This document shows positions 1-37,124 of a DNA stretch of 37,124 nucleotides, in pieces. A program made the translations under genes and the position numbers. The stretch covers positions 78,652 through 115,775 of the forward strand of contig JAJZJX010000002.1 of the NCBI GenBank assembly GCA_021850985.1, given 5' to 3'. How positions within the stretch are numbered: position 1 is the first letter of the stretch; each line of letters opens with the position of its first letter. A model generated the notes under the pieces. It was not told where the DNA came from. It saw only the letters and a program-made list of their open reading frames with translations, and did no database searches. The stretch comes from a bacterium (GTDB lineage Bacteria > SZUA-79 > Acidulodesulfobacterales > Acidulodesulfobacteraceae).

Positions 1-1960
1 CGGCATATCTAAAAGCGTCGCTTGAAATATGCGCGCCTTTATTTTCGTTATACGCTTTTTCGTAAAAAGATCCTATCATAGAAGTACCGTGATGTTCGGC
101 AATTATGCTTTCTATCTTATTTCCTAGTTTATATTTTTTTGCAAGTTCCTGCCCGTCTTTTACGTGAGAAGCTATAATCAAACTGCTCATGGTGGGAGAA
201 AGTTTATCGTGCGGATTTTCGGAATTTACTATATTTTCTATGAAATAGTTAGGCTTGGTTATTTTTCCTATATCGTGGTAAAGGCTGGCGACTCTTGCCA
301 GAAGAGGATTGGCTCCCACAGCCATAGCGGCGGATTCCGCAAGGGTGGAAGTCATTATCGAATGCTGGTAGGTGCCTGGCGCCGCTATAGAAAACTGCCT
401 GAGCAAAGGGTTGCCTGCGCTTGAAAGTTCAAGCAGTTTAAAATCGGTCGTAAACCCGAACAGGCTTTCCAGAATAGGAATAAGCCCTATAACCATAATC
501 GAAGAAATTACGCCTGATAAAAAAGCAGAAAAAACGGCATAAAGGGTTTGAACGTTTATAAGATTAAACCCTATTAACGCAAATGCAGAGACCATTACTA
601 CATTTATCAATCCGGTAATCACTCCCGCCCTGATTACCCTTCCCCACGAAGAAAAATCAAAAACTTCGTAAGAGGCGATAAAGCTTCCCGCAAACGTATA
701 CACCATAAAAAAAATAGAGTTTTTAAAAATTATCGACGTCAATATAGAAAAAAGAGCTATATAAACGACTGAAACCTCGGAATTTAAAATTATTCTTACC
801 AGCATAGGTCCAAAAGCGAAAGGAATCAGATAATACACGTCGCTTTTATTTATAAAAGGAAAATATAAAGAAAGCGCATTAGAAAATATAATACCGGCTT
901 TTATCAATAATATGGAAAACAATAAAACGGTAATTACAAAAAATATATTTTTAAAATCCAATGTAGTCCTGAATTTTTTTATATATCTATATGGAAAAAT
1001 ATATGACAGCGATAAGAGTATAGTTATTACTAAAAATAATCCGATCAAAGACGGTATATTATTTTTTAATTTAAACTTAGAATCGTATGTATTTAATTCA
1101 AGTGCTCTAGATTTGGTTATAAGCTCTCCGGCTTTAATCAATAGCGTGCCTTTGCTAATGCTTATGAAAATAGGCTTATTTACTTTTTTAATTATTTCTA
1201 TTTTTTTCAGCGTAAGATATTTCGAATAGACGATGTCGGGCTTTATAATGCTGTAGGAAATATCGTAAATATCCATACGCATATAATTCGGTAAGAAATA
1301 TAAATATTTTACGGTATAATAATAAGCAAAACTTTTTATCTTTTTAGAAGTAAAAAAAATTTGGGGATAGTTTATGATTTTCTTAGTATTAGTTACGGTG
1401 TTTTTTATTTCTATGTTTTTGCCGGACGACGGCGGTTTGGAGAGAACTCCCGTTTTATAAACGCTTGTAACTATTTTTAAGATATAATTTTCTATGTTTT
1501 TGTTGTAATTTAAATAATAAAATTCGTCGAGAACGTTTTTGTTTAATTTTACTCCTAATTTAGACTCGAATATGTTTTCCGTAATATTTTGATTTTCTTC
1601 ATTAGGCTTATGCTCGTCCTTATATGTTCTTGCCACGGAAAAAGCTTTTTTTATTTTCCTTGTTAAATTTGTTTTAATTTCTGGATAATATAGATAAACA
1701 TCCGGACTTTTGGCTATTTTATTTTTTAAAATTGCATTGGTCGCTTTAGTATTAACGTATCTGAAATTTCTTTTTGCTATTACGGTTTTTGTAGCTATCT
1801 CTCCGGCTTTATACTTATTTTTTATAAATTCCAAACCGTTATAAAGCAGAAAAGTCAATAATATCGAAGATATCAAAAGAATTATTAAAATGGAGGAATA
1901 ACGGCTTTTGATTTCAATCGAATTATTTTTTAAAAATTCTAAAAATTTAGTTTTTTTCAT
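1..1960 (-). CDS. pgpH: 7TM-HD family cyclic dinucleotide phosphodiesterase (PgpH/YqfF-like), 3' end outside window
   Basis: About 653 residues are present from the ATG at 1960; the C-terminus runs off the left edge. The layout is an N-terminal membrane helix (about residues 20-40), a long extracytoplasmic region, a cluster of several membrane helices, and a cytoplasmic HD domain. The HD domain shows the family signature PGTYQHS (near 385-365) and YHDIGKITKP, with the metal-binding HD pair, followed by EHHGT. Members of this family with known activity hydrolyse c-di-AMP; that substrate is inferred here, not shown. The start codon lies inside the end of phoH (14-base overlap), so the two are co-transcribed, as in the common phoH-pgpH-ybeY arrangement. 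A ybeY-like gene would be expected just outside the window. Confidence 0.9.
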   Translation of the reverse strand, partial: MKKTKFLEFLKNNSIEIKSRYSSILIILLISSILLTFLLYNGLEFIKNKYKAGEIATKTVIAKRNFRYVNTKATNAILKNKIAKSPDVYLYYPEIKTNLTRKIKKAFSVARTYKDEHKPNEENQNITENIFESKLGVKLNKNVLDEFYYLNYNKNIENYILKIVTSVYKTGVLSKPPSSGKNIEIKNTVTNTKKIINYPQIFFTSKKIKSFAYYYTVKYLYFLPNYMRMDIYDISYSIIKPDIVYSKYLTLKKIEIIKKVNKPIFISISKGTLLIKAGELITKSRALELNTYDSKFKLKNNIPSLIGLFLVITILLSLSYIFPYRYIKKFRTTLDFKNIFFVITVLLFSILLIKAGIIFSNALSLYFPFINKSDVYYLIPFAFGPMLVRIILNSEVSVVYIALFSILTSIIFKNSIFFMVYTFAGSFIASYEVFDFSSWGRVIRAGVITGLINVVMVSAFALIGFNLINVQTLYAVFSAFLSGVISSIMVIGLIPILESLFGFTTDFKLLELSSAGNPLLRQFSIAAPGTYQHSIMTSTLAESAAMAVGANPLLARVASLYHDIGKITKPNYFIENIVNSENPHDKLSPTMSSLIIASHVKDGQELAKKYKLGNKIESIIAEHHGTSMIGSFYEKAYNENKGAHISSDAFRYA

Positions 1961-2957
1961 ATGCTTTTATTATGTCGCGCACTAATTTATGCCGCAGGAC
2001 GTCGGTCTCGTCGAAATTCACCACTTCTATGCCGTCGATATTTTTTAAAATCTTGCTTGCTTTTATAAGCCCGGAATTCTTATCGGAAGGCAAGTCAGTC
2101 TGAGTAATATCGCCGTTTACTACTATTTTGGATCCCGAACCTATTCTGGTAAGCATCATTTTCATCTGTTCGTTGGTGGCATTTTGCGCTTCATCGAGTA
2201 TTATAAAAGAGTTATTTAGAGTCCTTCCCCTCATAAATGCTATGGGGGCAATCTCGATAACATCGGTTTCTATAAGCCTCATTGCTTTTTCAAACTCCGT
2301 CATTTCATACAGTGCATCGTATAGCGGACGCAGATAAGGATTTATCTTTTGCGCTATATCTCCGGGCAGAAAACCTAACTTTTCTCCAGCCTCCACCGCA
2401 GGGCGCGTTAAAATTATCCTGTCGAAAACTTTATTCTGAAATAAAGATATAGCGCATGCCATCGCGAGATAAGTTTTTCCGGTTCCTGCAGGACCTATGC
2501 CGATAACTACGTCGTTTTTAAAAATTGCATCCGTGTATTTTTTCTGGTTTGGGGTTCTCGGCGTAATGTTTTTTTTTCTAGGGGTTAGAAGAATAGACGG
2601 AAATAAGTGGGTGGTAACGTTAATTTCCGGACTGTCTATTTTTAATTTTGCCAGTCTTTTTAAATCCGCATCGGTTACGGTTTGGTTTGTTTTAAACAGG
2701 TCCAGCAAATCCTTTATAAAAAAAACGGCAGTACGTATATTCTTTTTTAATCCTTTAACGATGACCGTATTGCCCCTAACTGACATATCTACGTCGAATT
2801 CGGATTCTATAAGACTTTTAATGCCGGAGGAAGGATTTGAAAATTTATTAAAAAGCTCTATATTTTCAAGTTCTATCTTCTCGGTATCGGTCTTTTCATG
2901 CTTTGCCGAAGCAAAAGAACCGCTTTCGTTCTTTAAGCGTTTATCGTCTTTGCGCAA
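1947..2957 (-). CDS. phoH: PhoH-like ATPase
   Basis: 336 residues. After a short charged N-terminus there is a KH-like nucleic-acid-binding segment (about residues 45-90) and then the PhoH ATPase domain. The Walker A motif is GPAGTGKT (about 154-161) and the Walker B-like motif is FIILDEAQNA (about 252-261). PhoH proteins are cytoplasmic NTPases linked to RNA metabolism and are usually encoded beside ybeY and pgpH, which fits the 14-base overlap with the next gene. No ATG exists in the first 50 codons, so the start is taken as TTG at 2957. An AAGAGG sequence lies about 14 bases upstream, which is a rather long spacing, so the start is the weak part of this call. Confidence 0.9.
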   Translation of the reverse strand: MRKDDKRLKNESGSFASAKHEKTDTEKIELENIELFNKFSNPSSGIKSLIESEFDVDMSVRGNTVIVKGLKKNIRTAVFFIKDLLDLFKTNQTVTDADLKRLAKLKIDSPEINVTTHLFPSILLTPRKKNITPRTPNQKKYTDAIFKNDVVIGIGPAGTGKTYLAMACAISLFQNKVFDRIILTRPAVEAGEKLGFLPGDIAQKINPYLRPLYDALYEMTEFEKAMRLIETDVIEIAPIAFMRGRTLNNSFIILDEAQNATNEQMKMMLTRIGSGSKIVVNGDITQTDLPSDKNSGLIKASKILKNIDGIEVVNFDETDVLRHKLVRDIIKAYEKN

Positions 2958-2993
2958 ATTTTTTTTAATTACCTCTTAAAAATATATATAAAA

Positions 2994-3027
2994 AATTATA
3001 CAATATAATATATTATATTGTATAATT
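2994..3027. repeat. 34-bp perfect AT palindrome in the phoH leader
   Basis: The 17-base arm starting AATTATACAATATAATA is followed directly by its exact reverse complement. It lies between the divergent phoH and L,D-transpeptidase genes and downstream of the proposed phoH promoter, so it would be in the phoH 5' leader. It contains TATAAT-like hexamers in both directions. It could be an operator, an RNA hairpin or a promoter element; the sequence does not decide. Confidence 0.75.
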
Positions 3028-3059
3028 ATAATGACTTAAAAAAATATCCGCTTCTTTCG

Positions 3060-3087
3060 ATTATAACATTATTGTTAAAAAAGTCAA
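3060..3087 (-). promoter_or_regulatory. Candidate sigma70-type promoter for phoH-pgpH
   Basis: On the minus strand TTGACT (3087-3082) is followed after 16 bases by TATAAT (3065-3060). This is a near-consensus pair. Transcription would begin near 3053 and give a leader of roughly 95 bases containing the 34-bp palindrome. Confidence 0.55.
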
Positions 3088-3101
3088 AAATCTGATATAT
3101 A
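3072..3101 (+). promoter_or_regulatory. Weak candidate promoter for the L,D-transpeptidase gene
   Basis: TTGTTA (3072-3077) and TATATA (3096-3101) are separated by 18 bases and lie about 70 bases before the start codon. They overlap the proposed phoH promoter on the other strand. In such AT-rich DNA a chance match is quite possible. Confidence 0.3.
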
Positions 3102-3172
3102 GCAGCGCCGGAATTAATTTCTTGCGCTGCCGCAAAATTTATAAAGCGATAAAGCGGAACGGAAAAAGATAG

Positions 3173-4309
3173 ATGAAACTGAACAAAAAACATATTTTTT
3201 TATTAACGGCATCGATTGCGGTTTTAATCGCAGGCTTATATTTTTTGTTTAAATTTTTCTTTTTCCCGTTATCGGTTTCGGCAACGCGAGATGAAATAAA
3301 AAAAGCGGGTTTTAATCAAATTATGGGTATAAAGCCCGCATCTGTATCGGTCAAACCGCCGAAAAAAAAAGAGCAGATAAAAACAATAATAAAAAAAGTT
3401 TACGTGCCGGATTTAACTAAACCTCTTAATTGCAAAAATCTTAACGTCTTTCTTTGCACCGTAAAATATTTGCAATATCTAAAGTATCTTCCTATTTCCT
3501 TAACCTATGGCGGTAAATACAAGTTTTCGTTCGCTATACCGGAAAATATTAAAAAAATCGCTTATTCTTACGGCTGGAACGAACAGAATCCTTTGATTAT
3601 AGGCGCAATTGCAAAATATCTTTACGAATCGGGGAGAATTAAAGACGGAGATTACGACGAACCTGAAATAAACAACAAACTGCTATATGAACTCGAACAA
3701 AGTGCAGAAAAAAATCAATTCAACAAACAGCCTTGGGACTGGGTATTAGTAAAGCAGTCGAAAAATAACGAGAAAGCCGAGTTATATGAAAACGGCAGGA
3801 TAATTTTTTCTTTTCCGGTAAATACCGGCATATTAGGTTTAACGCCGGACGGTACCTGGTATGTTTTTTTAAGGCTTCCGGACACTACTATGAGCGGGCT
3901 TTTCCCGACGCCTATTACTAAAAAACTTTATACATCTTTAAAAAAATCAAAACACTTTAAAAACATAGAATGCTTGGACGGACATCCGGTAAAGCTGGTT
4001 CATTATTCCGATTCGGGAATAAAATATATAGACTATTTTCATAAAAGCGTGGCTCTTCACTATATGCAGCGTAAATATTACGGCTTTCCGCAATCGGCAG
4101 GATGCGTCGAACTTTCAAAACAAGACGCACTTTTATTATATAAGCAGATAGGCTACGGAACTATAGTAACCGTCACCGGTTCTACTATCGGCAAAAAAAA
4201 TAATAATGCGACTAAAAATGATGTCGTCGAAAAACCTCATAGAACTGCACGGACGAAACAGTCTGTCGAAAAAATCAATAGTAAGAAAAATAAAAAATCG
4301 AAAAATTAA
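3173..4309 (+). CDS. Membrane-anchored L,D-transpeptidase (YkuD) family protein
   Basis: 378 residues. There is one membrane segment at about 8-32, a linker, then a YkuD-type catalytic domain at about 188-334. The expected catalytic His is H296 and the nucleophile is C311 in QSAGCVELS. The usual S-H-G-C motif reads S-A-G-C here. Family members cross-link peptidoglycan stem peptides or attach proteins to them in the periplasm; which of these applies is unknown. The C-terminal 40 residues are rich in Lys and Asn. The start ATG at 3173 is preceded by GGAACGGAAAAAGATAG, an acceptable ribosome site. It is one of only two plus-strand genes, divergent from phoH, and its stop codon overlaps that of murJ by four bases. 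Confidence 0.85.
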   Translation: MKLNKKHIFLLTASIAVLIAGLYFLFKFFFFPLSVSATRDEIKKAGFNQIMGIKPASVSVKPPKKKEQIKTIIKKVYVPDLTKPLNCKNLNVFLCTVKYLQYLKYLPISLTYGGKYKFSFAIPENIKKIAYSYGWNEQNPLIIGAIAKYLYESGRIKDGDYDEPEINNKLLYELEQSAEKNQFNKQPWDWVLVKQSKNNEKAELYENGRIIFSFPVNTGILGLTPDGTWYVFLRLPDTTMSGLFPTPITKKLYTSLKKSKHFKNIECLDGHPVKLVHYSDSGIKYIDYFHKSVALHYMQRKYYGFPQSAGCVELSKQDALLLYKQIGYGTIVTVTGSTIGKKNNNATKNDVVEKPHRTARTKQSVEKINSKKNKKSKN

Positions 4310-5862
4310 TGTTTTTTAGCTATCACGTTTTTTAATATATCGGCAGAATCGTTCTTAAAAATTAACGAGGCGGCAAAGTAAATAATTAATCCTGCGGTTA
4401 TAGAAATTAAAACTGCCGGTAACGGACCGTAATGCATTCTGTTTGAAGCCGAAATCGCAAATTCGACGGCTGCCCCCATAACTAAACTTGCCGCTAACGT
4501 TTTCAAGAAAGATTTAAAAAAAGTTATTCCTAAACCTATGCCTTTCTTGCGATGCAGTTTTCTTAACAGAAACAGATAATTAAAAATTAAAGAAATGCTG
4601 GAAGCCAGCGCAAGTCCGTACACTCCCATAACTCGCATAAGAATAACCGCAAATACGATATTTATAAACAATGAAATTATCGCTGCGTTAACCGGGGTTT
4701 TCGTATCTTTCATAGAATAAAAAACGGGAACCACCGTTTTTAAAAGCGCCGACGCCCACAAACCGATTATGAAAAATAGAAGAACCCCTGCCGTTTTTTT
4801 AGCATCGGCGGAATTAAACAGTCCGTGTAAATATATTAATTTTACGAGCGGGCTTCTTAAAAGTATCAGTCCTATACTCGACGGTATTATTATAAAAAAC
4901 ATAAGAGACGATGCAAAATTAAAAGCTCCGTCCACTTCTTTTATGTTATTTTTTGCAAATGAAGCGGAAAGCGTAGGAAAAATAGCCGTCTGCATAGCTA
5001 TCGCGAAAACGCCGAGAGGAAACTGATAAAGCCTGTCGCCGTAATACAGATAGGATATACTGCCCGAAGGAAGAAATGAAGCAAGAAGCGTATCGAAAAC
5101 CAGATTAAGCTGAATTACCGCCATACCTAAAAGCGACGGGGTGAGCAGTTTAAAAACGGTCTTTACGTCCGCACTTTTAAAATTAAACTTGAAACCGAGA
5201 CGGATTTTCTTTTTTTTAATATAATAAATCTGAGACAAAAGCTGAATAGCGCCGCCTATCATAACGCCGGCGGCAAGCGCAAAAATAGCAGGATGAAAAA
5301 ACTGTCTGAAGAAAACAGCCGATAATATAAGCGCTATATTTAATATTATAGGATATATAGCTCCCGGTGCGTAAGAACCGTGAACGTTTAAAACTCCGGA
5401 TAAAAACGCGGTAAGCCCTATCAAAAATATGTATGGAAACATAATTTTTGTTAAAATAACGGTAAGATTAAGCTCAAATGTCTTGCCAAGAAAACCAGGC
5501 GCGGTAACGGCTACAAAAACAAACGAAAATAAAAATCCTATAAGGGAAAGAAATAAAAGAATAAAAAAAAGTATGGCAAAAACGGTTTGAAAAAGGTCTT
5601 GCGAATCGTCCTCGCCTTTTTTAATTATACTTTCCGAATAGACGGGAATAAAAGAGGCTGATATTCCTCCTTCTCCGAAAAGCCTTCTGAACAGGTTAGG
5701 TATCCTGAATGCAACGAAAAAAGCATCGGTCGTAATTCCCGCACCGAAAAAGTATGCGATGCAAACGTCTCTAAGCAAGCCCAGAATTCTGCTTATCAAA
5801 GTAAAAAACGAAACTACGGATAAATTTTTAATTATCTCATGGTTTCGTAATTTTAAAGACAT
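4306..5862 (-). CDS. murJ: Lipid II flippase MurJ
   Basis: 518 residues, almost entirely membrane helices (about 14), matching the MurJ/MviN family in length and pattern. The conserved region RIPNLFRRLFGEGG lies near residues 53-66, and the N-terminal segment SRILGLLRD is typical. The protein moves lipid II across the inner membrane for peptidoglycan synthesis. The gene starts 13 bases after asd and is probably read through from it. It converges on the L,D-transpeptidase gene, another cell-wall gene, with overlapping stop codons (TTAA). Confidence 0.95.
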   Translation of the reverse strand: MSLKLRNHEIIKNLSVVSFFTLISRILGLLRDVCIAYFFGAGITTDAFFVAFRIPNLFRRLFGEGGISASFIPVYSESIIKKGEDDSQDLFQTVFAILFFILLFLSLIGFLFSFVFVAVTAPGFLGKTFELNLTVILTKIMFPYIFLIGLTAFLSGVLNVHGSYAPGAIYPIILNIALILSAVFFRQFFHPAIFALAAGVMIGGAIQLLSQIYYIKKKKIRLGFKFNFKSADVKTVFKLLTPSLLGMAVIQLNLVFDTLLASFLPSGSISYLYYGDRLYQFPLGVFAIAMQTAIFPTLSASFAKNNIKEVDGAFNFASSLMFFIIIPSSIGLILLRSPLVKLIYLHGLFNSADAKKTAGVLLFFIIGLWASALLKTVVPVFYSMKDTKTPVNAAIISLFINIVFAVILMRVMGVYGLALASSISLIFNYLFLLRKLHRKKGIGLGITFFKSFLKTLAASLVMGAAVEFAISASNRMHYGPLPAVLISITAGLIIYFAASLIFKNDSADILKNVIAKKH

Positions 5863-5875
5863 TATTTATTGAATA

Positions 5876-6919
5876 TCAAAGATACTTTTTAATTAAAATT
5901 TCCGCTATCTGCACGGCGTTGAGAGCCGCTCCTTTCCGGACGTTGTCGGCTACTACCCATAAGTTCAGTCCGTTAGGCACCGAAAAGTCCTTTCTTATCC
6001 TGCCTACATATACGTCGTCGTTTCCTGCGACGTTGGTCTGGTAAGGATAACGCTCTTCTGGATTTTCGCTTAATACGTCGTCTATAATTTTAACTCCTTT
6101 AGTTTCCGAAAGCATTTTCTTTATATCTTTAATATCGAAACTTTTTTCCGTTTCGACGTTTACGGATTCACCGTGCGAGAAGAAAACGGGGACTCTCACG
6201 GTTGTGGCAGACACGCCTATATTTTCGTCGTGCATTATTTTACGGGTTTCGTTTACCATTTTAATCTCTTCTTTGGTATATCCGTCGTCGGCGAAAACAT
6301 CTATTTGCGGAATACAGTTAAATGCAATCTGCACCGGAAATTTTTCCGGAAAAATATCGCCTTGCGCATTTATAATGCCGGTCGTCTGGTAAAAAAGTTC
6401 GTCCATAGCTTTTTTGCCGGCTCCGGATGTAGATTGGTACGTCGAAACGACTATTCTTTTTATTTTATATTTGTCGTGAATCGGCTTAAGGGGAACGAGC
6501 ATCTGAATTGTGGAGCAGTTAGGGTTTGCTATTATATTTTTTTTGGAATAATATTTTACATCTTCGGGATTAACTTCCGGCACCACTAAAGGAACGTCTT
6601 TGTTCATCCTGAAATGAGACGTATTGTCTATGACAACCGCTCCTTCTTTAGCGGCGATAGGCGAAAACTTAGCGCTTATCTGCCCTCCGGGGCTCGACAA
6701 TACTATGTCTATATTCTTTTTCTTAAAAGAATCTTCCCTTAATGCATCGACTATATATTCGTCGCCTTTAAAATCTATAATTTCTCCGATAGAATTTTCC
6801 GATGCAAAAAGATACAGCTCTCCTACTGGAAAATTTCTCTGCTCCAGTATCTCTAAAAACTCCCTTCCTACAAGACCGGTTGCTCCGGTTATGGCTACAT
6901 TATATTTTTCTTTTTTCAT
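5876..6919 (-). CDS. asd: Aspartate-semialdehyde dehydrogenase
   Basis: 347 residues. The Rossmann motif GATGLVG is at about 12-18 and the catalytic Cys is C135 in ANPNCST. A conserved segment reads QSTSGAGKKAMDEL near residues 163-176. The enzyme reduces aspartyl phosphate to aspartate semialdehyde, feeding lysine/diaminopimelate, threonine and methionine synthesis. Here it follows leuB, a pairing common in deltaproteobacteria. GGAAAG lies about six bases before the ATG. A long inverted repeat sits in the gap from leuB, so distal expression may depend on that structure. Confidence 0.97.
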   Translation of the reverse strand: MKKEKYNVAITGATGLVGREFLEILEQRNFPVGELYLFASENSIGEIIDFKGDEYIVDALREDSFKKKNIDIVLSSPGGQISAKFSPIAAKEGAVVIDNTSHFRMNKDVPLVVPEVNPEDVKYYSKKNIIANPNCSTIQMLVPLKPIHDKYKIKRIVVSTYQSTSGAGKKAMDELFYQTTGIINAQGDIFPEKFPVQIAFNCIPQIDVFADDGYTKEEIKMVNETRKIMHDENIGVSATTVRVPVFFSHGESVNVETEKSFDIKDIKKMLSETKGVKIIDDVLSENPEERYPYQTNVAGNDDVYVGRIRKDFSVPNGLNLWVVADNVRKGAALNAVQIAEILIKKYL

Positions 6920-6938
6920 ATTGTGCTTTCCATTTCCC

Positions 6939-7029
6939 AGTAAAAGGCGTCGGATTAATTTTCCGCTGTAAAAACATAAAAATTAATTCACTTTTACGTT
7001 AGCGGAAAATTAATCTGACGCCTTTTACT
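6939..7029. repeat. Long imperfect palindrome, AAAAGGYGTCRGATT family, copy 1
   Basis: Arms at 6939-6967 and 7001-7029 (29 bases each) are reverse complements with one mismatch (GTCGGATT against GTCAGATT), around a 33-base spacer. The arm core AAAAGGCGTC resembles AAAAGGTGTC in the repeat at 23445-23532. It has the form of a REP-like or non-autonomous mobile palindrome. It is also a strong hairpin between leuB and asd. Confidence 0.85.
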
Positions 7030-7046
7030 TATGTTATTTTTTATAC

Positions 7047-7065
7047 GACAGAATTCAATTCTGTC
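7047..7065. repeat. GACAGAATT palindrome, copy 1
   Basis: GACAGAATT and AATTCTGTC are arms around a single C. The flank CACAAATT follows, as in the related copies at 10255-10281 and (inverted) 23546-23574. It lies just after the leuB stop codon. Confidence 0.8.
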
Positions 7066-7080
7066 CAACTCACAAATTCG

Positions 7081-8160
7081 TCATTTTTTTAATTCTTCAA
7101 TTACCGCAAGTCCCATCTCTTTCGTTCCGACAAGCTTTGTTCCAGTGGCTTTTGAATAAATATCAGCCGTCCTGTATCCGTTCTTAATTACTTTTTCTAC
7201 CGCTTTGTCTATTTTGTCGGCAAGATCGTCCATATCGAAACTGTATTTCAACATCATTGCTGCGGATAATATTGCGGCTAAAGGATTTGCTTTGTTCTGT
7301 CCGGCAATGTCCGGCGCGCTTCCGTGAATAGGCTCATACATGCCTTTTTTGCCGTTAAGGCTTGCAGAAGGCAGCATGCCTATAGAACCGGCTACCATAG
7401 AAGATTCGTCGCTCAAAATATCTCCGAACATATTAGTGGTTACGATAACGTCAAAATTTTTCGGCTGCCTTATTAGCTGCATAGAACAGTTATCGACATA
7501 CATATTCGTAAGCTCTATATCGGGATATCCTTTTGCCGTTTCAGCGACTACGCTGCGCCATAATTCGGTGCATTCCAATACGTTAGCCTTGTCAACCGAC
7601 AACACTTTTTTTCTTCTTTTTTTCGCAATTTCAAAAGCTATTTTTGCTATCCTTTCTATTTCATTAGTGGTATAAACAAGCGTATTGACGCCTTTTTTCT
7701 GTCCGTCTTCCATATCGAAAACGCCTCTCGGCTGACCGAAATATATTCCGCCGGTAAGTTCCCTGACTATCATCATATCAGTTCCCTGCACTACCTCTTT
7801 CTTTAACGGGGAAGCATCGATAAGTTCGTCGTAAATTTTAGAAGGTCTCAAATTTGCATATAAACCAAGCTCATATCTTAAAGACAGGAGTGCTTTTTCC
7901 GGTCTAAGTTCAATAGGAAGCGATTCCCATTTATAGCCGCCCACCGCTCCAAAAATTACGGCATCCGCATCCTTTGCTATCTTAAGAGTTGCTTCGGTTA
8001 AAGGTTTTCCGTATTCGTCGTACGATGCGCCGCCGACGAGACCTTTTTCTATTTCATATCTTACCGAGTGGGAATCTAGTAAAAATTTTAATACGTTAAC
8101 GGCTTCTTCGGCTACTTCGGTTCCTATTCCGTCGCCCGCGAAAAGAGCTAATTTTATCAT
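7081..8160 (-). CDS. leuB: 3-isopropylmalate dehydrogenase
   Basis: 359 residues, full length for the family. It shows GDGIGTEV at about residues 9-16, the Tyr-containing segment [14 protein letters not shown] near 133-146, and a C-terminal metal/substrate region ([12 protein letters not shown], followed by [12 protein letters not shown]). It oxidatively decarboxylates 3-isopropylmalate in leucine synthesis, in the cytoplasm. It starts two bases after leuD, with AAGGAGGG inside the end of leuD as ribosome site, so it is tightly coupled to leuC-leuD. Confidence 0.97.
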
Positions 8161-8162
8161 AA

Positions 8163-8660
8163 TTATTTTTTACCCTCCTTGATCTTTTTTTTGGCATACG
8201 CAATTAAGCCGCCCGCATTGACTAATTCCGACATAAATTTAGGAATGGGCTTGGCGTTTATAACCGTATTTCTTGTTTGATTTTTAATTTCTCCGGTATC
8301 GGTATTTACTTCAAGGATGTCGCCGTTTTCTATTCCGTCCGTATCCGCAGAAAGAATAAACAACCCTATATTAAAAGAATTCCTGTAAAATATCCTTGCA
8401 AAGCTTTTGGCTATTACTATAGGAACTCCGCTTGATTTGATGGCTATAGGGGCATGCTCCCTGGAAGAACCGCATCCGAAATTATTTCCGGCTACTATAA
8501 AATCGCCTTTTGCCACTTTAGAAGAAAACGATTCGTCTGCGTCTTCCATGCAGTGTTTTTTTAAATTTTCTTCGCTAGAATCGTTTAAATATCTTGCGGG
8601 AATTATAGCATCGGTATCTATATTGTCGCCGAATTTAAATACTTTTCCTTTAAATATCAT
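8163..8660 (-). CDS. leuD: 3-isopropylmalate dehydratase small subunit
   Basis: 165 residues, the short LeuD form usual outside enterobacteria. The motifs [11 protein letters not shown] (about 15-25) and [10 protein letters not shown] (about 62-71) mark the swivel domain of the aconitase family. Partner of LeuC in converting 2- to 3-isopropylmalate. AAAGGAGC lies about nine bases upstream of the ATG. It follows leuC by about 40 bases. Confidence 0.97.
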
Positions 8661-8701
8661 AAATAATGCTCCTTTATAAATATTAAAAAACTTTTAACTT
8701 T

Positions 8702-9979
8702 TTAAGATACTACTTCGTCTGGACCCGCAATCTTGCCGAGTATAGCGGACGCTGCGCAAACCGCCGGATTTGCGAGATATACTTCGCTGGTAACGTCGCC
8801 CATTCTTCCTTTAAAATTCCTGTTCGTTGAAGATATCGCCCTTTCTCCGTCGGCAAGTATTCCCATATATCCGCCGAGACAGGGTCCGCAAGTAGGCGTG
8901 CTGACGACTCCTCCGGCATCCATGAATATATCTATAAGACCTTCTTTTTCCGCCATTCTGTAAATATCGGGAGTTGCCGGAATTACTATAAGCCTTGTGT
9001 ACTTGGCTATCTTTTTGCCTTTTAATATCTCCGCCGCAATTCTTAAATCTTCTATTCTGCCGTTTGTGCATGAGCCGATAACGGATTGGTCTATTTTTAT
9101 GTTTTTTGCCGACGCTTCGTTAATATCTACGCTGTTTTCGGGAAGATGCGGAAAAGCAACCTGAGGGTTGATAGTTTCGGTATTATAATTTAATACTTTG
9201 GCGTATTCCGCGCCTTCGTCGCTCTTATAAAATATATAGTCTCTTTTTGCCCTGCTCTTGACGTAATTTTCGGTAATTTCGTCAGGCTCGAATATTCCGC
9301 TTTTTGCTCCGGCTTCTATCGCCATATTGGATATAGTAAGTCTGTCCGCCATACCGAGATGCTTAAACGTGCTTCCCGTAAATTCCAGCGCCATATAGTT
9401 TGCGCCTTCCACCCCTATCTGTCCTATAAGATAAAGAATTAAATCTTTACCGGACACCCATTTTTTCGGTTTGCCCTCAAAAATAACTTTTATAGATTCG
9501 GGAACTTTAAGCCATAACTCGCCGAATGCCATAGCGTAGGCTAAATCGGTAGAACCTACTCCGGTGGCAAACGCTCCAAGCGCTCCGTAGGTGCAAGTAT
9601 GCGAATCTGCTCCTACTACAAGGTCTCCGGGAAGAACTATGCCTTTTTCGGGAAGAAGCGCATGCTCGACGCCGGCTTCTCCGCACTCGAAATAGTTTTC
9701 TATATCGAATTTTTTTGCGAACTCCCTCATCATTTTCGCCTGCTTTGCGCTCAATATATCTTTGTTGGGAACGAAGTGGTCTGGAACCAGCGCTATTTTT
9801 TTTCTGTCGAATACCGCATCTACGCCTATGGCGGAAAACTCTTTTATGGCTATAGGGGCGGTTATATCGTTTCCTAATGCTAAATCCACTCTTGCGTTTA
9901 CTATATCTCCCGAAGATATTTCCTGCAAATCGGTATGATTTAAAATTATTTTTTCGGTAATGGTTAACGGTTTTGCCAT
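8702..9979 (-). CDS. leuC: 3-isopropylmalate dehydratase large subunit
   Basis: 425 residues from the ATG at 9979. The iron-sulfur ligands are visible in GSCTNG and CGPCLGG, plus the upstream DSHTCTYG. It assembles with LeuD to isomerise isopropylmalate. The start was chosen because AAGGAGGA stands seven bases before this ATG and the protein then begins [11 protein letters not shown] as in homologues. The reading frame stays open to a TTG at 10015, but that extension is translated from a palindromic repeat and is not believed. The repeat block at 9999-10281 separates it from leuA. Confidence 0.96.
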
Positions 9980-9998
9980 TTTGTTCTCCTCCTTAAAT

Positions 9999-10027
9999 AC
10001 GGGGACAGAATTCAATTCTGTCCCCGT
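9999..10027. repeat. GGGACAGAATT palindrome, copy 2 (complete)
   Basis: A perfect 29-base palindrome: 14-base arms (starting ACGGGGACAGAATT) around one C. It sits 20 bases upstream of the leuC start codon. Confidence 0.85.
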
Positions 10028-10046
10028 CGCAAACTTATAGTGCCGA

Positions 10047-10074
10047 AATTCAATTCTGTCCCCGTCGCAACTTG
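10047..10074. repeat. GGGACAGAATT palindrome, copy 3 (left arm decayed)
   Basis: Repeats, in the same direction, the right part of the preceding copy (ATTCAATTCTGTCCCCGTCG with CAACTT after it). The left arm is degraded to GCCGAAATT. It is a tandem or partial duplicate. Confidence 0.7.
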
Positions 10075-10123
10075 GAAGGGAAAGGCGTCGGCAACTAAAT
10101 AAAGTCGATTATGTTATTTAACG

Positions 10124-10229
10124 GTCATTGCGAGCAAAGCTGGACGAAGTCCAGCGAAGCAAAGCAATCTCCAGTTGTTACAACTTAGAAAGTGCGGGAT
10201 TGCTTCGTCGCTTCGCGACTCGCAATGAC
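10124..10229. repeat. GTCATTGCGAG / CTCGCAATGAC palindromic element
   Basis: The left arm begins GTCATTGCGAGC and continues to GAAGCAAAGCAATCTC. The right arm runs from GGGATTGCTTCGTCGCTTCG to CTCGCAATGAC. The whole is 106 bases with imperfect complementarity. The left arm contains an extra small hairpin, CTGG-ACGAAGT-CCAG. Repeats with these ends occur in many bacterial genomes as non-coding palindromes. It lies between leuA and leuC inside the operon. The remainder of the 9980-10283 gap holds only copies of the other repeats listed; no gene is seen there. Confidence 0.8.
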
Positions 10230-10254
10230 ACTTCGGTTTTCTTATTGCCTTAAA

Positions 10255-10281
10255 AATTTAATTCTGTCCCAGTCACAAATT
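10255..10281. repeat. GGGACAGAATT family half-site, copy 4
   Basis: Only the right arm is present (AATTTAATTCTGTCCC followed by AGTCACAAATT), three bases from the leuA stop codon. The GTCACAAATT flank matches the flanks at 7047-7065 and 23546-23574, which suggests the unit extends beyond the core palindrome. Confidence 0.65.
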
Positions 10282-10283
10282 GA

Positions 10284-11843
10284 TCAAGCGTTAATTTCTA
10301 TTTCGCAGATTGTTTTATTTGCGGCGTTTTTATTATGAACGTATAACTTATTCAACGCGTTAACGTAAGCCTTGGCGCTTGCGGTAACTATGTCGGTATG
10401 CGCGCTCCTTCCGGTAATGCTCGCGCCGTTATGTTCTATAGTAATGGAAACGTTTCCCTGTGCTTCAGTCGTTCCTCTGATAGATTTAACTTCATAGCCT
10501 ATTACTTTAGCCTTAGAATTTACGATTTTTTCTATGGCATTAACCGCCGCATCCACGGGACCGTTTCCGCAGGAAGAATCTTGCTTTAAATCTCCGTCAA
10601 CTTTAAGTTTGACCATTGCAAGCGGCGAAACGGTATCTCCGCAGACGACGTTTACGTATTTTAATTCGTATTTCTCTAAATGATGCGATTTAGAAACAAG
10701 AGAATCTATGTCTTCATCGTAAATATCTTTCTTTTTGTCCGCAAGGTTTTTGAATTTTACGAAAGCTTTTTCTATCTCTTCGTCGTTTAATAAATAACCG
10801 AGAGAATTAAGTTTTTCTTTAAACGCATGTTTTCCGGAGTGCTTGCCGAGAACGAGTTCGTCAGGCTGCCTTCCTACGCGTTCAGGAGTCATAATTTCGT
10901 AGGTGGTTTTTTCTTTCAGTACTCCGTCCTGATGAATTCCAGCTTCGTGGGCGAAAGCATTTTTTCCGACTATAGCTTTATTGGGCTGAACCGATATTCC
11001 GGTAATATGCGTCAACAACTGCGAAGACCTGTATAATTCCTGCGTATTTACCGAAGTTATTGCGTTATAAATGTCCTTTCTTACTTCAAGTGCCATAACT
11101 ATTTCTTCCAGCGCCGCATTTCCGGCTCTCTCGCCTATACCGTTTATAGTGCATTCGACCTGATTGGCTCCTGCAAGAATCGCCGATAAAGAATTAGCCG
11201 TGCCGAGACCCAAGTCGTTATGGCAGTGGACGCTTAAAACTATATTTTCTATTCCTTCGACTCTTTCCCTGATACTTTTTATAAAATTGAAAAATTCGAA
11301 AGGCGTCGCATATCCTACCGTATCCGGAATATTGACGGCAGTCGCGCCTGCGTCTATAACTCCTTTAATTACTTTGCATAAAAAATCCAAATCGGATCTG
11401 GAAGCATCTTCCGCAGAAAATTCTATATTTTCTATGAACGATTTTGCATATTTAACCATATTGACGGCGCGCTCGTATAATTCTTCGCGCGTCATCTTCA
11501 GCTTATATTTAAGGTGTACGTCCGAAGTGGCTATAAAAGTATGTATAACAGGCTTTTCCGCATTTTTTACCGCGGAATACGCCCTGTATATATCTTTTTC
11601 GTTTGCCCTTGCAAGACCGGCTATTTCTATGCCTTTTATCTCTTGAGCTATAGCGCTGACGGCTTCAAAGTCGCCTTCCGAAGCAATAGGAAAACCGGCT
11701 TCTATGACGTCCACGCCGAGTCTCGCCAACTGCCTCGCCAAATTTAGCTTTTCGTCTATATTCATGCTGGCGCCGGGAGACTGTTCGCCGTCCCTAAGTG
11801 TCGTATCGAATATTTTTATCTTTTTAAAAGCGTCGCCGCCCAT
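10284..11843 (-). CDS. leuA: 2-isopropylmalate synthase
   Basis: 519 residues. The N-terminal TIM-barrel has DTTLRDGEQSPG (13-24), with D13 and the pair H206/H208 in HCHNDLG as metal ligands. GERAGN is present, and a C-terminal LeuA dimerisation/allosteric domain covers about 390-519. It condenses acetyl-CoA with 2-oxoisovalerate, the committing step of leucine synthesis; leucine feedback through the C-terminal domain is expected from the family. AGGAGG lies six bases before the ATG. It follows pssA by about 20 bases and is separated from leuC by about 300 bases of repeats. Confidence 0.97.
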   Translation of the reverse strand: MGGDAFKKIKIFDTTLRDGEQSPGASMNIDEKLNLARQLARLGVDVIEAGFPIASEGDFEAVSAIAQEIKGIEIAGLARANEKDIYRAYSAVKNAEKPVIHTFIATSDVHLKYKLKMTREELYERAVNMVKYAKSFIENIEFSAEDASRSDLDFLCKVIKGVIDAGATAVNIPDTVGYATPFEFFNFIKSIRERVEGIENIVLSVHCHNDLGLGTANSLSAILAGANQVECTINGIGERAGNAALEEIVMALEVRKDIYNAITSVNTQELYRSSQLLTHITGISVQPNKAIVGKNAFAHEAGIHQDGVLKEKTTYEIMTPERVGRQPDELVLGKHSGKHAFKEKLNSLGYLLNDEEIEKAFVKFKNLADKKKDIYDEDIDSLVSKSHHLEKYELKYVNVVCGDTVSPLAMVKLKVDGDLKQDSSCGNGPVDAAVNAIEKIVNSKAKVIGYEVKSIRGTTEAQGNVSITIEHNGASITGRSAHTDIVTASAKAYVNALNKLYVHNKNAANKTICEIEINA

Positions 11844-11864
11844 TAAAAATCCTCCTGCAAAAAC

Positions 11865-12671
11865 CTATTTAATTTCTTTATTAATCTTTTTTATCTTAAC
11901 ATTAACGAAATAAAAATACAATAGAGGAGAAATAAACGAATATAATACGAAAATAGTAAAAATCGATTCGACCGGCTTTATTATAATAATTATCAGAATA
12001 AATAATATCAGTATCAAAAACTCGAAAGCCCTGCGTTTAAAAACGGAAAAATCTTTCATGGCAAAGTATCCGATGTTGCTTATCATCAGCAGCCCTACTA
12101 TCACCGTTAAAACAAGCATAATTTTGGTTATCAGCAAAGTGCGTATCGAAAATTTCGTAATAAAAAAAAGCGTAGAAACTATAGTTCCTGCAGCTGCCGG
12201 AGACGGAAGTCCGGTAAACTTTTTATATTCTACAGAATTTACCTGTACGTTAAATCTCGCCAGCCTTAACGTCGCCCCGAGAAGATATACGAACACTACC
12301 GCCCAGCCGATTCTTCCCATATCCATAAAAAACCATTTAAACAGCAGAACGGACGGCGCCGCTCCGAACGCTATTAAATCGGACAGGGAATCGTATTCTA
12401 TTCCGAATTTAGAGCTTGTATTGGTCAGCCTTGCAACCTTGCCGTCTATTCCGTCGAAGAATATAGACGCTATTATAAGCCATCCGGCTATCCAGTATCT
12501 GCCGTCTATGGAATTAATTATCGAGTAAAAACCTGATAAAAGCGAAAGGCTGGTTATAAGGTTAGGCAGGAGAAAAACGCCTTTCGTCATGCTGTTTTTG
12601 TATAACTCGTTGTTATTTAAGGCGGTTTTTATCGGAGAATAATTCTTTTTTTGTTTATTCGACGCTATCAT
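11865..12671 (-). CDS. pssA: CDP-diacylglycerol-serine O-phosphatidyltransferase
   Basis: 268 residues with about seven membrane helices. The CDP-alcohol phosphotransferase signature DG-x2-AR-x8-G-x3-D-x3-D is complete, starting DGKVARLTN near residue 75. It makes phosphatidylserine in the membrane, which Psd, encoded just upstream, converts to phosphatidylethanolamine. The start overlaps psd by 17 bases; MTKGVFLLPN at residue 28 resembles the start of many homologues, so the first 27 residues are uncertain. The psd-pssA-leuA order is conserved in deltaproteobacteria. Confidence 0.95.
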   Translation of the reverse strand: MIASNKQKKNYSPIKTALNNNELYKNSMTKGVFLLPNLITSLSLLSGFYSIINSIDGRYWIAGWLIIASIFFDGIDGKVARLTNTSSKFGIEYDSLSDLIAFGAAPSVLLFKWFFMDMGRIGWAVVFVYLLGATLRLARFNVQVNSVEYKKFTGLPSPAAAGTIVSTLFFITKFSIRTLLITKIMLVLTVIVGLLMISNIGYFAMKDFSVFKRRAFEFLILILFILIIIIIKPVESIFTIFVLYSFISPLLYFYFVNVKIKKINKEIK

Positions 12672-13326
12672 TTATTTTTCCAAGTAGGGTTTTGCCTGAA
12701 AAAACTTTACCGCCTATTTCAACGTAAGGAGTAAAACTTACAGGCAGATATATATCTAATCTGGAGCCGAATTTAATTAAGCCGAATCTTTCGCCTGATA
12801 TTACGGCATCTCCTTCCTTAATCTTGCACACTATACGTCTTGCAATAAGACCCGCAATCTGGACAAAAGCTATTTTTTTATTTAAAATTATTGCGTTAAA
12901 CTCGTTTTCGGAAGATGCCTTATCTAAATTTGCGGAAAAAAATCTGCCTTTGTTGTAAATTATTTTTTCCACTATTCCGCCGAACGGAATCCTGTTGACG
13001 TGGACGTTAAAAAGAGACATAAAAATGCTTATCTTAAAAACTTCTTCTTTTAAAAATCTTTCGTCGAACACTCTCTGTAAAAATATTATTTTACCGTCGG
13101 CCGGAGAAACTATTTCGCCTTCTTTTAGAACGGAATCCGGCTTTCGCTCCGGATCCCTGAAAAAATATATGCAGAAAAAAAAGAAAAGGACCGAAAGCGC
13201 AAACAGCGAAAAAAATATATATTTTACTATTGTGAATTTAACATAAAAATACAAAACGAAAAAAACTATCGAAAAAACAAAACCGCCGATTATAAACGGA
13301 ACTCCTTCTTTAGCTATATATTTCAT
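12655..13326 (-). CDS. psd: Phosphatidylserine decarboxylase proenzyme, short form
   Basis: 223 residues, the compact type. Two membrane helices (about 9-53) precede the catalytic part with SPADGKI (74-80), NVHVNR (107-112) and the self-cleavage site FGS (186-188), in which S188 should become the pyruvoyl group. It decarboxylates phosphatidylserine at the inner membrane. It lies between ilvC and pssA and overlaps pssA by 17 bases. The ilvC-psd gap carries a repeat. Confidence 0.95.
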   Translation of the reverse strand: MKYIAKEGVPFIIGGFVFSIVFFVLYFYVKFTIVKYIFFSLFALSVLFFFFCIYFFRDPERKPDSVLKEGEIVSPADGKIIFLQRVFDERFLKEEVFKISIFMSLFNVHVNRIPFGGIVEKIIYNKGRFFSANLDKASSENEFNAIILNKKIAFVQIAGLIARRIVCKIKEGDAVISGERFGLIKFGSRLDIYLPVSFTPYVEIGGKVFSGKTLLGKINDSVE

Positions 13327-13358
13327 AGTTTATCGCAAATACGCAGATGTTTAACATA

Positions 13359-13441
13359 ATCAGCTCCCATCCTTTATACCGCACAGTGCCTGATTTCATC
13401 AGCTCCCCTCCTTTATAAGGAGGGGTGGCGGCCGAAGGCCG
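13359..13441. repeat. Direct repeat plus two GC-rich hairpins between ilvC and psd
   Basis: ATCAGCTCCC-A/C-TCCTTTATA occurs twice in the same direction (13359-13378 and 13398-13417). The second copy runs into a hairpin, CCCCTCCTT-TAT-AAGGAGGGG (13405-13425), and then CGGCC-GAA-GGCCG (13429-13441). The GC-rich block stands out from its AT-rich surroundings and resembles widespread REP-like intergenic repeats. It may also act as an RNA hairpin after ilvC. Confidence 0.7.
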
Positions 13442-13481
13442 TCGGGGCGGTTCTATTGTCGTATTATCTTATCATTTTATT

Positions 13482-14513
<1,032 letters not shown>

Positions 14514-14576
14514 TTAGAGAGACGACGGTATTTTCGCCCTCGATCGATTTTTTATTATTTATTTTATGTTATTGAT

Positions 14577-15068
14577 TTATATTATTTTTTTAGCGCTGGC
14601 TAACGCTATTATGCCGGTTTTAACTATGTCTTTGATTCCTAAAGGCCTTAAAATGTCGATAAGGGAATCTATCTTCTTTTCCGATCCGGTGACTTCAAGG
14701 GTATAATGATTTCTTGAAACGTCTATAATCCTGCCGTTAAATATTTCTTTTATCCTGAAAATATCCCCTTTCGTCGTTTCGTCGGCGTTAACTTTAACCA
14801 GAACCGTCTGCCTTAATACGGAATCGTCGTCGGTAAATTCCTGCACCTTAATTACGTTTATAAGCCTGTTAAGCTGTTTAACTATCTGTTCCAGAATTTG
14901 CGCATCTCCGGATGTGGCTATTATCATTTTGGACTCGTTTTTTTCTAAAGTTTTTGCTACGCATATACTGTCGATATTAAACCCTCTTGCAGAAAAAAGC
15001 CCTGCTACTCTGGTAAGTACTCCGGATTCGTTTTCCACTGTAATAGAAAGAATATGTGTTTTTTCCAT
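14577..15068 (-). CDS. ilvN: Acetolactate synthase small (regulatory) subunit
   Basis: 163 residues with an N-terminal ACT domain (about 5-78; ENESGVLTRVAGLFSARGFN) and the ALS_ss C-terminal domain (about 85-160). It binds valine and activates or inhibits IlvB; the usual full-length form is seen. It follows ilvB, but about 230 bases containing a repeat element separate them, which is wider than the usual coupling of these subunits. Confidence 0.96.
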   Translation of the reverse strand: MEKTHILSITVENESGVLTRVAGLFSARGFNIDSICVAKTLEKNESKMIIATSGDAQILEQIVKQLNRLINVIKVQEFTDDDSVLRQTVLVKVNADETTKGDIFRIKEIFNGRIIDVSRNHYTLEVTGSEKKIDSLIDILRPLGIKDIVKTGIIALASAKKII

Positions 15069-15168
15069 AATAGTATTTATTATATTAAATTATTTAATAA
15101 AATGTTACTGAATTTTAATACCTTAACCTGCAATAAAAACTACTTATATATTCCAAAGCCAATAAAGA

Positions 15169-15289
15169 CTGGATTCCTGCTTGCTCAGGAATGACAACCC
15201 TTGGGTTAAAAATTAAATTCTCTTAAAGTCATTCCCGCGTAAGCGGGTAAGGTTTAAAGCCGTCGTCGGTATTTAGACGGCTCATCCAG
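15169..15289. repeat. GTCATTCCCGCG-type palindrome with an interrupted right arm
   Basis: The left end CTGGATTCCTGC...CAGGAATGAC (15169-15195) pairs with GTCATTCCCGCGTAAGCGGG (15228-15247). In intact repeats of this kind the right arm would continue AATCCAG; here about 35 bases, including AGCCGTC and GACGGCT as small arms, come before the terminal ATCCAG (15284-15289). The element ends 10 bases from the ilvB stop codon. Confidence 0.7.
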
Positions 15290-15298
15290 AATATAAGT

Positions 15299-17029
15299 TT
15301 AAACTAAAAGCATACCGGTAATCGGCGAACCCGGCGCAACCATAGGATATACGCTTTCTTCTCTGTCGACTATAAAATCCATTATTACCGGCTTTTTTAT
15401 AGACAGCGCTTTTTCGATTACCGGAACTACGTCGTCTGGGTCTTTAGCCCTTAAGCCTACGGCTCCGTATGCTTCGGCAAGTTTGACGAAATCCGGATTA
15501 ACGTTCATTTCGGAAAAAGAGTATCTTTTATGATAAAACAGTTCCTGCCACTGTCTTATCATGCCGAGAAAACTATTATTTATAATGGCTATTTTAACCG
15601 GCAGGTTATACTGCACCGCCGTTGCAAGTTCCTGAATATTCATCTGAATGCTTCCGTCGCCGGCAATATCGAAAACTACTTTATCGGGATGCGCCATCTG
15701 GGCGCCTATAGCCGCAGGAAACCCGAAACCCATAGTTCCCAAGCCGCCTGACGTTAATAAAGTTCTCGGGTTTTTAAATTTATAAAACTGCGCCGTCCAC
15801 ATCTGGCTCTGACCGACTTCGGTAGCTATTATAGCATCTCCTCCGGTTAATTCATAAATTTTCTCTATGACGTATTGAGGCTTAATTACGTCGTTCATTC
15901 TATAAGTAAGAGGATGCTCGTACTTCCATGCGTTTATTTCTTCGAGCCAGCCCAACCTTTCGTATTTAGCGGCGGATATTTCTTCGTTTCTGCCGTTCAA
16001 AACTTCGAGAAGACTGCTTAAAACGGATTTAACGTCGCCGACTACCGGTATTTCTATTTTTACGTTTTTTCCTATCGAAGAAGGGTCTATGTCTATATGG
16101 GCAAACTTAGCATTTTTACCGAATTCTTCGACTTTTCCCGTAACCCTGTCGTCGAATCTCGCTCCGACAGCAACTATAAAATCAGCATTCGATATTGCCA
16201 TATTAGAGGCATAAGTGCCGTGCATGCCGAGCATGCCGAAAAAAAGAGGATGGCAGGACGGAAAACCGCCCAGGCCCATTAAAGTAGAGGTTATAGGCAA
16301 ATCAAGCAATTCGGCCAGTTCTAAAAGTTCAGATGAAGCATTGGAGCTTATTACCCCGCCTCCTATATATAATAAAGGTTTTTTTGCTTTTAAAATTTCC
16401 GAAGCAAGTTTTGCAATCTGGACATGATGTCCGAAATAGGTAGGATTATACCCGTGCAGTTGAACGGTTTCGGGATAATCGAACTCATATACGCTCGAAG
16501 TAATATCTTTAGGTATATCTATTAAGACTGGTCCCGGCCTTCCGGTAGAAGCTATATAAAAAGCCTCCTTAATAGTCCTTGCAAGGTCTTTTATATCCTT
16601 AACCAAATAATTATGCTTGGTACAAGGTCTCGTAATGCCGACCGTATCGGCTTCCTGAAAAGCATCGTTGCCTATAAGATTGGTAGGCACCTGTCCAGTA
16701 ATAATAACCATAGGCACGGAATCCATATTGGCAGTGGCTATACCGGTTATAGTATTAGTAGCGCCTGGACCTGACGTAACCAGAACTACTCCTACCTTGC
16801 CGGATGCCCTGGCATAACCGTCAGCGGCATGGGCGGCTCCCTGTTCATGCCTTACCAGAACATGATTAATTTTATCTTTGTAATTCAATAGTTCATCGTA
16901 AATATTTAAAACGGCGCCGCCGGGATAGCCGAATATAGTATCTACGCCTTCGTTTATAAGGCTTTCGATAATTATTTTGGATCCCGTCATTAAATTTTTC
17001 TTTGCATTGTTATTTTTGTTATGATTCAT
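15299..17029 (-). CDS. ilvB: Acetolactate synthase large (catalytic) subunit
   Basis: 576 residues with the three ThDP-enzyme domains. The catalytic Glu lies in [16 protein letters not shown] (about 59-74), FAD/quinone-site segments follow, and the ThDP motif GDGSIQMN...NN lies near 455-485. It makes acetolactate from two pyruvates or acetohydroxybutyrate with 2-oxobutanoate. It starts two bases after ilvD, with AGGAAA as ribosome site. A repeat element lies just after its stop codon, before ilvN. Confidence 0.98.
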
Positions 17030-17031
17030 GG

Positions 17032-18702
17032 CTATTTCCTTATATTTCTGTTTACTATTGCGCCTTCGTCAGCAGAAGATACGATTTCGGCGTATCTCGA
17101 CAGATAGCCGTAGTCTATTTTTTTCGGTTTTTTCGTAAATTGATTTTTTCTTTCGTTTAATTCGGCTTCGGAAACATCTATGCTTAATTTTCTATCGGGA
17201 ATATCGATTTCTATTTTATCGCCGTTTTTTATCAAGGCTATGGGTCCTCCTTCCTGAGCTTCCGGAGATATGTGTCCGACGCACGGACCTCTCGTTCCTC
17301 CCGAAAACCTTCCGTCGGTAATAAGGGCCACTTTTTCGCCGAGCCCCATTCCGACTATTTGCGAAGTAGGAGCAAGCATTTCGCGCATTCCCGGCCCTCC
17401 TTTAGGACCTTCGAATCTTATAACTACGACGTCGCCCTCTTTTATTTTGCCTTTAGAAATATTTTCCATAGCGGATTCTTCGCTGTCGAAAACTACCGCC
17501 GTTCCTTTAAAATTCATCATCGAAGGGCTTACGCCGCTGGATTTAATAATAGCTCCGTTAGGCGCTAAATTTCCGAATAAAACGGCTATACCCCCTTCTT
17601 TACGGTAAGGATTGCCCGCTTTTCTTATTACTTCGTTATTTACGTAATTAACGCCGGAAATAATTTCTGCTATAGACTTGCCGCTTACGTTAATAGATTT
17701 AGTATTTATAAAATCTTTGAGTTCATATAAAAGAGACGGGATTCCTCCGGCAAAATCGAGGTCTTCGAGAAAATATTCTCCTGCGGGCCTTAAACTTGTA
17801 AGCTGAGGCGTATTTTTAGAAATTTCGTCGAAAAGTTTTAAATCAAGTTTAATTCCGGCTTCATTTGCTATGGCAAGAAGGTGAAGTACAGAGTTGGAAG
17901 AACCGCCCAGAGCCATATCTACGGCTATAGCATTTTTAAAAGAATCCATAGTTACTATATCTCTCGGCAGAACTTGGCTTTTGACCAAATCTACCACCCT
18001 TGCTCCGCTCTCGAAAGCAATCCTTTTTTTAATAGCGGAACCGGCAAGCGCCGTACCTGCGCCGGGCAAGGACATTCCAAGAACTTCAGTCATACAGGCC
18101 ATAGTGTTTGCCGTATAAAGACCCTGACATGAACCCTGTCCCGGACAAGCGCACATTTCAAGGTCGTTAAGCTCTTTTTCCGTAATATCGTTTATCCTGA
18201 ACTTTGCCACCGCCTCAAAAGTATCGCGTACAAAAGAAAGTCTGTTTCCGTGATAGTGACCTGAAAGCATCGGTCCGGCAGTAACTACGATAGCCGGAAT
18301 ATTAAGACGCAGGGATGCCATAAGCATGCCGGGCGTTATCTTATCGCAGTTGGTGAGCAGTATAAGTCCGTCAAGACTGTGCGCTTCAGCTATAGTTTCT
18401 ATCATATCCGCTATAAGCTCCCTTGAAGGAAGGGAATAATGCATACCCCTGTGTCCCATGGCTACGCCGTCGCAAATACCCGGAATTCCGAATACGAAAG
18501 GATGTCCTCCGTTGCTGTAAACGCCGTTTTCCGCCGCCCGTTCAAGGTCTCTTATTCCGACGTGTCCCGGAATTAAATCGGTAAAGCTCGACGCTATGCC
18601 TATAAATGGTTTTTTCATATCGCCTTTGGCCATTCCGGTTGCATACAACAGCGACCGGTGGGGAGTTCTGTCTATGCCTTCCTTAATATTGTCGCTTCTC
18701 AT
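17032..18702 (-). CDS. ilvD: Dihydroxyacid dehydratase
   Basis: 556 residues. Cluster-ligand regions are seen in NCDKITPGM (about 117-125) and [15 protein letters not shown] (about 188-202), and the C-terminal region has [15 protein letters not shown]. It dehydrates the dihydroxy acids to 2-oxo acids in valine and isoleucine synthesis and uses an iron-sulfur cluster. It is the first of the ilvD-ilvB-ilvN-ilvC run. AAGGGATA precedes the ATG. A small DUF465-type gene lies 60 bases upstream. Confidence 0.97.
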
Positions 18703-18760
18703 AATTATATATCCCTTGAATTATTTTAATTTTTTTATAATTGATGAATTTTTATTTATT

Positions 18761-18994
18761 CTATTCCGCAATCTTTTCTTTAATAATTTTTTTCATAACA
18801 TCATTGCCGTTTAATTTTTTTAACTTCAGCTCTTTTATAGTTTTTTGTTCTTCGGGCGTTAAAAAAGGTTTCGTACTGAATTTATCCAAAGCCTTTTCAA
18901 TTTCTATATGTTCTTTATAAATCTTCTTGAAATTCTCATCTTTTTCGGCTAAAATTTCAGCCGTTTTTCTTTCCGTTTCATCCAAAAATTGCAT
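18761..18994 (-). CDS. DUF465 (YdcH-like) small coiled-coil protein
   Basis: 77 residues, highly charged and helical. The core FKKIYKEHIEIEKALDK followed by LTPEEQKTIKELKLKKL matches the DUF465/YdcH pattern of two short helices joined by a (F/H)LTPEE turn. AGGAGGT before the ATG supports translation. The cellular role of this family is not established. It lies between tsaB and ilvD and is probably co-transcribed with one of them. Confidence 0.8.
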   Translation of the reverse strand: MQFLDETERKTAEILAEKDENFKKIYKEHIEIEKALDKFSTKPFLTPEEQKTIKELKLKKLNGNDVMKKIIKEKIAE

Positions 18995-19044
18995 AATAAC
19001 TATACCTCCTGCGGATTTATTTATATTATAAAATTATAAAACCA

Positions 19045-19749
19045 TTAAAAAGGGCCGTTGCCGTAAACATAATACGGAGACAATTCTTCGGCATATTTTT
19101 CGTTGAAAACCGCACCTCCGTTTATTTTATATCCTTTTATAGCATATTCGGCGGCAAAATAAGGCGTATCTTTAAGGTCTAAAAATAATAAGTCTGCAAC
19201 GGCATCTTTTAATTCCCGTTCAATAAGCCGGCAACCGTTTTCTTCGTTAAAACCATATGCCAAAAGCGGTTTGTCTTCCATATCGTTTAAAAAAAAACGT
19301 AATTCTTCTAAACTTAAAAGCTCGGTTTTAATTTGCCCATCAAAATATTTAGTTTCCGAAGAAAATTCAGAAACATAGTAGCGGTTTTTAGAAGCATAGC
19401 AAACCGCGGTAATCTTTTTTAATCCTGAATTTTCTTTGACAGCTCTGTACGCGCAAACCGATAAACTTCCAAGCCCGACTACCGCTGTTTTAAGCGCATA
19501 AGACATTGTTTTTGCTATCGTCAAAGAAACCCTGATACCCGTATAAGAACCCGGTCCCAGAATAACCGCTATTTCTTTTAAATCCTTTAATTTTATACCG
19601 GCCTTACACATTATTTCATCTAACTGCTTAAAAATAAGGACGGAATGTTTTTCATGAAAATCCGATACCGATTCCGAAACAATATTAAAATTTTCATCTG
19701 CTACCAACAGGTTGGAATAGCCGTTGGAACTGTCTATAGATAAAAACAT
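19045..19749 (-). CDS. tsaB: tRNA threonylcarbamoyladenosine biosynthesis protein TsaB
   Basis: 234 residues of the ASKHA fold. The N-terminal phosphate-binding strand begins MFLSIDSSNGYSNL, and the family motif LGPGSYTGIRVSL is at about 65-77. TsaB scaffolds TsaD and TsaE in making the t6A modification of ANN-decoding tRNAs. It begins 10 bases after rseP with a poor ribosome site, which suggests translational coupling. Confidence 0.93.
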   Translation of the reverse strand: MFLSIDSSNGYSNLLVADENFNIVSESVSDFHEKHSVLIFKQLDEIMCKAGIKLKDLKEIAVILGPGSYTGIRVSLTIAKTMSYALKTAVVGLGSLSVCAYRAVKENSGLKKITAVCYASKNRYYVSEFSSETKYFDGQIKTELLSLEELRFFLNDMEDKPLLAYGFNEENGCRLIERELKDAVADLLFLDLKDTPYFAAEYAIKGYKINGGAVFNEKYAEELSPYYVYGNGPF

Positions 19750-19759
19750 ATAAAAAAAT

Positions 19760-20857
19760 TTAAGTTTTTATGGTGCGTAATATGTCGTTGTAAGAAACGA
19801 ACAAAAGCAGCAATATTAACAGCGCAAAACCGATTTTAGCCGCAGTTTCCTGAAATTTAACGCTTAACGGACTTCTTTTTATCATTTCTATAATAGAAAA
19901 TAACAGATGTCCTCCGTCCAATGCGGGAATAGGAAAAAGGTTTACAAGACCTATATTAACGCTTATGAATGCTACGAAATAAAAAAAATCGGAAACTCCC
20001 AAACTGGCCGCTCGTCCGGAAAGTTGAGCTATCATTATAGGCCCGCCCAGATCGCTTGCGGGAAGTTTACCTGCTATCAGATAAAAAAGGCTGACTATAG
20101 TAATATAAATAATAAACCATATCTCTTTTAACGCCGAATAAAAAGAATAGAATAAGCCGTCGTATCTATAAAAAACGGCGTTTTTTGAATTTGAAGGGGT
20201 TATCCCTATGATGTATCTATCTGTTTTTTGCTTATATATATTGAAACCCGATATTAATTGAGGTTTAACCGATACTGAAGAATGGATAATTTTATTTCCT
20301 ATTTTTTCTTCCACTCCGAGTTTTAAAGTTTTTTTTCCGTACTTTTCTATATTTTCTGCCAAACCCGCCCAGGAACGAACCTTTATGCCGTTAACGCTTG
20401 TAATCACGTCGCCTTTTTTAAGTCCGGCTTTTACGGCAGGCTTGCCTTTCATAAGCCCGCCTATAATAGGTTTTAAAACAGGTCTTCCGGACATAAAAAT
20501 GACTGTAAATATCAATGCCGCTAAAATAAAATTAAAAAAAGGACCGCAAAATATGATAAGAAACTTCTTATACGGCGGCAGATTGCTGTATGAACGATTT
20601 TTGTCTTCCGGAGACAATTCTTCGGAAGGGTCTTCTCCGGTAAGTTTAACGTATCCGCCGAGAGGAAGCGCAGAAACAAGGTATTCTGTTTCTCCTATCT
20701 GCCTGCCGAAGACTTTAGGCCCAAATCCCAAGGAAAATTTCTCGACTTTTACGCCTAATTTTTTTGCTACTATGAAGTGTCCAAACTCGTGGATAAGAAC
20801 TATAATGCTTATTACTATTAAAAATGCTAATATATCGTATGCTATACTATCAAACAT
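19760..20857 (-). CDS. rseP: RIP metalloprotease RseP (site-2 protease family)
   Basis: 365 residues. The zinc motif is H23-E24-F-G-H27 in the first membrane helix. One PDZ domain (about 125-205, with KAGLKKGDVITSVNG) is followed by membrane helices and the second active-site motif NLFPIPALDGGH (about 310-321). It cleaves membrane substrates such as anti-sigma factors and signal-peptide remnants. In many genomes it follows dxr or cdsA; here pheT precedes it and a good promoter lies in the gap. Confidence 0.95.
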   Translation of the reverse strand: MFDSIAYDILAFLIVISIIVLIHEFGHFIVAKKLGVKVEKFSLGFGPKVFGRQIGETEYLVSALPLGGYVKLTGEDPSEELSPEDKNRSYSNLPPYKKFLIIFCGPFFNFILAALIFTVIFMSGRPVLKPIIGGLMKGKPAVKAGLKKGDVITSVNGIKVRSWAGLAENIEKYGKKTLKLGVEEKIGNKIIHSSVSVKPQLISGFNIYKQKTDRYIIGITPSNSKNAVFYRYDGLFYSFYSALKEIWFIIYITIVSLFYLIAGKLPASDLGGPIMIAQLSGRAASLGVSDFFYFVAFISVNIGLVNLFPIPALDGGHLLFSIIEMIKRSPLSVKFQETAAKIGFALLILLLLFVSYNDILRTIKT

Positions 20858-20929
20858 GTTTTATTTTTTATTATTAGGTTTATTTAAAATTATTTAAATT
20901 TTTAAAAAATTTACGGTTTCATAAATTTT

Positions 20930-20958
20930 ATTATATTTTTTTTTCATTAAAAATGCAA
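20930..20958 (-). promoter_or_regulatory. Candidate sigma70-type promoter for rseP-tsaB
   Basis: On the minus strand TTGCAT (20958-20953), a 17-base spacer and TATAAT (20935-20930). This is the ideal spacing and a perfect -10 element. The predicted start of transcription is about 65 bases before the rseP ATG. The rest of the 115-base gap is A/T homopolymer-rich. Confidence 0.6.
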
Positions 20959-20972
20959 TTTTTTAATTTTTT

Positions 20973-23405
20973 TTACTTCCTTAAAGTTATCCCGAAACGG
21001 TTATTCAGTTCGTTAATCAAACCGTCCCTTAATTCATTGACCTCCTCCATAGTAAGCGTTCTGTCGTCGGCGATAGCGTCGTACCTTATAAGAAAAGATA
21101 TTTTGCCTTCATCTATCTGCTTGCCCGTATAAACATCTTCAAGCCTGACGTTTTTAATTAATGCGGAATATCCTTTAATTAATTTTTCGATAGAAGCATA
21201 CTCGATGCTTTTATCGCATACTATAGAAATATCCTGTTCAATTTCAGGGTATCTGTTCGGCGGTATGAAAGTTTTTTTATTCGAAATATATTCTTTAATA
21301 TTGTCCAAATCAAACTCGAACGCAAAAACCTTGCTTTCAATTTTAAATTCGTCTAATATTTCTTTCTTAATTTCGCCGAAAATTCCTACTTTAGCTTTGC
21401 CGGCGGTAATTTCTAACGATGCATTTTCATTATAAAAACTTGCCGCCTGTGTTTTATCGAACGAAATTTTTTTTATTCCGGATTCTTTAAGTAAAAATTC
21501 GACGATGCCTTTTCCTGCATAAAATTCCGGATCGCGGCTTGAACTCTTAATGCCTGTGCAGACGCATCCGCATAAAACGTTTTTTTCGTTAACCGGCATA
21601 TTATCCGTCTTTTCTCCTATATACGTTTTTCCTATTTCAAAAATCCTAATATTTTTATATTTTCTGGAATTTTGCTGGACAGACCTTAGTATATCGGGTA
21701 TAAGGCTAATCCTGAAAAAAGCGTAATCTGCGGAAATAGAATTTTTAAGCTCTAAAACGGAATTTCTGCCTATGGAAGAATTCTCAACCGATATATTTAT
21801 TTCTTTTCCGCCGGTAAGCGACGGCGAAATTATCTCGGTAAATCCGGCATATCTTAACAAATTTCTATACAGCCTGTATGTTTCGAAATTTGCGTTTTTT
21901 AACGGAGGAGCAAGCACGCCTAAAGGCATAGACGACTTTATATTATCGTAACCGTATATTCTTAAGATATCTTCGTAAATATTTACGGTTTCGCCGATAT
22001 CCGTCCTGAAATAGGGCGGGGAAACTGTAAGGACATTATTTTCTTCGGCAGAAGGTTCGACATGATAACCTAAGTTCGACAAAACGGTTCGGGCTTTTTT
22101 ATTTACCGCAGAATCGCCCGAAAATTCCGACAAGGCGTTCATATCTATTTCATAAATTTTAGAAGTTTTATCTTCCTTTATATCGTAAGCATAGCAGGTA
22201 ATTTCGATATCGCCCTCATACTTGCGAATAAGCTGAAGAAAACGTTTAATAGCATATATGCTTAAAGCCGGACTTATTCCTTTTTCAAAACGCGTCGAAG
22301 CATCCGTCCTTAAGGAAAGCGTTCTTGACGTTTTTCTTATTTTCGACATATTAAAATTGGCCGATTCTACAATAATATCGGTGGTATTATAGTCTATTTC
22401 GCTGTTTGCGGAACCCATTATTCCCGCTATAGCTATAATTTTATTTTTATCGGCTATAACTATATCTTCATCAGATAATTTTCTTTCTTTTCCGTCTAAA
22501 GTAACGGCGGTCTCGTCTTTTGCCGCAAACCGCACGTTGATTTCGTTTCCGTCAAGCTTTGAAGCGTCGAATGCGTGCAGAGGCTGGGAAGTTTCCATCA
22601 TTATAATATTAGTTAAATCGACGATATTATTAATCGGTCTTATGCCGCTTTTCATAAGTTTATTTTTTATATGCAAATCCGATTCTTTTATTTTTAAACC
22701 TGATATTTTTACCGCTATATAAGACGGCGCGATTTCGCGGTCGGATATATTTACATCTAATGCGTTCCGGTCGGAAGAATATTTTTCGCCGGCCGTTATC
22801 TTAACGCCTTCATATATTTCGGGTAAAACAATCTTTTTATCCAATATTGCGGCTAACTCGTAAGCAAACCCCATGATTCCAAAAAGATCCGGTCTGTTTG
22901 GCTCAAGATCGAATTCTAAAACGGTATCGTCAAGTTCAAAAATATCGTATGCAGACATACCGGTTTCTAAAAAAGGAAATTCCGCTATCGAATCTATATT
23001 TAACTGCAGTCCCAAATCTTTTTCCGAACAGAAGGCGGCTTCTGAAACAACGCCGAATATAGCCTTGTCTCTAATTTTTAATCCGTGGTCGAATACGGTT
23101 CCTTTAGTTGCTATTAAAGGCTTATCTCCGGCTTTTACGTCAAGCCCTTCTTTAGTAAACACTATCCTTTTAACTCCTATGGATTCTCCGGCGTAAACTT
23201 CGGCTATGCCGAACTTATCGTTGGAAGGATGCGGCGCAATGCTTTTTATTTCGCCGAGCACGATATTTTGAAACGACTTTTTTTGCGAATAATAAGGAAA
23301 TATTTTTTCTACTTCCATAGTTCTGCCGTTTAAAAGAGAGGCTACTTTTTCAGGCTCCGTTTTAAAATAAACAAATTCCTTAAGCCAGTTTAAGCTTACT
23401 TTCAA
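20973..23405 (-). CDS. pheT: Phenylalanyl-tRNA synthetase beta subunit
   Basis: 810 residues, full length. In order: the N-terminal region and tRNA-binding OB fold (about 40-150), the B3/B4 domain (SQPLHAFDASKLDG), the conserved RTDASTRFEKG, the B5 domain (about 400-475), the catalytic-like core, and a C-terminal anticodon-binding ferredoxin-like domain (about 715-810). It pairs with PheS to charge tRNA-Phe and edits mischarged Tyr. The start is TTG at 23405 with GGAGG eight bases upstream. It is unusual that pheS is 4 kb away, with three other genes and two repeats in between. Confidence 0.97.
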   Translation of the reverse strand: MKVSLNWLKEFVYFKTEPEKVASLLNGRTMEVEKIFPYYSQKKSFQNIVLGEIKSIAPHPSNDKFGIAEVYAGESIGVKRIVFTKEGLDVKAGDKPLIATKGTVFDHGLKIRDKAIFGVVSEAAFCSEKDLGLQLNIDSIAEFPFLETGMSAYDIFELDDTVLEFDLEPNRPDLFGIMGFAYELAAILDKKIVLPEIYEGVKITAGEKYSSDRNALDVNISDREIAPSYIAVKISGLKIKESDLHIKNKLMKSGIRPINNIVDLTNIIMMETSQPLHAFDASKLDGNEINVRFAAKDETAVTLDGKERKLSDEDIVIADKNKIIAIAGIMGSANSEIDYNTTDIIVESANFNMSKIRKTSRTLSLRTDASTRFEKGISPALSIYAIKRFLQLIRKYEGDIEITCYAYDIKEDKTSKIYEIDMNALSEFSGDSAVNKKARTVLSNLGYHVEPSAEENNVLTVSPPYFRTDIGETVNIYEDILRIYGYDNIKSSMPLGVLAPPLKNANFETYRLYRNLLRYAGFTEIISPSLTGGKEINISVENSSIGRNSVLELKNSISADYAFFRISLIPDILRSVQQNSRKYKNIRIFEIGKTYIGEKTDNMPVNEKNVLCGCVCTGIKSSSRDPEFYAGKGIVEFLLKESGIKKISFDKTQAASFYNENASLEITAGKAKVGIFGEIKKEILDEFKIESKVFAFEFDLDNIKEYISNKKTFIPPNRYPEIEQDISIVCDKSIEYASIEKLIKGYSALIKNVRLEDVYTGKQIDEGKISFLIRYDAIADDRTLTMEEVNELRDGLINELNNRFGITLRK

Positions 23406-23444
23406 TTTTCGTTCCTCCGGTTATTTAATTTTAAATTTGTTATC

Positions 23445-23532
23445 GGAAAAGGTGTCAGATTTATTTTTTTGAAAATATTTTCTTTGTTTATTGACGATTT
23501 CGTATGCAAAAAATAAAATCTGACACCTTTTC
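23445..23532. repeat. Long palindrome, AAAAGGYGTCRGATT family, copy 2
   Basis: The arms GGAAAAGGTGTCAGATTT (from 23445) and its reverse complement AAATCTGACACCTTTTCC (ending 23532) flank an AT-rich spacer. Complementarity continues with one slipped T. The core is shared with the palindrome at 6939-7029. It lies upstream of pheT. Confidence 0.85.
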
Positions 23533-23545
23533 CTTTGAATTTGTG

Positions 23546-23574
23546 ACAGGGACAGAATTAAATTCTGTCCCTGT
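23546..23574. repeat. GGGACAGAATT palindrome, copy 5 (complete)
   Basis: A perfect 29-base palindrome: 14-base arms starting ACAGGGACAGAATT around one A, preceded by AATTTGTG. That flank is the reverse complement of the CACAAATT flank of the copies at 7047 and 10255. It lies just after the dprA stop codon and immediately beside another repeat family. Confidence 0.85.
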
Positions 23575-23581
23575 ATCTATA

Positions 23582-24577
23582 TCATGATATCATGTCAAAC
23601 AGTCCGGGCTGTGTCAGGTTTTCGTCTTCGACAAACTTTTCGGCGTGAAACTTATTGCGGACGTCATACATTTCTTCTAAAGACGAACCTAAATCCGGAG
23701 TAAAATCTTTGCGCAATTTTATTCCGAAAACACCGACCATTCCGTAAAGCGATTTCAATCCTTCATTGTCGTAAGAATTCATTAAATTTAAGTTATATTC
23801 CGGAATAAAAACCGGACGTTTCTGTTTAATAGAAAAACCGCAGGTTTTCATAGTTCCGCTTTTTAAAGGCGAAGATAACGCAAAAGTTCCGAGCGAAGAC
23901 CCGCTCTGCAGCCTGTCTCGCGCCACTAAATTTTTTGAAGATATATGTTCATGCGGCGGAAGTTCCGAAACCAGCGCCCCTCCGTTTAATATTATTTCGT
24001 TATATAAATCCCTGTTTTCAGGAGGATATACCGGGGAAAGCAGTCCCGATCCCAAAAACGCTATAGTATATCCGTTGTTTTTTAATGCAGCCTTATGCGC
24101 CGCCGAATCTATCCCCAAAGCAAGTCCGCTTATTATAGCATAACCGGAAGAACAAAGTTCCGCGGTTATGTCCTCTGCCAGTTTAACGGCATATTCGGGC
24201 GGTTTTCTCTGCCCTACGACCGTCGCAGCTAATTTTAAGTCCTCTTTTAACGCCCCTTTATAATAAAGAACTAAAGGCTTATTTTTAATTTTGCGTAAAT
24301 TTGCAGGATATAAAGAAGAATTAAAAGTTATTATTTTAACACCGTTTTTAGAAGCCTCGTCGATTTCTTTTATGGCATCGAAAAAAGCCGTCTTTATAAT
24401 TCTTTGGTTTATTAATATCTTAACGTAATCTATTTTTAAACCTGTTTTAATAAAATCGGATTTATCTGCGTTAAAAATTTCGCAGGGACTGCCGAATGCA
24501 TTAATTAAAAACATTATATGCCTGTTCTGCAGTCCTTTGATTTTTTTAAGCGCTAAAGTGCATATAATATCGTCCAT
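23582..24577 (-). CDS. dprA: DprA-like DNA-processing protein, divergent
   Basis: 331 residues from the ATG at 24577; a TTG one codon upstream is less likely. The N-terminal helical region (about 5-60) and the first half of the Rossmann fold fit DprA: VGQRKPPEYA (121-130), SGLALGIDSAAHKAAL (150-165) and GSGLLSPVYPPEN (177-188). The second half departs from competence DprA: the usual FPxRNRxIAGLS reads LVARDRLQSGSS (217-228), followed by LKSGTMKTC (238-246). The C-terminus (260-331) shows no winged helix. DprA loads RecA on incoming ssDNA. This variant is better regarded as DprA-like of uncertain role. Its start codon overlaps the comF-like stop by one base (TGATG). Confidence 0.85.
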   Translation of the reverse strand: MDDIICTLALKKIKGLQNRHIMFLINAFGSPCEIFNADKSDFIKTGLKIDYVKILINQRIIKTAFFDAIKEIDEASKNGVKIITFNSSLYPANLRKIKNKPLVLYYKGALKEDLKLAATVVGQRKPPEYAVKLAEDITAELCSSGYAIISGLALGIDSAAHKAALKNNGYTIAFLGSGLLSPVYPPENRDLYNEIILNGGALVSELPPHEHISSKNLVARDRLQSGSSLGTFALSSPLKSGTMKTCGFSIKQKRPVFIPEYNLNLMNSYDNEGLKSLYGMVGVFGIKLRKDFTPDLGSSLEEMYDVRNKFHAEKFVEDENLTQPGLFDMIS

Positions 24578-25182
24578 CAAATATCCCCGCCCGCAAAATT
24601 TACAATATCCTCTTCCGTAAGGGTTTTACCGAGAAATATTCCGGTTACCGCGCTTGCCCCCTCTTTTAATAAAGCGTTTTTTATAAGTTTAAAAGTCGTT
24701 CCCGTAGTTATAATATCGTCGAAAATTATTATTTTTTTAGATTTATAATCGTACCTATGCTCAAACAATATATTATCCGAATCCTTTTTTTTTAATTCTA
24801 TATTATTTTCGATATGCCCGGGTCTATGCCCTTTAGTGCATACGACAGCCTTTTCGTAAGTAGAAATAGTTCCCAGCGCCCAAAGATACAGGCATACCTG
24901 AGAATTAGGATAAACGTCTAAATATGAATTGCTTGGCGGAACCGGAAGCATCAAGTCGTAAAAATAAAAATAATTATATATAATATTGTTTAATATCTTT
25001 ATATAAAAAGATAGAGCCTTAGGATCTCCTTTTTTATATTTTAAAATTAAGTCTGAATATTTTACGATTGGCGTTAATTTGCCTTTATCGAGCGCATTTT
25101 TTTTATTTTTGGGAATATAATAATCTAAATAAAAATATTCTCCGTTGACGCCTGTTTTAATATTTATATTGCTTTGAAACAT
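24577..25182 (-). CDS. ComF-like phosphoribosyltransferase
   Basis: 201 residues. The PRPP-binding loop KIIIFDDIITTGTTF (150-164) with D155/D156 is the hallmark of type I phosphoribosyltransferases. The preceding LMLPVPPS (77-84) and KGHRPGHIENN (117-127) recall ComFC. The N-terminal zinc-ribbon cysteines of typical ComFC are absent. The substrate is unknown; ComFC proteins are needed for DNA uptake in transformable bacteria. It is coupled to the DprA-like gene and divergent from the helicase gene with only 32-74 bases between them, so a shared control region is likely. Confidence 0.8.
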   Translation of the reverse strand: MFQSNINIKTGVNGEYFYLDYYIPKNKKNALDKGKLTPIVKYSDLILKYKKGDPKALSFYIKILNNIIYNYFYFYDLMLPVPPSNSYLDVYPNSQVCLYLWALGTISTYEKAVVCTKGHRPGHIENNIELKKKDSDNILFEHRYDYKSKKIIIFDDIITTGTTFKLIKNALLKEGASAVTGIFLGKTLTEEDIVNFAGGDI

Positions 25183-25214
25183 TATCTTTATATTATTATT
25201 AATAATCCTTATAG

Positions 25215-27326
25215 TTGATTTTAAAAATTAAATCTTTAACAAATCGACAATTTAATATGATAAATCTTTATCTTAAAAATTTCAATTTTAATATATATAA
25301 TTCCATAGGGATACTGCTTTCTTCAGAAAATGAATGCAGGCGTTTTATTAAAAAAATTGAAGATTTAAATATAAACTGCGGATTTTTTACTTTCGAAGAC
25401 TTAAAAAAAAATTTTAATATTTACGGCGCGATTGAATCCCCGTTAAGTTTTCCTTTTAAAAATATCAAAAACGTTTTATCGTCAAAAGCGGTTTTTTTAA
25501 GCGGCATAACGGTAAATTCGCTTTCTGACGCAGTTTTATTAAACGCCGTCTGCAGCTTTGTATTAAACAACGGCATTATTTTAGGCATAGCAGCAGAAAC
25601 GGCTTTTAATACGCCTGAAGACATAACTAATTTATACTTCGCTCCGCATGTCGGAAAAAATTATTACGAAAATTTAATCATCGATATTTATAAATCGCGT
25701 TTAAAAATGCTTTTAAAAACGAGAATTTTAACTTCCCGCATAAACGGCGGATACACTGAATCTATAGACTTGTTTATCCGCAAAATGCAAACAATAGGTT
25801 TTAATCCTAAAATTGATAATACAAATTTATTTTTTTTAAATTCTGAAAAATTTGCCGTAAATATTAACATAATTCCGCCGGCGCATAATAAATTGCCGGA
25901 CGAAAAAACTGCGGAATTCGTTTCCCTAAATGATATTGCTTTAAATACAAATTTATACGACATGCACTTTTGCCAAAAAGAGCTGTTCAATAAAATTAAA
26001 ATATTTTTAAATACCGCTAAAAATTTAAAAGAAAGAACCGTTTTAAAAAAAACCGGCGGAATGGTGCAAAAACCGGCGTCGTATTCGGCAGATATAAGCA
26101 AAATTCAAAAATTATCGATAAAAGAAATAAATACGGCACAGCTTATAATAGCCGGAGCGGGAGCGGGCAAAACTAAGGTAATAGTCGATAAATTTTTATA
26201 TTTATTAAATTTCTTTTCCGCCGATTCAATACTTGTTCTGACTTTCACCAATAACGCCGTAAACGAAATAAAAAACAGGATAGTTAAAAGATTAAATATT
26301 AGCGGATACGGTAAATTTATAAACGATAATATTTTAAATATTTCAACCTATCACAGTTTTTTCTATTCTATAATAAAAGAATTTTATAGCGAACTCGGTT
26401 ACAAAACTGCTCCTTCGGTTTCCGGTAAAAAAACGGAAACGTACGGCGCGGATAATAAATATTCCGACGAATCATCTATATCTTACGACGAAATTATTTT
26501 AAATATAATCAAGCTGTTTAAAAACGACTCTATAGCAAATGAAATATCGTCAAGATTTAAATATATATTAGTAGATGAATATCAAGATTTAGATTTTTTA
26601 AGCGACTATTTAATAAAAAAAATAGACGCCGGCAAGGGCAAGGTTATGTATGCCGGCGACGACGACCAGTCGATATACGGATTTAACGGGGGAGATTTTT
26701 TTAATATTCTTACTTTCGACCTGTTTTTTCCTTCCGGCAAAGTATTTGTATTTCAAAATAATTACAGGTCAAACCGGACGGTCGTAGAATTTTGCAATTC
26801 AATATTGGATAATATAAAATTCAGGTATCCTAAAAAATTAATTGCAAAAAACAACGCAATACGGGATTCTGCGGTCGATATAATCGGTTTTAAAAATAAA
26901 AGCGAAGAAGAAAATTTTATAGCAAAAAAAGCGGCGGATTATTTTAAAACCGGAAAGAAAACCGCGGTTTTAGTAAGAACGAAAAGAGAGAAATCTAAAT
27001 TTAAGGATATTCCGAATTTAGCCGATTTTTGCCCGGTATCGACTATTCATGCCGGTAAAGGATTGGAGTTCGATATAGTATTTATTTCAGGTGCGCCAAA
27101 AGACAATATATCCCGCTTAAAAAACCCTCATTTAACGGCAGACAGCAGGCCGTCCGATTTTAAAATTCATCCTTTCTTAAATTTTTTTAAAACAAGCTAT
27201 GCGTTTAAAATAACCGATATATTCATCGACGACGAGATAAGGCTTTTTTACGTTGCAGCTTCTAGGGCCAAAGAAAAACTTTATATAACTTATTCAAGGG
27301 AAATTTCGGATTTCTTAAAACGTTAA
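25215..27326 (+). CDS. UvrD-like SF1A helicase with an unusual N-terminal domain
   Basis: 703 residues from TTG at 25215; ATG at 25257 (residue 15) is an alternative, and neither has a clear ribosome site. Helicase motifs occupy only about 300-703: Walker A AGAGAGKT (313-320), TFTNNAVNEI (343-352), Walker B VDEYQD (453-458), GDDDQSIYGFNGGD (481-494), NYRSNRTV (516-523), STIHAGKGLEFD (609-620) and YVAASRAKEKLYI (679-691). Motifs IV and V are about 90 residues apart, so the large 2B insertion is missing, and the Q-motif glutamine appears absent. Residues 1-290 are not a known helicase part; LSGITVNSLSDAVLLNAV (95-112) and SIDLFIRKMQTIGFN (183-197) faintly recall flavoproteins. Sampled stretches are very AT-rich (11 of 60 G+C at 25261-25320). 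Confidence 0.85.
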   Translation: MILKIKSLTNRQFNMINLYLKNFNFNIYNSIGILLSSENECRRFIKKIEDLNINCGFFTFEDLKKNFNIYGAIESPLSFPFKNIKNVLSSKAVFLSGITVNSLSDAVLLNAVCSFVLNNGIILGIAAETAFNTPEDITNLYFAPHVGKNYYENLIIDIYKSRLKMLLKTRILTSRINGGYTESIDLFIRKMQTIGFNPKIDNTNLFFLNSEKFAVNINIIPPAHNKLPDEKTAEFVSLNDIALNTNLYDMHFCQKELFNKIKIFLNTAKNLKERTVLKKTGGMVQKPASYSADISKIQKLSIKEINTAQLIIAGAGAGKTKVIVDKFLYLLNFFSADSILVLTFTNNAVNEIKNRIVKRLNISGYGKFINDNILNISTYHSFFYSIIKEFYSELGYKTAPSVSGKKTETYGADNKYSDESSISYDEIILNIIKLFKNDSIANEISSRFKYILVDEYQDLDFLSDYLIKKIDAGKGKVMYAGDDDQSIYGFNGGDFFNILTFDLFFPSGKVFVFQNNYRSNRTVVEFCNSILDNIKFRYPKKLIAKNNAIRDSAVDIIGFKNKSEEENFIAKKAADYFKTGKKTAVLVRTKREKSKFKDIPNLADFCPVSTIHAGKGLEFDIVFISGAPKDNISRLKNPHLTADSRPSDFKIHPFLNFFKTSYAFKITDIFIDDEIRLFYVAASRAKEKLYITYSREISDFLKR

Positions 27327-28357
27327 AACTGGTTTAAGATATCGAGACTGCCCTGATATAGAAGCCTCAAGTCGTTAATATTATATTTAAGCATAACTAT
27401 TCTGTCGAAACCCATTCCGAACGCAAAACCTTTATACTCTTCAGTATCGATGCCGGCGTATTTAAAAACGTTCGGATGTACCATTCCGCATGGTATTACT
27501 TCTATCCAGCCGGTATTTTTGCATACTCCGCAGCCTCTTCCGCCGCAGAATACGCATTCTATATCAAGATCTAAACCCGGTTCCACGAAAGGATAAAAAG
27601 CAGGCCGAAAACGTGTTTTTCTTGCACCGAGAAGATGTTTAACGGTCTCCTCCAATATTCCTTTTAAATCCGATAGCTTAACGTTTTTATCCACAAAAAG
27701 GCCTTCCATTTGATTAAACATAAAAAGATGCGTAGCGTCAACAGCTTCATATCTGTAACATCTGCCGGGCGCAATTATCCTCAGCGGCAGTTCTTTCTTC
27801 TCTAGAATTCTTGCCTGAACGCTCGACGTATGAGTTCTCGGCACCAAACCGTTCAGCAGATAGAAAGTGTCCCATACGTCTCTGGCGGGATGATCCGCTG
27901 GAATATTTAAAGCATCGAAATTATAATAAGCAGTTTCTATTTCGGGGCCTTCGACTATCGTAAAACCCATAGACGTAAAAAAATCTGCCGCTTCTTCCAG
28001 TACTGCCGTTATAGGATGTTTATGAAATCTTTCTATATGTTTTCCGGGTATGGTAAGGTCTATTTTATATTCTGCAGAAAATTTCTTGTTTTCGCCTGCA
28101 GAAAGTTCTGTTTTTTTTGCATTATAAACCGCTTCTATTTCGTTTTTTACTTCGTTAGATTTTTTTCCTATAATTTTTTTTTCTTCTATGGAATATGAAC
28201 CGATATTATGTAAAATTTCCGTAAGCCTGCCTTTCTTTCCCATAAAAGCCTTAAAGATGCCGTCCAGTTCGCTTGACTCCTTGGCGGAATCCAAAGACTT
28301 CTTTGCTTCTTCAGATATTTTATTAATAGTTTCTATAATTTCTATGTTTTTATCCAT
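27323..28357 (-). CDS. pheS: Phenylalanyl-tRNA synthetase alpha subunit
   Basis: 344 residues. An N-terminal coiled coil (about 1-85) is followed by the class II catalytic core with motif 2 PGRCYRYEAVDATH (about 196-209) and motif 3 FAFGMGFDRIVML (about 312-324). The cysteine cluster CVFCGGRGCGVCKNTGW is normal for many bacterial PheS proteins. Catalytic partner of PheT. It converges on the helicase gene with a four-base stop-codon overlap (TTAA), and pheT is not directly downstream as usual. Confidence 0.97.
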   Translation of the reverse strand: MDKNIEIIETINKISEEAKKSLDSAKESSELDGIFKAFMGKKGRLTEILHNIGSYSIEEKKIIGKKSNEVKNEIEAVYNAKKTELSAGENKKFSAEYKIDLTIPGKHIERFHKHPITAVLEEAADFFTSMGFTIVEGPEIETAYYNFDALNIPADHPARDVWDTFYLLNGLVPRTHTSSVQARILEKKELPLRIIAPGRCYRYEAVDATHLFMFNQMEGLFVDKNVKLSDLKGILEETVKHLLGARKTRFRPAFYPFVEPGLDLDIECVFCGGRGCGVCKNTGWIEVIPCGMVHPNVFKYAGIDTEEYKGFAFGMGFDRIVMLKYNINDLRLLYQGSLDILNQF

Positions 28358-28401
28358 TGTTATATATTACCAAACTTCATATAATTATTTCAATAAACTT
28401 T

Positions 28402-31400
28402 TTATCCTACTACTTTATTTCTGCCTAATTCTTTTGCTCTATACAAATTATCGTCGGCAATTTTAAGCATAACGTTTAATATCTCATCTGGGTCGATATT
28501 CTTTCCTTCATTTTCCGCCCCATTATCGTAAAAAAACTGTTCTAAATCCGAAACTCCGACGGATATCGAAATAGTTAAATTTAAATTTTCTTTCGGCGTA
28601 TAAATTTTATTTTCGATATAAACCCTTAATTTTTCCATTAAATTCATAGCTTTTTCTTTGCCGGTATCAGGCAAGACTACAACGAATTCATCACCGCCGT
28701 ATCTTGTTATTATATCCTGCTTTCTGAGTAAAACGCTTTTTAAGTCGTTTGTAAATTCTACAAGCATAATATCGCCTATATTATGCCCGTAATTATCGTT
28801 TATACTTTTAAATTTATCGATATCCAATATAGCAAAAGAAAGAGCCGTCGAATTTCTTGCAGCCCTTACTATTTCTCTTTTTACGAACTCGTACATAAAT
28901 CTCCTGTTATGTATTCCCGTTAAAGAATCGGTAAGCGCAAGCTCCCTGTTCGTTTCTATTAATATCAGCTTTGCAAATACCGGCGATGCTATGTTTATTA
29001 TCTCTTTTATCAAGTCGATAATTTCATTAGTAAAAAAATACTTATCTTCCGAATCTATCGAAACGGTGCCTGCAACTTCGTCGCTGATTTTAAGCGGAAA
29101 ACATGTATAACTGCCGGCAGTTCCTTTAAATTCGCAACTATCGACGGTGTCGTCCGGATTATTATTTTTTCCGTTTTTTAGAAGTTTGCAGTTCGACAGA
29201 TAATCTTCGTAATCGATATTTGCCGTTTTCAGTATAATTTTATCGGCATTTTCGGAATTATCCGTTTCCTCCGGCGAGCTCTTTTTCCTGTCGTAAATCA
29301 AAGAAGTGACGGTTTTTTTATTAACTGTGTCGAATATGTTGATGTGAAGGGAATCTACCATGCCGCCGCCCTGTTTTTTTATAGAGTATAAACCTTCCGC
29401 AAACGTTTTTATAGCGTATTCAAGAGTAAAAACTATAGATAGTTTATACGACAGGCGGTTTAGCAGATCGAGTCTTTTTATATTATTTTTTAGAGCCGTT
29501 ATGTCTCCAAACACAAGTAGCCTTATAACGCTTTTATCTTTAGTTGTAAACAGATTAGACTTCATACTCAGTATAACGCCGTTTTTAAGATTAATTTCCA
29601 TGGTTTCCAGAGTAGCGGCGTATCTGTTGTTTATGTATGTTTCAAATACGGTTTTCGCAAAATTTTTATCTTCAAAGGCATCCTTCATTTTTTCATAAAA
29701 TTCATTTAAGCCTAACGGCGCAGAAAATTTGTTAATATTAAAAGCCCGGGCAAAATAGTCGTTGTAAAGATTAACCGTTTTATCGGTTAAATTGATAGAA
29801 ACTATCCCGAACTCCCCCATCTCATTTATTAAGTTTTCCCTGTTTTCTAAAAGTTCTAACGAAGAATCCAATTTTTCAAAAAGCGTATTAATTTCAAAAT
29901 ATTCCGCTAAAAAGTTTGCGCCGTTTTTAAAAAATTCTAAATCTTCGTCGTAAAACGATGCGCTTCTTTTAATTGCGCCGGTTATAGCCATATATCTTCT
30001 GTTTTCCGTTCCTTCGAAGGAATAAAGGATTATATCTTCTACGCCTTTATTTTTAAAATATCCCGTCGCAAAATCATCTTCCTGATAATTATATGCTTCA
30101 AGCCTGTTTTCAATTATCCGTTTTTTAACGAACTCGGTAGGAACCGGCGCAATCGTGCTTTTCCCTAAATTTAAAACCCACTTATTAGAAAATATTCCTT
30201 CTATAATTTCGCTTTTGACTGCGTCAAAAACGATAAATTCCGCAAAATCGGTCTGCATATTATCTTCCAAATCGTTTAAGAATTTTTGAAGATTGTTTAT
30301 TTCATATTTTTTCGTCATAGAAAACAGCGTCTGTTCGGCCATTTTAGATAAAAGCGACTGTCTTTTTAAATTTTTCAGGTAAGTTATCAGGTATGCGGCA
30401 TAATTCGCAAGATTTAAAATAATACCTGCTTTAATATCGTCAATCGATCCTTCTTTATTGGAATAAATTGCCATTATGCCGATAACGCGTCCCTGCATTA
30501 TTAAAGGAAATGCGCCTAATGATAAAAAATTATATTCTAAAAGTTTAGTTTTGTAATGTCTTGGTATAGTATTATCATTTTTTACGTCATTTATTACTGC
30601 ATAATTTTTTGATTTAATTGCTTTAGCGGTCAAATTTTGCGAATATTTTGAATTGACGGCATTTTCATCATATTGGAGAATCAAATTTTTAACGTAATTA
30701 AAATCGTTATTATAAGCGTTTATTATTTTTACTTCTTTTTTGTCTTCGTCTAAAACTCCGAACCAAGCATAACTGTATCCCATTTTTTCTACTATCAAAT
30801 TTATAAACTTTAAAGTAAGAGAATTAAAATCATCCTTATCGGAAACGGTTTTGGAAAAATCGTTTATACTGGACACTATCATGCTGTTTTCTTTCTGTTT
30901 TACTGCGATAGCGTTATTTAAAACGGTTATAGCTTTAGCTAAATCGTAAAATTCTATTTCTCTGTCTTTATACTTATCCGCAATATTGAATTCTTGAGGA
31001 TTGTCGGTATCTATATTTTTGACAGTTTCCAAAAGATCGTAAAAAGGACTTGAAAATCTTTTGTTTAAAAAAACAAATATCAATATGGTTGCTATGATAT
31101 ATAGAACTATAAAAAGAATTATTGACTTATAAAGATTTAAAAGATACCTAAACCATTTGTATTGCCTTATGCCTGTGCCGAATATACCTATAATTTTGCC
31201 GTCGTAATTTCTTATCGGTACGTTATATATATAAAAAGGCGTGCCTTTTACGCTTAGCGATGTATAAACGCTTGCGCCGTTTTTTAAAACAAGAGACTGT
31301 TTTTTTGTTGCTCTTTGTCCTATGCCTTCATACTTTTGTTTTTGGCTAAAAGAAATTGCCGATCTTATTGAACCGTAATAGATGCCGAAATTTACAGGCA

Positions 31401-31971
31401 AGTGTTTTTCAAATTTTATTTTTTTTAAATAAGAGCTGGTGATATGTTTGTTAAAAATAATTATATAACCGCTTTTTTTATTAAGCAGACGATAAATCAC
31501 TCTCAGCGCTATAAGACGGTTTAATCTTTCTCTTCCGTAGCCTGTAAAAATATACCTGTTTTTTGCAAATATTATTCTTTTTAATCTTTCATAATATGGC
31601 TTTGATATTTTTATTTTTTCTGAATATTTATTATTTTTAAATTCCTTAATATAATCTATTTTTCCATTTTTTATTTTTATCAAGTCTATACTTGATATTT
31701 TTCTAGATTTAGCTGCATTTTGGATAAATCTGTTTTTAAAATTGTGAGCTATTATATAATTGGCTTTTTCGATCATATAGTTGTTTTCATCTAAAAAAGC
31801 CATGGTGCATGCCATTAAATCCGATTTTAACTCTTGCCTTAACGATTTGCGGCTGTATATGGCAATATAATGGAGAGCTATAAGTATTCCTGCCGAAAAA
31901 ATAATAATATTCGACAGAATAAATAGGAAATAAATTTTAAATTTTATAGAATTAACGTTTATTTTCGGCAT
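28402..31971 (-). CDS. Membrane sensor diguanylate cyclase with GAF and PAS-like domains
   Basis: 1189 residues. Order: membrane helix 12-34, a periplasmic Cache-like sensor (about 40-280), membrane helix 282-303, a HAMP-like linker, a GAF domain (about 380-530), a second GAF-like region (555-700), a PAS-like region (705-830), a third GAF (835-1005) and GGDEF (1013-1187). The active loop is GGDEF at 1092-1096 and the inhibitory site RxxD (R1083-D1086) is exactly five residues before it, so an active, product-inhibited c-di-GMP synthase is expected. No EAL domain is present. The signal sensed is unknown. The gene stands alone between atpE and pheS; its start codon lies in the arm of a 14-bp inverted repeat, and its ribosome site is weak. 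Confidence 0.9.
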   Translation of the reverse strand: MPKINVNSIKFKIYFLFILSNIIIFSAGILIALHYIAIYSRKSLRQELKSDLMACTMAFLDENNYMIEKANYIIAHNFKNRFIQNAAKSRKISSIDLIKIKNGKIDYIKEFKNNKYSEKIKISKPYYERLKRIIFAKNRYIFTGYGRERLNRLIALRVIYRLLNKKSGYIIIFNKHITSSYLKKIKFEKHLPVNFGIYYGSIRSAISFSQKQKYEGIGQRATKKQSLVLKNGASVYTSLSVKGTPFYIYNVPIRNYDGKIIGIFGTGIRQYKWFRYLLNLYKSIILFIVLYIIATILIFVFLNKRFSSPFYDLLETVKNIDTDNPQEFNIADKYKDREIEFYDLAKAITVLNNAIAVKQKENSMIVSSINDFSKTVSDKDDFNSLTLKFINLIVEKMGYSYAWFGVLDEDKKEVKIINAYNNDFNYVKNLILQYDENAVNSKYSQNLTAKAIKSKNYAVINDVKNDNTIPRHYKTKLLEYNFLSLGAFPLIMQGRVIGIMAIYSNKEGSIDDIKAGIILNLANYAAYLITYLKNLKRQSLLSKMAEQTLFSMTKKYEINNLQKFLNDLEDNMQTDFAEFIVFDAVKSEIIEGIFSNKWVLNLGKSTIAPVPTEFVKKRIIENRLEAYNYQEDDFATGYFKNKGVEDIILYSFEGTENRRYMAITGAIKRSASFYDEDLEFFKNGANFLAEYFEINTLFEKLDSSLELLENRENLINEMGEFGIVSINLTDKTVNLYNDYFARAFNINKFSAPLGLNEFYEKMKDAFEDKNFAKTVFETYINNRYAATLETMEINLKNGVILSMKSNLFTTKDKSVIRLLVFGDITALKNNIKRLDLLNRLSYKLSIVFTLEYAIKTFAEGLYSIKKQGGGMVDSLHINIFDTVNKKTVTSLIYDRKKSSPEETDNSENADKIILKTANIDYEDYLSNCKLLKNGKNNNPDDTVDSCEFKGTAGSYTCFPLKISDEVAGTVSIDSEDKYFFTNEIIDLIKEIINIASPVFAKLILIETNRELALTDSLTGIHNRRFMYEFVKREIVRAARNSTALSFAILDIDKFKSINDNYGHNIGDIMLVEFTNDLKSVLLRKQDIITRYGGDEFVVVLPDTGKEKAMNLMEKLRVYIENKIYTPKENLNLTISISVGVSDLEQFFYDNGAENEGKNIDPDEILNVMLKIADDNLYRAKELGRNKVVG

Positions 31972-32078
31972 TTTTTCTTATTTTTTTAATATACCTCTAT
32001 TATTAGTATATAACTAATTTGCGTAATTTCAACGAAACGAAATTACGCAAATCCCCTATTTATAAAGAAAAAATGCCG
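31966..32078. repeat. Nested inverted repeats covering the diguanylate cyclase start
   Basis: The outer arms CGGCATTTTTTCTT (31966-31979) and AAGAAAAAATGCCG (32065-32078) are perfect 14-bp complements. The inner arms ATTTGCGTAATTTC (32017-32030) and GAAATTACGCAAAT (32039-32052) are also perfect, with an 8-base loop. The left outer arm contains the cyclase start codon (31971-31969). In an mRNA read from atpE the outer stem would hide that start. Confidence 0.75.
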
Positions 32079-32094
32079 CAGACTATATCTTATG

Positions 32095-32484
32095 CTATTT
32101 CAAAAAGATACTTTTGAAAGGATTTGCATAAAAAAGAATAAACGTAATAAGCAGGGCATAAAGCGCTAAAGATTCCATAATCGCCATACCTGTTATCATC
32201 CAGACGATTAATTTTTTCTCCATGCCCGGATTTCTTCCCATAGATTCAAGCGCACCCCTTACCGCGTTTCCCATGCCTACGCCTGCGCCGATAACGCCGA
32301 GCCCTATAGCCAAACCGCCTCCGAGCGCCGAAAGCCCAAAAAACAGGCTCTTAGAAAGCAATAAGGAACTATTCGCCGCATGCTGCTGAACGGGCGCCGC
32401 AGCGGCCATAGCCTTCGCCGCAAAGCATTTTACTCCGTAAACGGAAACAGATAAAAAAGTAATGATAAAAACGAGATATTTCAT
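32095..32484 (-). CDS. atpE: ATP synthase F0 subunit c
   Basis: 129 residues. An N-terminal signal-like segment (about 1-23, ending near CFAAKA) precedes the two-helix hairpin: a glycine-rich helix (GGGLAIGLGVIGAGVGMG, 55-72), the polar loop RNPG (84-87), and a second helix with the ion-carrying E104 in MESLALY. At the position of the glutamine that binds Na+ in sodium-type rings there is M71, so proton coupling is inferred. Forms the rotor ring. GGAGGG precedes the ATG. Confidence 0.96.
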   Translation of the reverse strand: MKYLVFIITFLSVSVYGVKCFAAKAMAAAAPVQQHAANSSLLLSKSLFFGLSALGGGLAIGLGVIGAGVGMGNAVRGALESMGRNPGMEKKLIVWMITGMAIMESLALYALLITFILFYANPFKSIFLK

Positions 32485-32547
32485 AATTAAAAACCCTCCG
32501 GTTTAATTTTATAATATTTTAAAAATTTTATTTTAATTAGTTAAATT

Positions 32548-33204
32548 CTAATGTTCTTCCTCTAACGACAGCGCAATATATATAATTGCAAGCAGGTAAA
32601 ACACAAACGCCTGCATTAAATCGGTAAATATCTGCATATACATCATAATTGCGGGAATTACCCATGGAAGAAGGAACAGTAAAACCGTAACCATAAACTC
32701 TTCCGCAAAAATATTCGCAAATAATCGCAACGCATGCGAAAACGGACGGGATAACGCCGACATAATTTCTATTATTATCATTATCGGCGCAATAATTAAA
32801 AGCGGTCCTAAAAATTTTTTTATGTATTTAGCTTTATGTTTTTTAATGCCTACGGCATGGGAAAGAAAAAAAACTATTAAAGCCAGTGCCGCAGTCGTGT
32901 CTATAGTAGCGGTAGGCGAAGTAAAGCCCGGAATCGAACCTATCAAATTTGAAAAAAGGATAAATATTGAAAAAGAAGCGATTAAAGGCAGGTATATCGC
33001 TCCTTCGTCCCCTATGATTTCTTTTAAAAAATATTCCGTCATAATATAAATAAGCTCAAAAAAACTCTGCAAACCCCCCGGCACCGTCTTAAGATTTCTT
33101 CCTGCTATAAAGGCGACTGCCAGCAATACTGCCATAACAATGACCGTCATCGTCCAGTAAACCGGTATTCCTTGTATGTGAATTAAAATTGGAGCTTTTA
33201 ACAT
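32548..33204 (-). CDS. atpB: ATP synthase F0 subunit a
   Basis: 218 residues with about six membrane helices. The essential arginine is R160 in SHALRLFANIFAEE, and the final helices carry the conserved Gln/aromatic residues (LMQAFVFYLL). It forms the ion half-channels against the c ring. It lies between the AtpI-type gene and atpE. The F1 genes and subunit b are not in the window, in line with a split ATP synthase operon. Confidence 0.96.
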   Translation of the reverse strand: MLKAPILIHIQGIPVYWTMTVIVMAVLLAVAFIAGRNLKTVPGGLQSFFELIYIMTEYFLKEIIGDEGAIYLPLIASFSIFILFSNLIGSIPGFTSPTATIDTTAALALIVFFLSHAVGIKKHKAKYIKKFLGPLLIIAPIMIIIEIMSALSRPFSHALRLFANIFAEEFMVTVLLFLLPWVIPAIMMYMQIFTDLMQAFVFYLLAIIYIALSLEEEH

Positions 33205-33241
33205 ATTTTTTATTATTTATTATCTTTATTCAAAAAAGGAT

Positions 33242-33637
33242 TTATTCTTCGACAGAGTAGCCAAACAAACGCCTGAAAGGAATAAACAATAACGCTACGG
33301 AAACAGGAGTCACGGTAATCCCTGCGGCTATTAAAACAAAATTAAGATTAATATACTTATTTAATATTATAAAAAAAATCGTTATTATGAGCAAGTCTTT
33401 TATTAGGGTTAAATTCAATTTCAATAGTTTAATTTTTTTAATATTTTTAAAAATATATAAAGTCGTATCGGTAAACAGAAAGAAAGATACGGCGAAACCT
33501 ATAAATATATCTCCGGTACCCTTGATTTTTGGGGAAATTATATTAATCAACAGTAATGATATTAAAGAAATAACAGCGCCGTAAACAAAGGTTTTCGATA
33601 TAATCTGAAATTTTAACGATTTTTTAAGGCTTTTCAT
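33242..33637 (-). CDS. atpI: ATP synthase subunit I (AtpI-like) assembly protein
   Basis: 131 residues from the ATG at 33637, with four membrane helices and a short basic N-terminus. Size, topology and position before atpB fit the AtpI family, which helps assemble the c ring. The frame is open to an ATG at 33670 (142 residues), but that would overlap atpZ by 47 bases. The chosen start overlaps by 14 and has AAAAGAGAG just upstream. Sequence identity to well-known AtpI proteins is low, so the name rests mostly on context. Confidence 0.75.
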   Translation of the reverse strand: MKSLKKSLKFQIISKTFVYGAVISLISLLLINIISPKIKGTGDIFIGFAVSFFLFTDTTLYIFKNIKKIKLLKLNLTLIKDLLIITIFFIILNKYINLNFVLIAAGITVTPVSVALLFIPFRRLFGYSVEE

Positions 33638-33839
33638 TAAGCTCTCTTTTAACGGCTTTATATATTTCATAAATTCCCGCTATAAAACCCAGCATGGCAA
33701 AAATTGCTAAAAAAAGGTACTTAAAATTTAAATATTTGTCTAGTTCTATTCCTATAAAAATACCTATTAAAACGGATATAATCAGATTTAATCCCAAAGA
33801 GCTCATTCTTGCAATCTGTTTTATGAATTCTTTATCCAT
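33624..33839 (-). CDS. atpZ: AtpZ-like small F0 accessory protein
   Basis: 71 residues with two membrane helices (about 14-33 and 39-60). The pattern GIFIGIELDKYL...FAMLGFIAGIYEIYK matches the AtpZ family (two-helix F0-associated protein), which with AtpI is linked to Mg2+/Ca2+ supply or F0 assembly. First gene of the F0 operon; it overlaps the AtpI-like gene. Confidence 0.85.
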   Translation of the reverse strand: MDKEFIKQIARMSSLGLNLIISVLIGIFIGIELDKYLNFKYLFLAIFAMLGFIAGIYEIYKAVKRELNEKP

Positions 33840-33874
33840 TTTTATTTTTAATTAATAATTTTTATAAATAAATA

Positions 33875-33940
33875 AAGGCATTTACCGTATTTTAATTATA
33901 TCATTTATGCGATATAAAATATATTTACGATAAATGCCTT
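33875..33940 (-). terminator. Terminator-like stem after the quinol-complex operon
   Basis: Minus-strand arms AAGGCATTTATCGTA and TACGGTAAATGCCTT (33940-33875, one mismatch) close a long AT-rich loop and are followed by TATTTATTTATAAAAATT. The stem lies 24 bases after the haem-c gene stop and before atpZ. The T-tract is imperfect and the loop is long, so efficiency is uncertain. Confidence 0.5.
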
Positions 33941-33963
33941 AGATAAACTGCCCTGCTAAAAAA

Positions 33964-35496
33964 TTACTTCTTAGAGGCTTTTTTTGTTTTTTTAGCTTTA
34001 GCCGGTTTTGCGGCATTGGCCGGAGTTCCCCAAGGCAAAGATGCCGGAGGAGTCCATTTTTTATGTTCTTTTGCCAAATGCTGATTATACGCTATGATGT
34101 TTAAAGAATTTAAATAATGGATAACTGTTTTTGCCTGTGACAAAGATATTGGGCAACCGTTTGTATCTTTCATCTGATGAATAACAAGGTGTTCCCAGTC
34201 ACCGTAGGCTTTTCCGTTATATCTCTCAACCCTATTCAGCGTATGACATATAACGCATTTGTCATGCAATATTCCAAATCCTTTTTTAACAGGCCATGGA
34301 TAAACTACAGGTGGAACATATTTCGTTCCATTTAAGTTCATTGTCTGGTAAATAATCCTATTTGTTCCTCTGGCAGCAATTTTCATATATCCCATAACAG
34401 GAACGTTAACTGCAATGCAAAGTCCGCCTAATATTAAAAAAATCTGAGGAAATTTAGAAATATTCCCAAATTTAAAATTTGGCGTAAGGTCTTTAAGATA
34501 ATAACCGAGAACTAAAAAACCGGTTAAAAAAAGCCCCGAAAGAGACAAATACTTAACGGGCTGCATATTGCCCAGCATGCCCATCGTCGTAGGAAGCATT
34601 CCAAAACCTAATGAAACAAGGCCGACTACTATAAGAAAGACTATAAGTCCTACTGATACCGTCGGTTTGCTTTTATCTCTCCCGTTAATAAGTTTCCACA
34701 GCATATATATGTACTGCAATATTAGCGATGCCCCCAGCGTACCGAGAAAAGTGTACATTATCCACTGATATTTTCCGAGCATTATCCTGTTAAAGCCGGA
34801 ACTTGACGTTGCCCTGAAATGTTTAAACCAGCCGAAATAAATTATGGGGTACATAACTAAGAACATAACGGTTATGATACTGGCAAACGAACCAAGCCAG
34901 TCGTAAAATTCTTTGTCTTCCTGTTTAGAAGAAATTATATATCTTATTCCCGCCCATATAGCAAGGAGCGCTCCTGCCAGAGCAAAAATTTCGATATTTT
35001 TTTCTATAATCATAAGCAACACCATAGGCGTTCTGATAGCCGTCTGAGGCGTCGGTCCCATGGTATAGCTTTCTGAAATCGTATAAAAAACGTCGGAAGC
35101 AAAACCTGCCAAAAAGGCAATTATACCGATAAATACGTTCCATCCTTGATGCTTTCCCTCGCCTTTCCTGTCAAAACCGGCATAATATATAGCGCCGAGA
35201 ACGAGAAACGCAAGCAGAAAATCCATGGATAACGCTATAACCCCGGGCTGTAATTTATTCATAAGTATCCAGAAATTAGGAATTCCGTTTCTTAGGAGAC
35301 TTAAAAAATAAAAATAAAGGATAGTCTGTATCGTGCCTATTACCAGCGCGCACATAACCAGCGGCTTTGCAAGTCTGAAGTATCTGTCTTCCTTTTTAAA
35401 TATCCCGATATACTGGGATATAAAGGCAATCGCCATAAATCCGAGCGCGAGCCTGTTTATAAATAGATTTATTATATCTATAACACCTAAATTCAT
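33964..35496 (-). CDS. Multi-span membrane protein with C-terminal haem-c domain, quinol-complex subunit
   Basis: 510 residues. About 10 membrane helices fill residues 8-370, then a periplasmic domain carries one haem-c site, C414-V-I-C-H418, with M442 as a possible axial ligand. The tail is rich in Ala, Pro and Lys. The N-terminal INRLALGFMAIAFIS faintly resembles the first helix of cytochrome bd subunit I, but the histidine ligand is absent. It is the third gene after Rieske and cytochrome b, 19 bases from the latter with AGAGGAG as ribosome site. It probably replaces cytochrome c1 as electron acceptor of the complex. The role of the membrane part is unknown. Confidence 0.75.
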   Translation of the reverse strand: MNLGVIDIINLFINRLALGFMAIAFISQYIGIFKKEDRYFRLAKPLVMCALVIGTIQTILYFYFLSLLRNGIPNFWILMNKLQPGVIALSMDFLLAFLVLGAIYYAGFDRKGEGKHQGWNVFIGIIAFLAGFASDVFYTISESYTMGPTPQTAIRTPMVLLMIIEKNIEIFALAGALLAIWAGIRYIISSKQEDKEFYDWLGSFASIITVMFLVMYPIIYFGWFKHFRATSSSGFNRIMLGKYQWIMYTFLGTLGASLILQYIYMLWKLINGRDKSKPTVSVGLIVFLIVVGLVSLGFGMLPTTMGMLGNMQPVKYLSLSGLFLTGFLVLGYYLKDLTPNFKFGNISKFPQIFLILGGLCIAVNVPVMGYMKIAARGTNRIIYQTMNLNGTKYVPPVVYPWPVKKGFGILHDKCVICHTLNRVERYNGKAYGDWEHLVIHQMKDTNGCPISLSQAKTVIHYLNSLNIIAYNQHLAKEHKKWTPPASLPWGTPANAAKPAKAKKTKKASKK

Positions 35497-35515
35497 CGTA
35501 TTTACTCCTCTTTAT

Positions 35516-36622
35516 TTATACGGTAGCAGGCGCTTTTGGTTCGCCGCCGATTAATGTTAAGTAAACTAACAAAAGGAGAAACAAAATCCCGAGTACTGTT
35601 GCAGCAGGTCTTTTAAAAGGACTTCTTTCGTGTCCTCTGTCGATAAACGGCAATACGAAAAGTATCGCAAAACCTATCGCAGGAACAAGGAATGTTGAAA
35701 ATATGATAAGTCCGTGACCGGGGAAATATTTTAGCAGTTCTTCGTTGGCAAGGAAATACCAATCGGCTTCCGGCGCAAAATTTAAAGCAAGAGGTCTGTA
35801 CATAGGTCCTATCGCCGCTCCGTAATAAACGGCAAGGAAATAAATCACGGCAAATACGCCGAGCGCCACTATCATATCCTTAAACAGCTGGTCAGGAAAA
35901 AACGGAACCGTTGCATCAGGATGTTTCCATTTATTAATATCGTCGTCGGAGAGCTTGCTGTTTTTGTATTCCAATGCCATACCCTGCTCGCCGGTCTTCC
36001 TGACTAAGAAAATATGTATGGGTATGAACATAATTACTACTATGGGTAAAAGCCAAACGTGAACTGCAAATATGTGCTGCATAGTCAAAACCGACGTTTC
36101 GGTTCCGCCTTTTACTATTATTCTCAAAAAGCCGCCGATAATCGGTATATGCGATGCTACGTTATCTAAAACGTTTATCGTCCACCACGAATTTTCGTTT
36201 CCTATAAGCATATAGCCCGTCAAACCGAGTATTACCACTACGGAAAATAGAACCATTCCGGCAACCCACTGCATTTCTCTCGGTTTTTTATACGAACCGG
36301 AAAAATAAACCCTGGACATATGCACGAGAAGTATAAAAATCATCGTAAAAGCACCCCATAAATGGATACCCAACATAATATTGCCCATTAAAACATGATG
36401 CTTTAAAAAATAAGTGGAGTTTCTTGCCATGGGAAAATAAGGCACGTAATAGAACAAAAGAAACATTCCCGTTACGACCTGAATTATAAAAAGAAAAGCC
36501 AGCAAACTGCCGAAAGTATATGCCCAGCCGCCTCTCGCGGGGATTCTTTCGCCGTTAAACTCATTTATTAGTTCGGTGAGACCAATTCTTTCGTCAAACC
36601 ATTCCTGAATTTTTTTAAACAT
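35516..36622 (-). CDS. petB: Cytochrome b of a Rieske/cytochrome b complex
   Basis: 368 residues with about eight membrane helices, so the b6 and subunit IV parts are fused with a shortened C-terminus. Haem ligands are H87/H101 and H188/H203; the second pair is separated by 14 residues, as in b6-type proteins. In the quinol-oxidation loop the usual PEWY reads A286-D287-W-Y after A-P-E. It transfers electrons from quinol across the membrane. The start codon overlaps the Rieske stop by one base (TGATG). Confidence 0.93.
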   Translation of the reverse strand: MFKKIQEWFDERIGLTELINEFNGERIPARGGWAYTFGSLLAFLFIIQVVTGMFLLFYYVPYFPMARNSTYFLKHHVLMGNIMLGIHLWGAFTMIFILLVHMSRVYFSGSYKKPREMQWVAGMVLFSVVVILGLTGYMLIGNENSWWTINVLDNVASHIPIIGGFLRIIVKGGTETSVLTMQHIFAVHVWLLPIVVIMFIPIHIFLVRKTGEQGMALEYKNSKLSDDDINKWKHPDATVPFFPDQLFKDMIVALGVFAVIYFLAVYYGAAIGPMYRPLALNFAPEADWYFLANEELLKYFPGHGLIIFSTFLVPAIGFAILFVLPFIDRGHERSPFKRPAATVLGILFLLLLVYLTLIGGEPKAPATV

Positions 36623-37124
36623 CAGACCCCCCTATCCTTTGGATTATCAATAAACTTATTTTGAATTAAAACTTTACCGTTATGGAATTTGTGAACCCAT
36701 TGATATAATGGTCTTGGCGGCGGACCACCAACTACCTTGCCGAGAACGTTAAACATACCGCCGTGGCATGGACACAAAAACTTTTGTCTTGCAGGTATCC
36801 AGTGGAGAGGACATCCTAAGTGAGTGCATTGATTGGAAAAGAAATAAAACTTCCCGGTTATATCTTTAACGACCACAACCTGTCTTGGAAGCGTGTTAAT
36901 TGTCCAGCCTTCTTTTACTCTGAAGTAAACCGGAATAAACTTTGGCGTTAAGGGCTCGATTTTTTTTAAGTCGTCAATTTTACCGAGTTCAGCCCAAACT
37001 ATGTCTCTTTTTTTGAACAGCGGACTTAAAACTTCGCCAAGTATAGGTATTGCAACGGCAACGCCTATTACGGCCGAAATTAATCCGATTACAACGGTCA
37101 TAAAAGTTCGCCTTGACGGCGAAT
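36622..37124 (-). CDS. petA: Rieske iron-sulfur protein, 5' end outside window
   Basis: The frame stays open to the window edge and reads SPSRRTF before the ATG at 37101, so that ATG is internal: SRRTF is a twin-arginine export motif joined to the membrane helix that follows. Counting from 37101, the cluster boxes are CTHLGC (92-97) and CPCHGG (110-115); C92, H94, C110 and H113 should bind the 2Fe-2S centre, and C97 and C112 the disulfide. The residues that raise the redox potential (Ser and Tyr in CPCHGSxY) are G115 and F117, suggesting a low-potential, menaquinol-linked protein. First known gene of the operon. Confidence 0.95.
   Translation of the reverse strand, partial: SPSRRTFMTVVIGLISAVIGVAVAIPILGEVLSPLFKKRDIVWAELGKIDDLKKIEPLTPKFIPVYFRVKEGWTINTLPRQVVVVKDITGKFYFFSNQCTHLGCPLHWIPARQKFLCPCHGGMFNVLGKVVGGPPPRPLYQWVHKFHNGKVLIQNKFIDNPKDRGV

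Follow-up and report, generated by a model that had tools for sequence, protein, structure and literature searches.

Three genes lying between pheT and pheS in the window (the whole analysed stretch of 37,124 nucleotides), which encode a DprA, a phosphoribosyltransferase (PRTase) and a helicase, resemble a settled relative of known toxin-antitoxin pairs more closely than a machine for DNA uptake. The explanation that we favour, and hold tentatively, is that they form a ShosTA/PsyrTA-like PRTase–DprA module that has become domesticated in the core genome of one phylum, where it holds the only DprA and would act together with a diverged UvrD-type helicase at replication forks.

The genes pheS and pheT are usually adjacent. 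That three open reading frames separate them here, in the order and on the strands given in a preliminary description of this DNA, was borne out, and both flanking genes were confirmed by Pfam (Table 1). The stop codon of the PRTase gene and the start codon of dprA indeed overlap by a single base (minus-strand TGATG, with TGA at 24579-24577 and ATG at 24577-24575). The start codons conserved in relatives place dprA at 23582-24577 and the start of the helicase gene (25257-27326, 689 aa) at ATG 25257, so that the distance between the divergent PRTase and helicase genes, earlier put at no more than 74 bases, is exactly 74. The helicase gene and pheS are convergent and overlap by four bases (27323-27326).

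Table 1. Features of the pheT-pheS locus, in positions of the window
Feature	Position	Strand	Basis
pheT, flank	20973..23405	-	Pfam
dprA, ShosA-side DprA, 331 aa	23582..24577	-	PF02481, TIGR00732, start kept in relatives, tree
Codons for C-terminal QPGLF, clamp-binding-like pentapeptide Q-x-x-L-F	23597..23611	-	Translation
PRTase, ComF superfamily, 201 aa	24577..25182	-	ShosT, comF and PF00156 matches
PRPP-binding loop DDIITTGTT	24694..24720	-	D155, T159, G161 and T163 invariant in 21 sequences
PRTase/helicase divergent intergenic region, 74 bases	25183..25256		12 to 140 bases in 20 relatives
Helicase N-terminal part, ~280 aa	25257..26099	+	Relatives: none found
Helicase core, SF1A UvrD-type	26100..27326	+	PF00580, PF13361, motif positions
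pheS, flank	27323..28357	-	Pfam

The dprA/PRTase pair was found in 29 of the 30 host-phylum genomes (cut by a contig end in G008), and in the remaining one (G013, 65% complete) no match to dprA, PRTase or helicase was obtained. The order pheT–dprA–PRTase–helicase–pheS is kept in 25 of the 29 genomes holding the pair, namely in the window, in 19 of the 20 loci of a first set and in 5 of the 8 loci of a second; in one genome counted among the 25 (G001), the contig breaks off within pheT. In G011, G010 and G008 contig ends cut inside or beside the block, and G018 (99% complete) has pheS-PRTase-dprA-pheT, lacking the helicase. Such a recurrence of the same five-gene order is not a matter of chance, and the proposal that the three genes form one unit is supported by this fixed order throughout the host phylum. 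The genes are under purifying selection: in comparisons with three genomes dN/dS was 0.21-0.25 for the helicase, 0.20-0.25 for the PRTase and 0.11-0.13 for dprA, with 0.04-0.06 for pheS. The block is located in the core genome, fixed between pheS and pheT, and no mobile or defence-island setting was seen.

The DprA of the window consists of an N-terminal part, a DprA/Rossmann domain (PF02481, 178 bits) and a short tail; a winged-helix Pfam match was not found, and the score with TIGR00732 (165.5 bits) is below the cut-off of 191. A canonical dprA elsewhere in the genome had been considered in the preliminary description; exactly one DprA above the Pfam cut-off is present per genome in 29 of the 30 host-phylum genomes, and this sole DprA lies outside the canonical clade. 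In a tree of 46 sequences, a branch with 100/97 support separates 20 canonical and four PRTase-paired phage DprAs from nine host-phylum DprAs, nine PRTase-paired mobile ones (P2 ShosA included) and four further mobile DprAs. The mobile PRTase-paired DprAs are thus divided, with 9 of 13 on the ShosA side and 4 of 13 on the canonical side, and resolution of the inner branches is weak on the ShosA side. The tree, from which L184-L187 and 3 of 12 host-phylum rows were left out and for which a stricter column filter was used, supersedes a quick 53-row tree with very long branches. The difference between the TIGR00732 and ShosA scores was above zero in all six canonical controls scored, below zero in all four ShosA-side mobile DprAs scored, and -42 for the window DprA. 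The PADLOC ShosA model was rejected as proof of ShosA membership: P2 ShosA (L234) reaches 765 bits, and since canonical DprAs also match, at 190-241 bits, this general model fails to separate canonical from ShosA-side DprAs.

The PRTase of the window is matched by the ShosT (50.9 bits) and comF (36 bits) models and by PF00156 (22.7 bits, below its cut-off). The ShosT match was considered weak as proof of identity, as 13 of 14 control genomes also contain a match to the model and, in another phylum, so do 10 of 10 genomes (20-36 bits). The comF model matches 20 of 20 orthologous host-phylum loci. The four-cysteine zinc finger of the ComFC type is absent from all 20 orthologous PRTases, compared to its presence in 16 of 16 ComF controls (the proteins used from a comF search in 17 genomes, weak matches in G052 being left out). 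No HAD match was detected in the 201 residues of the window PRTase, only PRTase-type matches. Compared as profiles, the PRTase aligned to ComF with an E-value of 5e-15 over 149 columns and to seven mobile PRTases with 4e-11 over 74 columns, and it thus appears closer to ComF than to this small mobile sample. The alternative suggestion of the preliminary description, a DNA-conflict system using a DprA/PRTase pair, stands in part: it agrees with the DprA tree, and less so with the ComF-like PRTase profile and with a core-genome site holding the only dprA. Because of that site and that single copy, the pair looks domesticated.

The C-terminal end of the DprA resembles a clamp-binding motif, which suggests that the protein may dock on the sliding clamp. 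A Q-x-x-L-F tail is present in 28 of 28 complete host-phylum orthologues, with P at position two in 25 and L in three. In excerpts of the published account the consensus of bacterial clamp-binding C-terminal pentapeptides is QL(S/D)LF-like (PMC9690074), a strict consensus that the tail matches loosely, given that position two is mostly P. The exact Q..LF occurs in 3 of 704 other C-termini.

Two samples of DprAs were used for comparison. For the viral sample, the best 80 of 162 relatives were grouped into 55 clusters at 70% identity, of which one (with an open 3' end) was dropped and 54 were counted; a viral DprA counted as PRTase-adjacent if any of five PRTase HMMs matched (E up to 1e-3) at some point in its locus, which reached up to ~3 kb on each side. 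A separate viral scan yielded four sequences identical or nearly identical to P2 ShosA, and further viral scans were empty. The mobile sample (n=22) was chosen by hand to cover varied cases among the 60 rows listed from 37 phage records and 238 plasmid records; 13 of the 22, two of them near-identical, were taken as PRTase-adjacent by annotation or by a PRPP-loop pattern in the neighbour, and L234 was included among these because its DprA is the ShosA of PADLOC.

Relative to background C-termini, the tail motif is enriched among DprAs that lie next to a PRTase. The pentapeptide pattern Q..[LMI][FL], fixed after the first tails and before the viral sample, was found in 10 of 46 PRTase-adjacent viral lineages (from the best 80 of 162 relatives) and in 6 of 704 background C-termini (30 matches in 728 C-termini minus 24 DprA rows; Fisher 1.7e-9). 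One of these ten lineages (L362) is P2 ShosA, which was already in the mobile sample, so that the viral sample is largely, not wholly, independent. Counting hexapeptides as well, a pattern added after the viral pentapeptide result and hence partly post hoc, the viral number (best 80 of 162 relatives) rises to 20 of 46, with 14 of 705 in the background and 1 of 20 among canonical DprAs. Within the viral sample (best 80 of 162 relatives) the contrast of 10 of 46 PRTase-adjacent versus 0 of 8 other DprAs is not significant (p 0.17). In the mobile sample the pentapeptide occurs in 5 of 13 PRTase-adjacent DprAs (7 of 13 with hexapeptides), P2 ShosA (L234) ending in the clamp-like QLSLL, and a related end occurs in two (L264, L267) of the nine other DprAs. 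The motif was found in 0 of 8 members of a subgroup with a GAIRV tail, and L185, the second DprA-like copy of a control genome, carries it; it is absent from L237, a DprA beside a RecQ-family helicase, but the C-terminus of the latter fell outside the stretch. The motif is a short one.

Published systems offer several parallels. Excerpts of the respective accounts state that in RqlHI a DprA-like partner restrains the toxicity of the PRTase (PMC4670107), that a pair of DprA and PRTase gives phage defence (PMC9122126) and, as relayed by a citing paper, that ShosT acts on the purine pool and ShosA binds DNA (PMC12593503). ShosTA, a PRTase-HAD toxin with a DprA-like antitoxin found in P2 and Pf phages, shares with the host-phylum locus an adjacent PRTase and a ShosA-side DprA, and the tail of P2 ShosA is clamp-like too; it differs in its mobile setting, in the HAD part (an annotated ShosT of a Pf phage has 478 aa with HAD) and in lacking the helicase alongside. 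RqlHI/PsyrTA, a RecQ-like helicase with a PRTase domain plus a DprA-like partner, combines the same three activities according to the excerpt (PMC4670107), whereas the window helicase is of the SF1 UvrD-type and is encoded by a separate, divergent gene. The L237 arrangement is possibly of the RqlHI/PsyrTA kind.

We infer clamp docking, the activity of the PRTase and its restraint, the role of the helicase and a function in defence, which would be connected as follows. The ShosA-side DprA would bind exposed DNA and dock on the replication sliding clamp via its Q-x-x-L-F tail; in this docked state it would restrain the coupled PRTase and help recombination. At stalled forks, or upon takeover of replication by a phage, the restraint would be lost and the released PRTase would act on nucleotide or PRPP pools, and the helicase would open or clear DNA at the fork. 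In favour of the domesticated module we counted the fixed gene order, the single DprA per genome, the lack of ComEC (see below), the DprA tree, the tail motif, the TIGR00732-minus-ShosA scores and the published pairs (RqlHI, DprA+PRTase defence, ShosTA). Counted against it were the lack of a HAD match, the ComF-like PRTase profile, the core-genome site, the non-discriminating PADLOC ShosA model, the weak inner branches and the 4 of 13 pairs on the canonical side, as well as the shortness of the motif, its non-significant viral contrast, the GAIRV-tail subgroup, L185 and the fact that the helicase is not a regular partner elsewhere.

Nearly as likely is a plain housekeeping module for recombination or fork repair that involves no toxin, in which DprA would load RecA, the PRTase would be a partner that senses nucleotides or PRPP (a role discussed for ComFC), and the helicase would process DNA ends or gaps. 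The core position, the single copy and the near-universal presence in the host phylum agree with such a role, as do the dN/dS of dprA, the PRTase profile and the contact between ComFC and DprA described in an excerpt of PMC9005727; the position of the DprA on the ShosA side of the tree and a PRTase devoid of the ComFC zinc finger argue against it. The clamp-like tail fits this explanation and the domesticated module equally well.

The helicase possesses the core motifs Walker A, DEYQD, GDDDQ, NYRS, TIH..KG and SRA, which are conserved. PF00580 matches in two stretches (3-104 and 179-267), positions 104-179 being skipped across ~14 codons of the helicase, and PF13361 was also matched. The NYRS and TIH motifs are ~95 residues apart, and the size of 2B in PcrA is the yardstick for calling this domain reduced. 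Read in this way, the core is of the SF1A UvrD-type but lacks the larger part of its 1B and 2B insertions. Its motifs are shared with UvrD/PcrA/Rep and with GajB of Gabija, and the PADLOC models for GajB and RTasHel match the window helicase core; unlike those proteins it carries the 280-residue N-terminal part, for which relatives were not found, and it misses most of 1B/2B. In the window protein this part has no Pfam match, and against plasmids and phages no match was obtained at E 0.1. A DnaA/Hda-like domain found no support with hhalign (probability 0.8%), one DnaA row, read as 18 residues, being left out. Weak Pfam matches, e.g. to TENA/THI-4, occur in this part of a few relatives (4 of 21, best E 0.066). 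An AlphaFold2 model based on the single helicase sequence was unusable (mean pLDDT 30.5). At C1 there is another gene, UvrD/PcrA-like, in which PF00580 is matched in full.

The association of the helicase with the pair is specific to the host phylum. In 27 of 29 genomes an orthologue lies beside the pair; elsewhere, where the preliminary description had suggested counting neighbours across distant lineages, such a proximity was not recovered. A contig scan with the helicase alignment yielded at least 80 other UvrD-like loci, with no orthologue among the matches listed, and these loci served as controls: a DprA or ComF was found near the helicase in 0 of 80 among the matches listed, many of which extend for less than 7 kb on one side. 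At E up to 1 the 80 listed loci gave three weak matches (0.0086, 0.052 and 0.18). The positive controls of the neighbour models used in this count were the loci that had supplied the model proteins, except for the comF model on host-phylum loci, and one third of the host-phylum rows went into the dprA model. Likewise, none of the 54 viral DprA lineages (drawn from the best 80 of 162 relatives) had such a helicase within up to ~3 kb; the helicase models used for this count lacked a positive control of their own. A single case was seen on a plasmid of Tunicatimonas, where a PRTase, a DprA and a UvrD/PD-(D/E)XK protein are encoded in a row.

These observations bear on the view that the locus holds two units independent of each other, with a fast-evolving helicase unrelated to the DprA/PRTase pair sharing the stable pheS/pheT site with it. 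The divergent transcription, the pair without helicase in G018 and the lack of such helicases near DprA or ComF among the 80 loci listed would fit; we nevertheless consider this unlikely, as the linkage persists over a divergence down to about 33-35% helicase identity, the helicase motifs are conserved and the plasmid pair is also adjoined by a UvrD-type protein.

Finally, the competence machine of the preliminary description, in which a UvrD-type motor would take the place of ComFA beside ComFC and DprA, is very improbable and was rejected: a ComF-superfamily PRTase, a DprA and a helicase are present, but ComEC was found in 0 of 30 host-phylum genomes (19 of high quality; the same search was positive in 10 of 14 control genomes), the zinc finger is missing and the DprA is non-canonical, all unlike the ComFC/DprA of natural transformation. 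Among 15 control genomes, comF and dprA lie on different contigs in 11, and in the other 4 they share a contig but at a great distance.

That the only DprA of a phylum in which ComEC was not found is part of such a pair bears on the purpose of DprA in bacteria without known competence. It is possible, if rather doubtful, that PRTase-paired DprAs as a class (ShosA and its relatives) are tethered to the sliding clamp by their C-terminal motif and act as replisome sensors, and that in the host phylum one of these pairs, joined by a UvrD-like helicase of a new kind, has come to serve as the sole DprA and as a permanent guardian of the fork. The clamp-like tail, seen on many PRTase-paired DprAs and rare in the background and in the sampled canonical DprAs, offers a directly testable answer as to how antitoxins of the DprA type perceive an infection or a disturbance of replication and keep PRTase toxins in check.

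The five genes of the block stand in the window in the order pheT-dprA-phosphoribosyltransferase (PRTase)-helicase-pheS, so that three genes part pheS from pheT, as the preliminary description had it. It also read correctly the coupling of the PRTase and dprA genes, in which the stop and the start have one base in common, and the divergent helicase gene, which follows after a gap of 74 bases. At their 3' ends the helicase and pheS genes share 4 bases. The coordinates rest on starts that are conserved in relatives.

Genes of the block and its flanks (window coordinates)
Gene	Position	Strand	Remark
pheT	20973-23405	-	flank of block
dprA	23582-24577	-	start conserved in relatives
PRTase gene	24577-25182	-	
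UvrD-type helicase gene	25257-27326	+	start conserved in relatives
pheS	27323-28357	-	flank of block

The pheT-dprA interval (23445-23574) contains two inverted repeats, one with 27-base arms around GGTGTCAGATTT and one with 14-base arms of ACAGGGACAGAATT. GGGACAGAATT is additionally found at 10002-10062 and 10260-10270; the window holds seven matches to it at no more than one mismatch (six exact; 0.68 expected), and these repeats look like a REP-like family. Directly upstream of pheS a 1189-aa Cache-GAF-GGDEF protein is encoded (28402-31971), which was matched beside pheS in 5 of 20 relatives' loci. In genome G014 (L042:11794-13962) the matched pieces, residues 831-1189 and 1-377, skip the middle, and the gene therefore looks shortened or broken.

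The phylum was sampled by 30 genomes from one family and six genera, the window genome being 81% complete. A single dprA scored above the Pfam cut-off in 29 of them, and the PRTase was likewise found in 29 (the copy in G008 is partial, ending at a contig edge). All five genes occur in order in 25 of 29 genomes; contig ends interrupt three loci (G011, G010 and G008), and in G018 (99% complete) the pair lies between pheS and pheT in the absence of the helicase. The helicase diverges fast (dN/dS 0.21-0.25, identity among relatives falling to about 33-35%) and nonetheless keeps its motifs; dprA changes more slowly (dN/dS 0.11-0.13).

Canonical DprA seems to be missing from the phylum, with a DprA of the ShosA side in its place, as judged from tree placement and model score differences. 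In a maximum likelihood tree of 46 DprAs, a branch with 100/97 support separates 20 canonical and four PRTase-paired phage DprAs from the nine sampled phylum DprAs, nine PRTase-paired mobile DprAs (among them the ShosA of phages P2 and Pf) and four further mobile DprAs, one adjoining a RecQ-family helicase gene and one near recQ. A quick tree with more rows gave the same split with weaker support. The dprA equivalog model outscored the ShosA model in 6/6 canonical controls and scored below it in 4/4 ShosA-side controls and the window DprA; the ShosA score by itself does not discriminate the two kinds.

A short variable tail ending in Q-x-x-L-F (position two P in 25 and L in three, position three free) is present in all 28 complete phylum DprAs. 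Canonical DprAs typically end in a winged helix, and none of the 20 sampled carries the pentapeptide. Of 704 other C-termini, three contain Q..LF in their final 14 residues. The P2 ShosA ends in QLSLL and other PRTase-paired mobile DprAs in QLNMF, QMSML (twice, near-identical) and QMTLF; a second DprA-like copy in a control genome (L185) ends in QEDLF. The bacterial clamp-binding pentapeptide is given as C-terminal, variable QL(S/D)LF (PMC9690074), a consensus that the phylum tails match loosely. In the open-access literature searched we found no report of such a clamp-like tail on DprA or ShosA.

The best 80 of 162 viral relatives (L330-L409) yielded 54 DprA lineages with complete ends. A PRTase accompanies the DprA in 46 of these, so that viral DprA is in this sample mostly a PRTase partner, for a query that itself consisted of PRTase-paired DprAs. 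The pentapeptide was found in 10 of these 46 lineages versus 6/704 in the background (p 1.7e-9) and 0/8 in the other viral DprAs (p 0.17). With a hexapeptide pattern that was added after inspection, and is thus partly post hoc, the counts in the same best 80 of 162 rose to 20/46, versus 14/705 in the background and 8/210 for other ORFs of the same viral loci, while canonical DprAs gave 1/20 and the mobile sample 7/13. Eight lineages of these best 80 of 162 have a GAIRV-type tail with neither pattern, and none of the 54 has a UvrD- or RecQ-like helicase in its locus.

The helicase core contains all SF1A motifs, but by the gaps in its profile matches it lacks the greater part of 1B and 2B. The first 280 residues of the window protein matched no Pfam family and nothing in plasmids or phages, and a DnaA-like nature was not supported by hhalign. 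Outside the phylum, 16 genomes matched the core only. The proposed association of helicase and pair holds within the phylum, where they are neighbours in 27 of 29 genomes (lost in G018, the G008 locus ending at a contig edge), but not beyond it: among the matches listed, 80 UvrD-like loci lie in other bacteria, and 0 of these had DprA or ComF at a distance of up to 7 kb (E 1e-5). Among the searches made, this helicase type was found in this phylum only. A Tunicatimonas pelagia plasmid (L239, 1574-6534) encodes in a row a PRTase, a DprA with the tail QMTLF and a UvrD/PD-(D/E)XK protein, which by gene content is an independent three-gene case. In RqlH a RecQ-like helicase and a PRTase are joined in one protein (PMC4670107), whereas here the UvrD-type helicase is a separate gene. 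Because of this trio and the fusion, the combination of helicase, PRTase and DprA is known in kind.

The known PRTase/DprA relatives and the tail motif lead us to favour, tentatively, a domesticated PRTase-DprA module at the replication fork. A housekeeping repair module free of toxicity is nearly as likely; in its favour, the PRTase profile aligns better with ComF than with the few mobile PRTases compared, so that the PRTase alone does not decide between ComF and the mobile kind. The suggested conflict system is supported as far as the side of the DprA is concerned; we do not claim membership of ShosTA proper, since that toxin has a HAD part and is mobile, whereas the window PRTase gave no HAD match and the block occupies a fixed site between pheS and pheT. 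The alternative proposal of a competence machine can largely be set aside, with ComEC (PF03772) in 0/30 phylum genomes (19 of high quality; the same search was positive in 10/14 known control genomes), a PRTase that scores far below the comF cut-off and keeps its PRPP loop, and the zinc-finger cysteines of the four-Cys type of ComFC in 0/20 orthologues versus 16/16 ComF controls. Of the 15 control genomes compared, 4 carry comF and dprA at distant sites of a single contig, and in the other 11 the two genes are on separate contigs.

Among known relatives, the PRTase of RqlHI is the active partner and the DprA-like protein its restraint (PMC4670107), a DprA-PRTase pair has a defence role (PMC9122126), and ShosT is cited second-hand as acting on purine pools (PMC12593503). 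In the domesticated module that we favour, the PRTase would likewise be the active partner and DprA its restraint, the pair may be placed at the replication fork, and the helicase would be a third part specific to the phylum.
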